In this document: positions 1 to 64,000 of the stretch, one piece after another
How positions within the stretch are numbered: the stretch's first letter is position 1
How the letters are laid out: every line of letters starts with the position of its first letter
Assembly: GCF_000376845.1 (NCBI RefSeq)
Contig: NZ_AQXY01000026.1
Coordinates: forward strand, 124,001-188,000
Length of the DNA stretch: 64,000 nucleotides
Direction: 5' to 3'
Source of the DNA: Thioalkalivibrio sp. ALE14
GTDB lineage: Bacteria; Pseudomonadota; Gammaproteobacteria; Ectothiorhodospirales; Ectothiorhodospiraceae
The notes under the pieces: generated by a model
Database searches by the model: none
Told to the model about the DNA's origin: nothing
The model's input: the letters and a program-made list of their open reading frames with translations, nothing else
Translations under genes and position numbers: made by a program

Positions 1-492
1 GGCAATCAGGTCGACCGCATCGCCGCGTACCTCGGCGTCGAGGTGGTTGGCGGGCTCGTCCAGAAGGATCAGGCGTTCCCCCGGTGGCCGGTCGGTGCTG
101 CTGTGCAGGGCCGCAGCCAGACGCAGCAACTGCCACTGGCCGCCACTCAGGCGATCGAGCCGGCGATCCAGCAAGGCCTGCACCCGGGGTTGATCGGGCG
201 GGGTGGCGCCCATCGCCCGGAACCAGTCGTGACCGCACAAGGGCCAGGGGTCCCGCCGGGGGTGGTCCTGCGCCAGCAGGCTGACACGCGTCGCGGGGCC
301 AAGCTGCAGGGTGCCTGCGTGGACCCGAGCCTGGCCGGTCACGGCCTTCAGCAGCAGCGACTTGCCGATGCCGTTCGGGCCGGTCAAGCCCCATCGGGCC
401 CCGGTGGGTACCTCGAGGGACAGCGGGCCCAGCACCGGATGATCACAGCCGAGGTGTGCGGCCTGTGCGTGCAGGGCGGTTTGAGGGGGCAT
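1..492 (-). CDS. znuC: Zinc-type ABC transporter ATPase (partial, 3' end outside window)
   Basis: The first 164 codons are visible and the gene runs off the left edge. Walker A (GPNGIGKS) is at residues 39-45, the ABC signature LSGGQ at 115-119 and Walker B (LILLDEP) at 141-147, so this is an ABC-type ATPase that would power an inner-membrane permease. Assignment to zinc uptake rests on position: it follows a ZnuA-like binding protein and a His-rich outer-membrane protein on the same strand, behind Zur-box-like palindromes. The sequence after Walker B reads NHLD, more familiar from ABC-F proteins than from classical ZnuC, so the exact subfamily is less sure than the fold. The permease gene (znuB) would be expected just beyond position 1. 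Confidence 0.75.
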   Translation of the reverse strand, partial: MPPQTALHAQAAHLGCDHPVLGPLSLEVPTGARWGLTGPNGIGKSLLLKAVTGQARVHAGTLQLGPATRVSLLAQDHPRRDPWPLCGHDWFRAMGATPPDQPRVQALLDRRLDRLSGGQWQLLRLAAALHSSTDRPPGERLILLDEPANHLDAEVRGDAVDLIA

Positions 493-583
493 GCGGACTC
501 GAAATCGTTGGAGGAGCCTGAATGATATCGGGCCCGGAAAGCATTTTCCGGGCCCGATCGTGAGGAAGATGTTTCACCCTGGG

Positions 584-1510
584 TTAGCGCTGGGGCAGCG
601 TTTGCGCCCAGGTGGTCATCAGGTCCAGGTAGCCATCCAGGCTGGAGTCGGCCGGCGGATCCAGAGGGACCGCATGGCTCGACCAGCCCAGGTTGCGTTC
701 GAGGAACTCGGCGCCGCGCGGCGGCTGGAATTCGGCGTACAGGATGGTGCCCTCGGTACCTTCGAGATCACTGACCAGGCTGCGCAGGTGGCGCGCGGTG
801 GGCGGGATGCCCGGGGCCGGCTCCAGGTAGCCGACGATCTCGACCGGCAGCCACTCTTCCAGATAGTCGAGGTCCTCGTGGTAGACCACGATGCGCTGGT
901 CCGGCGCTACCTTTTCGGCCAGGGTCTCGGCGTGATTGCGCAGGCGATCGGCAGCGCGTTCGGCGCGTTCCATGAAGGCGGCGGCATGATCCGGGCTCAG
1001 CTGGCCCATGCGTTCACCCAGGGCGGTGGCGATCTGGGCCATGCGCAGCGGATCGGCATTGAAATGGGGGTTCCCTTCCTCGTGGACGTGCCCCATGTTC
1101 GGCCCGTCCAGGGTGATGGAACGGCGCAGTTCGATCATGTCCGCCGACCGGAAGTGCCCCGGTTGGCCGGAGTTGATGGCGCGGTTGTTGGCGCCGCGCT
1201 GGGCGGCCGGCAGCCAGCCCTCCTCGAGGCCGGCGCCGATCTCGAGCAGCATGTCGGCTCGGCGCAGGGCCGCCATGAAGCTGGGGCGAGCATCGAGATA
1301 GTGCGCGTCACGGTCCGGCGGCGCGAGGACGCGGACTTCGGCCTCGTCGCCGCCGATCTCGCGGGCCAGGGCGCCGAGGGTCGAGGTGGTGGCGACGATG
1401 TTCAGTCCGGCGGCGGCCTGCGACGGCAGAAGGAGCAGGGCCAGGAATACCACCGAGGCGAGGGTGGCGAGTGTTCGGGTTATGCGGATGCGAGTCTTGC
1501 GCCAGGACAT
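584..1510 (-). CDS. znuA: ZnuA-like periplasmic metal-binding protein
   Basis: A 308-residue secreted protein of the cluster A-I (ZnuA/TroA) substrate-binding family. A signal peptide of about 34 residues (hydrophobic core, AAA before the cut) precedes an N-terminal lobe starting LNIVATTSTLGALAREI. Likely metal-ligand histidines lie in the DRDAHYLDARP, GNPHFNADP and VVYHEDLDYL segments. It lacks the long His-rich loop of many ZnuA proteins; the His-rich stretch is instead in the upstream gene. A clear Shine-Dalgarno (AAAGGAG) precedes the ATG. It lies 91 bp upstream of the ABC ATPase and should be co-transcribed with it. Manganese or iron specificity cannot be excluded from sequence alone, but the Zur-like sites favour zinc. 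Confidence 0.8.
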   Translation of the reverse strand: MSWRKTRIRITRTLATLASVVFLALLLLPSQAAAGLNIVATTSTLGALAREIGGDEAEVRVLAPPDRDAHYLDARPSFMAALRRADMLLEIGAGLEEGWLPAAQRGANNRAINSGQPGHFRSADMIELRRSITLDGPNMGHVHEEGNPHFNADPLRMAQIATALGERMGQLSPDHAAAFMERAERAADRLRNHAETLAEKVAPDQRIVVYHEDLDYLEEWLPVEIVGYLEPAPGIPPTARHLRSLVSDLEGTEGTILYAEFQPPRGAEFLERNLGWSSHAVPLDPPADSSLDGYLDLMTTWAQTLPQR

Positions 1511-1595
1511 GCGTGACTCCTTTCAGATGGGGATATGGGTGGAGGCCGGCCGGGACGGGAGCAGTCTCTACCGGCCTCGCGAGGTCGACTGTTGC

Positions 1596-2891
1596 TTAGA
1601 AGCGGTGGGCGCCGTGGGCGCCGAGGGCCACGTTCAGCTGCAACATGAACTCCAGGCCGCGGTCGCGATGGCCGTGGTCGTCAACGAAGTCGTTCTGCGA
1701 CAGCTGGGCGCGCAGAAAGACGGGCTCCACGGGCCGGAAGGTCACCTGGGCGGAGTGGCGATAGGAGGTGCCCATGGACTCGACCTCGAAATAGTCGTGC
1801 CCGTGATGGTGGCTACCTTCTACGGCGTCATTGGTCAGACCCAGCGCTTCGGTCCGCAGGCCGGCTTCCCAGCGCGGCGCAAATCCGTAAACGCCCTCCA
1901 GGTAGAGGCCATCCTGTTTCGTCGCCAGACTTCCGGCACGTTCCCAGTCCATATGGTCGTGGTGCTCATGACCTTCGTACTGATCCAGGCTCTGGCGCAT
2001 GTAGAAGTATTCGCCCTTCAGGTTCCAGTCGCCGTGGCCATAGGCGCGGCCCGAACTGTACTTGTAGACCGCATCCAGGCCGGCGAACCAGGCGTCGCCC
2101 TCAAGACCATGGGCATGATCGCCGTGTTCTTCGGCGAGGCCGGTCTGGGCAACATACCCACCGGAAACACCGAATTGCACTGCGTGATCGGCGCCTAGAT
2201 CCGGTCCGAACTTGGCGAAGGCGGTGGCGACGCGCGGCCCGCTCTTTGACGAGACCGGGAGGTCGCTATCAAAAGCGGCAATCCCTTCGTCCTGGTCGCC
2301 CTGGAGCAGCTCGACACCCAACTGGGTATACATTTCCGTTGGTGCGATCCAGGTGGCCTGCACGCCGGTGTCGTGCAGCCCGTGGTCACCGAACAGGTAT
2401 TCGTTGACCAGTGGGCGCTTGACGAAGTCCCAGTCATGGGGGTGCCGGCTGTTGATGTAGCCGATGTCGGACAGGAATTTACCGGCCTTGACCTGGAAAC
2501 CGCCGGGCAGGGCGCGGGTGGTCAGGTAGGCCTCTTCGACCTCGATATCGCTGTCGTCAAAGCCCAGAATCAGGACGCCATCGAACAGGTCGCCCAGTTG
2601 GGCGTTCAGTGCGAGCTCGGAATGTCCCATGTTGAAGCCGTCGTCGAACCCATGATCGTGGTCATGGCCATGGTCATGACCGTGGTCGTGGCCATCGCCG
2701 AAGCCGGCGGGCGAATCGTTTCCATGCGAGAGCTCATTGAAATAGATGCCCTCGAGGATCAGGGATACGTCGACGCCCCAGGACGAGTCTTCGCTACCGG
2801 CGCTCCACTGTGCAGCAGCGGCTCCGGGGGCGGCGAGGGTGAGGGCGGTCAGGCCGGCCAGGACGGGGCGAGTGTAGGGGGTGCGGGGCAT
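1596..2891 (-). CDS. His-rich outer-membrane protein of the zinc operon
   Basis: A 431-residue protein with a cleavable signal peptide (about residues 1-27, ending AAAA) and a body of alternating polar and aromatic short strands typical of an outer-membrane beta-barrel. Residues 66-90 form a His/Asp repeat (GHDHGHDHGHDHDHG core) that should bind divalent metal; more His clusters lie near residues 250 and 290-300. It is first in the zinc operon, directly behind the two Zur-like sites. The likely role is capture or passage of zinc at the outer membrane. No TonB box or plug domain could be recognised, so porin-like is safer than TonB-dependent receptor. An AAGGAG ribosome site precedes the ATG. 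Confidence 0.65.
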   Translation of the reverse strand: MPRTPYTRPVLAGLTALTLAAPGAAAAQWSAGSEDSSWGVDVSLILEGIYFNELSHGNDSPAGFGDGHDHGHDHGHDHDHGFDDGFNMGHSELALNAQLGDLFDGVLILGFDDSDIEVEEAYLTTRALPGGFQVKAGKFLSDIGYINSRHPHDWDFVKRPLVNEYLFGDHGLHDTGVQATWIAPTEMYTQLGVELLQGDQDEGIAAFDSDLPVSSKSGPRVATAFAKFGPDLGADHAVQFGVSGGYVAQTGLAEEHGDHAHGLEGDAWFAGLDAVYKYSSGRAYGHGDWNLKGEYFYMRQSLDQYEGHEHHDHMDWERAGSLATKQDGLYLEGVYGFAPRWEAGLRTEALGLTNDAVEGSHHHGHDYFEVESMGTSYRHSAQVTFRPVEPVFLRAQLSQNDFVDDHGHRDRGLEFMLQLNVALGAHGAHRF

Positions 2892-2964
2892 GTCGGGCTC
2901 CTTGTTGCGGGGCAGTTCTCTGCTCAGGGTCAGGGCAGTGAGTGCCGATCAACGGAAGTGAATT

Positions 2965-3005
2965 GTTATAGCGTAACGATACGGTGATAAACGTTATACA
3001 ATAAC
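2965..3005. promoter_or_regulatory. Two Zur-box-like palindromes
   Basis: Two inverted repeats of the form GTTAT-N3-ATAAC lie 74-114 bp upstream of the outer-membrane protein gene. The one at 2993-3005 is perfect; the one at 2965-2977 has one arm mismatch (GTTAT-N3-GTAAC). Their centres are 28 bp apart. The arms match the gammaproteobacterial Zur operator type, and a Zur gene lies 600 bp away on the same strand. The region is strikingly AT-rich for this genome. Function is inferred from motif and context. Confidence 0.7.
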
Positions 3006-3048
3006 AGTCTTGTATTCAACCCCAATTCTTCGCAGCGGTGCTTGTCGG

Positions 3049-3561
3049 TCAGGCGCGCGGAAGGCCGGCGCTCGCGAAGGCCGCGCGCCAGGGCTCCAGT
3101 TTTTCGGCCAGGCTCAGGCGGGCGTTGGCGGGGCTGGTGGAGGGCAGGCGCAGGGCCTCGACGCCCAGGGCGCGGGTCTCGCGGATGCGCCGCGCGCTCT
3201 CGGCGCCGTTGTGGATAATGACGCGCAGGCCCGGGGCCTCGCGGGTCAGCCGGGCGAGATCGTTGGGCACTGGCTCACGGATGGCGCTGTCCAGGCTCCC
3301 CTCGCGCGAGCAGGCCCCGTATACGTCCCAGAGGCCCACGCCGTGGTCGAGCAGGCGCTGGATGCGCTCCGGGTAGTCCAGCTCCGGGAAGGGTTCGCCG
3401 AGGATCCGCCCGACAATGGGCCAGAACTGGTTGCGCGGGTGGGCGTAGTAGGCCCGGGCCTCCAGCGACGCCACGCCGGGAAAGCTGCCCAGCACGATCA
3501 GGCGGGTATCCGCTCGCAGGATGGGCGGGAATGCCTCAAGCGTGGGTGCGGCGGATGTCAC
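3049..3561 (-). CDS. DNA-deoxyinosine (hypoxanthine) glycosylase, UDG superfamily
   Basis: A 170-residue protein of the uracil-DNA-glycosylase superfamily, family 6 type, which removes deaminated bases (hypoxanthine) from DNA in base-excision repair. Support is the early LIVLGSFPG motif (about 21-29), the HPRNQFWPI stretch (about 41-49) and the C-terminal LPSTSPAN motif (about 138-145), which together mark this group. The length is normal for the family. The start is a GTG with a weak ribosome site. It lies between zur and the zinc operon on the same strand, 37 bp after zur, so it may be carried on the zur transcript; no functional link to zinc is evident. Confidence 0.8.
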   Translation of the reverse strand: MTSAAPTLEAFPPILRADTRLIVLGSFPGVASLEARAYYAHPRNQFWPIVGRILGEPFPELDYPERIQRLLDHGVGLWDVYGACSREGSLDSAIREPVPNDLARLTREAPGLRVIIHNGAESARRIRETRALGVEALRLPSTSPANARLSLAEKLEPWRAAFASAGLPRA

Positions 3562-3598
3562 GAGGAGCGGGGTCGAGCGGGACGAGCCGATAAAGGCG

Positions 3599-4081
3599 TC
3601 AGGCGCGGTCCTGCCGACCCCGGCGGCAGTCGCCGCACTGGCCGTGCAGTTCCACCATGCGTGACTCGATGGCGAAGTCCTGGGCCTCGGCTTCGTCCTC
3701 CAGCGCGCGGCTGGCCGGCTCCGGGGTGTGGAATTCGGTGATCTGGCCGCAGCCGTCGCAGATCATCAGTGCGGATTCGTGGCGCTCCCCGGGATGCGAG
3801 CAGGCGACGAATCCATTGAGGCTCTCGATGCGGTGGATCAGCCCCTGCTCCAGCAGGAAGGCCAGGGTGCGGTAGACCGTTGGTGGCTTGATGCTGTGAT
3901 CGTCGGAGGACAGGGCGTGAATTAGGTCGTAGGCCTTGATCACGCCGTCGGTGCGCAGGATCTGTTCGAGGATGCGCCGACGTTGCTCGGTCAGGCGTGC
4001 GCCATGGCGGGCACAGACACGCTCGGCGTCGGCGAGGGCCTGTTCGATGTCCGGCGTCTGGGTCTCGGCGGCGGCAGTCAT
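3599..4081 (-). CDS. zur: Zur, zinc-responsive Fur-family repressor
   Basis: A 160-residue Fur-family regulator: an N-terminal winged helix (recognition region PPTVYRTLAFLLEQGLI, about 67-83) and a C-terminal metal-binding and dimerisation half. The structural zinc site is visible as CxxC at residues 108/111 and a second CxxC at 149/152, with His-rich segments between. It is called Zur rather than Fur because of the long, Ala- and acid-rich N terminus, the C-terminal CGDC and the adjacent zinc-uptake operon with Zur-like boxes. The ATG at 4081 was chosen over upstream in-frame codons because those would run into the 3' end of the neighbouring ligase gene. Confidence 0.85.
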   Translation of the reverse strand: MTAAAETQTPDIEQALADAERVCARHGARLTEQRRRILEQILRTDGVIKAYDLIHALSSDDHSIKPPTVYRTLAFLLEQGLIHRIESLNGFVACSHPGERHESALMICDGCGQITEFHTPEPASRALEDEAEAQDFAIESRMVELHGQCGDCRRGRQDRA

Positions 4082-4130
4082 GCGCCTAGCATAGCCCAAA
4101 CGCTTACCGTGTCCGTAACCGCCCCGGGGA

Positions 4131-5159
4131 TCAGGCGGGTTCGGCGTCGGCCGCGGGTTCGGAGTCGAGCTTTGCGGGGCGCGTGGCGTCCGGACGGGCG
4201 AAGATCTCCGCCGCCCAGCGGGCGCGTTCGGCCGACGGTTCGGTCTCGCGCGCCACCATGTGCGCGTCCACGGCGGTGATCCGGTGGTCGAGGCCCTCGC
4301 CGTTGGCGATCTGGATGGCAAGGCCTGGACGGGCGTTGAGTTCCAGGATCAGTGGACCGCGGTCGGCGTCGATGACCACGTCCACTCCCAGGTAGCCGAG
4401 CTGGCTCAGTTCAAAGCAGCCGGCGGCGAGCTCCATCAGCTGTTCCCAGCCGGGGATCTGCAACCCGACGATGCTCTGCTCGCTGTCGGGGTGTTCGCGG
4501 CAGGGCTTGTTGTAGCGCACCCCGCCGATGGTGCGGCCGGAACCGAGGTCGATGCCCGTGCCGACCGCGCCCTGGTGCAGGTTGGCCTTGCCGTCGGAAT
4601 CCTGGGTTGGCAGGCGCATCATCGCCATCACCGGGTAGCCGCGATAGACCACCGTGCGAATGTCGGGCACGCCGCGATGCGAGACCGCGTCGAAGACCGA
4701 GGAGAAGCGCACCCGCTGCTCGATCATGGCGACATCCGGGCGCCCGCCGAGGCTGTACATGCCGGACAGGACGTTGGAGATGTGATCGTCCAGCTCGCTC
4801 AGCTCCATGGCGCGGCCGCCCGCCCGGCGCGGACGATCGCCGCGCCAGCCCTCGATCACCAGGATGCCATCGCCGGCGGCGCCATGCGCCGGCTTGATCA
4901 CGAAGCCGTCTTCGTAGTCCCGCAGCTGGCGGCGCACGTCACGGATCTGGCGGTGGGTGCGCACGACCCCGTAGAGATCGGGTACCGACAAGCCGGCATC
5001 CAGCGCCAGTTGCTTGGTCTGCAGCTTGTCATCGACCCGCGGGTAGAAGCGCCGGGCATTCCAGGCCGCGATGTAGCGGGAGTTGCGGGCGTTCATGCCG
5101 ACGATGCCCTGTTCCTTCAGGACGCGTGGACGGACGAAGCGCGGGAGCCAGGCGGGCAT
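4131..5159 (-). CDS. RimK-like alpha-L-glutamate ligase family protein (ATP-grasp)
   Basis: A 342-residue ATP-grasp enzyme of the RimK-related group annotated as alpha-L-glutamate ligase-like. Visible signs are the DDKLQTKQLALDAGL nucleotide-binding start (about 43-57), a GFVIKPAHGAAGDG loop (about 86-99), and C-terminal metal-binding residues in LGVDVVID and PLILELNARPGLAIQIAN (about 275-300). It should join an amino acid, probably glutamate, to a peptide or small molecule; the substrate is unknown. It is the last gene of a three-gene operon and overlaps the stop of the membrane gene before it by 1 bp (ATGA), which fixes the start. The C terminus is acidic and Ala-rich. Confidence 0.85.
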   Translation of the reverse strand: MPAWLPRFVRPRVLKEQGIVGMNARNSRYIAAWNARRFYPRVDDKLQTKQLALDAGLSVPDLYGVVRTHRQIRDVRRQLRDYEDGFVIKPAHGAAGDGILVIEGWRGDRPRRAGGRAMELSELDDHISNVLSGMYSLGGRPDVAMIEQRVRFSSVFDAVSHRGVPDIRTVVYRGYPVMAMMRLPTQDSDGKANLHQGAVGTGIDLGSGRTIGGVRYNKPCREHPDSEQSIVGLQIPGWEQLMELAAGCFELSQLGYLGVDVVIDADRGPLILELNARPGLAIQIANGEGLDHRITAVDAHMVARETEPSAERARWAAEIFARPDATRPAKLDSEPAADAEPA

Positions 5160-6694
5160 CAGTCGGGCCTCCGCATCGCGTCCTGGATGCGGCCGAAACG
5201 GAACAGCTCCGTCAGGCGGTAGCCGGTGTAGCGCCCGATCAGCAGGGTCACGGCCAGCAGTACCAGCAGCAGTTCCGGGAACACGAACAGCAGGTGCTCC
5301 AGCTGGCGGTTGGCCATCAGGCCGTAGGCGGCGGCCGCGACCACCAGGCTGCCGATGCCCTGGGTGATGGCGTCGGCCGGGCCGTGTTCCTCCCATACGA
5401 CCGACATGCGTTCGATGGTCATCGCGAGGATGACCATGGGGAACAGTGACAGCGCCAGGGCCCGTTCCAGGCCGAGCTGGTGCGACAGCACGCTGATCCC
5501 CAGCATCAGCATGATGACCACACTGACCACCGCCGCCAGACGCGGTACCAGCAACAGTCGGAGGTGCTCGAGATAGAAGCGCACCGCGAGGCCCAGCGAC
5601 ACGATTAGGGTGAACAGGATGATCCCCGCCAGCAGCTGGGTCTCGCGGAAGGACAGCGCGATCAATACCGGCATGAAGGTCCCGAAGGTCTGCACACCGA
5701 CTACGTTGCGCAGGAACACGATGATCATCGCGCCCAGGGGCACCATCAGCAGCACCCGGTAGGTGTTCTGTGTGCCCAGTGGCAGGTTCAGGGTGGAGAA
5801 GTCCAGGATACGGGTGTCCAGGGTGTCGCCGAAGCGCTGGATGGTCGCGAGGGCGTCCTGCACCCCGCGCGACACCGCGAACCGGACCTCGGCATTCTCG
5901 CCATTCGTCACTTCCAGTAGCGGGGCATCCCCGTGGCTCCAGACGGCCACGTCCGACGGATATTCGATCTCGCCCGTTTCCGGGTCGATGGGTACCCAGC
6001 GCCGGGTGTTGTGGACCTCCAGCCAGGTCTGCGGTTCGATATCCCGGCGCCCGTCCACCAGTTGCAGGGCGGTTACCTGCCGGGCGGGGATGCGGGCCGT
6101 GGCGAGCAGTTCGATCAGGGTCTCGGTGCGGCGTGCGCGATTGTCGTCGCTCTCGATGAACACCGCCGCGTTTGATGATGGTGCGGCGTTGGCGAGGTCG
6201 TTGACGAGCACCGAGGCGAAGCTCTGGATGTCCGAGGATCGCCCGCGGACATCGTCGATCAGGGCCTCGGCGGCCGAGCGGAAAGGCTCGGTCCAGTCGG
6301 GGACCGCGACCGGTCCCGGATATTCGGACTCAGAGCGGTCATTGCCGTCGCGGTAGAGCGTGGCGCGGTAGTACAGCACCTGCTCGCCGCGCGGCTGGCG
6401 CGTGGTCCACTGGGCCAGCCGGTCCTCCGCCTGCGTGACGGTGTTCAGGCCGTAGCCGCGCGAGACGAACCCTTCGTCCAAGATGGAGAAGTTGGGCAGG
6501 CGGTGCGGGATGCGCAGCTCGACCGTGCCTGCGCCACCAGTGGGCTGGTAGCGCACGCGCGCCTCCACCTGCCAGGTCTCGGCGGTGGCATCCGGCTGCA
6601 GGGGCATCCCCAGCGCGCTGACCTTGTAGGCGAAGACACCGAGTCCGACCGCGCTCAGCAGCACGATCAGGATCGGGAGGTGAAAGCGCTTCAC
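5159..6694 (-). CDS. Inactive transglutaminase fused to multi-pass membrane domain (UUP1 family)
   Basis: A 511-residue membrane protein. One N-terminal membrane segment (about 7-27) leads to a periplasmic part of some 270 residues with a transglutaminase-like fold (LIELLATARIPARQVTALQLVDG, then the TWLEVHNTRRWVPIDPETG region). The usual catalytic Cys-His-Asp triad is not evident, matching the family description of inactive transglutaminase. About seven membrane helices follow (about 310-500). The family is known to occur beside a RimK-like ligase and a retropepsin-like protease, as here. The membrane protein probably binds or presents a peptide substrate; its real role is unknown. It overlaps the next gene by 1 bp. 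Confidence 0.85.
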   Translation of the reverse strand: MKRFHLPILIVLLSAVGLGVFAYKVSALGMPLQPDATAETWQVEARVRYQPTGGAGTVELRIPHRLPNFSILDEGFVSRGYGLNTVTQAEDRLAQWTTRQPRGEQVLYYRATLYRDGNDRSESEYPGPVAVPDWTEPFRSAAEALIDDVRGRSSDIQSFASVLVNDLANAAPSSNAAVFIESDDNRARRTETLIELLATARIPARQVTALQLVDGRRDIEPQTWLEVHNTRRWVPIDPETGEIEYPSDVAVWSHGDAPLLEVTNGENAEVRFAVSRGVQDALATIQRFGDTLDTRILDFSTLNLPLGTQNTYRVLLMVPLGAMIIVFLRNVVGVQTFGTFMPVLIALSFRETQLLAGIILFTLIVSLGLAVRFYLEHLRLLLVPRLAAVVSVVIMLMLGISVLSHQLGLERALALSLFPMVILAMTIERMSVVWEEHGPADAITQGIGSLVVAAAAYGLMANRQLEHLLFVFPELLLVLLAVTLLIGRYTGYRLTELFRFGRIQDAMRRPD

Positions 6695-7239
6695 TGGTCA
6701 TCCGCCGCGCAGTCGGGCGCACGCAGGTGCTCCTCGCCCGAGTCGACCAGGATATGGCCGGCCATGTGGCTGCGACCGATCAGGGCTTGATAGGTCAGTG
6801 CCGTGCGGTCGATCAGGCTGGTGTCGGCGCGCAGGAGCCGGTCGCTAATGCAGAACTCCATGCGCACCACTGGCCGCTCCTGCGACTCGCCGCTGTGGCG
6901 ACGGATGCGGACGATTCGCTCGATCGGGCGTTCCAGGGTAATGCGTGCGTCCTCGTCGTCCGGGTCGATGATGTCGAAGCGGATCCAGTCCTCGCCGTCC
7001 TTCTCGAAACGCTCCTTGTTCAGGGCGTTCAGCGAGGACGAGGTCGCGCCCGTGTCCATACGCGCCTCCAGCACAACGTCCTCCTCGACGATGTGCACGT
7101 CCTCCACCGCGCCCAGGATCGCCATGGAGGGGCCCGACTCGTGGGCTGCGGCGGATTGCGCGAGGAGTGCGAGGCCGAGCAACATGGTCGGCACGATGGA
7201 GTGGGTTAAGCTGGAACGACGGGCGGCTGGAACAGTCAC
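6691..7239 (-). CDS. Retropepsin-like aspartic protease (annotated ATP-dependent zinc protease, RimB family)
   Basis: A 182-residue protein with a signal peptide or anchor (about 10-32). The [11 protein letters not shown] motif (about 62-72) is the single-Asp active site of retropepsin-like proteases, followed by a family-typical region with RPVVRMEF and a later [16 protein letters not shown] (about 152-167) that forms the second psi-loop half. The common name ATP-dependent zinc protease is not supported by any ATPase or zinc motif. It is first in a three-gene operon with the transglutaminase-like membrane protein (4 bp overlap) and the RimK-like ligase. The likely job is to trim or reverse a peptide modification made by the ligase. 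It starts at GTG with AGGAG five bases upstream. Confidence 0.85.
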
Positions 7240-7358
7240 GCAGTCTCCTGAAGGTTACAAAACGGCAAAGCCTAGCTGATCATAGTGGTTCGTCCATGTT
7301 AATGGCTTCACAAAGTCACGGAACTATTGCCACCCTTGTCACTAGTCCAGGAGTCGCC

Positions 7359-9737
7359 ATGCACTGGGTAGTCGATCTCGCCGACCTGACCATGAACGAT
7401 GTCGCGAAGGTGGGCGGCAAGAATGCCTCGCTAGGGGAGTTGCTGGGACAGCTTGGTGCGGCCGGGGTTCGGGTGCCCGGCGGGTTCGCCACCACTGCGG
7501 ACGCCTATCGCGCCCTGCTCGGAAAGGACGGGCTGGACGAACAGATCAAGGCGCGCCTGGCGGATCTGGATATCAACGACATCGAGGCCCTGCGCGCCGC
7601 CGGGCGCGAGGTGCGCGGCTGGATCGAGCAGGCGGAGCTGCCCGGCGAGCTGGAGCAGGCGGTGCGCGAGCATTACGCGCAACTGGGCGATGATGTCCCG
7701 GTCGCCGTGCGTTCGTCGGCTACCGCCGAGGACCTGCCCGAGGCCTCGTTCGCCGGGCAGCAGGAGACCTTCCTCAACGTGCGCGGCATCGATGCTCTGC
7801 TGCAGCGTCTGCGCGAGTGTTTCGCGAGCCTGTACAACGACCGCGCGATCGCCTATCGCGTGCACAACGGCTTCGCCCACGACGAGGTCGCGTTGTCGGC
7901 CGGCATCCAGCGCATGGTGCGCTCGGACGTCGGCGCCAGCGGCGTGATCTTTACCCTGGATACCGAGAGCGGCTTCCGCGATGCGGTGTTCATTACCGGG
8001 GCCTGGGGCCTGGGCGAGACGGTCGTGCAGGGCGCGGTGAACCCCGACGAATACCAGGTCTACAAGCCGGCCCTGGCGTCCGGCAAGCGCGCCATTATCG
8101 GCCGCACACTCGGCACCAAGGCGGTGCGCATGGTGCTGACCGAGGACGGTACCCGTACCGAAGATACCCCGGAGGACCTGCGCCAGCGCTTTTGCCTGTC
8201 GGATGCCGACGCCGAGCAGCTCGGGCGCTATGCGGTGGCGATCGAGCAGCACTACGGCCGGCCGATGGACATCGAGTGGGCGCAAGACGGCGAGACCGGC
8301 GAGTTGTTCATCGTGCAGGCGCGTCCGGAGACGGTGGAGAGCCGCGTCGAGCTGGGCGCGGGCGAGCGCTACGAACTTGCATCGCACGAGGCGGGGCCAC
8401 TGGTGACCGGCCGCGCGATCGGCGCGAAGATCGGGGCCGGTGTCGTGCGCGTGCTGGACTCGCCGGATGCCATGCACACCATGGAGGAAGGCGACATCCT
8501 GGTCGCGGACATGACCGACCCGGACTGGGAGCCGATCATGAAGCGCTCCGCCGCGATCGTTACCAATCGCGGCGGGCGCACCTGTCATGCGGCGATCATC
8601 GCCCGCGAGATGGGAATCCCGGCGGTGGTGGGCTGCGGCAATGCGACCGAGGTGCTCTCCGACGGCATGCAGGCGACCGTCTCCTGTGCCGAGGGCGACG
8701 ACGGTCACGTGTATCCGGGAAAGCTGGAATACCAGGTCAAGAAGACCGATATCGGCGAGCTGCCCGAGCTGCCGGTCAAGCTGATGCTGAACGTGGCCAA
8801 CCCGGGACGCGCCTATGCCTTCTCGCAGCTGCCACATGCCGGGATCGGGCTGGCGCGGCTGGAGTTCATCATCAACGGCACCATCGGCGTGCACCCGCTG
8901 GCGCTGCTGGACTACGCCGAGGATCCGAACCGGCTGGAATCCGACGTACAGGAACGCATCGCCGAGCGGCTGCATGGATTCGACGACGGCCCGCGCGAGT
9001 TCTTCGTGCGCAAGCTGTCCGAGGGCATCGCGACACTGGCGGCGGCCTTCGCACCGGAGCCGGTGATCGTGCGCTTGTCCGACTTCAAGTCCAACGAGTA
9101 CGCCCACCTGATCGGGGGGCGCGGCTACGAGCCGCAGGAAGAAAACCCGATGCTGGGCTTTCGCGGGGCCTCGCGCTACCGATCGGAGACCTTCCGTCCG
9201 GCCTTCGCGATGGAGTGCGAAGCATTGCGGCGGGTGCGCGACGACATGGGCCTGGACAACGTGCAGGTCATGGTCCCGTTCGTGCGCACCCTCGCCGAGG
9301 CCGAGGACGTGATCCGGGTGCTCGGCGAAGAGGGCCTGCGCCGCGGAGAGAACGGCCTGAAGATCGTGATGATGTGCGAGATCCCGTCCAACGCGCTGCT
9401 GGCGGCGCGCTTCCTCGAGCACTTCGACGGTTTTTCCATCGGTTCCAACGACCTGACCCAGCTGACCCTTGGGGTGGATCGCGATTCGGGCCTGGTCGCC
9501 GATTCCTTCGACGAACGCAACGATGCGGTGAAGGCGCTTTTGAGCATGGCGATCCGTGCCGCGCGGCGAGCCGACAAGTATGTCGGGATCTGCGGCCAGG
9601 CCCCTTCCGACTACCCCGAGCTGGCCGTCTGGCTGATGAACGAGGGCATCGATTCCCTGTCGCTGAATCCGGATTCGCTGTTGTCCACCTGGGAGCAGCT
9701 GGCCAGCGTACGGGGCGCGGGCGAAGGGTCGCGGTGA
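7359..9737 (+). CDS. ppsA: Phosphoenolpyruvate synthase
   Basis: A 792-residue cytoplasmic enzyme that converts pyruvate plus ATP to phosphoenolpyruvate, AMP and phosphate, the entry to gluconeogenesis. Order of domains: N-terminal pyruvate/ATP-binding domain ([11 protein letters not shown] near 19; [21 protein letters not shown] near 117), the swivelling phosphohistidine domain with catalytic His410 in [13 protein letters not shown], and the C-terminal PEP-binding barrel with Cys745 in GICGQAPSD. The length is normal. The start is the ATG at 7359 preceded by AGGAG; the longer in-frame extension is out of family. It is followed by its own regulator ppsR with a TGATG overlap. Confidence 0.97.
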
Positions 9738-10567
9738 TGACGGGTCCCGTCGCCCAGTGCCCGCAGGTCTATCTGGTCTCGGACGGGACCGGGATCACCG
9801 CGGAGACGCTAGCGCGCTCCCTGTTCACTCAGTTCCCGGATGTCGACCCCGCGTGGCACCGGCTGCCCTTCGTACAGACGCCCGGCCGCCTGGCCAGCGT
9901 GTTCGCCCGGGCCGCGGACGGCCCCCAGCCCGCGCTGGTGGTGGCCACCCTGGCCAACGCCGACCTGCGGGCCGACCTGCGCCACAGCCCGGTCCCGGTG
10001 ATCGACGTCTTTGGCGAACAGGTGGAGCGGCTGGAACAGCTGCTGGGGGTGGCATCGCAGTCGGTCTCCGGCCGCGCCCACGGTATGGGCGATGTCAGCC
10101 GCTACGACCGGCGCATCGAGGCGCTGAACTATACCCTGGCCCATGACGATGGTCTCGCCACCCAGGACCTGTCGGTCGCCGATGTAGTGCTGCTGGGGGC
10201 CTCGCGCTCGGGCAAGACGCCGACCAGCCTCTACCTGGCCATGAACTACGGGCTGTTCGCCGCCAACTACCCCCTGGTGCCGGAGGACTTGCGTCAGGGT
10301 GATATCCCGCATATGCCCGAGGGGCTGCGGGGGCTGGGCGGGCGCCTGGTCGGACTGACGATCACCCCGCAGCGTCTGGCGCAGATCCGCGAGGGCCGTC
10401 GGCCCGACAGCCGCTACGCCAGTCTGGCGCAGTGCCGGGCGGAATGCGTGGCGATCCAGGAATTCTTCGATATCTGGCGGATCCCCCACCTGGATGTCAC
10501 CGAGCTGTCCATCGAGGAGATCGCCACCCGGGTGCGTGACTGCATGGACGCCCGCAGCGGCGGCTGA
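9737..10567 (+). CDS. ppsR: PEP synthase regulatory protein (bifunctional kinase/pyrophosphorylase)
   Basis: A 276-residue DUF299-family enzyme that inactivates PEP synthase by ADP-dependent phosphorylation of a threonine near the catalytic His, and reactivates it by phosphate-dependent removal of that group. The P-loop-like GASRSGKTPTS is at residues 154-164. VYLVSDGTGITAETLA at the N terminus and FFDIWRIPHLDVTELSIEEIA at the C terminus are typical of the family. Its ATG overlaps the ppsA stop by 1 bp, so enzyme and regulator are translationally coupled. Its target sequence beside His410 is present in the ppsA product. Confidence 0.95.
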   Translation: MTGPVAQCPQVYLVSDGTGITAETLARSLFTQFPDVDPAWHRLPFVQTPGRLASVFARAADGPQPALVVATLANADLRADLRHSPVPVIDVFGEQVERLEQLLGVASQSVSGRAHGMGDVSRYDRRIEALNYTLAHDDGLATQDLSVADVVLLGASRSGKTPTSLYLAMNYGLFAANYPLVPEDLRQGDIPHMPEGLRGLGGRLVGLTITPQRLAQIREGRRPDSRYASLAQCRAECVAIQEFFDIWRIPHLDVTELSIEEIATRVRDCMDARSGG

Positions 10568-10662
10568 GCCGCGCGGCCGGGACAGGCTGCGCGCCGCAGC
10601 TTGGCATCCCGCCGACCTTGCCGGAGAATGAGCGATTAACCTGTCGGATCGAAGGAGCCCGC

Positions 10663-11226
10663 ATGCCCGCCGCTGGAACCGGACAAGAGATTGCCATCTT
10701 CCTCGTCAGCGTTGTCTTCGGGATATACATCATCCTGTTGATTCTGCGAACGATTTTCGGCCTGGTTCGGGCCGACTACTACAACCCGATCTCGCAGACC
10801 ATCGTGATGCTGACCGATCCGCCGCTGCGGGTGCTGCGGCCGGTGATCCCGTCGGTGGGGCGGCTCGACCTGGCGGCGGTCGTGCTGATGGTCGTGCTCA
10901 AGTTCATCGAGATCTGGCTGCGGGTGCTCATCGTCGGTGTGGATGTCGGGGTCGGGATCATCCTGGCCGTGGCGATCCGCGAGCTGCTGACCACCGTGAT
11001 CTGGGTATTCATCATCGCGCTGATCGCCGAGGTGGTGATGAGCTGGATCCAGGCCGGGGGTGGCGGTGCCGCGAACAACCCGATCATGCGCCTGGCGGGG
11101 GCGGTGAACCGCCCCATACTCGGGCCGCTCCGCCGGGCCCTGCCGAACACCGGCGCGATCGATTTTTCGCCAATGATCGCCCTGGTCGGGCTTTATATCC
11201 TGCTGATTATCGTGCGCTCTTTCTGA
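10663..11226 (+). CDS. YggT family membrane protein
   Basis: A 187-residue integral membrane protein with two YggT repeats. Each has a pair of hydrophobic helices around a short segment with conserved prolines (DYYNPISQTIVMLTDPPLRVLRPVIP near 37-62, and NNPIMRLAGAVNRPILGPLRR near 132-152). Family members are linked to osmotic tolerance and possibly cell-shape or division functions, but the activity is not established. The ATG at 10663 follows GAAGGAG and removes an unlikely charged extension. It is followed by a DUF4426 gene, a common pairing in gammaproteobacteria. Confidence 0.88.
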   Translation: MPAAGTGQEIAIFLVSVVFGIYIILLILRTIFGLVRADYYNPISQTIVMLTDPPLRVLRPVIPSVGRLDLAAVVLMVVLKFIEIWLRVLIVGVDVGVGIILAVAIRELLTTVIWVFIIALIAEVVMSWIQAGGGGAANNPIMRLAGAVNRPILGPLRRALPNTGAIDFSPMIALVGLYILLIIVRSF

Positions 11227-11365
11227 GGCGCGATTGGCTCCTCGGATTCTGGTGGTGGTCACCCCCGTTTCAACGGGCGCAAAAGCGGCTAGACTCGAAG
11301 TCAGGGGTTCCTGAAAGCCTTTCGCCACAGGGCCCCGCTTTCCCAACCAGGCAAAGGAGTCAGCC

Positions 11366-11818
11366 ATGGCAAGAGTGCATCGGGTCTTTACCGGCTTTCT
11401 CGTCGCTCTGGCGGCGGTCGCTCTCGGCAGCTCGATCGCATCCGCCAACGAGGCGGAGTTCGATAATTACGTCGTCCACTACAATGTGATCAACACCACC
11501 TTCCTGTCCCCGGAGGTCGCGCGGGCCTATGACGTGCGGCGCAGTTCCAACAGGGCGATGGTCAATATCAGCGTGATGGAGCGGGGCGACAACGGCCTGC
11601 AGGCGGTTTCCGCCGAGGTGACCGGTTCGGCCACCAACATGAACGACCAGATGCGCAGCCTGCGCTTCCGCGAAATCCAGGATGGCGATGCCATCTACTT
11701 CCTGTCCGAAGTCACTGTGCGCAGTGGGGAGACCCTCGACTTTGCGATCGACATCGCTCCGGAAGGCAGCGAACGCGTGCTGCCGGTGCGCTTCGCGCGC
11801 GATTTCTACGTGGACTGA
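11366..11818 (+). CDS. DUF4426 domain secreted protein
   Basis: A 150-residue protein with a signal peptide (about 1-27, ending SIASANE). The body matches DUF4426: FDNYVVHYNVINTTFLSPEVARAYDV near the start, MVNISVMERG in the middle and a beta-rich end. The function is unknown; it is probably periplasmic. It sits 139 bp after the YggT gene, and this order is conserved in many gammaproteobacteria. An AAAGGAG ribosome site precedes the ATG. It is convergent with the following gene, and a GC hairpin lies between them. Confidence 0.85.
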   Translation: MARVHRVFTGFLVALAAVALGSSIASANEAEFDNYVVHYNVINTTFLSPEVARAYDVRRSSNRAMVNISVMERGDNGLQAVSAEVTGSATNMNDQMRSLRFREIQDGDAIYFLSEVTVRSGETLDFAIDIAPEGSERVLPVRFARDFYVD

Positions 11819-11840
11819 GCCCCGGGGCTTTCCGAACGAT

Positions 11841-11862
11841 GCCTCGCCCGGGCGGGCGAGGC
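11841..11862. terminator. GC hairpin between convergent genes
   Basis: An inverted repeat, GCCTCGCCCG facing CGGGCGAGGC, lies just after the DUF4426 stop and next to the stop of the convergent TauE-like gene. No T-run follows on either strand, so intrinsic termination is uncertain. Confidence 0.35.
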
Positions 11863-11863
11863 A

Positions 11864-12526
11864 TCACATCGCCACACTCAGCAGCATCCAGACGCCATAA
11901 AGTGCGACCCCGCCGCCGGCCACCCGGCGGACCCAGGGGCGGCGCACGAAGGCCGCCAGTCGCGCGGCGAATACTCCCATCAGCAAAAGATTGGGCAGCG
12001 TGCCCAGGGCGAAGGCGCCCATCAGCGCAGCACCCTCCAGCGCCCCGCCGGCTCCGAGGGACCAGGCCAGCACGCTGTACACCAGCCCACAGGGCAGCCA
12101 GCCCCACAGGCCGCCGACCACCAGGGCCTGCCCCGCATGGCGCACCGGAAGGAAGCGTCGCCCCAGCGGTTCGATCCGGCGCCACAGCACCCCGCCGGCC
12201 TGTTCCAGGCGTGCCAGGATCGGCCACCACCCGGCGAGATAGAACCCGAGCAGGATCAGGAAAATCGCGGCAAAGCCCTGCAGGATCGCCTGGCCGGCGG
12301 GCAGCCCGCCCAGCAGGCTGGCCCCCAGCCATCCGGCCAGGGCCCCGGCGATGACGTAACTCGCCATGCGCCCGAGGTTGTAGGCCAGCAGCAGGTCCAG
12401 CCCCGGCCCGCGGCGACCGTGGCCCATGGAGATTGCGCCGACGATGCCGCCGCACATCCCCAGGCAGTGCACGCCGCCGAGGATGCCCACCGCCAGCGCG
12501 GCCAGCAGGGTGCCCGGATCACCCAT
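11864..12526 (-). CDS. TauE/SafE-like membrane protein (DsbD_2/UreH-type domain)
   Basis: A 220-residue protein with about six membrane helices. The N-terminal LGGVHCLGMCGGIVGAIS motif (about 14-31), with its Cys pair, and the later GWLPCGLVYSVLAWSLG (about 127-143) mark the sulfite exporter TauE/SafE-like, DsbD_2-type group. Such proteins are often found with cbb3 oxidase assembly genes and are thought to move metal or reducing equivalents, but no such neighbours occur here. The ATG at 12526 was chosen (GGGGGAA upstream) because the longer frame runs into the 284-bp repeat. The repeat's end lies 42 bp upstream, so the native promoter region of this gene may have been changed. Confidence 0.82.
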   Translation of the reverse strand: MGDPGTLLAALAVGILGGVHCLGMCGGIVGAISMGHGRRGPGLDLLLAYNLGRMASYVIAGALAGWLGASLLGGLPAGQAILQGFAAIFLILLGFYLAGWWPILARLEQAGGVLWRRIEPLGRRFLPVRHAGQALVVGGLWGWLPCGLVYSVLAWSLGAGGALEGAALMGAFALGTLPNLLLMGVFAARLAAFVRRPWVRRVAGGGVALYGVWMLLSVAM

Positions 12527-12568
12527 CCGCGTTCCCCCTTGGCTCAGTTCGGGTCGGCCGCATCGCCC

Positions 12569-12852
12569 AGGGAAACACTGCTTCATGTATACGCTCGCGC
12601 TCGAGTCGCTTTTGCGTGCGAACAAGGCGCGGTGACTGCCGTGCAGTCATTCTGCACAAGGGAACCGCAACGCTGTGCGCGCGCAAAAGCGGCCGAGCCC
12701 CTGCATTGAATGGTTTGTGGGGTTGGCACCCCAGGTTCCCCGATACGGCGTTGCGCCGCTTGCGGGTAGAACCACTACCCGCCGCACGACGCGCCTTGTC
12801 TCGAAGAACCTGGGGTGCCAACGCGAGCGTGTACATGAATCAGTGTTTCCCT
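12569..12852 (+). repeat. 284-bp structured repeat, copy 1
   Basis: This element aligns without gaps to 55194-55477 (reverse strand) at about 85% identity (43 differences). Its ends are inverted repeats of about 31 bp (29 matches) beginning AGGGAAACACTG. Inside, a first arm contains CGCTTTTGCG paired with CGCAAAAGCG and a nested hairpin with stem GTGCAG (12640-12656). A second arm has a 21-bp-scale stem (12724-12744 with 12811-12831) and a nested GCGGGTAG hairpin with loop AACCA. Differences from copy 2 keep the pairing. The element sits at the 3' end of the TerB-like gene and supplies its stop codon. Neither strand carries a convincing gene. A mobile, non-autonomous origin is inferred. Confidence 0.9.
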
Positions 12853-13301
12853 AGGACCTCGTGCTTGGTCCGGATGAAGGTGGCGTGCGGCACGTAGAGC
12901 AGGTCCGCGAGGTGCCGGATGACCGCCTCCTGACGCTTGTGCAGGTCGCGGTTGGCCCAGGCGGCGCGCCACAGGGCGCGCAGGATGTCGGCCTTCTGCT
13001 CGGCATTGAAGGCCGCATTGACCTCGCGCACCATCGGGTGGATGGAGATCAGCGCGTCGCTCTCCTCCTGTGCGATCTCCAGCAGCGCGTCGGCGGTGTC
13101 GCCGTCGAGCCGGAACAGTTCGATCAGGCTGGCGCGTACCGATTCGAGCTCCTCCGCGTGCAGCTCGAAGTCGGCGCGGCAGACCTCCATGATCAGGGCC
13201 GCGGCGGCGCGCTGCAGGCGCTGTTCGGGATCGCCCTCGGCGCGATCGCTGCGTTCGGCGCCCAGCAGGCGCTGCCAGTGGCTGCGTAGTTGTTCAATCA
13301 C
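12840..13301 (-). CDS. TerB-like protein with repeat-altered C terminus
   Basis: A 153-residue all-helical protein of the TerB (tellurite resistance B-like) superfamily, with LIMEVCRADFELHAEELESVRASLIELF (about 35-62) and a second half ending in YVPHATFIRTKHEVLG. The activity of stand-alone TerB proteins is unknown. The start is GTG at 13301, giving the normal MIEQLRSHWQ-type N terminus. The last two residues and the stop lie inside repeat copy 1. Without the 284-bp repeat the frame would continue EVLGDAADPN and stop, so the insertion exchanged six C-terminal residues for two and probably left a working protein. It is divergent from the QueC-like gene. Confidence 0.75.
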   Translation of the reverse strand: MIEQLRSHWQRLLGAERSDRAEGDPEQRLQRAAAALIMEVCRADFELHAEELESVRASLIELFRLDGDTADALLEIAQEESDALISIHPMVREVNAAFNAEQKADILRALWRAAWANRDLHKRQEAVIRHLADLLYVPHATFIRTKHEVLGKH

Positions 13302-13344
13302 CGCGTGGTCTCCGTCTACTCGCGCTGTGCGGTATGGTGCCCGA

Positions 13345-13986
13345 ATGGAATCCGTTCGGCCTGAATCCCCCGATCTCCTCCTGCTCTCCGGCGGCATCGA
13401 GAGCAGCGCCCTGCTGGCGCAGTGCCATGCAGCCGGCAAGGTGCTGCGCGCCGTCTGGGTCGACTATGGCCAGCGCAATGCGGCCCGCGAATGGGCGGCG
13501 GTGGAGCATCTGGCCGGGGTCTACGGCGCGACGCCCGTCGCGCTGGACCTGCAGTCCCTGCGCGCGGCCTTCACCCGGCGCAACGACTGGGTCGGCCATG
13601 TGCCGTTGCCCCAGCGCAATCTGCTGGTGCTGGCGCTGGCGGTCAACCTGGCCGAACACCACGGTGCCGGGCGTATCCTTTTGGCCCTGAACCGCGAGGA
13701 TCAGGGGCATGGGCCGGGTTCGCAGCCCGGGTTCGTGGAGCAGGTCTCGGCGCTGGCCGGGACCCTGGTCCCGCGCCTGCAGGTCGAGGCGCCGCTGATC
13801 GAGCAGTCGAAGGCGGAAATCATCGCCACGACGGATCCGCTGGGGATCGACTGGCGCCGCACCTGGAGCTGCCTTCTGGCACAATCGCGCCACTGCGGGC
13901 GCTGCCCGCAGTGCCAGGCCCGGCGCGCCGCGTTCGCCGCGGCCGGCATCCCCGACCCGACTGACTACCGCGAAGCCCTACGATGA
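13345..13986 (+). CDS. QueC-like 7-cyano-7-deazaguanine synthase family protein
   Basis: A 213-residue ATP-pyrophosphatase-fold protein related to QueC, which makes preQ0 from 7-carboxy-7-deazaguanine, ammonia and ATP. Visible are the PP-loop SGGIESS (about 15-21), VDYGQRNAAREW (about 40-51), LPQRNLLVLALAVNLA (about 92-107) and a C-terminal four-Cys zinc motif with CGRCPQC. Two differences from standard QueC stand out: the PP-loop has Glu where Asp is usual, and the middle region is shortened and lacks the usual YPDCR segment. It could be a divergent QueC or a relative with another substrate. Its stop overlaps the next start (ATGA). Confidence 0.75.
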   Translation: MESVRPESPDLLLLSGGIESSALLAQCHAAGKVLRAVWVDYGQRNAAREWAAVEHLAGVYGATPVALDLQSLRAAFTRRNDWVGHVPLPQRNLLVLALAVNLAEHHGAGRILLALNREDQGHGPGSQPGFVEQVSALAGTLVPRLQVEAPLIEQSKAEIIATTDPLGIDWRRTWSCLLAQSRHCGRCPQCQARRAAFAAAGIPDPTDYREALR

Positions 13987-14222
13987 CCGATGCCGCCATT
14001 CCCCGCCATGTCTCCGAGCGTCTGGAGATCGCCATCCTCACCGGCGAGACCCTGCAACTGAACTGGGCCGAGCCGGACTCCAGCCAGGCCTGGTGGGGCA
14101 AGGTAACGCCCCACGAAGTGCGCGAGGCGGATGGTTATCATTGGCTGGATGGCGAGTGCGAAGGCCGGCCGGTGCAGATCCGCCTGGACCTGATCCGCAA
14201 CCTGCCGACCCCGGTCAAGTAG
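13983..14222 (+). CDS. Small hypothetical protein, possibly Rof/Sm-like
   Basis: A 79-residue protein coupled to the QueC-like gene by a 4-bp overlap. It has a short beta-rich core (ERLEIAILTGETLQLNWAE, then a strand with GKVTPHEV and a last VQIRLDLIRNLP), reminiscent of small Sm-like folds such as Rho-binding antiterminators. The resemblance is by pattern only and weak. There is no signal peptide or membrane segment. Its 3' end overlaps the convergent nucleotidase gene by 8 bp. Confidence 0.6.
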   Translation: MTDAAIPRHVSERLEIAILTGETLQLNWAEPDSSQAWWGKVTPHEVREADGYHWLDGECEGRPVQIRLDLIRNLPTPVK

Positions 14223-14970
14223 CCGCCGAATCGCCGGCCCTGTCTCTCGTGGCGGGCAGGCCGGACATCAGATCCGCGAGCGACTCCAGCAGCACGAAGT
14301 CCTCCGAGTGCATGGGCTCGCCGCGCTCGTCCGGGTATCGCATGCCGCGCAGCTCCGCGATGCCCGCCCCGGCGGCGCTCGCCAGCGCCAGCAGGTTGTC
14401 GTCCACCAGCAGGGTGTGCCCGGGGTCGTACGGGGCCACGCGCTGCAGCCGGTTCCAGAAGTCGCCGTCTTCCTTGGCGCAGTCGAGATCGTGGGCGGAG
14501 ACGATGGTGTCCAGATGGTCGCCGATGCGGGTGAGCCGGTGCTTGAAGGCGTAGACCTGCGGATGGGCATTGGTCACCAGCACCCGCCGCCGGCCGGCAC
14601 GTTCCAGGGCGGCCAGCAACGCATCGGCATGCGGTTTCATGGCGATATGATGGGCCAGTTCGCGTTTCAGGCCCAGGATGTCCAGCCCGGTGAAGCGCGT
14701 CCAGTGATCCACGCAGTACCATTCCAGCTTGCCGCGCACCCGCTGCATCTCGTCCTCCAGGCGGCGGCGTGCGCATTCCGGGTCGTCCGGCTGGCAGCGG
14801 ATGTACTCCCGCGGGATCAGCTCGCGCCAGAAGCGGTTGTCGAAGTGCAGGTCGAGCAGCGTGCCGTCCATGTCGAACAGCACGGTGTCGATGCGACTCC
14901 AGTCCACGGCGAGCGCGGGGGCGTGCGGATTTTTTTCGGGGTTTTGCGGGTCCACAGCAGACGGCCACAT
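14215..14970 (-). CDS. yrfG: GMP/IMP nucleotidase YrfG-type HAD phosphatase
   Basis: A 251-residue HAD-superfamily phosphatase that hydrolyses purine mononucleotides (GMP, IMP) in E. coli. HAD motif I is DMDGTLLDLHFDNRFW (about 33-48), motif II VLVTNAH (about 130-136), the Lys region is AKEDGDFW, and motif IV is LLVDDNLLAL (about 188-197). The sequence just after motif I is characteristic of YrfG. The length is normal. It is convergent with the small QueC-linked gene, with overlapping 3' ends, and its 5' end is 17 bp from the divergent start of the next gene, so promoters share this space. Confidence 0.88.
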   Translation of the reverse strand: MWPSAVDPQNPEKNPHAPALAVDWSRIDTVLFDMDGTLLDLHFDNRFWRELIPREYIRCQPDDPECARRRLEDEMQRVRGKLEWYCVDHWTRFTGLDILGLKRELAHHIAMKPHADALLAALERAGRRRVLVTNAHPQVYAFKHRLTRIGDHLDTIVSAHDLDCAKEDGDFWNRLQRVAPYDPGHTLLVDDNLLALASAAGAGIAELRGMRYPDERGEPMHSEDFVLLESLADLMSGLPATRDRAGDSAAT

Positions 14971-14987
14971 AATCGAGGGGATTGGTT

Positions 14988-15701
14988 ATGGCTCTCATGG
15001 TACCCCAGGTGCGGTTTCTGCCCGCGCCGCTTCTTGCCGCGCTTCTGGCCCTGCCGGGCCCCACCCTGGCGATGGATCCGGATGATCCGGACTACGATCC
15101 GCTGGAGGATGATGCCCTGTGGGGCGAGACGGTCTCCCCGGACCAGACCCAGACGACCAGTCCGGAGCTGACGTTCCTGCTGGAGGAGCCGGACCGGACG
15201 CCGCATCACCACCAGAATCAGATCCGCATCACGGCCTCCTCCCTGGAGGACGGATGGGCCGATCTGCGCCAGTGCCACAACGATGTGGCGGCCATTCGGC
15301 GCATGGTCATTGTGTACAATGAGGCGACCATCGACGAGCTCCAGGTCGAGTCCACCCGCAACATCGAATCCGCGCGCGCCGAGGGCGATCGAGTGGACCT
15401 GCGCGGGGTGGAAAAGGACGCCGAGGTCTGCGTCACCGCGCGCATGAAGATCGTCGAGCACGAGGGCGATGGCGTCTATCGCCTGGAGAACGGTCCGTTC
15501 GTGCGTCGCTTCCTCGATGGCTATTTCCCGATGCGCGTCACCATGGCCGTCAGCTGGGGCGATCTCGACCTGCGCCTCGCGGAAACCGAGCCGGCCGAAC
15601 AGGACGGGTTCGAGGTGGTGACCTCCGATCACGGGTTCATGTTCGACACCCTGTTCGAGGGCGAACTGCGGACCCTGGTGCGGCTTCGCAACAGCCACTG
15701 A
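14988..15701 (+). CDS. Hypothetical secreted protein
   Basis: A 237-residue protein with a signal peptide (about 1-28, LLAALLALPGPTLAMD). A very acidic stretch follows (DPDDPDYDPLEDD), then a mixed alpha/beta body without a motif I recognise. Two Cys residues (QCHND and EVCVTAR) could form a disulfide. It is probably periplasmic. The ATG at 14988 with GAGGGG seven bases upstream is preferred to the TTG two codons earlier. It is followed closely by nudE (18 bp), so the two are probably co-transcribed. Confidence 0.7.
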   Translation: MALMVPQVRFLPAPLLAALLALPGPTLAMDPDDPDYDPLEDDALWGETVSPDQTQTTSPELTFLLEEPDRTPHHHQNQIRITASSLEDGWADLRQCHNDVAAIRRMVIVYNEATIDELQVESTRNIESARAEGDRVDLRGVEKDAEVCVTARMKIVEHEGDGVYRLENGPFVRRFLDGYFPMRVTMAVSWGDLDLRLAETEPAEQDGFEVVTSDHGFMFDTLFEGELRTLVRLRNSH

Positions 15702-15719
15702 ATCTCGTCCGGAGGGGGC

Positions 15720-16265
15720 ATGAGCCGAGACAAGCCGGATGTCCAGGGGCGGCGTACGGTCGCCAGCAGCCGCCTGTTCGAGGTGGAGGAACTGGACCTC
15801 GAGTTCAGCAATGGCGCGCGCACTTGTTTCGAGCGCCTGGTCAGTCGTGGCCACGGGGCAGTGATCATCGCCCCTGTGCAGCGTGATCGCACCGTCCTGC
15901 TGATCCGTGAATACGCGGCCGGCACCCACCGCTACGAGCTGGGCCTGCCCAAGGGGCGCATGGAGGCGGGCGAGGACATCCTGGCCGCCGCCAACCGGGA
16001 GATCATGGAGGAGGTGGGGCACGCCGGACACCGCCTGACCCACCTGGGCGCGTTGACCGTGGCGCCCGGCTACATGGCCCACCAGACGCATCTGGTGCTG
16101 GCCGAGGATCTCTATCCCGAGACCGCAGAGGGCGACGAGCCGGAGGCGATCGAGGTGGTGCCCTGGTCGCTGGACCGCCTGACGGAGCTGGTTGCACGCG
16201 AGGACCTGACCGAGGCGCGTTCCATTGCCGCCCTGTACATGGTGCGCGACTACCTCGACGGATAG
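15720..16265 (+). CDS. nudE: ADP-compounds hydrolase NudE-like Nudix enzyme
   Basis: A 181-residue Nudix hydrolase. The complete Nudix box GX5EX7REUXEEXGU is at about 79-101 (GRMEAGEDILAAANREIMEEVG). LPKG just before it, REYAAGTHRYELGLPKG and the PGYMAHQTHLVLAEDL segment match NudE, which cleaves ADP-ribose, NADH and related ADP compounds to AMP plus a phosphate ester. GGAGGGG precedes the start. It lies upstream of cysQ, another 3'-phospho- or nucleotide-housekeeping enzyme, a frequent pairing in gammaproteobacteria. Confidence 0.88.
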   Translation: MSRDKPDVQGRRTVASSRLFEVEELDLEFSNGARTCFERLVSRGHGAVIIAPVQRDRTVLLIREYAAGTHRYELGLPKGRMEAGEDILAAANREIMEEVGHAGHRLTHLGALTVAPGYMAHQTHLVLAEDLYPETAEGDEPEAIEVVPWSLDRLTELVAREDLTEARSIAALYMVRDYLDG

Positions 16266-16350
16266 AGGCCTCCTGGCGCGCGCCGGTGTTCCCCCGGGGC
16301 CGCAACCCTGCCAAGCTAGGGGGAATGTTCCGGGAAAACGGGAGTTCCCC

Positions 16351-17184
16351 ATGCATGCTCCGCCGAAGGATGCGGCCCTGACTGCCCTGATGCACGAGGT
16401 TTCGAGCCTGGCCGACGCGGCCGGCCACGCCATTCTCGAGCTCTACGAGACCCGTTTCGCGGTCACCGAGAAGGCCGACCACTCGCCGCTGACCGAGGCG
16501 GATCTGGCCGCCCACCGTATCCTGGTCGGCGGGCTGTCGGATATCGACCCGGACTGGCCGGTGTTGTCCGAGGAGGGGCAGGACGTGCCCTTCGCGCGGC
16601 GTCGGCAGTGGCCGACCTACTGGTTGATCGACCCCCTCGACGGGACCCGCGAGTTCGTGAAGCGCAACGGCGAGTTCACCGTGAACGTGGCGCTGATCCA
16701 CAACCACGATCCGGTCCTGGGGGTGGTCTGGTGCCCGGTGCTCAAGCGCCTGTACGCGGGCCACCGCGATGGCCAGGCGATCCGGCGCGACGAAGGCCAG
16801 GCCCCGCGCGATATCGCGGTGGCGCACGATCGCATCGGCACCGATCACCCGATGGTGGCGGGCAGCCGTTCACACGGGGCGGAACGCCTGAAGGGCGCGC
16901 TGGACCGGCTGGGTCCGCACGAACTGGTCAGCATGGGCAGCTCCCTGAAGCTGTGCCTGGTCGCCGAGGGCGCGGCCGACATCTATCCGCGACTGGGGCC
17001 CACCAGCGAATGGGATACCGCGGCGGCCCACGCCGTGGTGCGCGCCGCGGGCGGCCGCGTGACGGACCTGTATGGCGAGGAGCTGCGCTACAACACGCGC
17101 GAGAGCCTGCTGAACCCCGAGTTCCTGGTGTGCGCGGGCAACCCCGGTGGCTGGCTGCGCCGTCTGGGGTTGCCGGACGACTGA
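16351..17184 (+). CDS. cysQ: 3'(2'),5'-bisphosphate nucleotidase CysQ
   Basis: A 277-residue enzyme of the inositol monophosphatase superfamily that removes the 3'-phosphate of PAP, a by-product of sulfate assimilation. Metal-binding motifs are visible: PLTEADLAAHRIL (about 50-62), the WLIDPLDGTREFVKRNGEFTVN core (about 92-113) and WDTAAAHAVVRAAGG (about 221-235). The KRNGEFTVN sequence is typical of CysQ rather than SuhB. The ATG at 16351 begins a normal-length protein. It follows nudE by 85 bp. Confidence 0.93.
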   Translation: MHAPPKDAALTALMHEVSSLADAAGHAILELYETRFAVTEKADHSPLTEADLAAHRILVGGLSDIDPDWPVLSEEGQDVPFARRRQWPTYWLIDPLDGTREFVKRNGEFTVNVALIHNHDPVLGVVWCPVLKRLYAGHRDGQAIRRDEGQAPRDIAVAHDRIGTDHPMVAGSRSHGAERLKGALDRLGPHELVSMGSSLKLCLVAEGAADIYPRLGPTSEWDTAAAHAVVRAAGGRVTDLYGEELRYNTRESLLNPEFLVCAGNPGGWLRRLGLPDD

Positions 17185-17199
17185 CCGCCGGCCCGCCCG

Positions 17200-19686
<2,487 letters not shown>

Positions 19687-19697
19687 CCAGGAGGTTC

Positions 19698-19736
19698 TCC
19701 AAAAAAGAAGTGAGGGGCCGCCGCTTCGGGTTACCC
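19698..19736 (-). terminator. Possible purD terminator
   Basis: On the minus strand, GAGGGG at the purD stop can pair with CCCCTC downstream, followed by ACTTCTTTTTT. The stem is short and the loop long, so the call is tentative. It would separate purHD from glgP. Confidence 0.4.
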
Positions 19737-21020
19737 CTCGCGAGCGACGGCGCGATAGCCGATATCGGTACGGCAGTATATATCGTTGAAGTGAATCCGT
19801 TGCACCGCGGCGTAGGCCTTTTTCTGCGCGCTCTTCACGTCCTCGCCGAGACCGACGACGCAGAGCACACGGCCGCCGGCGGTCACGATGTGTCCATCGG
19901 CATCGGTGGCGGTCCCCGCATGGAACACGCGGGCGTCGGAATCGGCCTCGACGGCCTCCAGTCCGCTGATGACGTCGCCCTTGCGGTAGTCGCCGGGGTA
20001 GCCCCCGGCGGCCAGGACCACGCCCAGCGCCACGCGCGAATCCCAGCGTGCCTCTACCGTGTCCAGGCGGCCGTCCAGCGCGGCCTCCACCAGGTCGGCA
20101 AGGTCGGAGTCCAGGCGGCTCAGGATCGGCTGGGTCTCCGGGTCGCCGAAGCGACAGTTGAATTCCAGCACCTTCGGGTTGCCCGCGGCGTCGATCATCA
20201 CACCGGCGTAGAGAAACCCGGTGTAGCGTTCGCCGTCGGCGGTCATGCCCCGCACCGTCGGCTCGATGACCTCGCGCAGGATGCGCTCGTGCATGGCCTC
20301 TGTCACGACCGGCGCGGGCGAATAAGCGCCCATACCGCCGGTGTTGGGGCCAAGGTCGCCATTGTCACGTGCCTTGTGGTCCTGCGAGGACGCCAGCGGC
20401 AGGATGTGCTCGCCGTCCACCATGCAGATGAAGCTGGCCTCTTCCCCGGTCAGGAACTCCTCGATCACGACCCGGTTCCCGGCATCGCCGAAGGCGTTGC
20501 CGGCCAGCATGTCGTCCACCGCGGCGCGTGCCTCGTCTTCGGTCTGCGCCAGGATCACGCCCTTGCCGGCGGCGAGACCGTCGGCCTTGACCACGATGGG
20601 CGCGCCGTGTGTGGTGATGAACTCCAGCGCCGCCTGTTCGTCCTCGAAGCTGCCGTAGGCGGCCGTCGGAATCTGGTGGCGGTGCATGAAGTCCTTGGCA
20701 AAGGACTTCGAGCCCTCCAGCTGGGCGGCCCGGGCGGTGGGGCCGAAGCAGCGCCGGCCGGCGGCGCGGAAGGCATCCACCACGCCGGCGACCAAGGGTG
20801 CCTCGGGGCCGACCACGGTAAACGCGATGGCCTCGCGTTCGGCCAGGGCCAGCAGCGCGTCGATGTCGGTCACGCCGACGTCGACGTTCTCGCACTTGGC
20901 CTCGCGCGCGGTGCCCGCGTTGCCCGGCGCCACCAGCACGCGTTCGATACGCGGTGACTGCGCCAGTTTCCAGGCCAGGGCGTGCTCGCGCCCGCCGTTG
21001 CCGATTACCAGTACGTTCAT
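19731..21020 (-). CDS. purD: Phosphoribosylamine-glycine ligase
   Basis: A 429-residue ATP-grasp enzyme making glycinamide ribonucleotide, the second step of purine synthesis. N-terminal MNVLVIGNGGREHALAWKL is diagnostic. ATP-grasp parts are seen in IVVKADGLAAGKGVILA (about 136-152) and in GVMIDAAGNPKVLEFNCRFGDPETQ (about 272-296), with the SSQDHKARDNGDLGPNTGGMGAYSPAP block before it. It lies 7 bp downstream of purH on the same strand, the usual purHD order. Confidence 0.97.
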   Translation of the reverse strand: MNVLVIGNGGREHALAWKLAQSPRIERVLVAPGNAGTAREAKCENVDVGVTDIDALLALAEREAIAFTVVGPEAPLVAGVVDAFRAAGRRCFGPTARAAQLEGSKSFAKDFMHRHQIPTAAYGSFEDEQAALEFITTHGAPIVVKADGLAAGKGVILAQTEDEARAAVDDMLAGNAFGDAGNRVVIEEFLTGEEASFICMVDGEHILPLASSQDHKARDNGDLGPNTGGMGAYSPAPVVTEAMHERILREVIEPTVRGMTADGERYTGFLYAGVMIDAAGNPKVLEFNCRFGDPETQPILSRLDSDLADLVEAALDGRLDTVEARWDSRVALGVVLAAGGYPGDYRKGDVISGLEAVEADSDARVFHAGTATDADGHIVTAGGRVLCVVGLGEDVKSAQKKAYAAVQRIHFNDIYCRTDIGYRAVAREG

Positions 21021-21027
21021 CAGGACC

Positions 21028-22593
21028 TCAGTGGCGGAAGTGGCGCATGCCGGTGAACAGCATGGCGATGTCGTGCTCGTTGGCGGCGTCGATGACCTCC
21101 TGATCGCGCATCGAACCGCCGGGCTGGATCACCGCGGTGATGCCGGCCTCGGCGGCGGCGTCGATACCGTCGCGGAACGGGAAGAAGGCGTCCGAGGCCA
21201 TGACCGATCCGGCCACCTGCAGGCCCTCGTCGGCGGCCTTGATGCCGGCGATGCGCGCGGAATATACCCGGCTCATCTGGCCGGCGCCGACGCCGATGGT
21301 TTGTTCGTCGCGGGCATAGACGATGGCGTTGGATTTCACGTACTTGCCCACCTGCCAGGCAAAGCACAGGTCCTTCATCTCCTGCTCCGAGGGCGCGCGG
21401 GCGGTCACGGTCTTCAGATCCACATCCGTCAGACTGCCACGGTCGGCATCCTGTACCAGGAGCCCGCCGCCGATGCGCTTGTAGTCGAGGCTCGGGCCGA
21501 CGCCTGCCGGGGGGATCTCGAGTACCCGGACGTTCTTCTTGGTCGCCAGCGCACGCAGGGCGCCCGGCGTGATCTCGGGGGCAATCACCACCTCGACGAA
21601 CTGGCGGCTGACGATCGCATGCGCGGTGTCGCCGTCCAGCGGGCGGTTGAAGGCAATGATGCCGCCGAAGGCCGAGGTCGGGTCGGTCTGGAAGGCGCGC
21701 TCGTAGGCCATCAGCTGGGTCGGCGCGACCGCCACGCCGCACGGGTTGGCGTGCTTGACGATCACGCAGGCCCCGGCCTCGAACTGGCGTACGCACTCCC
21801 AGGCGGCGTCGGCGTCCGCCAGGTTGTTGTAGGACAGCGATTTGCCCTGATGCTGGTGGTAGCTGGCCAGGGTCCCGGGGGTAGGCTGTGGGTCACGATA
21901 GAACGCGGCGCGCTGGTGCGGGTTCTCGCCGTAGCGCAGGGTCTCCACCCGTTCGAAGGTCGCGTTCAGCTGTCCGGGGAAGGGCGCCGTTTCGCCGTCC
22001 TCGTCCAGGGCCGACAGATAGTTGCTGATCGCAGCGTCGTAGCGCGCCACGTGATCGAAGGCCGCGACCGCCAGGCGGAAGCGCAGTGACTGCGGCACCT
22101 CGCCATGGTCCCCAATGGCCGCGGCGATCTCGCTGTACTGGTCGGGGCTGGTGGCCACGGCCACGTCGCGGTAGTTCTTGGCCGCCGCGCGCAGCATGGC
22201 GGGGCCGCCAATGTCGATATTCTCGATGGCGTCCTCGAGGCTGCAGCCGGGGCGGGCCACTGCCGCCTCGAACGGGTAGAGATTGACGACCAGCAGGTCG
22301 ATGGGCGGGATGTCCTGCTCGGCCATCACCGCGGAGTCGATATCACGCCGGCCGAGCAGTCCGCCGTGGATGCGCGGGTGGAGGGTCTTGACCCGGCCAT
22401 CCATGATCTCGGGGAAGCCCGTGTGCGCGGAAACCTCGGTGACCGGAAGGTTGTTCTCGGCCAGCAGGCGGGCGGTCCCGCCGGTGGACAGAAGCTCGAC
22501 GCCGCGCTCGTGCAGGGCGCGCGCGAGCTCCACGACGCCGGTCTTCTCGGAGACCGACAAAAGGGCACGCTGGATGGGGCGGCTGGGGGTCAT
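21028..22593 (-). CDS. purH: Bifunctional AICAR transformylase/IMP cyclohydrolase
   Basis: A 521-residue enzyme for the last two steps of IMP synthesis. The N-terminal cyclohydrolase domain begins [18 protein letters not shown] and holds STGGTARLL and [15 protein letters not shown] (about 68-82). The C-terminal formyltransferase domain contains [14 protein letters not shown] (about 209-222), [11 protein letters not shown] (about 256-266, with the catalytic Lys-His) and the final [29 protein letters not shown]. The start at 22593 matches family length; the longer upstream frame is not conserved-looking. It forms an operon with purD. Confidence 0.97.
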
Positions 22594-23086
22594 GCGGGGC
22601 CTCGGAATCGCGTCAAAACCGCCATTATATCGAACGCGCGGCGCGGATGGACCGGCCTCGATGGGCGCCCGACCAGAGCCGGCGGGGCGGGGCTCAACTT
22701 GTAATTTTTGCGCAAAACCTTCAGGGTATAAAAACGATTTCGGACACAACGCCCGCGTTCAGACGCAGCGCGAGGCGCCGTAAACGATCCCCGAGCCAGG
22801 CGGGATGGGTCCGCCAGACCACGGCTCGGCATCCGGGTAATGAAGAGCCCTCCGGATGTGCAGGATGAACCGGCCAGGCCGGTGCCGGGTGCTGCGAACA
22901 ACGCACCTGGCGCATTGATACCCGAACACCAGGTGACCATCGCCTGGCGCGATCGGGCTGCTGGCGAGACCGCCGAGGAATGCGGGGGTCGCGGTTCACT
23001 GCGTTTGCGGGGTGTTGTGCCGACGGATCGGCCCCGAGCCCGTCCGTTCACGCTTACAACAGCAGCAAAAGCCAAGAGGAACCAGC
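22594..23086. other. Intergenic region between purH and the betaine operon
   Basis: A 493-bp gap between divergent purH and the betaine methyltransferase genes. No convincing gene is present: the open frames here have no ribosome site or recognisable protein. It contains an unusually AT-rich patch (22696-22740) with a perfect 12-bp palindrome and a TATAAA sequence, suitable for promoters in both directions. The long leader before the methyltransferase start could hold regulatory structure, but none was recognised. Confidence 0.6.
22706..22717. promoter_or_regulatory. Perfect palindrome TTTTGCGCAAAA, candidate operator
   Basis: A perfect 12-bp inverted repeat lies in the AT-rich patch between purH and the betaine genes, 11 bp before a TATAAA sequence. 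It could be the operator of a dimeric regulator of either direction. The outer TTTT/AAAA arms differ from the classic PurR site, so the regulator is not named. Confidence 0.4.
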
Positions 23087-23905
23087 ATGGCAGCGAACAT
23101 CAAGAATGATCAGGACTTCGGTGACAAGCCGACCGAACGCCGCGATACCGAGAACTACCTCAACGAGTACACCACCGGCTTCGTCGACAAGTGGGATGAC
23201 CTGATCGACTGGGACAACCGCGCCAAGAGCGAAGGCACCTTCTTCATCGAGGAACTGAAGAAGCGTGGCGCCAAGCGCGTGCTGGATGTGGCCGCCGGTA
23301 CCGGTTTCCATTCGGTGCAGCTGCTCGAGGCCGGCTTTGACGTGGTGACCGCCGACGGCGCCCCGGAAATGCTTGTCAAGGCCTTCGAGAATGGCCGCAA
23401 GCGTGGTCACATCCTGCGCACCGTGCAGGCCGACTGGCGCATGCTGAACCGTGACATCTATGGCCGCTACGACGCCGTGGTCTGCCTCGGCAACTCGTTT
23501 ACCCACCTGTTCAACGAACACGATCGCCGCAAGGCCCTGGCCGAATTCTACTCCGCCCTGAACCACGATGGCGTGCTGATCCTCGACCAGCGCAACTACG
23601 ACACCATCATGGACCACGGCTATTCGTCCAAGCACACCTACTACTACTGCGGCGATGACGTCCAGGTGCAGCCGGCCCATGTCGACGAAGGCCTGGCGCG
23701 CTTCCAGTACAAGTTCCCGGATGGCTCCGAGTACTTCCTGAACATGTTCCCGCTGCGCAAGGCCTATGTGCGCCGCCTGATGCGCGAGGTCGGTTTCCAG
23801 AAGATCGAGACCTACGGGGACTTCCAGGAGACCTACCGCGAGACCGATCCCGACTTCTTCATCCACGTGGCCGATAAGCGTTATATCGAGGGCGAGGAAC
23901 GATGA
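23087..23905 (+). CDS. gsmT: Glycine/sarcosine N-methyltransferase
   Basis: A 272-residue SAM-dependent methyltransferase that converts glycine to sarcosine and dimethylglycine, the first steps of de novo glycine-betaine synthesis in halophiles. SAM motif I is VLDVAAGTGFHSV (about 65-77), with the acidic end of strand 2 in VVTADGAPEMLVKA (about 86-99), and a VCLGNSFTHLF segment (about 133-143). The protein is rich in Asp and Glu, as expected in a salt-adapted cytoplasm. The ATG at 23087 follows AAGAGGA. It overlaps the next gene by 4 bp, forming a two-gene operon. Confidence 0.92.
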   Translation: MAANIKNDQDFGDKPTERRDTENYLNEYTTGFVDKWDDLIDWDNRAKSEGTFFIEELKKRGAKRVLDVAAGTGFHSVQLLEAGFDVVTADGAPEMLVKAFENGRKRGHILRTVQADWRMLNRDIYGRYDAVVCLGNSFTHLFNEHDRRKALAEFYSALNHDGVLILDQRNYDTIMDHGYSSKHTYYYCGDDVQVQPAHVDEGLARFQYKFPDGSEYFLNMFPLRKAYVRRLMREVGFQKIETYGDFQETYRETDPDFFIHVADKRYIEGEER

Positions 23906-24750
23906 GCGAGAACTACTCCGACGTCGTCGAGACTGCTCGCGACTACTACAACAGCGAGGACGCCGACACCTTCTACAAGATGGTGTGGGGCGGTGAAGAC
24001 CTCCATATCGGGCTGTACGAGTACAAGGACGAGCCGATCGGGGACGCCAGCCGGCGCACGGTCGCCCACATGTCCGACCTGCTCGGCGAGCCGCAGCCGG
24101 AATGGCGCGTGCTCGACATGGGCGCCGGTTACGGCGGTGTCGCGCGCTACCTGGTGGAGAACTACGGTTGCGATGTCACCGCGCTGAACCTGTCCGAGAA
24201 GGAAAACGAGCGCGATCGCGAGATCAACAAGGCGCGCCACCTCGACGACAAGATCACCGTGGTCGATGGCTCCTTCGAGAAGGTCGACGAGCCGGACGAA
24301 TCCTATGACGTCGTGTGGTCCGAGGACTCCTTCCTGCACAGCCAGAACGAAGACAAGAAGAAGGTGATCCAGGAGGCCGCGCGCGTCCTGAAGCCGGGTG
24401 GCTGGCTGATCTTCACCGATCCGATGCAGACCGACGACTGCCCGGACGGCGTACTGGACCCGATCCTGGCCCGCATCCACCTGGATTCGCTGGCCAGCCC
24501 TTCGCTGTACCGCGAGGCGGCCAAGGCGGCCGGCCTGGAAGAGGTCAGCTTCGAGGAGCACTCGGGTCAGATCTCGACCCATTACGGTCGCGTGAAGCAG
24601 GAGCTCGAGTCCCGCGAGGACGAGCTGAAGAACTACATCTCGCAGGACTACATCGACCGCATGAAGCAGGGCCTGCAGCATTGGGTCGATGGCGGCAACT
24701 CGGGTTACCTGACCTGGGGCATCTTCCGCTTCCGCAAGCCGGCCCGCTAG
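23902..24750 (+). CDS. sdmT: Sarcosine/dimethylglycine N-methyltransferase
   Basis: A 282-residue SAM-dependent methyltransferase that completes betaine synthesis (sarcosine to dimethylglycine to glycine betaine). Motif I is VLDMGAGYGGVARYL (about 70-84), then VTALNLSEKENERDREIN (about 92-109), the DVVWSEDSFLHS block (about 135-146) and LKPGGWLIFTDPM (about 163-175). N-terminal ARDYYNSEDADTFYKMVWGGEDLHIGLY is typical of SDMT. Its ATG overlaps the GSMT stop (ATGA). The product, glycine betaine, would be the main organic osmolyte. Confidence 0.92.
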   Translation: MSENYSDVVETARDYYNSEDADTFYKMVWGGEDLHIGLYEYKDEPIGDASRRTVAHMSDLLGEPQPEWRVLDMGAGYGGVARYLVENYGCDVTALNLSEKENERDREINKARHLDDKITVVDGSFEKVDEPDESYDVVWSEDSFLHSQNEDKKKVIQEAARVLKPGGWLIFTDPMQTDDCPDGVLDPILARIHLDSLASPSLYREAAKAAGLEEVSFEEHSGQISTHYGRVKQELESREDELKNYISQDYIDRMKQGLQHWVDGGNSGYLTWGIFRFRKPAR

Positions 24751-24774
24751 GCCGCGCGCGGAGGAAGACCGAGC

Positions 24775-24800
24775 GGCTGCCCGCCGTCAGGCGGGCAGCC
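24775..24800. terminator. Strong hairpin between convergent sdmT and bpt
   Basis: An 11-bp perfect stem (GGCTGCCCGCC) with a 4-base GTCA loop lies 25 bp after the SDMT stop and covers the end of the convergent bpt gene. No T-run follows, so it may act as a bidirectional block or mRNA 3' end rather than a classic terminator. Confidence 0.45.
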
Positions 24801-25521
24801 GCCTCCAGACCCCGTCCACGCGGCCTTCGAGCGGCTGGAAGCGGGTCTTGTATTCCATCTTCGGCGCCTGGTCGATCCAGTAGCCGAGGTAGACATGGGG
24901 TAGACCGAGGCGGTGCGCATGCGCCACCTGGGTCAGGATCGCGAGGGTGCCCAGGCCGCGGCGCGGCTGATCCGGATCGAAGAAGCTGTACATTGCTGAC
25001 AGCCCCTGCGGGGTGCGGTCGGTGACGGCCACCGCGACCAGCGTACCGGCCTGGCGGAATTCGATCAGATCCACCGGGCCGTTGTGGTGGGCGAGCATCC
25101 CCGCGTATTCCTCGTGCCCCATCTGCTCCATGCCGCCGCCCGCGTGGCGGCTGGCCTGGTAGCGCGAAAACAGTGGCATGTGCTCGTCGAGATCGGCGGC
25201 GGGCCCTGCCCCGGGCTGCTCCGGCGGGCGCCGGATCGCAACCTCGAGATCGTGGTTGCGGTTCAGGCAGCGACGCTGGCTCCGGTTCGGGCGGAAATTC
25301 GCCACCGGGATGCGCACCGGTACGCAGGCGGCGCACTCGGGGCAGTGATGCCGATAAACAAACTGACCGCTGCGGCGAAAGCCCTCGGCCAGTAGCTGGC
25401 CGAAACGCGCGCCGCCCAGGCTGACCGCGGGGTCGACCAGCAGACTCTGCATCTCGCGGTCGTCCAGATAGGGGCAGGCCTGCGGGGCAGTGATGAACCA
25501 GCGGATCGGATGTTCCTGCAT
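24787..25521 (-). CDS. bpt: Aspartate/glutamate leucyltransferase
   Basis: A 244-residue leucyl-transferase (Ate/Bpt family) that adds leucine from Leu-tRNA to proteins with N-terminal Asp or Glu, marking them for ClpS/ClpAP degradation. Visible family blocks are [16 protein letters not shown] near the start, the [26 protein letters not shown] region (about 62-87) and [29 protein letters not shown] (about 172-200). C-terminal [22 protein letters not shown] is diagnostic. The length is normal. It is divergent from metH across about 155 bp. Confidence 0.92.
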
Positions 25522-25676
25522 GGCGCTATCGTGACATCTCCGCTCACGGGCGCAAACAGGCCGCATCCGGGGCCGCCACGAGACACGAAAGAGCCTGCCA
25601 CCAGGGTGGGCTCCACGCGCGGGATGGAACCCCGGCGTGTACACTTATCCCATTCGAAACCAATGGTGTACGGCAC

Positions 25677-29468
<3,792 letters not shown>

Positions 29469-29522
29469 CACCCCGGTCCCGTCTCCGGGCCGACCCGTGC
29501 GAGCGGGCGGGTCCGGCAAACT

Positions 29523-29564
29523 GCGAGCCCCGCATCAGGGAGTCCCTGGTGCGGGGCTCGCTTT
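29523..29564 (+). terminator. Rho-independent terminator after metH
   Basis: A 12-bp perfect stem, GCGAGCCCCGCA facing TGCGGGGCTCGC, encloses a smaller CAGGGA/TCCCTG stem and is followed by TTTGT. It lies 55 bp after the metH stop. Confidence 0.85.
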
Positions 29565-29617
29565 GTCTGGGTGGCCGCGCCAAACTGTTCGGGCCCGCCC
29601 GCAACCGGAGTTCGTGC

Positions 29618-30010
29618 ATGTCCGCCCGTGAACCCGCGATCGACGCCCGACCGGCGATGTTCCGCAATCACCCGTTCGGTTTCATCCTCAGCCTGGTCCT
29701 GATCCCGGCTTTCGGGCTCGGCCTGCTGATCCTGCTGTGGTGGTATCTGCAGACCCGCTCGGTGCGCCTGCGCATCGATGCCGACCAGGTGCATCTCGAG
29801 CGCGGTCTGTTGTCGAAGTCGCATGTGGATCTGGATATCGGCCAGATCCGCACGGTGAAGGTGGACCAGAGCTTTCTCGACCGCATCTTCCGGGTGGGCC
29901 GCATCGCGGTGTACACCACTGGCGACAACCCGGAGTTCCGGGTCACCGGCATCCCCGACCCCAACCGCGTGCGCGAGTACGTGCGCGGTCGCCGCGAGGC
30001 CCTGGCATGA
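29618..30010 (+). CDS. Membrane protein with bacterial PH (bPH2) domain
   Basis: A 130-residue protein: a membrane segment at about 22-44 (FILSLVLIPAFGLGLLILLWW), then a bacterial pleckstrin-homology domain with RSVRLRIDADQVHLERGLLSKSHVDLDIGQIRTVKVDQSFLDRIF, the hallmark of YdbS-like bPH2 proteins. The domain faces the cytoplasm by the positive-inside rule. The function is unknown. The ATG at 29618 gives a normal N terminus. It overlaps the next gene by 4 bp, so the two small membrane proteins form an operon. Confidence 0.8.
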   Translation: MSAREPAIDARPAMFRNHPFGFILSLVLIPAFGLGLLILLWWYLQTRSVRLRIDADQVHLERGLLSKSHVDLDIGQIRTVKVDQSFLDRIFRVGRIAVYTTGDNPEFRVTGIPDPNRVREYVRGRREALA

Positions 30011-30330
30011 GCCGGAGCGATCGCTCCGACAGCCGTCTGGCGCTGCGCTTCCTGCTGGGCACCTCGGCGCTGGTCGCGCTGCTGGTGGCCCTGCTGGTGC
30101 TGGCAGCGGCGGTCTCGCTGCCGGGGCTGTCGGACTGGGTGGCGATGACCTTCGACGACGGCATGGGCCTGAAGAACGCCGCGCTGGTCGCGGCCATCGT
30201 GTCGGTCCTTATCTCGATCGTGTTTGCCCTGGCCGCCGGCGAGGGCCTCATCGGGGAACTGCAGTTCATGATCCCCGGCTTTTTCCTGTTCTTCGTCTTC
30301 TTCTGGCTGATGCTGGCCTGGATCTTTTGA
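30007..30330 (+). CDS. Small hypothetical membrane protein
   Basis: A 107-residue protein with about three hydrophobic segments (about 13-40, 55-78 and 85-107) and a charged N terminus. No motif was recognised. It is translationally coupled (ATGA overlap) to the bPH-domain gene, so the two probably act together in the inner membrane. Confidence 0.72.
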   Translation: MSRSDRSDSRLALRFLLGTSALVALLVALLVLAAAVSLPGLSDWVAMTFDDGMGLKNAALVAAIVSVLISIVFALAAGEGLIGELQFMIPGFFLFFVFFWLMLAWIF

Positions 30331-30387
30331 TCCCGGCCGGTGCACCGTGCATCCTGCGTTTCCTTCTCAATCCCCGGAGCCCCGAGC

Positions 30388-31941
30388 GTGACGACCGACG
30401 CGGACAACGAATCCAATCCCCAGCACCACCTCACCCTGCGGCCGACCCGGATCGAGGACTACGAGGACATCCGCGAGATCATGGAGCGGGTCTATCACGA
30501 TCTGGACGGCGCCTGGAGCGAGGCGCAGTTCCGTTCCCAGGTGAAGCGTTTTCCCGAGGGCCAGATCTGCATCGAGGACAACGGCAAGGTGGTGGCCGCG
30601 GCGATCAGCCTGATCGTCGAATACAAGCGCTTTGGCGATCACCACAACTACTGGCAGATCACCGGCAACGGCTTCCTGACCACCCATGACCCGGACGGCG
30701 ACACCCTCTACGGCGTGGACATCTTCGTGCATCCGGACTATCGCGGGCTGCGTCTGGGACGGCGGCTGTACGACGCGCGCAAGGAGCTGTGCGAGAAGCT
30801 GAACCTGCGGGCGATCGTCGCCGGCGGGCGCATCCCCGGCTACGAGCAGTATCGCGACGAGCTGACCCCGCAGCAGTACGTGCGTCGGGTGAAGAACCAC
30901 GAGATCACCGATCCGATCCTGACCTTCCAGCTGGCGAACGACTTCCACGTCCGCAAGATCATCACCAACTACCTGCCGGACGACGAGAAGTCCGGGGCCT
31001 ACGCCACCCTGATCGAGTGGCTCAACATCTACTACGAGGAAAAGGAGAAGCTGATCGGCGGCAGCCGCTCGGATGTGCGCATCGGCGTGGTCCAGTGGCA
31101 GATGCGCCCGACGGTGGACCTGGACGCCCTCTTCCAGCAGGTGGAGTACTTCGTCGATGCGGTCTCCGGCTACCGCTCGGACTGCGTACTGTTCCCGGAA
31201 TTCTTCAACGGCCCGCTGATGGGCGCGTTCAACCAGGACTACCCGGCCGAGGCCGTGCGCCGCCTGGCCGAATACACCGAGGCGGTGCGCGAAGAGATGG
31301 TGCGCCTGGCACTGGCCTACAACATCAATATCGTGGCCGGCTCGATGCCCGAGTACACCGACGACGTGCTGCGCAATGTCTCCTACCTGTGTCGTCGTGA
31401 CGGCACCTGGGACCGCCAGTACAAGGTCCACGTGACCCCCGACGAGGTCTCCTACTGGGGCCTGCAGGGCGGCGACGAGGTGCATGTCTTCGATACCGAC
31501 TTCGGCAAGATCGGCATCCTGATCTGCTATGACGTGGAGTTCCCCGAGCTCCCCCGCGTGATGGCCGATCACGGCCTGCAGATCCTGTTTGTCCCCTACT
31601 GGACCGACACCAAGAACGCCTATCTCCGCGTGCGGCGCTGCGCCCAGGCCCGGGCGATCGAAAACGAGTGCTACGTGGTCATGTCCGGCTCGGTCGGCAA
31701 CCTGCCCAAGGTCGAGAACATGGACATGCAGTACTCCCAGGCTGCGGTCTTTACCCCGTCCGACTTCGCCTTCCCGCATGATGCGGTGGCGGCGGAGGCC
31801 ACCCCGAACACCGAGATGACCCTGATCGTGGATCTTGACCTCGACAACCTGAAGGAGCTGCGCAACCACGGCTCGGTGCGCAACCTGCGCGATCGCCGGC
31901 GCGACCTCTATTCGGTCAAGTGGAAGTCCAAGCCGGTGTAA
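30388..31941 (+). CDS. GNAT acetyltransferase-nitrilase fusion protein
   Basis: A 517-residue two-domain protein. Residues about 10-190 form a GNAT acetyltransferase, with the acetyl-CoA loop in VDIFVHPDYRGLRLGRRLYDAR (about 110-131). Residues about 225-505 form a carbon-nitrogen hydrolase with the nitrilase triad: Glu in LFPEFF, Lys in QYKVHVTPDE and Cys380 in ILICYDVEFPE. This fusion is a recognised family of unknown substrate; an amide hydrolysis paired with an acyl transfer is likely. The start is uncertain between GTG at 30388, chosen for its GGAG, and GTG at 30340. It stands alone between two unrelated operons. Confidence 0.88.
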   Translation: MTTDADNESNPQHHLTLRPTRIEDYEDIREIMERVYHDLDGAWSEAQFRSQVKRFPEGQICIEDNGKVVAAAISLIVEYKRFGDHHNYWQITGNGFLTTHDPDGDTLYGVDIFVHPDYRGLRLGRRLYDARKELCEKLNLRAIVAGGRIPGYEQYRDELTPQQYVRRVKNHEITDPILTFQLANDFHVRKIITNYLPDDEKSGAYATLIEWLNIYYEEKEKLIGGSRSDVRIGVVQWQMRPTVDLDALFQQVEYFVDAVSGYRSDCVLFPEFFNGPLMGAFNQDYPAEAVRRLAEYTEAVREEMVRLALAYNINIVAGSMPEYTDDVLRNVSYLCRRDGTWDRQYKVHVTPDEVSYWGLQGGDEVHVFDTDFGKIGILICYDVEFPELPRVMADHGLQILFVPYWTDTKNAYLRVRRCAQARAIENECYVVMSGSVGNLPKVENMDMQYSQAAVFTPSDFAFPHDAVAAEATPNTEMTLIVDLDLDNLKELRNHGSVRNLRDRRRDLYSVKWKSKPV

Positions 31942-32120
31942 TCCGGGTGCGGCTTGCTGCGCCGAAAACGTGAACGCGTTCCGGTTGCCCCGTGGGCGGT
32001 ACTGGCGTCCGGTGCCCGTGCCCCTTAGTCTTGCCAGTGCAGGGATGAATGGGCGCGGCCAATCCGCCGCGACCGAGACCGCGCCGCCACCGGGCGGGTG
32101 GCTGAACGTCAGGGGGTAGC

Positions 32121-33503
32121 ATGAGCGACCAGATACCGGATCCGAAACGCACCGCGATCCTCGTGGTGGATGACTCCAAGGTCATCCGCGTCGCCTTGCA
32201 GCGCATCCTGCAGGGGCAGCACACGGTCTACGAGGCTGCCGATGGCGAGCAGGCGCTCGAACTGCTGCAGCAGTATCCGGATATCGGACTGGTCCTCACC
32301 GACCTCTCCATGCCGGGGATCGACGGCCAGGACCTGCTGCTGCGTATCCGGGATGGTCTGGACGACGTCCCCGCCGATCTCCCGGTGGCGATCGTGACCG
32401 GCCAGGAGAGCGACGAGGCCGCCAGTGACGAGTGGCGCTCACTGGGTGCCAGCGCCGTCCTGATGAAACCCTTCGTGCCCACCCGAGTGCGCGAGGTGGT
32501 GGCCGAACTCCTTCCGCCGCCCCCGGAGCCCGCGGCCGTCGAGGCCGGGCCGGAAGAGGCGAGCGCCGACCCCGCCGAGACCCAGGCGCTGCGTGACGAG
32601 GTCGAACGCCTGCGCCGCGAACTGATGCTGCGCCAGCAGTCCTCCAACGAGCGCGAGGCGCAGAAGGAGCTGGAGCGTCTGCGCAATGCCCTGGGCGAGG
32701 CCCGGGACGAGTCCACCGCGGCCTTTCAGCAGGCGGAGGAGCGCGAGCGCGAAATCGAGACCCTCCAGACCCGTCTGGAAGAGACCGAGACGGCCCTGGC
32801 CGAAGCGCGGGCCCGGGACGAAGAGACCGCAGCCGCCGGCGAGCAGACCGAGGCCCGCGAGGCCGAGCTTGCGACCCTGCGGGCGCGGGTCGAGGAGCTG
32901 GAGGCCGAACAGGCCGGGGCGCCCGCGGCCGCCAGTCAGGAGACGGATCAGCTGCGCAGCCGGGTGCGCGAGCTGGAGGGCGAGAACGTTCGTCTGGACC
33001 ATGAACTGGTGGAGCTGGAGCGCCAGCGCGAGGCGGTGCAGAAGGAACTGAACGAGGCGCGCGCCGAGGCCGACCGCCTGCGCCGCGAGCGCAATCAGCA
33101 GTGCGAGCGAGCGGCGGCGGCGGAGAAGGCCCAGGCGGAGGCGGAGCAGCGTTGTGCCGAGAGTGGTGAGTCGGCCGCGGATCTGGGCGAGCGTCTGGTG
33201 GCCCGCGAGAAGGAACTGGCCGAGGCCCAGCAGCGCAACCAGGATCTGCGCGGCCGGATTCGCGATCTGGAGCACGCCCTGACCGGCCACAGCACCACCG
33301 CAGCCGCGGAGCCCGCGAGCGAGGCCGGCCCGGCGGAATCGATCCAGGCGGAGCCGCAGGACAGCCTGCGCGCGCCGCCGCAGGATACGCCGCACAGGCG
33401 TCGCGCGCGCCTGGGGCGCCGGCGCTGGTTCCGGGTGACGTTCGTCGGGGTACTGGCGGTGATCGTGGCCCTGGGGGTCGCGATCTATATGCGGGGCTAC
33501 TGA
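32121..33503 (+). CDS. Response-regulator receiver with long coiled coil and C-terminal membrane anchor
   Basis: A 460-residue protein with an unusual layout. Residues 1-130 are a complete receiver domain: acidic pair VVDDS at 16-19, phospho-acceptor Asp61 in VLTDLSMPG, TGQ switch region and Lys in LMKPF. Residues about 155-390 are a near-continuous heptad-rich coiled coil (Glu/Arg/Leu/Gln). Residues about 437-457 are a single hydrophobic helix (WFRVTFVGVLAVIVALGVAIYM), so the protein is tail-anchored with the receiver in the cytoplasm. There is no output domain of known type and no sensor kinase next door. The role is probably localisation or scaffolding controlled by phosphorylation. A strong AGGGGG site precedes the ATG. 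Confidence 0.82.
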   Translation: MSDQIPDPKRTAILVVDDSKVIRVALQRILQGQHTVYEAADGEQALELLQQYPDIGLVLTDLSMPGIDGQDLLLRIRDGLDDVPADLPVAIVTGQESDEAASDEWRSLGASAVLMKPFVPTRVREVVAELLPPPPEPAAVEAGPEEASADPAETQALRDEVERLRRELMLRQQSSNEREAQKELERLRNALGEARDESTAAFQQAEEREREIETLQTRLEETETALAEARARDEETAAAGEQTEAREAELATLRARVEELEAEQAGAPAAASQETDQLRSRVRELEGENVRLDHELVELERQREAVQKELNEARAEADRLRRERNQQCERAAAAEKAQAEAEQRCAESGESAADLGERLVAREKELAEAQQRNQDLRGRIRDLEHALTGHSTTAAAEPASEAGPAESIQAEPQDSLRAPPQDTPHRRRARLGRRRWFRVTFVGVLAVIVALGVAIYMRGY

Positions 33504-33590
33504 CGGCGAGGGGCGTGGCGCCGAGCATCGGATTCGGGTGGTATCGATGGTCGGCGGGCCCCTTTGACGGGCGCCCGCCGAGGTTACGCC

Positions 33591-34388
33591 CTACTCGTGG
33601 CGATCGCGAAGCACGCCCAGCAGGTGGTTCCAGGAGTCGTGGTCGGCGCGGGCGTCATACCCGACCGGCATGCCGAACTCCTCGGCGATGGCATCGGCCC
33701 CCGGATTGGTGAAGCTGTGCTTCACGCCGGAGAATTCCACCACGGTGTAACGCACTTCGGCGTTTTGCATCTCGTTCTGGAAGCCGGCGATCTGTTCCGG
33801 CGGGATCATCGGGTCCGCAGTGCCGGTGAACGACAGCAGTTCGGCCGTGACGTTGCCTGCTTCGGCCGGGTTCTCGGTCCCCAAGCCCCCGTGGAAGCTG
33901 GCGGCCACGTTCAGGTCCATGCCGGCGCGGGCGGCCTCCAGGGCCACGGTGCCGCCGAAGCAGTAACCGACCGCGGAGGGTGCCGCATCCACGCTGGCGT
34001 CATGCGCGCGCAGCCAGTCGTAGGCGGCCTGGAAGCGGCCCAGCATCAGGTCGCGGTTCTCGCGGATCTCCCCGGCGAACTCGCCGGCGGTGGAGGGATG
34101 GTCGGCCAGCTTCCCGCTGCCGTACATGTCCAGGGCGAAGGCCGTGTAGCCCTCTCGGGCGAGCTGCTCGGCGCGGTCGCGGGCGTAGTCGTTGTGGCCC
34201 CACCATTCGTGAATCACCAGGACCGCCGGGTGCGGCCCATCGCCCTCGGGGTGGGCGAGATAGCCGGTCATCTCGTCGCCGTCGTGGTCGTAGGAGACCT
34301 CCTCGGTCTGGATGCCGGCGAAGGCCAGGCCGGGCAGCAGTCCGGCGAGCAGGACGGCCAGCGGGGCAAAAGCGGGTTTGGCGAACAT
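33591..34388 (-). CDS. Secreted dienelactone hydrolase family protein
   Basis: A 265-residue alpha/beta-hydrolase with a signal peptide (about 1-24). The Cys-Asp-His triad of the dienelactone hydrolase family is visible: Cys143 in VGYCFGGT, Asp192 in TGTADPMIPP and His224 in GVKHSFTNPG. VIHEWWGHNDYARDRA (about 59-74) is the family oxyanion region. The natural substrate is unknown; export to the periplasm sets it apart from the catabolic cytoplasmic enzymes. It is divergent from the HDOD gene across 195 bp. Confidence 0.88.
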   Translation of the reverse strand: MFAKPAFAPLAVLLAGLLPGLAFAGIQTEEVSYDHDGDEMTGYLAHPEGDGPHPAVLVIHEWWGHNDYARDRAEQLAREGYTAFALDMYGSGKLADHPSTAGEFAGEIRENRDLMLGRFQAAYDWLRAHDASVDAAPSAVGYCFGGTVALEAARAGMDLNVAASFHGGLGTENPAEAGNVTAELLSFTGTADPMIPPEQIAGFQNEMQNAEVRYTVVEFSGVKHSFTNPGADAIAEEFGMPVGYDARADHDSWNHLLGVLRDRHE

Positions 34389-34583
34389 CGAACACCTCCT
34401 TGATCGTCGAATCGACCCAGTATGGACCCGGTGAGCCGAGTATGGTTCGCGCCTGGTCGGGTTACAACGAAAGGGACAGGGGCTACAGTAGAGACGTCCG
34501 GGCTGGGCGCATGCGTCCCGGCCCCGAAACAGGAGGAGTCGGGCGTAGCGATCCCCGGCTCACTCCGGCAAGAGGATGCATCC

Positions 34584-35480
34584 ATGTCCGACCGTTCCGC
34601 CAACGATTCCCTGGAGGCCCGTGTCCAGTCGGCCGACAAGCTTCTGGCCATGCCGCAGGTGGTATTCGAGGTCGCGCGCCTGCTGGAGGATGACGACGCC
34701 ACCGCGGCGCAGATTGCCACCAGCCTGAGTCGCGATCCCGGCTTGGTGGCGCTGGTCCTGCGCATCGCCAACAGCCCGGCCTATGCCCCGGCGCGCACCA
34801 TCGACTCGGTCGACCGGGCGATCGCCATGCTCGGCCGCGATGCCCTGCAGCGCCTGGTGGTCGCGAGCGCGATCACCCGCGCCACGGCGAGCATCCCCGA
34901 CCAGGAACGCCTGCCGCTGGAGGTGTTCTGGCGCCATTCCGCCTACTGCGCGGTGATCGCGCGACAGCTGGCGATGCGGGTGCTGCCGCGCCAGGCCAGC
35001 GGGATCTTCCTCGCCGGCCTCCTGCATGACCTCGGCAAGCTGCTGCTGTTCTCGCAGTCGCCGGAATCGGCCCACCGGGCCTTCCTGTCCAGTCTGGATG
35101 TGGGCGACGGTCTGAGCCCGCAGGGCGCGGAACGCGAGCAACTGGGCTTCGACCACGCGGAGCTGGGGGGTGCCCTGGCCGCCCACTGGGGCCTGCCGGA
35201 GCTCCTGGTCGACTGCCTGGCCGGACACCATCAGCCGATGCAGGCGCCGGAGCGGCATCGTACCGCCGTGATGCTGGTGCACCTGGCCAATACGGGCGCC
35301 CATCTGGCCGAGATCGACTCGCGCGACTGGGCGGACGCCCCGCCCGTGGACCCGGCGGTGTGGGAGGCCCTGCATCTCGCCCCCGAGGTCCTGCTCTCCG
35401 CTGTGGAGGAGGCGCAGCACGAGGTGCTGGCGGTACAGGATCTTTGCGATCCGGCGCACGATGCGGAGCCGCGGCCATGA
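34584..35480 (+). CDS. HDOD domain signalling protein
   Basis: A 298-residue protein made almost wholly of an HDOD domain: LLAMPQVVFEVARLLEDDDATAAQIATSLSRDPGLVALVLRIANSPAY pattern at about 20-70, IDSVDRAIAMLGRDALQRLV, and an HD-like LAGLLHDLGKLLLF at about 150-163. HDOD proteins lack proven phosphodiesterase activity in most cases and act as signal adaptors. The frame from 34584 has family-normal length; the longer upstream reading is unlikely. The next lipoprotein gene starts within its stop codon (ATGA). Confidence 0.85.
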   Translation: MSDRSANDSLEARVQSADKLLAMPQVVFEVARLLEDDDATAAQIATSLSRDPGLVALVLRIANSPAYAPARTIDSVDRAIAMLGRDALQRLVVASAITRATASIPDQERLPLEVFWRHSAYCAVIARQLAMRVLPRQASGIFLAGLLHDLGKLLLFSQSPESAHRAFLSSLDVGDGLSPQGAEREQLGFDHAELGGALAAHWGLPELLVDCLAGHHQPMQAPERHRTAVMLVHLANTGAHLAEIDSRDWADAPPVDPAVWEALHLAPEVLLSAVEEAQHEVLAVQDLCDPAHDAEPRP

Positions 35481-36109
35481 GATCCGAGTGTGAACCCGCC
35501 GCCGGCCTTCGGGTCGCAATGATTATGCAGATTCTCGCGATATCGCCCCTCGGCTCGCGCCTGCTGGTGACGGCCGGGTTGCTCTTCCTGCTGACCGGCT
35601 GTGCCGGGGTGCCGGCCTCCCTGGCCCCGCTGCCCGCGGCCGCACCCGATCGCGGGCAGATATTGGCCGATCCCGAGGCCGCCAGGGGCGAGGTGGTCGT
35701 CTGGGGCGGGGTCATCGCGGGCGTCGAAAACACCGCGGGCGGTACCCGGCTGGAGGTCGTCGCCCGGGACCTGGATCGCCAGGGCCGCCCGCAGGAGGCG
35801 GACCGCTCGCCGGGGCGCTTCCGGGCGCTCGGCAGCGGCTTCCTCGATCCGCAGATCTACGCCGAGGGGCGCGAGGTCACCGTGCGCGGCGTGGTTCAGG
35901 GGGTCGAGGAAGGTACCATCGGCGACTACGCCTACACCTTCGTCACCCTGCAGGCGGATGCCGTGTACCTCTGGCCGCGCCGGCCGCCACCGTCCGAGCG
36001 GTACTACCGCGATCCGTTCTACGATCCCTTTTACGACCCGTTTTACAGTCCATGGGGTCCGCGCTCCGGGCTCTACGGGCGTTACCACCCGCATCCCTGG
36101 TACTGGTGA
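35477..36109 (+). CDS. Slp-family outer-membrane lipoprotein 1
   Basis: A 210-residue Slp-family lipoprotein. The lipobox LLTGC follows a hydrophobic run (LLVTAGLLFLLTGC), so the mature protein begins at that Cys. The body has VVWGGVIAGVENTAGGTRLEVVARDLDRQGRP and a later ITV-type OB-like strand set, as in E. coli Slp. A Tyr-, Asp- and Phe-rich tail (YRDPFYDPFYDPFYSPWG) is unusual. The ATG overlapping the upstream stop is given, but an internal ATG at 35519 would make a more normal signal peptide. A second Slp gene follows at once, suggesting tandem duplication. Confidence 0.83.
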   Translation: MRSECEPAAGLRVAMIMQILAISPLGSRLLVTAGLLFLLTGCAGVPASLAPLPAAAPDRGQILADPEAARGEVVVWGGVIAGVENTAGGTRLEVVARDLDRQGRPQEADRSPGRFRALGSGFLDPQIYAEGREVTVRGVVQGVEEGTIGDYAYTFVTLQADAVYLWPRRPPPSERYYRDPFYDPFYDPFYSPWGPRSGLYGRYHPHPWYW

Positions 36110-36111
36110 AC

Positions 36112-36603
36112 ATGACCCGACTCCTGCGTCCCCTGGCAGCCCTTCTGCTGCCCCTGTTCCTGGTCGCCTGCGCCGCTGGCCCGCTGGCGGCCCCCGATGA
36201 TCCGGCCGTGCAGGTCGAGCCGCGCACGGTGACGGCGGACAGCCTGCCGCCCGACGAACAGGTCTGGGGCGGGGTGATCGCGCGCGTCGACAATCGCGCG
36301 GAGGCGACCTTCATCGAGGTGGTCGGCTATCCCCTGAGTCGCCAGGAGCCGCAGACCCGGCAGTCCACCACCGGCCGCTTCCGCCTGCGTGTGGAGGGCT
36401 TCGCCGACCCGGTGGACTACCGCACCGGGCGCCGGATCACCGGCGTCGGCACGGTCACCGGCGTCGAGGACGGCCGGATCGGGGAGCTGGAGTATGTCTT
36501 CCCGGTGCTGGAGGCCCATTCGGTGCACCTGTGGCCTGAGCCCGAGCCCCCGCGCTCGTCCGGCGGTGTGCGCTTCGGCATCGGGATTGGCATCGGGCTG
36601 TAG
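36112..36603 (+). CDS. Slp-family outer-membrane lipoprotein 2
   Basis: A 163-residue Slp-family lipoprotein with lipobox LVAC at about residues 17-20. It shares the VWGGVIARVDNRAEATFIEVVGYPLSRQ core, the FRLRVEGFADPVDY block and the VTGVEDGRIGELEYVFPVLEA end with the preceding gene, so the two are paralogues by tandem duplication. It starts 2 bp after the first gene's stop. The tail is a short Gly-Ile repeat. Slp proteins are stress- or starvation-induced in enteric bacteria; the role here is unknown. Confidence 0.85.
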   Translation: MTRLLRPLAALLLPLFLVACAAGPLAAPDDPAVQVEPRTVTADSLPPDEQVWGGVIARVDNRAEATFIEVVGYPLSRQEPQTRQSTTGRFRLRVEGFADPVDYRTGRRITGVGTVTGVEDGRIGELEYVFPVLEAHSVHLWPEPEPPRSSGGVRFGIGIGIGL

Positions 36604-36664
36604 CATCGCGGCCGGGGGCACCGGCCGCGCTGGCATATCCATTCGTGTTTTTCCGGGAGGTTCC

Positions 36665-37663
36665 ATGCGAGCAGTGGTGTTTGACGAACCCGGCGCCGCC
36701 GAGGTCCTGCGTCTGGACGAGGTTGCGGAACCGGCCCTGACCGCGCCCGACCAGGTGCGGATCCGGATGCTGGCCGCTGGCGTCAATCCGGTCGATACCA
36801 AGGTGCGCGCCGGTGGCATGATCGTCCCCGGGGCGTCCCGCAATACACCCGGTTGTGACGGGGTCGGCATCATCGAGGAGTGCGGCAGTGCCGTACACCA
36901 CGCGCGGCCCGGGCAGCGGGTTGCGTTCTGTTTCGGCGGGGTCGGTGCCGACCCGGGGACCTACGCCGAGCGGGTGGTGGTGCCCGAGGCCGCGGTGGTG
37001 CCGGTGCCGGCGGCGGTATCCGACGAGCAGGCCGCCGCCCTGCCGCTGACCTGGCTGACCGCGTGGGAGGCCCTGTTCGAGCGGGCCGACCTGCAGCGGG
37101 GCCAGAGCGTGCTGGTGCATGCGGCGGCTGGCGGCGTCGGCCAGATGGCCGTGCAGATCGCGCGGGCTGCCGGCGGCCGGGTGCTGGGGCTGGTGCGGCG
37201 CGACGAGGCCGCCGCTATCGTCACGGCCCTGGGCGGAGATGTCGCCAACCTGGGCAAGCCCGACGCCGAGGAGGCCATCCGCCAGTACACCGACGGCCGC
37301 GGCTTCGACATCGTGCTCGATACGGTCGGGGGCGAGGTCTTCCGCGAGGGCCTGGGTCAGGTGGCCTACGGTGGGGACCTGGTGACGCTGCTGGCCCCAC
37401 CGGCGGACATCGACTGGAACCCGGCGCGCCTGCGCAACCTGAGCATCAGCCTGGAGCTGATGCTGACCCCGATGCTGGAGAACGATCGCCGGCGCCTGAA
37501 GCACCAGGGAACCCTGGTGGCGGAGGGCCTGGCCCGGCTCGCCAGCGGCCGCTTGCAGGTCAGCGTCGAGGACACCCTGCCGCTGGCCGAGGCGGCCGAG
37601 GCCCACCGCCGCCTCGAGGCCGGCGGTCGCCGCGGCAAGCTCGTCCTGCGCATCCCCGAATAA
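36665..37663 (+). CDS. Quinone oxidoreductase-like medium-chain dehydrogenase
   Basis: A 332-residue protein of the zeta-crystallin/quinone reductase group of the MDR superfamily. The N-terminal GroES-like domain has AAGVNPVDTKVRAG and PGCDGVGIIEECG; the NAD(P)H-binding motif is VLVHAAAGGVGQMAVQIARAAGG (about 146-168). No catalytic zinc ligands are seen, so it is the zinc-free type. It should reduce quinones or other enones with NADPH. GGAGG lies upstream of the ATG. It is followed by a repeat-bearing gap. Confidence 0.88.
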   Translation: MRAVVFDEPGAAEVLRLDEVAEPALTAPDQVRIRMLAAGVNPVDTKVRAGGMIVPGASRNTPGCDGVGIIEECGSAVHHARPGQRVAFCFGGVGADPGTYAERVVVPEAAVVPVPAAVSDEQAAALPLTWLTAWEALFERADLQRGQSVLVHAAAGGVGQMAVQIARAAGGRVLGLVRRDEAAAIVTALGGDVANLGKPDAEEAIRQYTDGRGFDIVLDTVGGEVFREGLGQVAYGGDLVTLLAPPADIDWNPARLRNLSISLELMLTPMLENDRRRLKHQGTLVAEGLARLASGRLQVSVEDTLPLAEAAEAHRRLEAGGRRGKLVLRIPE

Positions 37664-37683
37664 GCGGGTCTTGCAACCATCAA

Positions 37684-37862
37684 GAAGGGCAAGGGCGGTC
37701 TACAGGAAGACGCGAAGATTGGAAGAGGGATTGGGTTGAAACGCAGGAAGCATGGCGGGCGGTTTGGGAATCGCGGTCTCCAGCCAATCCCCCACCCCAA
37801 AAACCCTTCCCGTCTTCCCTTCTTCCTGTAAATCGCTCTTGCCCTTGCCCTGCTTCGTGTCT
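37684..37862. repeat. Purine-rich imperfect inverted repeat element
   Basis: The gap between the quinone reductase and TraB genes holds two inverted, purine-rich arms. The left arm (37684-37729) reads GGGCAAGGGC, then TACAGGAAGA and GAAGA/GGAAG blocks. The reverse complement of the right arm (37803-37862) has the same blocks in the same order (GGGCAAGGGC, TTACAGGAAGA, GGAAG). A middle of about 70 bp has no clear gene. This looks like a small interspersed hairpin repeat (MITE- or REP-like). No second copy is in the window, so its dispersed nature is inferred. Confidence 0.65.
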
Positions 37863-37897
37863 TCGTAGCGGACTCCTGAAGCGCATGGGGCCGGGGG

Positions 37898-39112
37898 TTA
37901 GCTGCCGAAGAGGTGGCTGAAGACGCGGGCGCCGCCGATGTAGGTGCCGGCAGCCGAGCCCAGGGTGGTCAGCAGGAAGACGAGCAGTACGCGCGAGACC
38001 CGGTTGCGCCACCAGCCGCGCGGCGTGGTGGTGTCCTGACGCAGGCTCGCGAAGTCGGAGACCCGCGGCTTGCGCAGGAACAGCTCGGCCGCCGCCGCGA
38101 CAAAGCCGACCCCGATCGTCGGGTTCAGCGAGGTTAGCGGCGCGGCCAGGGCGGCGGTGACCACGGTCAGGGGATGGGCCAGGGCGATGATCGCGCCAAG
38201 GGCCGCCAGACCGCCGTTGATCAGGACCCAGTCGGTCACCATCTGCAGGCCGATGTCCGGATTGCGCGAGAAGCCGATGGCGAAGCCGGCGAGGATGACG
38301 CCGATTACCACCCATGGGACCACCTTGGGCCAGCGCGCCTTGGGCGGGGCCTGGTCCAGCGCATCGAGGATGGCATCCGGCGGGGTCAGGGTGTCCTGGG
38401 CCTGCTCGGCGATGCCCGGCAGGTGGCCGGCCCCGACTACTGCCAGGATGCAGCGGGTTTCCGGGTTGGCGGCGAGCCGGCGCAGGTGGGCGGCCATGTA
38501 GTGGTCGCGTTCCTCGATCAGCGTTCGGTAGAGGTCCTCGGACTGCTCGGCGAACTCGCTGAAGGTGGACTCCAGCATGTCGCCTTCCTTCAGGCGCTCG
38601 ATCTCGGATTCGTCGATCTTCTCGCGCGACAGGACCGAGCTGAACAGGCCGCCGATCAGCCCCATCCGCTCCCACCTGCGAACCGCGCGGTAGGTGCGGC
38701 GCAGGGTCAGGCCGATGTCGCGGTCGATCAGGGCCAGCGGCAGGCCGCGGTCCAGGGCGCCGTCGATGGCCGCACGCATCTCGGCCCCGGGCTCGATACC
38801 GTACTGATCGGCCAGGCGCTGCTGGTAGGCGCTCAGCGCCAGGCTGGCGGCGATCATCGGGGCCTGACCCTTGCGCATCACGCTGAAGAGATCCATGCGG
38901 CCGACGGCGTCGGGGTCCAGCATCGCGCGCTGGCGGCTCTCGCACAGCTCGATCGCGACGCTGTCGAAGGCCCCGGTATCCACCAGGGCGCGCACCTTGT
39001 CGGCGCTGGCACGCGACACATGCGCGGTCCCCAGCACCACGACCTCGGTGTCGCCCAGCTGCAGGATGCGGTGGGGTTCGTCAGCGATCAGTTCCTGGAC
39101 GGCGGGATTCAT
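37898..39112 (-). CDS. TraB/PrgY family membrane protein
   Basis: A 404-residue protein. The N-terminal half is a TraB domain with VVLGTAHVSRASADKVRALV (about 25-44), AIELCESRQRAML (about 53-65) and a later VVGAGHLPGI (about 227-236) that holds the conserved GxxH-type residues. The C-terminal half has about four membrane helices (about 265-390). Relatives include pheromone-shutdown PrgY and archaeal/eukaryal TraB; a peptidase-like role is suspected but unproven. No neighbour suggests a pathway. The start at 39112 is family-normal. Confidence 0.83.
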   Translation of the reverse strand: MNPAVQELIADEPHRILQLGDTEVVVLGTAHVSRASADKVRALVDTGAFDSVAIELCESRQRAMLDPDAVGRMDLFSVMRKGQAPMIAASLALSAYQQRLADQYGIEPGAEMRAAIDGALDRGLPLALIDRDIGLTLRRTYRAVRRWERMGLIGGLFSSVLSREKIDESEIERLKEGDMLESTFSEFAEQSEDLYRTLIEERDHYMAAHLRRLAANPETRCILAVVGAGHLPGIAEQAQDTLTPPDAILDALDQAPPKARWPKVVPWVVIGVILAGFAIGFSRNPDIGLQMVTDWVLINGGLAALGAIIALAHPLTVVTAALAAPLTSLNPTIGVGFVAAAAELFLRKPRVSDFASLRQDTTTPRGWWRNRVSRVLLVFLLTTLGSAAGTYIGGARVFSHLFGS

Positions 39113-39206
39113 GCGTGGCGGGCTCTTGCTCCGGTGGGCGGGGCGTATTCTACGGTGAATGCGTGCGGCCCGCAGCGCCGGAAGGAGGGGCGTTGCGGGG
39201 AGGCGG

Positions 39207-40328
39207 TCAGGGCGTCTCGGGTTCGGCTTGTGGCACGTCGGCGGGTGGGGCGTCCCCGTCGGCCTCGGGCAGGGGCTCCGGAACGCGCAGGCTCTCCAGG
39301 CGTTCGACGACGCGCAGGGCCCGCTCGTGGGCCGCGATCAACCCGGCGTGGTCGGGGGCCAGGTCCAGCCCCTGCTTCCAGTGCTCGAGGGCCTCCTCGA
39401 TGCGCCCGGCGGAGTAGTGCCCGCGGCCTTCCTCCAGCAGCTCTTCCGCCCGCGCGTCGCGGCGCTCGCGCCATTCCTTGCAGAGCGCGCGATGGGCCCG
39501 CTGCGCGGCCTGATCCGGTCCGGAGGCATCGGCGTCGGGGGTGATCTCGTTGCGGCACCAGCGCGCCGCCGTGGCCAGGTCGCCGGCCTCCAGGGCCTGG
39601 CGCAGGCGTGCGTTGATGGTGGACCGCGGGACCTCGTCCTCGACCGCCGGGGCCTCGGCCTCGCGCAGTTCCCGCTCCAGGACCGAGACGCGGGTGGCGC
39701 GTTCCGGGGTGGGTGCGAGGTTCTGGGCCAGGCGCAGCAGTTCCAGGCGTTCCTCGCCGTCCGCATCCGCGGCGTAGGCGTCCAGCGATCGGGCCAGGGG
39801 ATCCCGGCGTTGGGCCAGGCGGTCGGGGTCGTCCGGTAGTTGCTCGCTGCGGCGGACCAGCGGGCGCATGACCTCCAGCAGGCGCAGCTGCTGGACCAGG
39901 GCCCGTGCCTCGAGGATGTCGTGGCGCTGTTCCAGGGTCTGCAGGCCGACCTGACGCTGGCGCTCCAGTTGTTCGATGTACTGGCGCCGTTCGCTGCTGG
40001 CCGGCAGCCTCTGTTCGGCGTCCTCCAGGATCTCCAGGGCGCGCGCCACGGCCCCTTCGGCCGACGCGGCGCGGGCCTCGGCCATCGCCTCCCTGGCTTT
40101 GTCTTCGGCTTCACCTTCGATGGCCGTTCGGCGTTCGGCCCATTCCGCGCGCGGTTCGGGTTCGTACTCGTCGATCAGTTCGAGCGCGCGCTGGTAGTCA
40201 CCGGCCTCCAGTGCGCGTTCGATCCGCTGCTCGGGCGGGGCGAACGGGTCCAGTGCGGCGCAACCCTGGACAAGCAGGACGGCCAGCAGCAGGACCGCGA
40301 GCGAGAACCGGACGCGCCCTGTGATCAT
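39207..40328 (-). CDS. TPR/coiled-coil lipoprotein of the cyclase operon
   Basis: A 373-residue protein with a lipoprotein signal (LLLAVLLVQGC, Cys at about 23). The rest is helical and highly charged, with TPR-like repeats at the start (RALEAGDYQRALELIDEYEPEP), middle and C terminus (GHYSAGRIEEALEHWKQGLDLAPDHAGLIAAHERAL, a clear TPR). It is probably anchored in the outer membrane facing the periplasm as a binding scaffold. Its ATG overlaps the adenylate cyclase stop, so it is the third gene of an IMPase-cyclase-lipoprotein operon. Confidence 0.78.
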   Translation of the reverse strand: MITGRVRFSLAVLLLAVLLVQGCAALDPFAPPEQRIERALEAGDYQRALELIDEYEPEPRAEWAERRTAIEGEAEDKAREAMAEARAASAEGAVARALEILEDAEQRLPASSERRQYIEQLERQRQVGLQTLEQRHDILEARALVQQLRLLEVMRPLVRRSEQLPDDPDRLAQRRDPLARSLDAYAADADGEERLELLRLAQNLAPTPERATRVSVLERELREAEAPAVEDEVPRSTINARLRQALEAGDLATAARWCRNEITPDADASGPDQAAQRAHRALCKEWRERRDARAEELLEEGRGHYSAGRIEEALEHWKQGLDLAPDHAGLIAAHERALRVVERLESLRVPEPLPEADGDAPPADVPQAEPETP

Positions 40329-41728
40329 GCGTGGTTCGCGCTGTTCAGGACGCGGGTAACCGCCACGGACTCGCTGACCCCGTGCAGTTCGTGGGTGCCC
40401 CAGTCTTCGGTATGGAAGTGTCCCTTCACCTGCTCGTGCTCCATGAATGCGGCGGTCGTGACCAGCCCGCCGGGGGGCGCGACCGTGACCAGGCGGGCGG
40501 CCAGATTGACGGTGTCGCCCACCACGGTGAACTGCATGCGGTCCTCGGCGCCCATGTTGCCGGCCAGCATCTCGCCGGCGTTCAGGCCGATACGGAATTC
40601 CACTCGGGTCTCGCCGCGGCGCTCGCGTTCGGCGTTGATCGAAGCGACGGTTTCCAGCAGCGCCAGGCCGGTCTGGACGGCGGTCAGGCGATGGTTGCCG
40701 GCGTCCGTCCCGAGGCCGAAGACCGCCATGGTACAGTCGCCCATGTACTTGTCCACCGTGCCACCGTGACGGGCAATGCATTCCGACATCGGACCGAAGA
40801 ATTCATTGAGCATGCGCCCCAACGCCTCCGGGCTGCAGCGTTCGGACAGTGCGGTGTAGCCCTGGATATCGGCGAACAGGACCGACCCCTCCACTGCTCG
40901 GCCGCCCAGTTCGACCCGATCCAGGTTTTCCAGGATGTCCTGGGCGATGGCGTCCGAGACGTAGCGGCGCAGGGCGGCCTCGACCTGGTCCTTGCGCAGA
41001 AGGTCGCGCGCCATGTCGTTGAAGGCGTCGGTCAGCTGGGCGATCTCGTCCTGTCGCACCATGGGCAGCGGGTTGCCCTGATCATCCATGGGACGGATGC
41101 GCGAGCGCATGCTCTCGGCCAGGCGTTCCAGCGGCCGCACCAGGCGCTTGCTGATGTCGATGGCGAGCAGCAGGCTCAGCAGGAAGACCCCGATGGCCGT
41201 GGCGATCCCGGCGTTCAGGGTGTTGCGGATCAGTTCCTGCATGGGCGAGGTGTCGATGTAGGCCTCGATGTAGCCCACCTGTACGTCCTGGAACAGCACC
41301 TCGCGCCGGTAGGGTTCCACCGTCGGTGCCAGCGGCCAGACGCCGTCGGTCAGGGACTGCTCGGGCGGTGTTCCGGCACGGGCGACCTGGCCGCGATCGA
41401 TCGCGTAGGCGGCGATGGATTCGACCCGCCCTTCCTCGACCAGCGAGTTCAGCAGGGTCTCCAGGGTCAGGTAGTCCTCGGCCAGCATCAACTCCGCGGA
41501 GGTGCGCGCCACGGGCGCTACGGTGATCTCCGCCTGGGCCCGGATCTGGTTGTCCAGCACGTTGCTGACCTGGTTCAGGACCACGGCCGACAGGGTCACG
41601 ATGCCGGCCAGGGTCAGCCCCGCGATGGCCGCGACGATTTTCCACGCGATTGGCAAATAGCGGGGCGTGAAGTCGGTCCCGCTGACACTCAGGCGGGCCC
41701 CTACGCTGCGCTTCTTCCGGCCGATCAC
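40325..41728 (-). CDS. Class III adenylate/guanylate cyclase with HAMP domain
   Basis: A 467-residue membrane enzyme. A first membrane helix (about 27-47) leads to a periplasmic sensing part of some 100 residues, a second helix (about 150-172) and a HAMP linker (ISKRLVRPLERLAESM), then a class III cyclase domain beginning ALRRYVSDAIAQDIL with metal-binding Asp in VLFADIQGYTALSE, later VDKYMGDCTMAVFG and FRIGLNAGEMLAGNMGAEDRMQFTVVGDTVNLAARL. It should make cAMP (or cGMP) in response to an external signal. The GTG start overlaps the upstream IMPase stop (GTGA), which decides it. Confidence 0.88.
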   Translation of the reverse strand: MIGRKKRSVGARLSVSGTDFTPRYLPIAWKIVAAIAGLTLAGIVTLSAVVLNQVSNVLDNQIRAQAEITVAPVARTSAELMLAEDYLTLETLLNSLVEEGRVESIAAYAIDRGQVARAGTPPEQSLTDGVWPLAPTVEPYRREVLFQDVQVGYIEAYIDTSPMQELIRNTLNAGIATAIGVFLLSLLLAIDISKRLVRPLERLAESMRSRIRPMDDQGNPLPMVRQDEIAQLTDAFNDMARDLLRKDQVEAALRRYVSDAIAQDILENLDRVELGGRAVEGSVLFADIQGYTALSERCSPEALGRMLNEFFGPMSECIARHGGTVDKYMGDCTMAVFGLGTDAGNHRLTAVQTGLALLETVASINAERERRGETRVEFRIGLNAGEMLAGNMGAEDRMQFTVVGDTVNLAARLVTVAPPGGLVTTAAFMEHEQVKGHFHTEDWGTHELHGVSESVAVTRVLNSANHA

Positions 41729-42555
41729 GAGGCATCCTCTCGCGGCGCGAGCCACGGGGCCAGCCAGGCTCGCCAGTCGCCGAGCAGGGCCCCCGAGCGG
41801 GCCGCCACCGCGGAGCGCTTGGCCAGGGAGCGCCCGAAGACGGGCCCACCCGTCAGGCTGCACATGGCCCCGCCCGCGCGGGCGAGCATCAGGCCCCCCG
41901 CCGCGCTGTCCCAGGGGGCCTGCCCGCCATGCAGGTAGAGGTCGGCGCGCCCGGCCGCCAGCCAGGCCCACTCCAGGGCGCAGGCCCCGAGGTTGCGCTG
42001 CGACCGGAACGGGGCGTGGCTGGCCAGTTCCCGTGCCAGCGGGGCGTCCAGCCGCTTGTAGTCGACCAGGGCGATGGCGCGGCCAAGCTCCGGGACCGGT
42101 GGGCGGGCGGCCGCCGGCGGGGCGGCTCCATTGAGTTCAAATGCCGTGTCCTCGGTCGCGGCGAAGAGTTCGTCGCGCACCGGGTCGTAAGTGGCCCCAT
42201 GGGTGACCCGGTCGCCCTCGATCCGCGCGATGGAGATTGCGAAGAACGGCATGCCGCCGGCGAAATTGGAGGTGCCGTCCAGCGGATCCACCAGCCAGAA
42301 GGCGGGGGCCGACTCCAGTACCTGTGCCTGTTCCGCGCGCGCCTGCTCCTCGCTCAGCACCGGTTCGGGCTGCCCGTGTTCGCGCAGCAGGGTGCGCACG
42401 CGCGCGTCCACCGCGTGATCGGCCTCGGTAATTACGCTGCCGTCCGCCTTGTAGTCCACGGCGATATTCGCCTCGAAGCGCGGCAGCAGTTCCTGCTGCC
42501 CGATCATGCGCAGGCCCCGGGCGAGCTCGGAAAAGGGGATGAAGGTGGCAGTCAT
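41725..42555 (-). CDS. Inositol monophosphatase family protein
   Basis: A 276-residue enzyme of the IMPase/FBPase superfamily. Metal-site motifs: VITEADHAVDARVRTLL (about 41-57), VLSEEQ (about 66-71), the FWLVDPLDGTSNFAGGMPFFAISIA core (about 86-110) and APWDSAAGGLMLARAGG (about 215-231). It is distinct from the CysQ at 16351 (no KRNGEF motif). The substrate could be inositol phosphate, PAP or a related sugar phosphate. It is first in the operon with the cyclase and TPR lipoprotein, a link not explained by known biochemistry. Confidence 0.85.
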   Translation of the reverse strand: MTATFIPFSELARGLRMIGQQELLPRFEANIAVDYKADGSVITEADHAVDARVRTLLREHGQPEPVLSEEQARAEQAQVLESAPAFWLVDPLDGTSNFAGGMPFFAISIARIEGDRVTHGATYDPVRDELFAATEDTAFELNGAAPPAAARPPVPELGRAIALVDYKRLDAPLARELASHAPFRSQRNLGACALEWAWLAAGRADLYLHGGQAPWDSAAGGLMLARAGGAMCSLTGGPVFGRSLAKRSAVAARSGALLGDWRAWLAPWLAPREDAS

Positions 42556-42650
42556 GCAGGCCTGACAACGGTGGTGGCGGAATGAGTGAGCCGGAGACCG
42601 CCGGGAGGCCCGGGCGAACTCGACTTCGAATGCGCTTATCATACCGGTCC

Positions 42651-43007
42651 ATGACCGGCTTGATCATAATCCTCGCCCTTGCCTTGGTCGCGTTCTACGT
42701 GAATGACACCTGGCGGGCCAACGAGCGCGCCCGGCGGGTGGGGCGCCAGGCCTGCGAACGGGCGGGGGTCCAGCTGCTGGACGCCACCGTGGTGCGCACC
42801 GGTCAGCGCCTGACCTGGGGGGAGCGCGGCCTGGCCCTGCAGCGACACTATCGCTTCGAGTTCTCCGCCGACGGGGCGGGTCGCCACCCCGGCGAGATCT
42901 CGCTGGAAGGCCGGCAACTCAAGCGTGTGACCCTCGACTGGCCGGATGGCGGGCGCGAGTTTCAGGGGCCGGACCGCGACGACCCGAACGGAGGCGCATC
43001 CCGGTGA
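42651..43007 (+). CDS. DUF3301 domain membrane-anchored protein
   Basis: A 118-residue protein with an N-terminal membrane helix (TGLIIILALALVAFYV) and a small soluble domain with ARRVGRQACERAGVQLLDATVVRTGQRL and LQRHYRFEFSADGAGRHPGEISLEGRQLKRVTLDWP, matching DUF3301. The function is unknown. It is coupled to oxyR by a 4-bp GTGA overlap, an arrangement seen in other gammaproteobacteria. It is divergent from the IMPase operon. Confidence 0.83.
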   Translation: MTGLIIILALALVAFYVNDTWRANERARRVGRQACERAGVQLLDATVVRTGQRLTWGERGLALQRHYRFEFSADGAGRHPGEISLEGRQLKRVTLDWPDGGREFQGPDRDDPNGGASR

Positions 43008-43942
43008 CGCTGAGCGAGTTGCGATACGTGGTGGCCGTGGCCGATGCCCGTCACTTCGGGCGCGCGGCCGAGGCCTCCCACGTCAGCCAGCCGTCGCTTT
43101 CGGTAGCGGTGCGCAAGTTCGAGGACGAACTGGGTGTGACCCTGTTCGAGCGTGGGCGCGGCGAGGTCGCGGTGACGCCGGCGGGCGAGCAGGTTATCGC
43201 CCAGGCGCGGCGGGTGCTGGCCGAGGTGGAGCAGTTGCGTTCGGTCGCGGTGCAGAGCCAGGATCAGCTGTCCGGCCCGCTGCGGCTGGGCGCGATCTAC
43301 ACCATCGGCCCCTATCTGCTGCCGGAGCTGATTCCGGCGCTGCGCGAGCGCGCGCCGAACATGCCGCTGGTGATCGAGGAGAATTACACCGGGCGATTGC
43401 GCGAGCGGCTCAAGCAGGGCGAGCTGGACGCCATCATCATCTCGTTGCCGTTCGAGGAGCCGGGGGTGGTGACGCTGCCGCTGTACGACGAGCCGTTCAT
43501 GGCGGTGCTGCCGGCCTCCCATCCCCTGAAGGACAAGGATCCCCTGCGCCTCGAGGACATGGCCGATGCGACGCTGCTGATGCTGGGCGCGGGGCATTGC
43601 TTCCGTGACCAGGTGCTGGAACGCTGCCCGGACTGCCAGCGCACGGTAACCGCGGACGGCAGCACCCCGCGCAATCTGGAGGGCTCCTCGCTGGAGACGA
43701 TTCGCCACATGGTGGCCTCGGGCATGGGGGTGACCATCCTGCCGTGCACCGCGGTGGGGGCGGATCGCTATGCGCAGCGGCTGCTGGCCGTGCGCCGCTT
43801 CGAGGACCCGGCGCCCAGCCGCCGCGTCGCTCTGGCCTGGCGCACCAGCTTCCCGCGCCCGGAGGCCATCGAGGCGCTGCGTCAGGCCGTGCTGTCGACC
43901 CCGCTGACCTGCGTCGACTTCATTCAGCCTGGCAGCGGATAG
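43004..43942 (+). CDS. oxyR: OxyR, peroxide-sensing LysR-family activator
   Basis: A 312-residue LysR-type regulator. The N-terminal winged helix holds MTLSELRYVVAVADARHFGRAAEASHVSQPSLS. The redox pair is exactly at Cys199 and Cys208 in GAGHCFRDQVLERC, the same numbering as E. coli OxyR, and a third Cys lies at 211. Peroxide oxidises the pair to a disulfide and turns on antioxidant genes. The effector-binding region is otherwise typical (LRLGAIYTIGPYLLPELIP near 93-111). The start is GTG within the DUF3301 stop. No catalase or ahpC gene is adjacent. Confidence 0.95.
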   Translation: MTLSELRYVVAVADARHFGRAAEASHVSQPSLSVAVRKFEDELGVTLFERGRGEVAVTPAGEQVIAQARRVLAEVEQLRSVAVQSQDQLSGPLRLGAIYTIGPYLLPELIPALRERAPNMPLVIEENYTGRLRERLKQGELDAIIISLPFEEPGVVTLPLYDEPFMAVLPASHPLKDKDPLRLEDMADATLLMLGAGHCFRDQVLERCPDCQRTVTADGSTPRNLEGSSLETIRHMVASGMGVTILPCTAVGADRYAQRLLAVRRFEDPAPSRRVALAWRTSFPRPEAIEALRQAVLSTPLTCVDFIQPGSG

Positions 43943-43953
43943 GGAGCGGTTTT

Positions 43954-43972
43954 CCGGGAATTCAGTTCCCGG
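43954..43972. terminator. Hairpin between convergent oxyR and diguanylate cyclase genes
   Basis: A 7-bp perfect stem CCGGGAA/TTCCCGG with loop TTCAG sits at the shared 3' ends. No downstream T-run is present on the plus strand, so termination is only likely by position. Confidence 0.35.
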
Positions 43973-44924
43973 CGAGGACGCGGTTGCGTCCGGCCCGCTT
44001 GGCGGCGTAGAGGGCCTCGTCGGCCGCCTGATAGGCGGACTGCAGCGTGGCGTTGGGTCCGATGCCGGCCACCCCGATGCTCGCGGTCACCTTGACCGAT
44101 CCATTACTCTGCAGCGTTGACTCGTCGCCGGCGGTGGCGCCGGCGCGCAGACTGGCGAGAGCCAGGCGGATGCGTTCGGCACATTCCATCGCGCGGCTCA
44201 AATCCGCGCCGGGCAGGACCGCCAGGAATTCCTCGCCGCCCATACGCACACACAGGTCGGACTCGCGGGTGGTGCTGCGCAGGGTCTGCGCCACCAGGCG
44301 CAGGATGTCGTCGCCCACGCTGTGGCCGTATTCATCGTTGATTTGCTTGAAGTGATCGAGATCGATGGCCAGCACCGACATCGGGCGATCCTGGCGGCGG
44401 CAGTCGGCCAGCCACTGGGCGCCCTGTTTCTCGAAGGCGCGGCGGTTGCCGAGGCCGGTCAGTTCGTCGGTCTCCAGATTTTCGTTCAGGCGCTTGAAGC
44501 GCAGGGCATTGGCCAGGGCGGGCGCGGCCAGTCCCAGCAGGGCCTCGATCAACTGCTGCTCGTCATCGGTAAAGCGTCGCCCGCGCATCAGGATCAGCGA
44601 ACCCATGGTCTCGCCGTTCGCGCTCATGCCGTATTCGATGCGATGGCGGTCCTCGTCGCCGCCCGACCAGGTCTCGTCGCTCTCCTGCAGGATGAAGAAC
44701 CAGCCGCTGTGGTGAACCTGGGCGTGCAGGTGCTCCTGCAGGCGGGCGAGGACCGTCCCCAGTTCCAGGCTGGAGGACAGGGACTGGACGAATGCCAGGG
44801 CATCAAAGGGGGTGCCGGCATCGCCGGTGGTCCGGCCCTTGGCGGATACCAGTCGCAGGTTGTGGGCGTTCCCGTCACGGTTCATGGCCGTCTCGCTCGC
44901 ATCGATCGTTGGGCCGTAGCTCAA
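43962..44924 (-). CDS. Diguanylate cyclase with N-terminal GAF-like domain
   Basis: A 320-residue soluble protein. Residues about 40-150 resemble a GAF sensor (FVQSLSSSLELGTVLARLQEHLHAQVHHSGWFFIL, later RFTDDEQQLIEALLGLAAPALANAL). Residues about 155-318 are a GGDEF domain with DELTGLGNRRAFEK, VLAIDLDHFKQINDEYGHSVGDDILR, the active-site GGEEF in VRMGGEEFLAVLPG and ASIGVA. It should make cyclic di-GMP. An inhibitory RxxD site four residues before GGEEF is not evident. The start is uncertain: the first ATG is given, and an internal Met at codon 14 is possible. Confidence 0.87.
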   Translation of the reverse strand: MSYGPTIDASETAMNRDGNAHNLRLVSAKGRTTGDAGTPFDALAFVQSLSSSLELGTVLARLQEHLHAQVHHSGWFFILQESDETWSGGDEDRHRIEYGMSANGETMGSLILMRGRRFTDDEQQLIEALLGLAAPALANALRFKRLNENLETDELTGLGNRRAFEKQGAQWLADCRRQDRPMSVLAIDLDHFKQINDEYGHSVGDDILRLVAQTLRSTTRESDLCVRMGGEEFLAVLPGADLSRAMECAERIRLALASLRAGATAGDESTLQSNGSVKVTASIGVAGIGPNATLQSAYQAADEALYAAKRAGRNRVLAGN

Positions 44925-45149
44925 GCGATATCCATGCCAACAACCTAAAAACGAGTAAAAACAGTGTCCTGTGGGTTGCGGAGGTGTGAATTAGACGGAA
45001 ACCCGTCGGATTCTTGCCGCGTCCGGCAGGATGTGGCCGGCGGGGGTGGCAATGGGTGGCAAGATCCTGACGTCGGTCGCGGGGCCCCGAACCCCGGGCG
45101 GCGGCGGGCGTACATGAGTCCGCTGCGTACATCCCCTACACTGCGCGGC

Positions 45150-47063
45150 ATGATCCGACTTCAAGATATCGAGCTGCGCCGCGGCCGTCAGGTGCTGTTG
45201 CAGCACGCCAGCCTGACCGTGCATGCCGGCTGGCGGGTTGGCCTGACCGGCGCCAACGGATCCGGAAAATCCAGCCTGCTGGCCGCTCTCCAGGGCGAAC
45301 TGGGCCTGGATGCCGGCGAGATCGACCAGCCCGCGGAGTGGGTGGTGGCGCACCTGCCGCAGGAGGTTCCGGGCAGCGAGCGCTCCGCCGTGGATTACGT
45401 GCTGGACGGCGACGCCGAACTGCGTGACCTGCAGCAGCGCCTGGAGCAGGTCACCGACGGTGCCGAGCAGGCGCGGCTCTATGCGGCCCTGGATGCGATC
45501 GACGGCTGGACGGCCGATGCCCGCGCGCGGCGCCTGCTGGCCGGGCTGGGCTTTGCCGCTACGGATGCCGACCGGCCGATGAGTGCCTTCTCCGGCGGCT
45601 GGCGCATGCGCCTGGGGCTGGCGCGTACGCTGATGACGCGCTCCGACCTCCTGCTGCTGGACGAGCCCACCAACCACCTCGATGTCGAGACCATCCTGTG
45701 GCTGGAAGACTGGCTGGCGCGCTACCCCGGCACGGTCATCGTGATTGCGCATGACCGGCGGTTCCTGGATTCCGTCTGCACCCACATCGCGCACATCGAA
45801 CGCGGCAGCATCGCGCTGTATGCCGGTAGCTACACCCATGCCGAGGCCAAGCGCGCCGAGGCGATCGCCCAGAGCGAGGCGGCGGCCGCGAAGGTCGCGG
45901 CCGAGCGTGCCCACCTCGAGGATTTCGTCCGCCGCTTCCGCGCCAAGGCGACCAAGGCGCGCCAGGCCCAGAGCCGCCTGAAGCGCCTGGAGAAGCTCGA
46001 CGAGGTCGCGGTGATCCGCGCGGCGCGGCCGATTCATCTGGAGATCCCGACCCCGGAGCGTCTTCCGGATCCGTTGCTGGCACTGGACCACGCCGAGGTG
46101 CGTTCCGGCGACCGCGTTCGCCTGCATGCGACGAGTTTACGTCTGCGACCGGAAGACCGGATTGGGGTTCTGGGTCCGAATGGTGCCGGGAAGTCGACAC
46201 TTTTGACCCTGCTGGCCGGCGAGCTGGCGCCGACGGCCGGAGAGCGCCGGGTGGAGCCGAACCTGAAGGTCGGCTATTTCGCCCAGCACCAGAGCGAGCA
46301 GCTGGACCTGCATGCCTCGCCCCTGGTCCATCTGCAGCGCCAGGACCCGCGCGCCGAGGAACAGCGGCTGCGCAACTTCCTGGGCGGCATGGGCTTTCCC
46401 GGCGAAAAGGCGGATGCCCCGGTCGGCCAGTGTTCAGGCGGGGAGCGGGTGCGCCTGGTCCTGGCCCTGCTGATCTGGCAGGCGCCGTCCCTGCTGCTGC
46501 TGGACGAGCCCACCAACCACCTGGACCTGGACATGCGCGAGGCACTGGCCGAGGCGCTGGAGAACTATGCCGGTGGGCTGGTGGTGGTGGCGCACGATCG
46601 TGAACTGCTGGCCCGTGTCTGCGACCGTTTCTGGCGTGTCGAGGACGGTCGCCTGAGCGATTTCGACGGGGACCTGGACGACTACGCCCGCGAGCTGCAG
46701 GCGCGCGAGCGCGAGGCCTTTGCCGCGAGCGAGCCGGAAAGCGCCAGCACCGGGGCTTCCGGAGGCCCGGTCCTGTCCCAGAAGGAGCGCCGCCAGCAGG
46801 CCGCGCAGGCGCGGGCCGCACTCAAGCCCCTGAAGCAGCGTGCGGACCGCGCCGAGCAGGAATGCACCCGTGTGCAGGAGCGCCTGGAAGCTCTGGAGGC
46901 GGAGATGGCCGACCCCGCCCTGTACGAAGCCGAAGCGGCGGATCGCCTGACGCAGCTGACCCGCGAGCAGGGGGAGCTGCGCAGCCGGCTGGAGTCGGTG
47001 GAGGCCGAGTGGATGGAGGCGCTGGAGGCCCTGGAGACGGCGCAGGCCGAGGCGGCGGACTGA
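45150..47063 (+). CDS. ABC-F family ATPase (YheS-like)
   Basis: A 637-residue protein with two ABC ATPase domains on one chain and no membrane segment, the mark of ABC-F translation factors. First domain: GANGSGKSSLLAAL (about 34-47), SGGWRMRLGLARTL and LLLDEPTNHLDVETI. Linker with RRFRAKATKARQAQSRLKRLEKL. Second domain: GPNGAGKSTLLTLLAGEL and CSGGERVRLVLALLI, LLLDEPTNHLDLDM. A C-terminal coiled coil (about 550-635) follows. The layout is closest to YheS. It probably acts on ribosomes to relieve stalling. The ATG at 45150 matches the family; the longer frame is not used. Confidence 0.9.
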   Translation: MIRLQDIELRRGRQVLLQHASLTVHAGWRVGLTGANGSGKSSLLAALQGELGLDAGEIDQPAEWVVAHLPQEVPGSERSAVDYVLDGDAELRDLQQRLEQVTDGAEQARLYAALDAIDGWTADARARRLLAGLGFAATDADRPMSAFSGGWRMRLGLARTLMTRSDLLLLDEPTNHLDVETILWLEDWLARYPGTVIVIAHDRRFLDSVCTHIAHIERGSIALYAGSYTHAEAKRAEAIAQSEAAAAKVAAERAHLEDFVRRFRAKATKARQAQSRLKRLEKLDEVAVIRAARPIHLEIPTPERLPDPLLALDHAEVRSGDRVRLHATSLRLRPEDRIGVLGPNGAGKSTLLTLLAGELAPTAGERRVEPNLKVGYFAQHQSEQLDLHASPLVHLQRQDPRAEEQRLRNFLGGMGFPGEKADAPVGQCSGGERVRLVLALLIWQAPSLLLLDEPTNHLDLDMREALAEALENYAGGLVVVAHDRELLARVCDRFWRVEDGRLSDFDGDLDDYARELQAREREAFAASEPESASTGASGGPVLSQKERRQQAAQARAALKPLKQRADRAEQECTRVQERLEALEAEMADPALYEAEAADRLTQLTREQGELRSRLESVEAEWMEALEALETAQAEAAD

Positions 47064-47148
47064 GAATCCGGTCAAAGACCGAGCCTTGCACTCGGGTATT
47101 GCGGGGTCTATACAAGGGGGTGAATGCACCGGATCGAGGAGTGACCCC

Positions 47149-47445
47149 ATGAATGCGCAGGAACTGAACCGTCGCTGTGTCGAGCTCTTTCACAACCCGG
47201 ATGCGAAGCTGCATTGCTGGCACCCGCGCATGTTCTGGGAGACCCACATGCTGGAGAACCCGAAGCCGGAAGACCTGCAGGAACCCAAGGTCGATCTGCG
47301 CGAACTGGAGGTGATGCTCTCGGAGGCCGCGCACGAGCCTTCTCAGTGCGCCGAGGAGCTGGAACAGGCAGAGCCGGGGCGCGCCACGCTGATCCGGCAT
47401 ATGATGGACCGTGGCGAGATGCCGTTGCTGCACCGGCCCCACTGA
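47149..47445 (+). CDS. Small hypothetical protein
   Basis: A 98-residue soluble, acidic protein with no motif that I recognise. It has an N-terminal LNRRCVELFHNPDAKLHCWHPRMFWETHM segment with Cys and His residues that could bind metal, and a helical second half. It has its own ribosome site (GGAGTGA) and is followed by a strong terminator, so it looks like a single expressed gene 86 bp after the ABC-F gene. Confidence 0.65.
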   Translation: MNAQELNRRCVELFHNPDAKLHCWHPRMFWETHMLENPKPEDLQEPKVDLRELEVMLSEAAHEPSQCAEELEQAEPGRATLIRHMMDRGEMPLLHRPH

Positions 47446-47513
47446 ACCGCGCGCCCGGAATCGATTGGGCCCCCAACGGGGCCCGGGACCCCTCATGCGG
47501 AGTCCCTCCTGCG

Positions 47514-47545
47514 GACCCCGGCGGTCACGACTGCCGGGGTCTTTT
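47514..47545 (+). terminator. Rho-independent terminator
   Basis: A 9-bp perfect stem GACCCCGGC/GCCGGGGTC with a 10-base loop is followed by TTTTCGTTT. It lies about 70 bp after the small hypothetical gene and before the convergent FliL-like gene. Confidence 0.85.
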
Positions 47546-47614
47546 CGTTTGGGGGCTCCCCTCCGGAACCTTCGGGCCTTCCCGTCTTCTGGTGCGGGTT
47601 ACCCCTCCCGGGGC

Positions 47615-48022
47615 CTACTGGCGGATGAAGTCCGAGAAGTACAGGGCGGCAATCCGCGGCGAACCCGTGATCTCTTCCAGGAGTTCGTTCAGCTCTTCCG
47701 TCGCCTGAACGCGCAGGTCCTCGCGGGCACCGCTGCCGGTCAGGCTGTCGGGGCTGCGGCCGCCGAGGATGTGGATCAGCCGGTCGCGCACTGCGGGGAT
47801 GTGTTCGCGGATCGCCCGGGCGTCCTCCGGGGTGTTGCCTTCCAGCTGGATCGAGGCCTGCAGATAACGCCCGCGGTCGGCGGCCTCCATGTTCACAACG
47901 ACCGGCTCCAGGGTCACGTAATGGCTGTCGAGATCGTCCACGGCAAGGGCCAGGGGCGTGAGCAGCAGCAGGACAAGGCCCAGCAGGGCCGGATGCAGGG
48001 GGCGGAGGGGGCTTCGGTTCAT
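47615..48022 (-). CDS. FliL-like basal-body-associated protein
   Basis: A 135-residue protein with an N-terminal membrane helix or signal (about 10-28) and a FliL-type periplasmic domain: YVTLEPVVVNMEAADRGRYLQASIQLEG and ATEELNELLEEITGSPRIAALYFSDFIRQ at the end. Classical FliL sits in flagellar operons and stiffens the stator; here no flagellar gene is near and the partner is an MtfA-like peptidase with a 4-bp overlap. Such stand-alone FliL-like proteins are common in gammaproteobacteria. Confidence 0.8.
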   Translation of the reverse strand: MNRSPLRPLHPALLGLVLLLLTPLALAVDDLDSHYVTLEPVVVNMEAADRGRYLQASIQLEGNTPEDARAIREHIPAVRDRLIHILGGRSPDSLTGSGAREDLRVQATEELNELLEEITGSPRIAALYFSDFIRQ

Positions 48023-48855
48023 GGCGCATGCTCCGGGGCGGTTTGGGTGCTGGAGGCGATCAGGTCGCCGCGTCGGTGCGGCTCCTGACCGAAGTATGCC
48101 ACCAGGTGCTCGTAGATTTCGGGCATGGCCTCGCGCAGCCGTGCCGGTTCGAAGAAGAAGGCCTCCACCGCAACCGCCAGGAACTCTTCCGGGGCGGTGG
48201 CCGCGTACGGGTCCAGTGGAAGCTCCGCTTCGTCGACTGCGCCGGCCTCCACTGTCTGCACGAAGGCCTCGAAGGCGCGCGAGAAGTCCTCGGTCCAGGC
48301 GCGCGCGGACTGTCCCCTGGGTAGCGGCGGGAAGCCGTTGACCTCGCCGTTGCCGGCATCCAGCACGTGGGTCATCTCGTGCACGACAACGGCGCCGTCG
48401 CGTTCGACGTCATTCCACGACAGGATCACCGGCCCGCGTTCCCAGGCCTCGCCGGACTGGGGCATGGCCCCCCGGTGCACGACGCCGGCCTCGTCCACCC
48501 ATTCGTGTTCGGGCACGAAGGTGTCCGGATAGAGGATCAGCGTGCGCCAGTCCCGGTAGGGATCCAGCCCGCGTTCCAGGACCGGCAGGGCCGCGTAGGC
48601 CGCGATGACCTGGCACTGCCAGGGTTCCGGTTCCGCGGCGATCCCGATGAATTCCTTCTGCGCGAGGATCTGCCCGATCAGTTCGCGCAGCCGGGAGCGT
48701 TCCTCCGGCGTCAGGCGCGCGATGAACGGCACCCGACGGCGCAGGGCCTCCCATTCGTCGTTATCCAGTTGCACGGCCTCGGGCTCCAGGCCGGCGAATG
48801 GGCCCAGCAGGCGACGAAACAGTCCGCGCAGCGGGAAATTCGGTGTCGAATCCAT
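48019..48855 (-). CDS. mtfA: MtfA-like zinc peptidase
   Basis: A 278-residue soluble protein of the MtfA (YeeI) family. The zinc-binding HExxH is HEMTH at residues 159-163, with the further acidic ligand expected in the EEFLAVAVEAFFFEP region (about 228-242). N-terminal blocks WEALRRRVPFIARLTPEERSRLRELIGQILAQKEF match the family. In E. coli MtfA binds and inactivates the Mlc repressor and has aminopeptidase activity. The ATG at 48855 is family-normal. It is coupled to the FliL-like gene. Confidence 0.9.
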   Translation of the reverse strand: MDSTPNFPLRGLFRRLLGPFAGLEPEAVQLDNDEWEALRRRVPFIARLTPEERSRLRELIGQILAQKEFIGIAAEPEPWQCQVIAAYAALPVLERGLDPYRDWRTLILYPDTFVPEHEWVDEAGVVHRGAMPQSGEAWERGPVILSWNDVERDGAVVVHEMTHVLDAGNGEVNGFPPLPRGQSARAWTEDFSRAFEAFVQTVEAGAVDEAELPLDPYAATAPEEFLAVAVEAFFFEPARLREAMPEIYEHLVAYFGQEPHRRGDLIASSTQTAPEHAP

Positions 48856-48981
48856 CGCCCGATCGTCGCATGTTTGGCCGCCGTGCGTCCGCATGCGGCA
48901 GGTGTTTGCCGCCGGTCGGCTAAGGATTGCCGCCTCGCGGCCGTTAACCCCGGCATGCGGCAGGGTCCACCGGAGGTAGCC

Positions 48982-50046
48982 ATGCACATTGCCGATTACT
49001 CCATGCAGTTATCGAGCCAGCGTTTCTCGCTGGAGGCGACCCGCCGCGAGGCCCGTTTGACCGTCGCCGAGCGGCCCGCACCACCGCTGGAGGGCCCCCG
49101 GCTGGTCCCCGAACCCCCGGGCAATCCGGACCTGGCCCGGCCCACGCTGCCCGCGCCGGCCCAGGCCGCATCCGCACGCGCCCCGTTCGTCAAGGTGGCA
49201 CCGGCGGACAGCGAACTGACCTCGCTGGATCAGCTGCGTACCGAACTCCTGCGTTTGATCCTGGAGCGCTTCACGGGGCGGGAGATCCGCGTGGCCGACC
49301 CGGCCGACCTGAAGCCCGAGGAGCGCCCGCCCGAAACCTTCGAGAGGCCGATCGCACGCCCTCCCCGGCCGGGCACCGGACTCGCCATTGCCTGGTCCGT
49401 GGAGCAGACGCGGGTGGAGATCGAGCGGACCTCGTTCCAGGCACAGGGGCGGGTGCAAACGGCCGACGGAAAGACCATCGAACTTGATATCGCCCTGACC
49501 ATGAGCCGCGAGTTCGTCGAGCACGTTCGCCTGCAGGGGGCGATGGAGGCGGAGCTGCAGGATCCTCTGGTGATCAATTTCGACGCCCCGGCGGCCGCCC
49601 TGACCGATACCCGCTTCGAATTCGACCTCGATGCCGACGGCTCGCCCCAGCAGGTTGCCTTCCTGCAGCCCGGCAGCGGTTTCCTGGCGATCGACCGGTC
49701 GGGCAGCGGGCAGGTCGATGACGGCTCCGAGCTGTTCGGCCCGCTGACCGGCGATGGCTTCGCCGAATTGCGGCGCTTCGATCATGACGGCAACGGCTGG
49801 ATCGATGCGGCGGATCCGGTCTACGACCGTCTGCGTGTGTGGACGCGGGATGCCCAGGGGCGTGATCAGTTGCTGGCGCTGGGCGAGGTGGGGGTCGGGG
49901 CGATCTACCTCGGGCATGTCAGCACGCCGTTTGACCTGCGCCACGCCGGAGACAACAGCCTCCTGGGGCAGGTGCGGTCGACCGGGGTGTGGGTTGGCGA
50001 GGGCGGTCGCAGTGGCAGCGTGCAGCAGATCGACCTGACAACCTGA
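48982..50046 (+). CDS. EF-hand-like calcium-binding hypothetical protein
   Basis: A 354-residue protein. The N-terminal part is Pro- and Ala-rich and low in order; the middle (about 125-200) is beta-rich with WSVEQTRVEIERTSFQAQGRV. The C-terminal part carries DxDxDG-like loops: DLDADGSP, DRSGSGQVDDGSELFG and DHDGNGWIDAADPVYDRLRVW, likely calcium sites. No signal peptide is present, so export, if any, is non-classical. Related proteins are widespread in proteobacteria but lack an assigned role. GGAGG lies upstream of the ATG. Confidence 0.75.
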   Translation: MHIADYSMQLSSQRFSLEATRREARLTVAERPAPPLEGPRLVPEPPGNPDLARPTLPAPAQAASARAPFVKVAPADSELTSLDQLRTELLRLILERFTGREIRVADPADLKPEERPPETFERPIARPPRPGTGLAIAWSVEQTRVEIERTSFQAQGRVQTADGKTIELDIALTMSREFVEHVRLQGAMEAELQDPLVINFDAPAAALTDTRFEFDLDADGSPQQVAFLQPGSGFLAIDRSGSGQVDDGSELFGPLTGDGFAELRRFDHDGNGWIDAADPVYDRLRVWTRDAQGRDQLLALGEVGVGAIYLGHVSTPFDLRHAGDNSLLGQVRSTGVWVGEGGRSGSVQQIDLTT

Positions 50047-50946
50047 CGGAACCCGGAGGGCCGCTTCTGCGTCGAGGTCGGGCGCGAGGACCAGAGCCCG
50101 ATCCTGCGTGTGCATGTGGATCGCGAACGCGCGGCCGCGCTGGGCCTGCAGGTGGGCGCGGTCGGTCAGGCGATCCGTGACGCGGTGGAGGGCGCAGTGC
50201 CCACCCAGTACGTGCGCGACGATCGCCAGTACGAACTGCGCGTGCGCCTGGCCGACGTGGCCGAGTTCGAGATCGGCGAGGGGCCCGCGCACATCGAACG
50301 CGAGAATCAGAGCCGGGTGGTGCCGGTGAACGGCGAGATCAACACCGAGCTGAATGACGTCGGCTCGGTGATGGCCGAGGTCGAAAGGCGCCTGGCCGGG
50401 GTGGAGGTACCGCAACACTACAGCCTGCTGATCGGCGGCGAGTGGGAGACGATTCAGGAGACGCAGCGCGACATGGCCACGGTGGTGGCGCTGGCGATCT
50501 TCCTCGTGCTGGTGGTACTGGCCGTGCAGTACGAGCGCCTGGCCAACCCGCTGGTGATCGTGGCGGCCGCGCCGCTGTCGCTGATCGGGGTGGTGGTGAA
50601 TAACGCGATCCTGCTGGTCGAGTACATCGAACAGGGCCGGCGGCATCGCGGGCTGAGCGCGGCGCGGGCGGTGGTGGAGGCCGGCGCGATGCGCCTGCGC
50701 ACGATCCTTATGACCACCCTGACCACGGTGCTCGGCATGCTCCCGCTGGCCATCGGCCTCGGCGAGGGTGCGGCGATCATGCGTCCACTGGCGCTGACCG
50801 TGGTCGGCGGCCTGATCGCCGGGATGATCCTGACACTGCTGGTCGTCCCCTGCCTGTACCTGGTGGTGAACCGGGCCGCGGAACGCATGAAGGGGGCGCT
50901 GTCGGGTCGGTCATGGAACACCTCGGATGCAGGGGCGATCGGTTAG
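50047..50946 (+). pseudogene. RND efflux transporter relic (C-terminal fragment)
   Basis: About 300 codons match the C-terminal third of an RND-family inner-membrane pump: a docking-domain piece (HVDRERAAALGLQVGAVGQAIRDAVEG), then membrane helices (MATVVALAIFLVLVVLAVQYE; VVNNAILLVEYIEQGRRH; LRTILMTTLTTVLGMLPLAIGLGEGA). The first 650 or more residues are absent and the reading frame begins straight after the preceding gene's stop. There is also an internal deletion: PLSLIGV runs directly into VVNNAILLVEY, losing roughly 28 residues and one helix. It cannot form a pump, so it is a relic. Confidence 0.88.
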
Positions 50947-50989
50947 GATGCCCGGCATTCGGACTATCACGAGAAACGAGGAGAACGGG

Positions 50990-51352
50990 ATGGGGCGAAT
51001 AATCGGAACTGGCGCGCTGCTGGTGGCGATGCTGACGGGCGGCGTCGCCGCGCAGGCCGACGAGCTGCATACGGTGGAACAGCTGAATCAGGCCCCCGCC
51101 GAACTCGAGGGCGAACAGGTGCGGCTGGAAGGCATCGTCGGGCGGGTCAACGAGGACATCATGGGCCGCAACTTCATCCACTTCGTGGATGGCACCGGTA
51201 ACCGGGGCGACTACATCACCATCACCTCCACCGAGCTGCCCGAGGTGGGGGACCGCGTTTCGGTAACCGGGACGCTGATCCTGGACCGCGATTTCGGGGC
51301 GGGGTACAGCTATCCCGTGATTATCGAGGGTGCCCGCTTCAACGCACTCTGA
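50990..51352 (+). CDS. Periplasmic OB-fold-like small protein
   Basis: A 120-residue protein with a signal peptide (about 1-24, ending VAAQA) and a small beta-barrel pattern: LEGEQVRLEGIVGRVNEDIMGRNFIHFVDGTG, ITITSTELPEVGDRVSVTGTLILDRDFGAGY, VIIEGARF. This strand order resembles OB-fold secreted proteins that bind DNA or ligands. The function is unknown. An ACGAGGAG site precedes the ATG. It follows the RND relic and precedes a CAP-domain lipoprotein by 23 bp. Confidence 0.78.
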   Translation: MGRIIGTGALLVAMLTGGVAAQADELHTVEQLNQAPAELEGEQVRLEGIVGRVNEDIMGRNFIHFVDGTGNRGDYITITSTELPEVGDRVSVTGTLILDRDFGAGYSYPVIIEGARFNAL

Positions 51353-51375
51353 AGCGGGTCATGCAGGGAGGCATG

Positions 51376-51930
51376 ATGCGAAAGCTGACTGGAGGGTTAA
51401 CGACCGGCGGGTTCGGCGTGGCGCTGATGATACTGAGCGGGTGCGCCTCGACGCCGCCCGGCCATCCGCTCGCGGAGGAGATCAACGACTACCGCGAGGC
51501 CCGGGGTCTTCCGGCGATCCCGTGGTCGCCGGCGCTGGCCGAGGTGGCGGAGGTGCATCTGGCGGATATCGAGGCGCACGATCCGACCGTCCGCGAGTGC
51601 TCGCTGCACAGCTGGTCCGATGACGGGCCCTGGACTGCCTGCTGCTATCGGGCGGGTGATCCGGCCTCCGCGCAGTGCATGCGTGACAAGCCACGAGAGC
51701 TGACCGGTGATGAGTATCCACACTCCGGGTTCGAGATCGTGGCATGGCGCAGCGAGGCCATGACCGAGGCAACCGCGCTGGAGATCTGGCGCCGGAGTCC
51801 GGCGCACTATGCCGTGCTGGCCAACGAGGGCGTCTGGGCATCCCGCGAATGGCAGGCGCTGGGCGCGGCGCTGTCCGACGAACATGCGGTTGTCTGGTTT
51901 GGTCTGGAGCCGGATCCGGCGGCGAACTAA
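51376..51930 (+). CDS. CAP/SCP-domain lipoprotein
   Basis: A 184-residue lipoprotein (lipobox LSGC at about 21-24) with a CAP domain: EEINDYREARGLPAIPWSPALAEVAEVHLADIEAHD, then Cys-rich CSLHSWSDDGPWTACCY, HSGFEIVAWRSEAMTEATALEIWRRSPAHYAVLAN and a final VVWFGLEPD. Five Cys residues in the mature part suggest disulfides in the periplasm or at the outer membrane. CAP proteins in bacteria have no common activity. Start codons at 51361, 51373 and 51376 are in frame; 51376 gives the best spacing to GGGAGG. Confidence 0.8.
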   Translation: MRKLTGGLTTGGFGVALMILSGCASTPPGHPLAEEINDYREARGLPAIPWSPALAEVAEVHLADIEAHDPTVRECSLHSWSDDGPWTACCYRAGDPASAQCMRDKPRELTGDEYPHSGFEIVAWRSEAMTEATALEIWRRSPAHYAVLANEGVWASREWQALGAALSDEHAVVWFGLEPDPAAN

Positions 51931-51941
51931 CCCGGTCCCGA

Positions 51942-53627
51942 TCAGTCGGCCAGGTGGCGCTTGAGCCACTCGAGCTCGGCGTCGGACCAGTCCGTGTCCG
52001 TGACGGCCTGCCAGGCGTCGATGTAGTGCTCGGTCGCGTAGACGTGGCCGTAGCCGCGCGGCGCGGCGTCGCCGATGGCGACGTCCACCGCCAGCTGCAG
52101 CATGGTGACCACCGGATACCAGGTCAGGTCCGGCGAGACGTCCGGGCCGCGCGGGGACTGCATCCATTCGGGCTTGCGGTACAGCGCCTGGGGCTCGAAG
52201 AAGGTGACCGGGTCGCTCGCGTACTGCAGGTAGACGATGCGCATCGGGCCCCACTCGGCGCCCGGGATGTCCAGGTGGTTTCCCTGATTGGTGAAGCGCA
52301 CCACCGAGCTGTCGCGAAAGCGCGGCAGCCAGGCCGGCGAGTCCGGCTGGCGCTGGCGTGTAATGTCACGCCAGGTCTCGCTGCGAAACGGCGGGCCGGC
52401 CCACAGTGCGCCGGAGAAGGGGTCGCCGATTACGTCGTACAGGTCCGCCGCGCGCTCGGAGTTCAGTGCGCCCAGGCTCAGGCCGTAGAGGTACAGGTCG
52501 GGGCGGGCATCGGGCGCTAGCTGCTTCCAGTAACCGTAGATCTCCGCGAACACCGCCTGGGCGGTCTCGTGGCCGTACTGCGATTCGGCCATCAGCGACA
52601 GCCAGCTCGGCAGGTAGGAGTACTGCACGGCAACGGTCGCGACGTCGCCATCGTGCAGGTATTCCACCGGCTGGATCGCGCGGTTGTCGACCCAGCCACG
52701 CCCGGTGGGCGTGGCCAGCACCAGTACCGAGCGATCGAAGGCATTGACCCGCAGCATCTCCTGCAGGGCGAGTCGTGCCCGTTCCTCGATGGTCTCGGCG
52801 GCATTCAGGCCCACGTACACACGGATCGGATCGAGTGCCGCGCGCCCGGTGAAATCGCCGATCGTAGCGGCCTCCGGAGCCTGGCCGACGAAGCGCTGGC
52901 CCTGACGCCCCAACCCCTCGTCCCAGGTAATCAGCGAGGCGGGGCTGCCGGTGCGGAACGTCGCCGTCGGCTGCTCCACCCCCGGGTATTCGCGTACGTC
53001 GAACTGCTGGAAGCTACGATCGGCGGTACGTAGACCGTACTCCAGAATGACCCCGTCGATCACCGCCCAGAACACCCCGGCCGCCGCCAGCACGCCGATC
53101 ACGTTGGACAGCCGGCGCGGGATGAAGCGGCGCAGACGCAGGGCGAGAAAGCGCACCAGCAACTGGAACAGCCGTCCGACCGCCAGGGTGGCGGCAAACA
53201 CCGCCGCCGCGATCAGCCCGAGCCGTATGGGAAAGCCGCCATCGACCGGATCTTGTTCCATCAGCTCGCGGATGCTGTTCTGCCACTCGGTGGCCTGCCA
53301 CAGGAAGATCAGGACGATCAGCACGGCCCCACCCCCTGCGATCACCACCAGGGTGTTATGGGTACGCTCGCCGAGCTCCGGCAGCTCCAGGTACGACCAC
53401 AGCCAGTGCAGAAAGACCCCAAGCCCGTAGCCGGCTGCCAGCGACAGCCCGGACAGGATGCCCTGCACGTCATCGGTGCGCGGGATCAGGCTGGGGGACA
53501 GCGAGGCCGCAAAGAACAGCGTCGCCAGGATCAGCCCCGGGATCGACAGCGTGGCGAGGATGCGGGTCGCCCAGGCGGGCCAGATAAAGCCCCGCAGGCG
53601 GGTGCGCAGGCGGGCGACGACGGACAT
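51942..53627 (-). CDS. Alpha/beta-hydrolase family membrane protein (Abhydrolase_9 type)
   Basis: A 561-residue protein. The N-terminal 190 residues hold about four to five membrane helices (Abhydrolase_9_N type: LSPSLIPRTDDVQGILSGLSLAAGYGLGV near the start). The C-terminal part is an alpha/beta hydrolase with the nucleophile elbow GLSLGALNSE, the ENI-like VYVGLNAAETIEERARLALQEM and a late GNHLDIPGAEWGPMRIVYLQYASDPVTFF block. The substrate is unknown; lipid is possible given the membrane anchor and the lipid genes upstream. The first in-frame codon is a TTG at 53690; ATGs at 53663 and 53627 are more likely, and the latter is given. Confidence 0.82.
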   Translation of the reverse strand: MSVVARLRTRLRGFIWPAWATRILATLSIPGLILATLFFAASLSPSLIPRTDDVQGILSGLSLAAGYGLGVFLHWLWSYLELPELGERTHNTLVVIAGGGAVLIVLIFLWQATEWQNSIRELMEQDPVDGGFPIRLGLIAAAVFAATLAVGRLFQLLVRFLALRLRRFIPRRLSNVIGVLAAAGVFWAVIDGVILEYGLRTADRSFQQFDVREYPGVEQPTATFRTGSPASLITWDEGLGRQGQRFVGQAPEAATIGDFTGRAALDPIRVYVGLNAAETIEERARLALQEMLRVNAFDRSVLVLATPTGRGWVDNRAIQPVEYLHDGDVATVAVQYSYLPSWLSLMAESQYGHETAQAVFAEIYGYWKQLAPDARPDLYLYGLSLGALNSERAADLYDVIGDPFSGALWAGPPFRSETWRDITRQRQPDSPAWLPRFRDSSVVRFTNQGNHLDIPGAEWGPMRIVYLQYASDPVTFFEPQALYRKPEWMQSPRGPDVSPDLTWYPVVTMLQLAVDVAIGDAAPRGYGHVYATEHYIDAWQAVTDTDWSDAELEWLKRHLAD

Positions 53628-53723
53628 CGCGTGAGCGCTTCCTTGATGACGAGAAGGGCTCATCCTGTTCGCCCGCTCGGGCGTGTTCAAGTCTCCACCG
53701 CGTGGGCCGGTCTGCTTCGGGAA

Positions 53724-54149
53724 CTACTGAGCGTTATTCCCCGGACCGGCAGGGTCGGCGTGACGAAAGCGGAAGCAGCCCTCGACCATGCGCAGGGCGA
53801 CGCCGAACAGGGCGACCTGCAGCAGGAGCCCGCCGGTGGCGGCGCCCACCGCGAGGCCGGTGGCCAGGCCCAGCGCCATCAGCAGCATCAACAGGAGGGC
53901 TGCGATGCGACTGCGCAGCCAGCCGCCGACCAGAGCCAGCAGCGCGACCAGCGTGCCCTCCATCATCGTGGGTGTGTGCTGCACCAGCACGCCCAGCATC
54001 ACCACGACGACCCCGGCGAAGACCAGGACCCAGCCGGCCACCCGCGCCAGGCGGCGGGCCTGCTCGGTGTCATGGATGGATTGCAGCAGCAGGAGCAGGT
54101 CGGCCCCGGCCCCGGCCCCGGCCCAGTGGCGCGATCGCGATTCGTTCAT
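53724..54149 (-). CDS. Hypothetical four-helix membrane protein
   Basis: A 141-residue protein with about four membrane segments (about 38-58, 64-80, 83-105 and 105-122) and a charged C-terminal tail. No family was recognised. It lies between the PlcP-like gene and the membrane hydrolase on the same strand, 53 bp from the former, so it may belong to the same lipid-related transcription unit. Confidence 0.65.
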   Translation of the reverse strand: MNESRSRHWAGAGAGADLLLLLQSIHDTEQARRLARVAGWVLVFAGVVVVMLGVLVQHTPTMMEGTLVALLALVGGWLRSRIAALLLMLLMALGLATGLAVGAATGGLLLQVALFGVALRMVEGCFRFRHADPAGPGNNAQ

Positions 54150-54202
54150 GTGACCACGGTACTACAGCGCCATGACACCCGGGTGACAGGCTTGGCGCGC
54201 GG

Positions 54203-55021
54203 TTATCGCCGGGTCAGTATGGACTCGAGATCGAAGGCCTCGGTCGCGGTCGCCCCGGACTCGGCCTGTTGCACCGAGCCATGGTCCGACCAGTGCAGCA
54301 GGCTGAGGTGGCCCGAGCGATCTTCCACCAGGGCCGTGCAGTGCTCGACCCAGTCACCGTCGTTGCAGTAGAGGATGTCGCCGAACGCCTGGACGTTCGG
54401 CTTGTGGATATGGCCGCAGATGCAGCCATCGAAGCCGCCCTTGCGCGCGGCGGTGACGGCGGCATGCTCGAAACGCTGGATGTATTCCCGCGCCGCCCCG
54501 CTCACGCGGGTCTTGAGCCAGGCCGACAGGGACCAGTACGGATGCCCGAGGCGGCGTCGGATGGTGTTCAGGTGGCGGCTGCCGCGCAGCAGCAGGTTGT
54601 AGCCAAGATCGCCCAGGGCGTGTACCAGGCGGCTGTGGCGTACGAGCCCGTCGAACTCGTCGCCATGCGTTACGCGGAAGCGCCGGCCATCGGCGGTCCA
54701 GTGCACCAGCTCGCGTTCGATGCGGACGCCGCGGATCTCCGAACCGACAAAGCCGCGCACCAGCTCGTCGTGGTTGCCGGGGATGTAGATGACCTCGACC
54801 CCGTGCAGGGCGAGCGACAGGACCTGCTCGACCACCGCCGCCTGGGTCGCGTCCCAGAAGATGCGCCGGCGCATTGCCCAGATGTCGAATACATCGCCGA
54901 CCAGTACCAGGCGATCGCAATTGACCTGGCGCAGCAGGTCCAGCAGGTAGTCCGCGCGGCACTCCCGGGTGCCCAGGTGCAGGTCGGACAGGAACAGGCT
55001 GCGGCAATCCAGGGTGGCCAT
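54203..55021 (-). CDS. plcP: PlcP-like metallophosphoesterase (UDP-diacylglucosamine-diphosphatase family)
   Basis: A 272-residue calcineurin-like phosphoesterase. Metal sites: DLH at 13-15, GD at 42-43, GNHDE at 82-86, HGDEFD near 115 and CGHIHK near 200. It lacks LpxH length and context; RRRLGHPYWSLSAWLK and YCNDGDWVEHCTALVE match the group that includes PlcP, a phospholipase-C-like enzyme that turns phospholipids into diacylglycerol during phosphate starvation. An Agt-like glycosyltransferase lies upstream on the same strand, the known PlcP partner. A second view, UDP-2,3-diacylglucosamine hydrolysis in lipid A synthesis, cannot be excluded by sequence. Confidence 0.75.
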   Translation of the reverse strand: MATLDCRSLFLSDLHLGTRECRADYLLDLLRQVNCDRLVLVGDVFDIWAMRRRIFWDATQAAVVEQVLSLALHGVEVIYIPGNHDELVRGFVGSEIRGVRIERELVHWTADGRRFRVTHGDEFDGLVRHSRLVHALGDLGYNLLLRGSRHLNTIRRRLGHPYWSLSAWLKTRVSGAAREYIQRFEHAAVTAARKGGFDGCICGHIHKPNVQAFGDILYCNDGDWVEHCTALVEDRSGHLSLLHWSDHGSVQQAESGATATEAFDLESILTRR

Positions 55022-55117
55022 CGCGGGCTCCCGCTCGGGGTTTTTCCGAGCATCGCGCATCCGGGTGACGCCACCATGGCGCTGCAGTGACGATTGCGTG
55101 ATGGCGGTGGCGGGTGG

Positions 55118-55764
55118 CTAGGGCCAGAGGATCAGCAGCCAGACGAGGGTCGCGTTGGCAAGGCCCAGCAGCACGGCGGCCGATCCCATGTCCAAGGGAG
55201 ACGCTGATTTAATCGCACGTCCGCGTTGGTGCCCCCTGTTTCCCGAGACAAGGCGTGTCGTGCAGCGGGTAGTGGTTCTACCCGCAAGCGGCGCAACGCA
55301 GGATCGGGGAACAGGGGGCACCAACCCCACAATCCATTGAAAGCAGGGGCTCGGCCGCTTTTGCGTGGGAACGGCGTTGCGGTTCCCTTGTGCAGAATGA
55401 CTGCACGGCGGTCACCGCGCCTTGTTCGCACGCAAAAGCGACTCGAGCGCGGACGTGCGATTAAATCAGCGTCTCCCTTGGCACGCGCGGCCAGCTTGTG
55501 GCGTTCCGGCCCGAACCGGTCCATGGTGGCCTCGATCCCGGAGTTGAGGACCTCGATAATCAGGATCAGGAACAGGCTGCCGAGCAGCAACGCGCGTTCC
55601 ACTCCGGTATTGCCAACCACCAGCGACAGTGGCGCCAGGATGACCACCAGGATCAGTTCCTGACGAAAGGCCTCCTCGTGGCGAAAGGTGGCGCGCAGGC
55701 CTTTCCAGGAGTACCCAAAGGCCCGCAGGATGCGGGTGATGCCGGTAGCGCCGCCGTTGGCCAT
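55118..55764 (-). pseudogene. dgkA: Diacylglycerol kinase gene interrupted by the 284-bp repeat
   Basis: The 5' part (55764-55478) encodes MANGGATGITRILRAFGYSWKG and on to NSGIEATMDRFGPERHKLAARAK, the body of DgkA including the Glu-rich active-site helix. The 3' part (55193-55118) encodes DMGSAAVLLGLANATLVWLLILWP, the last membrane helix. Between them lies a 284-bp insert, repeat copy 2. Removing exactly 284 bp gives one 120-residue frame of normal DgkA length with the conserved RAKDMGSAAV junction intact. As it stands, the insert shifts the frame, replaces the last helix and adds a foreign tail, so the kinase is probably inactive. Confidence 0.92.
55194..55477 (-). repeat. 284-bp structured repeat, copy 2 (in dgkA)
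   Basis: Same element as 12569-12852, in opposite orientation in the window and in the same direction as dgkA. The terminal inverted repeats are perfect over 34 bp when the flanking CC/GG are counted (55192-55225 with 55448-55481). The inner long stem pairs 55225-55245 with 55305-55325. Loop and small-hairpin sequences (GTGCAG stem, GCGGGTAG stem with AACCA loop) are the same as in copy 1, while stem sequences differ with pairing kept. No target duplication of three or more bases is seen. Insertion is exact with respect to the dgkA frame. Confidence 0.92.
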
Positions 55765-55796
55765 GGTCGCTTGGTCCGCTGGAGTGGGGAGGGCCG

Positions 55797-57011
55797 TCAG
55801 CGAGGACGGTCGGCCGCGGTATGCGGGGTGCCGAGCGCGTCGGCCGGGCTCAGCAGATCCTGATACACGGTCAGCAATTGTTCGGCCATACGCCGCTCGC
55901 TCCATTCCCGCGCCCATGCGGCGTGGGATGCGCGCATGGCGCGCTGGCGTTCGGGATCATCGAGGACGCGGGCGACCCGCTCGGCAAACACCGCGGGCTC
56001 CTCGGGAGCGACTTCGGCGCCGGATGCGTCGGTGAGGATGTCGATCGTGCCCAGGCGCGCCGTGGAGACCACGGGCAGCCCGCAGGCCATGGCCTCCAGC
56101 AGGACCAGACCCTGCGTCTCGGTGGCGGAGGCAAACACGAATGCATGCCCGGCGCGGTAGCAGTCGACGAGCGATGTCTCGCGGTCCAGATACCCGCACC
56201 AGTGCAGGTTGTCCTCCAGGCCCATCTGCGCGGCCTGGCGCTGCAGGGCAGCCCGGGCCGGTCCCTCGCCCGCGATCAGCAGCAGGACGCCGGGGCGACG
56301 CTCGCGCAGGTGCTGGAGCATCTGCAGCAGAAAGCCGATGTTTTTTTCGAAGGCGATGCGCGACACATGCACCAGCATCTCGCGGCCGGGTGCGATGCCC
56401 CGCTCCGCCCGGAACAGGTGGCCGTCGCCTCCGGTCCAGGCCTGTGGGTCGATCCCGGTGGGCAGGCGCACGATGGGCGTCTTGATCCCGTACTCCAGCA
56501 GGGCCCGATGCAGGGCGGTCGACGGGGCGATCACGCGGTCGACCGCGTTGCACTGCGCGCGCGAGATGCGCCGCGCCAGCCCCCGCAGCCATTTGGCGGG
56601 CAGCCACGGCAGGTAATGCTGCAGATACTCTTCGAAGAAAGTGTGGTAGGTCTCGATGACCGGGACCTGCCAGTCGCGCGCCAGCTTGATACCGGCGTAG
56701 TGGGCCACGAAGGGGGTGTGGACATGGACCACGTCGGCCCGCTCGATCCCGGCTTCCCGCAGGGAGCGGCGGATGAGGCGGGGCTTCAGGATGCGATCCT
56801 CCGGATCCACCACCAGGTAGCGCGACGGGATGCGGATCAGGTCCGGGTCGTGCGGGTCGGCGCCGGGGTGCGCGCCCAGTCCAGGGTAGGCCGGCACCAC
56901 CAGCGTGACGCGATGGCCCAGTTGTCGGAGCTGTGCGCGAAAACTGGCCAGCGAGGTGGATACCCCGTTGATCCGGGGGGAGTACACGTCGCTCAGCATC
57001 AGAATGTGCAC
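55797..57011 (-). CDS. Agt-like GT4 glycosyltransferase
   Basis: A 404-residue family-4 glycosyltransferase. N-terminal MHILMLSDVYSPRINGVSTSLASF with a GGVS-like acceptor loop (NGVS) and HVHTPFVAHYAG, the C-terminal donor-binding AFEKNIGFLLQML, LLIAGEGPARAAL, and the E-x7-E motif in ATETQGLVLLEAMACGLPVVST. This type includes Agt, which adds glucose or glucuronic acid to diacylglycerol to make phosphorus-free glycolipids. The neighbours dgkA and a PlcP-like phosphoesterase, and a Pho-box-like sequence 49 bp upstream, support this. A role in mannosylation or other lipids is the alternative. The start is GTG. Confidence 0.82.
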   Translation of the reverse strand: MHILMLSDVYSPRINGVSTSLASFRAQLRQLGHRVTLVVPAYPGLGAHPGADPHDPDLIRIPSRYLVVDPEDRILKPRLIRRSLREAGIERADVVHVHTPFVAHYAGIKLARDWQVPVIETYHTFFEEYLQHYLPWLPAKWLRGLARRISRAQCNAVDRVIAPSTALHRALLEYGIKTPIVRLPTGIDPQAWTGGDGHLFRAERGIAPGREMLVHVSRIAFEKNIGFLLQMLQHLRERRPGVLLLIAGEGPARAALQRQAAQMGLEDNLHWCGYLDRETSLVDCYRAGHAFVFASATETQGLVLLEAMACGLPVVSTARLGTIDILTDASGAEVAPEEPAVFAERVARVLDDPERQRAMRASHAAWAREWSERRMAEQLLTVYQDLLSPADALGTPHTAADRPR

Positions 57012-57059
57012 GGCTGTACCTTGGGACGAGACTCAAGTCCCGGAGTGTGGACCGGGGGT

Positions 57060-57077
57060 GTGACGAGGTGATGACGA
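57060..57077 (-). promoter_or_regulatory. Pho-box-like direct repeat upstream of the glycosyltransferase
   Basis: Read on the minus strand, TCGTCAT-N4-TCGTCAC gives two 7-base units at the 11-bp spacing of PhoB sites (consensus CTGTCAT-N4-CTGTCAT, with C/G changes). A third, weaker unit (CCGTCGC) lies 11 bp further upstream. The site begins 49 bp before the GTG start. It is suggestive, not proven. Confidence 0.5.
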
Positions 57078-57155
57078 CATTGCGACGGAAAGGTTGCGCG
57101 CGCAGGCCGCCGCTTCGGGTTTCCGGCCGTACCACGTATCCCGCCCGGTGCCGCC

Positions 57156-57710
57156 TTATTCGGTCGGAGAGGCCCCGGAGGCTTGGACCTGTTGCAGCTC
57201 GCGCAGGCGTGCGGTAATGCCGGGATGGTCGAATTCGCGTGCGCCGATGGCGCGGTAGGCGATGCGGCCCTCGGGATCGATGATGAACGTGGTGGGGATG
57301 CCGCGCACCGGCCAGGTATCGATCGCGCTGGCCGTGCGGTCCAGCAGCAGGGGAAAGTCCACCGGGTAGTCGGCGGTGAAGAAGAAGATGCGATCGGCGT
57401 CTTCGCCGACGTTCACCCCGAGTACCACCAGCCCGTCGGGGCCCAGTCCCTCCCATAGTCGCTGCAGGGAGGGCAGTTCGTCCCGGCACGGCGGGCACCA
57501 GGTCGCCCAGAAGTTCACGACCACGACGCGACCGCGGTAGTCGCGCAGGTCGTGTGCATGACCGTCGAGGTCCTCGAGTGTCAGGGGTGGTGCGTCCGGG
57601 CGTGGCTCGATCGCGGTGAGGGACTCGGCCGTGGCCGGGACGGCCGTGGCGGCCAGGGTCACCAGGATCACCAGGATCAGGAGGGTCGCGAGCTTTGGCA
57701 TGGCGATCAT
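57156..57710 (-). CDS. TlpA-like thiol-disulfide oxidoreductase
   Basis: A 184-residue exported thioredoxin-fold protein. A signal peptide or anchor covers about 5-28. The active site WCPPC is at 71-75, after VVVVNFWAT; the cis-Pro is in GIPTTFIIDPEG (about 137-148). TlpA/ResA proteins keep periplasmic thiols reduced, often for cytochrome maturation. It is coupled by a 4-bp overlap to an upstream hypothetical gene that follows a DUF302 gene; the three look like one redox-related unit. Confidence 0.88.
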   Translation of the reverse strand: MIAMPKLATLLILVILVTLAATAVPATAESLTAIEPRPDAPPLTLEDLDGHAHDLRDYRGRVVVVNFWATWCPPCRDELPSLQRLWEGLGPDGLVVLGVNVGEDADRIFFFTADYPVDFPLLLDRTASAIDTWPVRGIPTTFIIDPEGRIAYRAIGAREFDHPGITARLRELQQVQASGASPTE

Positions 57711-58339
57711 CCTCCCGCCTCGCCGGCGCAGCGCAGGTCGGGCAGCCGTGCCTCGTGGAGCGCCCCGGCCGCGCGCCAGCGCAGGGTCAGATCAAAGGGC
57801 GTGCCCGGCGGATGGTCGAACAGGATCATGCCCATCAGCCAGTCGCCGGGTTCGAAACGGTGTTCGCCGGGGAACAGGGCCCAGCGAAAGGCGATGCGGG
57901 CGGCTTCGGGGGCCTGCCGTCGGGCCCAGGTTGCCTCCCAGTCCCGGTTCGGGCGCGGGCGGATGAGCCCCTCCGGCCCCTGGCTGCTCCAGTCGTGGAG
58001 ATTGACCTCGATGGGGGTGTGTGGGCGGTTGTTGCGCAGGATCGCCTGGAAGACGCAGTGCGCCGCAATGAGATCGGCATGTTCGGTCTCGAAGCCGCGT
58101 CCCAGGAAGAACGCGCGGGTTTGATCGGGCAGCAGCTGCGCAAGCTCCAGCGAGACGCCATCGCCCTGCCACGTCCAGGTGATCAGGCCGCTGGTGGCGT
58201 CCGTGCGAGCCTGCAGGGTTTCCGTGGCGCTGGCCGACGCCATGGGCGTGGCCAGCGCCAGCAGGGCCAGGACGCGGATCAAGGTCTCGCGGGCAACCGA
58301 CCCTCTGGGACAGGGTCGCCTACGGACCGCCGAGCGCAT
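57707..58339 (-). CDS. Hypothetical exported protein
   Basis: A 210-residue protein with an N-terminal hydrophobic signal (IRVLALLALATPMASASA, about 22-38) and a beta-rich soluble part (LITWTWQGDGVSLELAQLLPDQTRAFFLGRGF, then FEPGDWLMGMILFDHP). No family was recognised. It sits between DUF302 and TlpA genes with overlaps on both sides (20 bp with the former, 4 bp with the latter), so it is probably a periplasmic partner of one of them. The exact start is unsure because the long, basic N terminus is unusual. Confidence 0.65.
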   Translation of the reverse strand: MRSAVRRRPCPRGSVARETLIRVLALLALATPMASASATETLQARTDATSGLITWTWQGDGVSLELAQLLPDQTRAFFLGRGFETEHADLIAAHCVFQAILRNNRPHTPIEVNLHDWSSQGPEGLIRPRPNRDWEATWARRQAPEAARIAFRWALFPGEHRFEPGDWLMGMILFDHPPGTPFDLTLRWRAAGALHEARLPDLRCAGEAGG

Positions 58340-58784
58340 GATCCAGCAGCGCCTCGAAGGCCGGTTCGGCGTTTTCCGCCGCGCGCTCCAGGCTCGGGTG
58401 CGGCTGCAGCGTGGTCATGAACTTCGGGTGCAGCATGGACAGCTTGGTGTTGCCGTTCTCCTCGTACAGGCCGATCTGGCCGCAGGGCATCATCGCGCCG
58501 ACATGCAGGCCGGCATCGAGGATGTCCGGCCCCAGCGGCAGATAACAGACCTTCAGGGCGGTGATGTCCCCGCCGGCCAGGCCGAACTCGGCCAGGAAGA
58601 CCCAGTCCTCCTCGTTCTCCGCGTACTCACGAATGGCCTGGGCGAGGTCTTCGCGGGACTGTTCACAGTCGCGGATGATGAAGTGATCGTCGGATTCGGA
58701 TGCCACCAGCGGGGCGGTCAGGGCCAGCGCCACGGCGGCGGTGACAGTCAGCGCCAGCGTCTTGAGCGGATGTCGAGTGTTCAT
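58320..58784 (-). CDS. DUF302 family exported protein
   Basis: A 154-residue protein with a signal peptide (about 1-29, ending LVAS) and a DUF302 domain: TALKVCYLPLGPDILDAGLHVGAMMPCGQIGLYEENGNTKLSMLHPKFM. The PCGQIGLYE segment is typical. DUF302 proteins are frequent in sulfur-oxidising bacteria, and they are thought to bind small ligands or act in redox reactions. It is followed by a hypothetical exported protein and TlpA on the same strand. Confidence 0.82.
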   Translation of the reverse strand: MNTRHPLKTLALTVTAAVALALTAPLVASESDDHFIIRDCEQSREDLAQAIREYAENEEDWVFLAEFGLAGGDITALKVCYLPLGPDILDAGLHVGAMMPCGQIGLYEENGNTKLSMLHPKFMTTLQPHPSLERAAENAEPAFEALLDHALGGP

Positions 58785-58812
58785 GGTCGATTCCTCCTGT
58801 GGATGTGGGGAG

Positions 58813-59178
58813 TCAGACGCGCACGATTTCGGGCTTCAGTGACCAGGAGACCATCAATAGCGCTTCCTTTTCGCGCTGACCGACCCCGTGTTCGTCCAGG
58901 GCCTAGACGATGTCGTCGAGTACCGCGACGAATTCCTCCTCGCTGATGTTCATGCCGCGATGGGTGGTGAGCATGTCGCGCCCGCTGTACGCCTGCGGAC
59001 CGCCGGTCCCGTTGCAGATGAACTCCGTGACGAGCCGGATCACGTTGTCGCGATCACTGTCGACGTAGCGATTGCGGATCGCCGCGTTCTGTGTGTGCAA
59101 GGGAAACACTGATTCATATACGCGTTCGCGGATACGCGGCTCGCCGCCCAGGCGTTCGTAGAGATTGGGTTCCGTCAT
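58813..59178 (-). pseudogene. Truncated haemoglobin gene with in-frame stop and repeat footprint
   Basis: The frame from ATG 59178 encodes a group 1 truncated haemoglobin: MTEPNLYERLGGEPRIR, later RLVTEFICNGTGGPQAYSGRDM and THRGMNISEEEFVAVLDDIV. An in-frame TAG (58903-58905) ends it at 91 residues, but the same frame continues ALDEHGVGQREKEALLM to a natural stop at 58813, the conserved globin C terminus. Codons for residues 17-26 (RVYESVFPL) come from DNA that matches the end of the 284-bp repeat at 28 of 31 positions, replacing the usual helix A/B sequence. Either change could harm folding, so it is called a probable pseudogene. Confidence 0.75.
59099..59130 (+). repeat. Solo end of the 284-bp repeat
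   Basis: The sequence from 59100 (AGGGAAACACTGATTCAT, then ATACGCGTTCGCG) matches the inner-reading end of repeat copy 1 (12852 back to 12822) at 28 of 31 bases, the first 18 being identical. No partner end lies within the gene, and none of the inner element is present. It is inside the truncated haemoglobin frame and keeps it open. Confidence 0.82.
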
Positions 59179-59202
59179 GATGCGGTCCTCCTTTCGTGTT
59201 CG

Positions 59203-60291
59203 TTATCGGGTGGCCACGTACCAGTTGTTCTGCGGGTCGTGCGCCAGCTGATGGACGCGGATGTCGTGGAATCCAGCACGCTCCAGGTATTCGCGGGCGC
59301 GGGGTTCGCCCCGCATCGCACCCAGGCCGGGCCCGCCCTGCGCGAGCGATACCGGCATGCAGTGCATGCAGGACACGGTGTAGAGAAAGGGCCCGATCGG
59401 GTGGTCGAGATCGCCGTGGATGTGCCCGGATCCGCGGATATCCTGCATCAGGTAAATCCCTTCGGGCACGAGTGTCCGGTGGATGCCCTGCAGCACTGCA
59501 AGGGGATCGGCCTGGTCATGGATGGCGTCGAAGGTGGTGATCAGTTCATATGCCTGTGCCTCGACGTGACGATCCAGTGCGGCCGCATCCGCCTCGACGA
59601 AGTCGATGTTGGTCAGCCTGTCCGCCTTTGCCTCGGCGCGGGCGTACTCGATGGCCTGCGTTGAGAGATCCACTCCAGTGAAGTGGCTGCGTGGATAGAG
59701 CGTCGCCAGGCGATGGATGATGCGCCCGCGGCCGCAGCCGACATCCAGCACCCGGATCCCGCGCTCGAGGTGGTCGGTCAGGCCCGGCACCAGGGGCAGG
59801 ACATCACTCTCCAGCGAGGAGAGGACAGACTGGCCACTGTCCTCGGCCATGACCTCGTGGAACCGCGCGTAGTGTGCGTAGGGCACGCCGGCGCCGGTAC
59901 TGAACGCCGCGACAATCCGATCCTCCACGGCGCCCAGCACGGCAATGTACTGGGCAAACACGGCCAGGTTGTCGGCCTGCGCCGCGCGGGTCAGGCAGGC
60001 GGCGTGCGCCGGCGGCAGGACAAAGCGCGGGCCGTCCGGCTCCACCGTAACGATGCCTGCCGTCGCCATGGCGCCGAGCCATTCGCGCACATAGCGCTTG
60101 TCGAGGTCCGCGGCCGCGGCGATCGCGTTGGAGGTGGACGGGGCGCGCCCGCGCATGACGTCGAACAGCCCGGTGCGGTGGCCGACCGAGAGCATCAGGC
60201 ACAGCGCGCCATGGTTGAGTATATCGACCAGGTGATTGCCAAAGGCCTCTACGGTCTCGTGGGGCAGATGGCTTTCCGGGACAGACGACAT
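59203..60291 (-). CDS. SAM-dependent methyltransferase with N-terminal winged helix
   Basis: A 362-residue protein. N-terminal residues about 10-95 form an O-methyltransferase-like winged-helix dimerisation region (LMLSVGHRTGLFDVMRG, TSNAIAAAADLDKRYVREWLGAMATAGIV). A class I methyltransferase domain follows with motif I VLDVGCGRGRIIHRLA (about 183-198) and FTGVDLSTQAIEYARAEA. The FDAIHDQADPLAVLQGIHRTLVPEGIYLMQDI block is typical of a group sometimes annotated as transcriptional-regulator methyltransferases. The substrate is unknown. It is 24 bp from the damaged globin gene on the same strand. Confidence 0.85.
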   Translation of the reverse strand: MSSVPESHLPHETVEAFGNHLVDILNHGALCLMLSVGHRTGLFDVMRGRAPSTSNAIAAAADLDKRYVREWLGAMATAGIVTVEPDGPRFVLPPAHAACLTRAAQADNLAVFAQYIAVLGAVEDRIVAAFSTGAGVPYAHYARFHEVMAEDSGQSVLSSLESDVLPLVPGLTDHLERGIRVLDVGCGRGRIIHRLATLYPRSHFTGVDLSTQAIEYARAEAKADRLTNIDFVEADAAALDRHVEAQAYELITTFDAIHDQADPLAVLQGIHRTLVPEGIYLMQDIRGSGHIHGDLDHPIGPFLYTVSCMHCMPVSLAQGGPGLGAMRGEPRAREYLERAGFHDIRVHQLAHDPQNNWYVATR

Positions 60292-60406
60292 ACGCTCGCT
60301 CTCCGCGATGGTGCCGTGGCGCTGGCTTTCGTCTAAAGCCTAGGTCGCGCGGAGACGTGGCGCGGTCACGGAGTTGCGCCGAATGGTCGAATCTTGCGGG
60401 GTTGTG

Positions 60407-61327
60407 TCAGGGCGTTTCGGTTTCGTCTTTGCGCAGCTTTGACGGGTCCCCGTACAGGCGACGGTAGACCCCGGGTGCCATGCCGAAGGCCTGACGGAAG
60501 TGGCGGGCCAGCTGTTGCGGGTTGTAGCCCGTGGCGGTGGCGATCTCGCTGATACTGCGCGTGGACGTGGTCAGCCACTCGCGGGCACGCTCCAGGCGCA
60601 GGCGGGTCAGATAGCGGTGGGGCGGCAGGCCGTGGGTATCGCGGAAGGCGTGCGCGAAATGCCAGGGCGAGAGGTCGCACAGGGCGGCCAGTTCGGCCAG
60701 GCGGACGGGTTGGTCGAGGTGGGCCTGCATGTAGTCGATCACCTGCACAGAATGATGCGGTGCCAGGCCGCCCCGGCAGTGGTCGGCCGGGGCGGCCTGG
60801 CTGGCCAGCCGGGCCAGGCGTGCCAGCAGGGCCGCCATCATGCTGTCCACAAACAGGCGCGCGGCGGGGTCGTCGCGGCCCATCTCCAGCCACAGGAGAT
60901 CCAGGCCCTGGGCGATCAGCGGGTCGCTGTGGTGGCGCGTGTGGACGGGGCCGAAGTCCAGTGGGTCGTCCGCGGGGCGTTCCAGACAGCTCCGGGCGAG
61001 GCCCGCGGGGATCCCGATAAAGCGCAGGCGGGCCGGCTGGGTTACGCGGCACCAGGGCGTGGCGCCCGGGGCGACGGCCACGAAATCCCGCGTTCGGGTG
61101 TGCCCGGAGAAACGCCCGGCACCGAGGTCGCAGACGTAGCGAAACGGCCCACCGGCCGACTGGCTCAGGATCAGGTCGTCGGAGGTCGGCGTGAAGAACT
61201 CGCCCGGGGGCTGGCGGGACTCCAGTATGGAAACCGCCAGAGATGCGGCCGCGCGCGTCTCGTGCGGGCGCGGTGTTTGTCGTCCGCGGGTGTACAGCTC
61301 CAGCATGTTCGGCGATGTGTGCGGCAT
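60407..61327 (-). CDS. AraC-family transcriptional regulator
   Basis: A 306-residue regulator. The C-terminal 100 residues carry two helix-turn-helix units: LAELAALCDLSPWHFAHAFRDTHGLPPHRYLTRLRLERAREWL and ISEIATATGYNPQQLARHFRQAFGMAPGVYRRLYG, the AraC/XylS signature. The N-terminal 180 residues are an uncharacterised sensing domain with little similarity I can name. The ATG at 61327 (AGGGTG upstream) is preferred to one five codons earlier. It may control the methyltransferase downstream (115 bp away) or itself. Confidence 0.88.
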   Translation of the reverse strand: MPHTSPNMLELYTRGRQTPRPHETRAAASLAVSILESRQPPGEFFTPTSDDLILSQSAGGPFRYVCDLGAGRFSGHTRTRDFVAVAPGATPWCRVTQPARLRFIGIPAGLARSCLERPADDPLDFGPVHTRHHSDPLIAQGLDLLWLEMGRDDPAARLFVDSMMAALLARLARLASQAAPADHCRGGLAPHHSVQVIDYMQAHLDQPVRLAELAALCDLSPWHFAHAFRDTHGLPPHRYLTRLRLERAREWLTTSTRSISEIATATGYNPQQLARHFRQAFGMAPGVYRRLYGDPSKLRKDETETP

Positions 61328-61378
61328 TTTATCACCCTGCATGTCCTGTATAGGCCATGTCGGTGTCGCCTGCCAGAT

Positions 61379-61777
61379 TCAGCGGTAGACGCGGACCTCC
61401 TGCTCCCAGCCGTCCACGCCGCGATTGGCACAGAATGACTGTACGTGGCCGTCGGCGTAGCGGATCTCGACATTGAAGCCGGCACCTGGCACATGGTTCA
61501 GCGCAACGCGCCGACGCTCGCCGGGGCCGATCTCGCCCTCGCGGATGCTGGATTCGGACAGGTCGTGCCCGAAATCGAAGTGCACCGCACGGATGGCCAC
61601 GTCGCTGTCATTGTGTAGCGTGACCATCAGGGCGCCCTCGGCCGGGGGGCGCTCAACGCCCCAGTGCACTGCGGCGGCCCCCAGGGCAAGTCCGAGCACG
61701 AACAGCCAGGTGGCGGGCGCGCGGAGGGCGTCCACCAGGATCTCGTCCCAGCTGCGGCGTTGTCGCTCCGATTCCAC
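61379..61777 (-). CDS. Hypothetical membrane-anchored protein
   Basis: A 132-residue protein with one membrane helix (about 22-40, ATWLFVLGLALGAAAVHWGV) after a charged N terminus, then a beta-rich outer domain with LMVTLHNDSDVAIRAVHFDFGHDLSE and a single Cys near the C terminus. No family was recognised. It is 51 bp upstream of the AraC-family gene and in the same direction. Confidence 0.65.
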   Translation of the reverse strand: MESERQRRSWDEILVDALRAPATWLFVLGLALGAAAVHWGVERPPAEGALMVTLHNDSDVAIRAVHFDFGHDLSESSIREGEIGPGERRRVALNHVPGAGFNVEIRYADGHVQSFCANRGVDGWEQEVRVYR

Positions 61778-61948
61778 GGGTCACTCGATGTCACACAGAT
61801 AAGTAAAAGCTAATATACGAGGACCGGCAGGACAAGGCCCGGACTCCGGGGGATGGACATCCAGCATTGCGTGATCCCGGTGCATGTGACCGCGCGGCCG
61901 CATTCGGGTATGTTCGCCGGGTTTTGAATCGAGCAGGACGGCACGCCC

Positions 61949-63535
61949 GTGGGAACCGACGAACGCAATCTGCAGGGACTGGTCGCGCAGCTGGCGGAGC
62001 GCCTGACGGGGACGGGCCTGCACGGACGTATCGGCCTGGAGAAGGAGACCCTGCGCGTGGGGCCGCAAGGCTCCCCGGCGCTGACGCCGCACCCCGCGGC
62101 GCTCGGTTCGGCGCTTACCCATCCGAATATCACGACGGACTACTCCGAGGCATTGCTGGAGCTGGTGACCCCGCCGTTCGATGACGTGCGCGAGACGCTG
62201 GGCTTTCTGCACGACCTGCAGGCTTTCGCCGCCGCCAATGTCGGCGACGAGACACTCTGGTCCACCTCCATGCCCTGCGTGACCGCTGACGACAACGCGA
62301 TCCCGGTGGCGCAGTACGGCAACTCCAACGCCGGGCGCATGAAGACCGTCTACCGCATCGGCCTGGGCCATCGCTACGGGCGCAAGATGCAGGTGATCGC
62401 CGGGGTGCACTTCAACTACTCCCCGCGCCCGGAGTTCTGGCCGGCCCTCGCTGCCGTGCTGGGCGAGACGGATGGGCGCACCTTCCGCGACGAGCGGATG
62501 ATGGGGATGATCCGCAATCTGCTGCGCTTCGGCTGGCTGGTTCCGTATCTGTTCGGCGCATCGCCGGCGGTGTGCAACTCCTTCCTCGAGGGGCATGGCG
62601 CAGTGCTGGAGGACTTCGACGACGACACCTCCTACCTGCCGCATGCCACCAGCCTGCGCATGGGCGATATCGGCTACACCAACCGCAAGGAGGCGGATAC
62701 CGGCATCAAGGCGGATTACAACTCGTTGGGCGGCTATGTCGATTCGCTGCGCTGCGCCATCAACACGCCCAGCCCCGAGTGGGAACACATCGGGGTGAAG
62801 GTGGATGGCGAATACCGCCAGCTGAACGCCAACATCCTGCAGATCGAGAACGAGTACTACTCGACCGTGCGCCCGAAGCAGCCGCTGGAACGCTTCGAGA
62901 AGCCGACCGATGCGCTTGAGGCACGCGGTATCGAGTACGTCGAACTGCGCTCGGTGGACATCAACGCCCAGCACCCCCTGGGGGTGGACGAGACCCAGCT
63001 GCGCTTTCTCGAAGTGTTTGCACTGACCTGCCTGTTGCAGCCGAGCCCGTTGCTGGCCGAGGGCGAGCTGGATGCGATCGACCGCAATCTGCTCGACGTC
63101 GCGCACTACGGCCGACGCCCGGGGCTGGAGCTCCGCCGGCGGGACGAACACGTGGCGCTACAGGACTGGGCGCGGGAACTGCTGGCGCTCATGCGCCCGG
63201 TGGCCGCGATCCTCGACCAGGAACTCCCGGGCGATCCCTATCGACGCGCGCTGAGCGAGCAGTGGGGCAAGGTGGAGCAGGCGGATCTGACCCCTTCGGC
63301 GCGGATGCTGGAGGACATGATGGCGCGCGAGGAGGGCTTCTACCGCTACGCCAGCCGGCTGTCGGCCCAGCATCGGGAGGCCTTCCGTTTCAACGGGCCG
63401 CTCCCGCGCGCGGAGACGCTGGAGGCGCTGGCGCGCGAGAGCCTGGCCGAACAGGCGGCGATCGAGGCCGCCGACACCCTCGACTTCGACACCTTTCTGG
63501 CGCGGTACTTTGACGGCAGCCTGCGCAGCGCCTGA
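61949..63535 (+). CDS. gshA: Glutamate-cysteine ligase
   Basis: A 528-residue enzyme for the first step of glutathione synthesis, of the gammaproteobacterial GshA family. Visible blocks: GRIGLEKETLRVGPQG (about 26-41), HPNITTDYSEALLELVTPP (about 58-76), MPCVTADDNAIPVAQYGNSNAGRMKTVYRIGLGHRYGRKMQVIAGVHFNYS and VEYVELRSVDINAQHPLGVDETQLRFLE near 331-356. The length is normal. The start is GTG preceded by AGGACGG. The gene after the next gap is a glutathione-dependent reductase, so glutathione making and use are adjacent. Confidence 0.95.
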   Translation: MGTDERNLQGLVAQLAERLTGTGLHGRIGLEKETLRVGPQGSPALTPHPAALGSALTHPNITTDYSEALLELVTPPFDDVRETLGFLHDLQAFAAANVGDETLWSTSMPCVTADDNAIPVAQYGNSNAGRMKTVYRIGLGHRYGRKMQVIAGVHFNYSPRPEFWPALAAVLGETDGRTFRDERMMGMIRNLLRFGWLVPYLFGASPAVCNSFLEGHGAVLEDFDDDTSYLPHATSLRMGDIGYTNRKEADTGIKADYNSLGGYVDSLRCAINTPSPEWEHIGVKVDGEYRQLNANILQIENEYYSTVRPKQPLERFEKPTDALEARGIEYVELRSVDINAQHPLGVDETQLRFLEVFALTCLLQPSPLLAEGELDAIDRNLLDVAHYGRRPGLELRRRDEHVALQDWARELLALMRPVAAILDQELPGDPYRRALSEQWGKVEQADLTPSARMLEDMMAREEGFYRYASRLSAQHREAFRFNGPLPRAETLEALARESLAEQAAIEAADTLDFDTFLARYFDGSLRSA

Positions 63536-63587
63536 TCCCGATCGACCTGTATTCGCTTTTGTCGAATGATAATCCGCATATATCCCG

Positions 63588-63604
63588 ATTTATCTTCGAT
63601 AAAT
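63588..63604. promoter_or_regulatory. Perfect inverted repeat ATTTATC-TTC-GATAAAT
   Basis: A 7-3-7 perfect inverted repeat lies 74 bp before the ATG of the hydroquinone reductase gene, in a strongly AT-rich stretch (63550-63610). Size and place fit the operator of a dimeric repressor or a LysR-type activator. The regulator is unknown. Confidence 0.45.
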
Positions 63605-63677
63605 TCGATGTGATGATGACCTGACAGGCGAAATGCCCGGGCCGTTCCCGGCCCGGCGGCGCATGCGGGAGGAACCC

Positions 63678-64000
63678 ATGAGTCTCTTGATCAACGGCGA
63701 GCTGCGCGAGGGCTGGCTGGACGAGGAATCCGACGAGAACGGCGAATTCGTACGTCAGGATCAGCAGTACCGCAACTACGTGACCGCCGATGGCTCCGCC
63801 GGTCCGTTGGGCGAGGGGGGGTATCCCGCGGAGTCCGGCCGCTATCACCTGTACGTCTCCTACGCCTGCCCCTGGGCACATCGCGCGCTGATCCTGCGCA
63901 AGCTGAAGGGGCTCGAGCCGCACATCGGGCTGTCGGTCGTGCACCACTACATGGGCGATGCCGGCTGGTCCTTCGATGACTGCGACGGCTGCACCGGCGA
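63678..64000 (+). CDS. yqjG: Glutathionyl-hydroquinone reductase (Xi-class GST, partial)
   Basis: The first 107 residues are visible; the gene runs off the right edge. Catalytic CPWAHRALILRKLKGL (Cys64) follows YHLYVSYA, and the VVHHYMGDAGWSFDD segment after it is typical of Xi-class glutathione transferases, which reduce glutathionyl-hydroquinones with a second glutathione. GGGAGGAA precedes the ATG. It lies 142 bp after gshA and behind a candidate operator. Confidence 0.9.
   Translation, partial: MSLLINGELREGWLDEESDENGEFVRQDQQYRNYVTADGSAGPLGEGGYPAESGRYHLYVSYACPWAHRALILRKLKGLEPHIGLSVVHHYMGDAGWSFDDCDGCTG

Follow-up and report, generated by a model that had tools for sequence, protein, structure and literature searches.

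Several families of bacterial repeats and RNAs are comparable to the element described here. Two sources treat the bacterial MITEs NEMIS, ERIC, RUP, and Bcr1 (PMC3733652) and QMITE2 (PMC10969869), and the former also links the GTAG- and CGTC-tagged REP/REPIN repeats to RAYTs and places GTAG REPs in two Thioalkalivibrio strains. Moreover, a 2024 survey of ncRNAs in 50 genomes, for which a Thioalkalivibrio genome was searched, counts 250 mobile/repeat sequence candidates, one example being MRSC-65-2, a single long stem with a UYCCGG repeat (PMC11109978). The same survey describes the Soda Lake RNA (smtA motif, HRC-65-1), which exceeds 350 nt, was first found between smtA and purH, and is classed as a high-ranking RNA candidate and not as a repeat (PMC11109978).

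In this context, we analyzed a 284-bp repeat present in two copies in a window of Thioalkalivibrio sp. ALE14 DNA (the window being the whole stretch of 64,000 nucleotides). We consider it probable, at roughly 0.6, that this repeat is a MITE mobilised by an IS5-family transposase, with arms made from each other and a core selected as a folded strand. The initial annotation had proposed a mobile structured element, and this proposal is supported by target duplications, empty sites, IS ends, and the fold. Selection on the fold and within-copy correction of the arms had been offered as alternatives; both seem to be active, in different parts of the element, the terminal stem through arm copying and the inner cores through selection on one folded strand.

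Copies, ends, and target sites

The first copy (positions 12569-12852, + strand; 284 bp including AG/CT) has A-type arms; the element proper, GGAAAC..GTTTCC, runs from 12571 to 12850 (+), with the left and right arms of the terminal stem at 12571-12601 and 12820-12850 (both +). It lies between the 4-bp flanks CCAG (12567-12570, +) and CTAG (12851-12854, +), the latter being one base off the left duplicate. Inside are core module B, CAAGGCGC-hairpin-GCAACGC (12620-12676, +), a short middle hairpin, CCCC..GGGG (12698-12722, +), short variants of which read CCCCTTCGGGG in other copies, and core module C, which is inverted (12745-12801, − strand). The second copy, with B-type arms, lies within a dgkA gene after RAK (55195-55478, −) and holds module B at 55371-55427 (−) and the inverted module C at 55246-55302 (+). 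Against the covariance model R1 (57 positions, nine seeds, window-type cores among them), modules B and C score 65.2 and 69.9 bits in the first copy and 70.1 and 64.9 bits in the second. Furthermore, a solitary end of the same repeat family is located at 59101-59131 (+), for which end-motif scans found no second end; similar solitary ends directly precede apparent start codons at two other loci (L078 and L082).

As had been claimed, a gap-free alignment of the two copies matches at 241 of 284 positions; the second copy had been placed at 55194-55477, one base off, a range that aligns at only 82 of 284. When the 43 differences are placed on the minimum-energy fold of copy 1, 13 compensated pairs (nine terminal and four inner) account for 26 of them, in agreement with the earlier count, and ten further pairs are altered on a single side. 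The four inner pairs (12727/12817, 12728/12816, 12733/12811, and 12734/12810) lie in the inner long stem, the arms of which had been drawn a few bases off. Both copies fold beyond chance: compared with 200 dinucleotide shuffles per copy, z is −16.7 and −17.8.

In Thioalkalivibrio, the 284-bp repeat is a non-autonomous element with a high copy number. At least 41 near-full-length matches were detected in this genome (40 of the 76 first-look candidates being scored), and its end motif occurs 65 + 63 times with up to two mismatches, against 1 + 1 for the reversed control. Among 40 genomes searched, 13 contained matches, all of them among the 25 Thioalkalivibrio genomes (this one included), and none of the 15 genomes of other genera did; the 284-bp query had no blastn match at E 0.01 in plasmids and phages. 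From 237 blast hits, 17 were skipped (end missing, truncated, or off length) and 220 copies were kept, of which 158, from Thioalkalivibrio loci, are distinct. The length between ends varies from 262 to 311, with clusters near 266, 280, 295, and 310 (74 distinct copies), which reflects small inserts located at corresponding places in the two halves.

Some individual copies deserve mention. At L066 (G000:C31:320454-321037), two elements with different arm types stand head to tail with one CTAG in common, as if one had inserted into the other's flank. The copy at G000:C31:253297-253583, which is the second copy in L012 and L068, is divergent (69% identity over its match), its core hairpin being swapped with pairing kept (TGCAG/CTGCA vs. 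TGTAG/CTACA) and its outer arm ends being of differing type. At L080:2003-2080, the element match ends after 64 bases and unrelated sequence follows, perhaps another insertion.

The ends of the element recur in autonomous IS. In this genome, an IS with the same ends (L076) has its left end at the first base of the contig and its right end at 1200, and its 321-aa protein is an IS5-family transposase (NF033581, 322.8 bits, cutoff 140) with the domains PF01609 and PF05598; in G022, a 1220-bp IS copy (L175) has the same ends, TAAG on both sides, and a DDE transposase. Over their first 17-18 bases, the A-type arms (copy 1; GGAAACACTGATYAATG in most) are similar to the left end of L076 and the B-type arms (copy 2; GGAGACGCTGATTTAATC) to its right end. 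Indeed, the repeat shows what is looked for in an IS5-derived MITE, namely ends common to an autonomous IS of the same genome and genus, a short target duplication, and empty sites. An internal-deletion derivative would have the left IS end on one side and the right IS end on the other, whereas 141 of the 158 distinct copies have arms of the same type. The initial annotation had singled out ends that vary from copy to copy but agree within a copy; this is explained in part by the two arm types, one resembling the left and the other the right end of the IS5-family element. As for the possibility of a known IS-derived MITE with fixed ends, the ends proved to be IS-derived but not fixed.

The element runs GGRRAC..GTYYCC with 4-bp flanks, which are identical in 63 and unequal in 95 of the 158 distinct copies, the non-palindromic TCAA, CTTG, and CTAA being among the identical pairs. 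When the joined flanks of 25 sites were searched against 25 Thioalkalivibrio genomes (the scoring covering 12 candidates in each), an aligned empty site was found in congeners for 20 sites. The site of copy 1, CCAG/CTAG when filled, is empty with CCAG in G011 and G001 and with CGAG in G002; that of copy 2 in dgkA, CAAG/CTTG when filled, is empty with CAAG in G004, G003, L142, and L144 and with GAAG in G024 and G015. The congener G004 has an uninterrupted dgkA gene, and elsewhere in the ALE14 genome there is a second, stop-free dgkA match.

Fifteen of the 20 aligned empty sites were usable, the other five (L044, L047, the second L085 copy, L086, and L089) being excluded as gapped, weak, or ambiguous at the junction. 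In a hand count over these 15 sites, in which a base common to both flanks but absent from the empty site was taken as a lineage difference, pairing showed 13 gains and no losses at the inner two flank positions and three gains and six losses at the outer two. By the same kind of count, a duplication-free model in which AG/CT is carried along performs about as well as simple duplication. Unequal flanks had also been considered as proof of arm copying into the target duplicate; this argument was weakened, because a CTAG target preference and the carried AG/CT explain much of the pattern. In the right flank of the L038 copy, a 48-base stretch is repeated at many places in several congeners and possibly belongs to another mobile element.

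Covariation in the terminal stem

Among the 158 distinct copies, arm types were AA in 101, BB in 40, AB or BA in two, and other in 15, and the terminal stem was 97.8% paired. Double changes were counted in 504 cells, against a shuffled mean of 145 (maximum 176 in 200 shuffles) and at most 47 when the stem was slid. The alignment pair 18-271 is AT in 82 copies, CG in 22, GC in 22, and TA in 15; on a FastTree tree of interior columns it changed at least 36 times and the A/B type seven times, counts that are high-side estimates because the interior tree is blurred by exchange between copies. In fact, copies that occupy the same site in different strains have interiors of unequal length (L015 vs. 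L105; L098, L229, and L270; L020 vs. L251), which suggests that interiors are exchanged between dispersed copies.

Mismatches in this stem amount to 183 G·T and 104 A·C cells over 36 pairs, with 66 of the 183 G·T cells at two positions, 25-264 (25 to 7 A·C) and 27-262 (41 to 4). The rare mismatch types (up to two copies) account for 16 G·T and 21 A·C cells, so that recent changes give no sign of selection on a one-strand fold. Pairing extends into the flanking duplicate, where pair 4-285 is GC in 131, AT in 20, GT in five, and AC in two copies. Since a single mismatch in such a stem should be cheap, selection would hardly purge it, whereas arm-to-arm copying does, and for the covariation of the terminal stem such copying seems a better fit than selection on an RNA. 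In 13 groups of orthologous copies the mismatches are retained, with no sign of arm copying in place; consequently, it must be either movement-linked or slow, and it is probably tied to movement.

Distribution and conservation of the core module

The element contains two inverted copies of a 57-nt core, both halves holding ACAAGGCGCG..hairpin..CGCAACGC in opposite orientation. Among the matches listed in a strict-pattern scan, the same core is present in a Candidatus Competibacteraceae MAG, a Chromatiaceae MAG, and a MAG labelled Bpl_4, where it sits in elements with other inverted termini. The strict pattern matched only 2 of 369 genomes and had no match in IMG/VR; as it was too narrow, it was replaced by a looser pattern and by the R1 model. 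At E 0.01 per genome, R1 matched 101 of the 369 sampled Gammaproteobacteria genomes and 78 of 271 genera, with 15 candidates scored per genome and a few of the 101 genomes possibly matching by chance. Both window copies carry an R1-matching convergent core pair between inverted termini, the features by which we define this CAAGGCG-core superfamily.

The loose pattern, CAAGGCGCN{34,39}GCAACGC, was present in 125 of the 369 genomes, against about 29 for the reversed control (hand count), single matches including chance hits in coding sequence. At least five matches were counted by hand in 42 of the 369 genomes, with up to 100 per genome (two per element being possible), while the control never exceeded two. 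Across 150 genomes sampled from the phylum, the only family outside the class with high counts was f192 (five genomes, 12 to 52 matches); other families outside the class had at most three matches and the control at most two. Furthermore, one core-bearing element was identified on an Azotobacter plasmid.

An inverted repeat of at least 13/14 surrounds the core in 26 of 32 loci, being inner or doubtful in three of these (L341, L343, and L352), and six loci have none. With two exact CAAGGCG motifs, the distance between inverted termini is 266-289 bp (11 loci) or 374 bp (L357), and with one exact motif the span is 159-172 bp in six loci and 214-290 bp in six others. Many termini of core-bearing elements adjoin CTAG, TTAG, or TTAA. 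The core order is + then − in 9 of 9 two-core loci outside Thioalkalivibrio (L334 and L337 being near-identical, and the weaker core sometimes reaching only E 0.0025), and it is the same in both window copies.

Regarding known RNA families, no Rfam family reached the gathering threshold in the 64-kb window; the element and three other core-bearing elements gave sub-threshold matches only, mostly to miRNA families, and in 20 other core loci tRNA genes alone passed the threshold. The M23 match of the L334 core was rejected, as it scores 27.7 bits against a threshold of 41.2, touches one core, pairs a stem outside the core, and is absent from the other elements. No description of the core was found in the literature searched.

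In an alignment of 61 distinct core matches, fitted to the model and including Thioalkalivibrio copies, 92.8% of cells pair, double changes fill 146 cells against 43.7 in shuffles and at most 33 when slid, and the covariation score is 0.495 against 0.156. Nine pairs show a double change, a number reached by 14 of 500 shuffles. G·U and A·C cells in this alignment number 28 and three, or 17 and three without the doubtful pair 23-66. Moreover, the first three pairs after CAAGGCGC include 23 G·U and two A·C distinct genome-position-types (p 2e-5), counted in 82 cores from 28 genomes that were picked by eye, kinship being ignored. The conserved foot, CAAGGCG..GCAACGC, retains a CAA bulge, and many core stems have G·A pairs and what we read as a GCA/AA loop; as perfect palindromes would erase bulge, G·A pairs, and loop, these features of the core seem to be maintained. 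The core covaries, and on one strand G·U far outnumbers A·C; the core is therefore probably maintained as a folded single strand, and selection in the sense CAAGG..GCAACGC is supported statistically. RNA is more likely than ssDNA as the folded unit. Some middle hairpins end in TTCG or GAAA, loops typical of RNA, which is suggestive in favor of RNA; G·T wobble is tolerated in ssDNA too.

Possible explanations and related systems

In the reading that we prefer, an IS5-family transposase would recognise the element ends and make the 4-bp target duplications. As their patterns suggest, each arm would repeatedly serve to make the other, probably through templated copying while a moving copy passes through a hairpin or single-stranded stage, and each copy would thereby become a near-perfect palindrome whatever its end sequence. 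The arms enclose a conserved cargo of two convergent structured cores (CAAGGCGC-stem with loops-hairpin-GCAACGC), which belong to a widespread superfamily found in elements whose termini are of many kinds. As the inverted pair gives either element strand one sense core, the cargo could work in either insertion orientation. The core would most likely bind a host RNA-binding or RNA-processing factor, which might limit the damage done by the element or help its persistence; our preferred role would be that of a protein-binding RNA module protecting or regulating the transcripts that receive insertions. More tentatively, and short of calling it probable, a structured module that is nameless in the libraries searched, most likely RNA, may have colonised many different transposon ends in Gammaproteobacteria and in another family of the phylum. 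It would be a passenger, either selfish or accommodated by the host, that switches transposases and is duplicated in inverted order, each insertion thus exposing a sense copy, while the arms of its carrier are rewritten from each other at each move.

It seems rather unlikely that the folded unit is ssDNA, with the core serving a replication or recombination protein as its site while the element moves. In favor of this, arm copying in itself points to a hairpin or ssDNA intermediate, the cores lie on both strands in convergent order, and ssDNA would also accommodate the wobble pairs; however, RNA-typical loops close some middle hairpins, and the core travels with many transposon ends and is thus independent of any single transposase. 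An ordinary IS5-derived MITE family of at least two subfamilies, with the core as old filler, appears unlikely: such a family would share its ends with the resident IS and have 4-bp duplications, two main arm types, and a high copy number, all as found here, but the same core recurs in differently ended elements of many genera and retains its foot, bulge, and one-strand wobble bias, which filler would not.

We regard as quite unlikely that all covariation, including that of the terminal stem, results from selection on a folded, repeated structured ncRNA. Double changes do exceed the shuffle maxima in the terminal stem (504 vs. 176), in stem B (23 vs. 9), and in stem C (183 vs. 67), the fold z is about −17, and in the terminal stem G·T exceeds A·C (183 vs. 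104 over the 36 pairs). Nevertheless, much of that excess sits at 25-264 and 27-262, the rare mismatches (16 G·T vs. 21 A·C) do not share it, and a stem of about 30 bp should tolerate one mismatch at little cost, yet pair 18-271 uses all four Watson-Crick types with few intermediates. In addition, pairing reaches the flanking duplicate at 4-285, which target preference can explain in part, and stem B slid by +1 gives 31 double-change cells, above the 23 of the real stem. Finally, an intron-like or bypassed insert that keeps interrupted genes functional, as might be imagined for copy 2, is barely credible: excising the insert with one 4-mer restores the dgkA frame of the congeners, but a clean target duplication explains this, no Rfam intron family matches, and the idea was dropped once the second stop-free dgkA match was found in this genome.

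Should the core prove to be a functional folded RNA or ssDNA, it would represent a conserved module that is absent from Rfam 15 and that roughly one in four of the sampled Gammaproteobacteria (101 of 369) contain, with up to 100 pattern matches per genome and on many different transposon ends, and the strong folding of many bacterial MITEs would become a testable question. The terminal stem and the core separate two sources of covariation, and compensated changes are not in themselves a sign of RNA selection when they occur in palindromic repeats; a strand test, comparing G·U with A·C, can tell arm copying from RNA selection.

Compared with described systems, the element resembles the Soda Lake RNA in being a large covarying structure in Thioalkalivibrio (PMC11109978). 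Like the repeat candidates of the same survey, it is a covarying repeat with dozens of copies per genome; the UYCCGG repeat of MRSC-65-2 has no match on either strand of the two window copies, and the element or its core could be among the other repeat candidates (PMC11109978). With REP/REPIN sequences it has in common high-copy hairpins and inverted dimers, but its core foot lacks GTAG/CGTC in the core alignment, and the element is larger, with IS ends and 4-bp duplications. The element also resembles bacterial MITEs in being short and non-coding, with terminal inverted repeats, many copies, a stable fold, IS-type ends, and target duplication. Unlike them, it has a four-arm fold with two convergent conserved cores, its arms change as matched pairs, and its core is common to differently ended elements.
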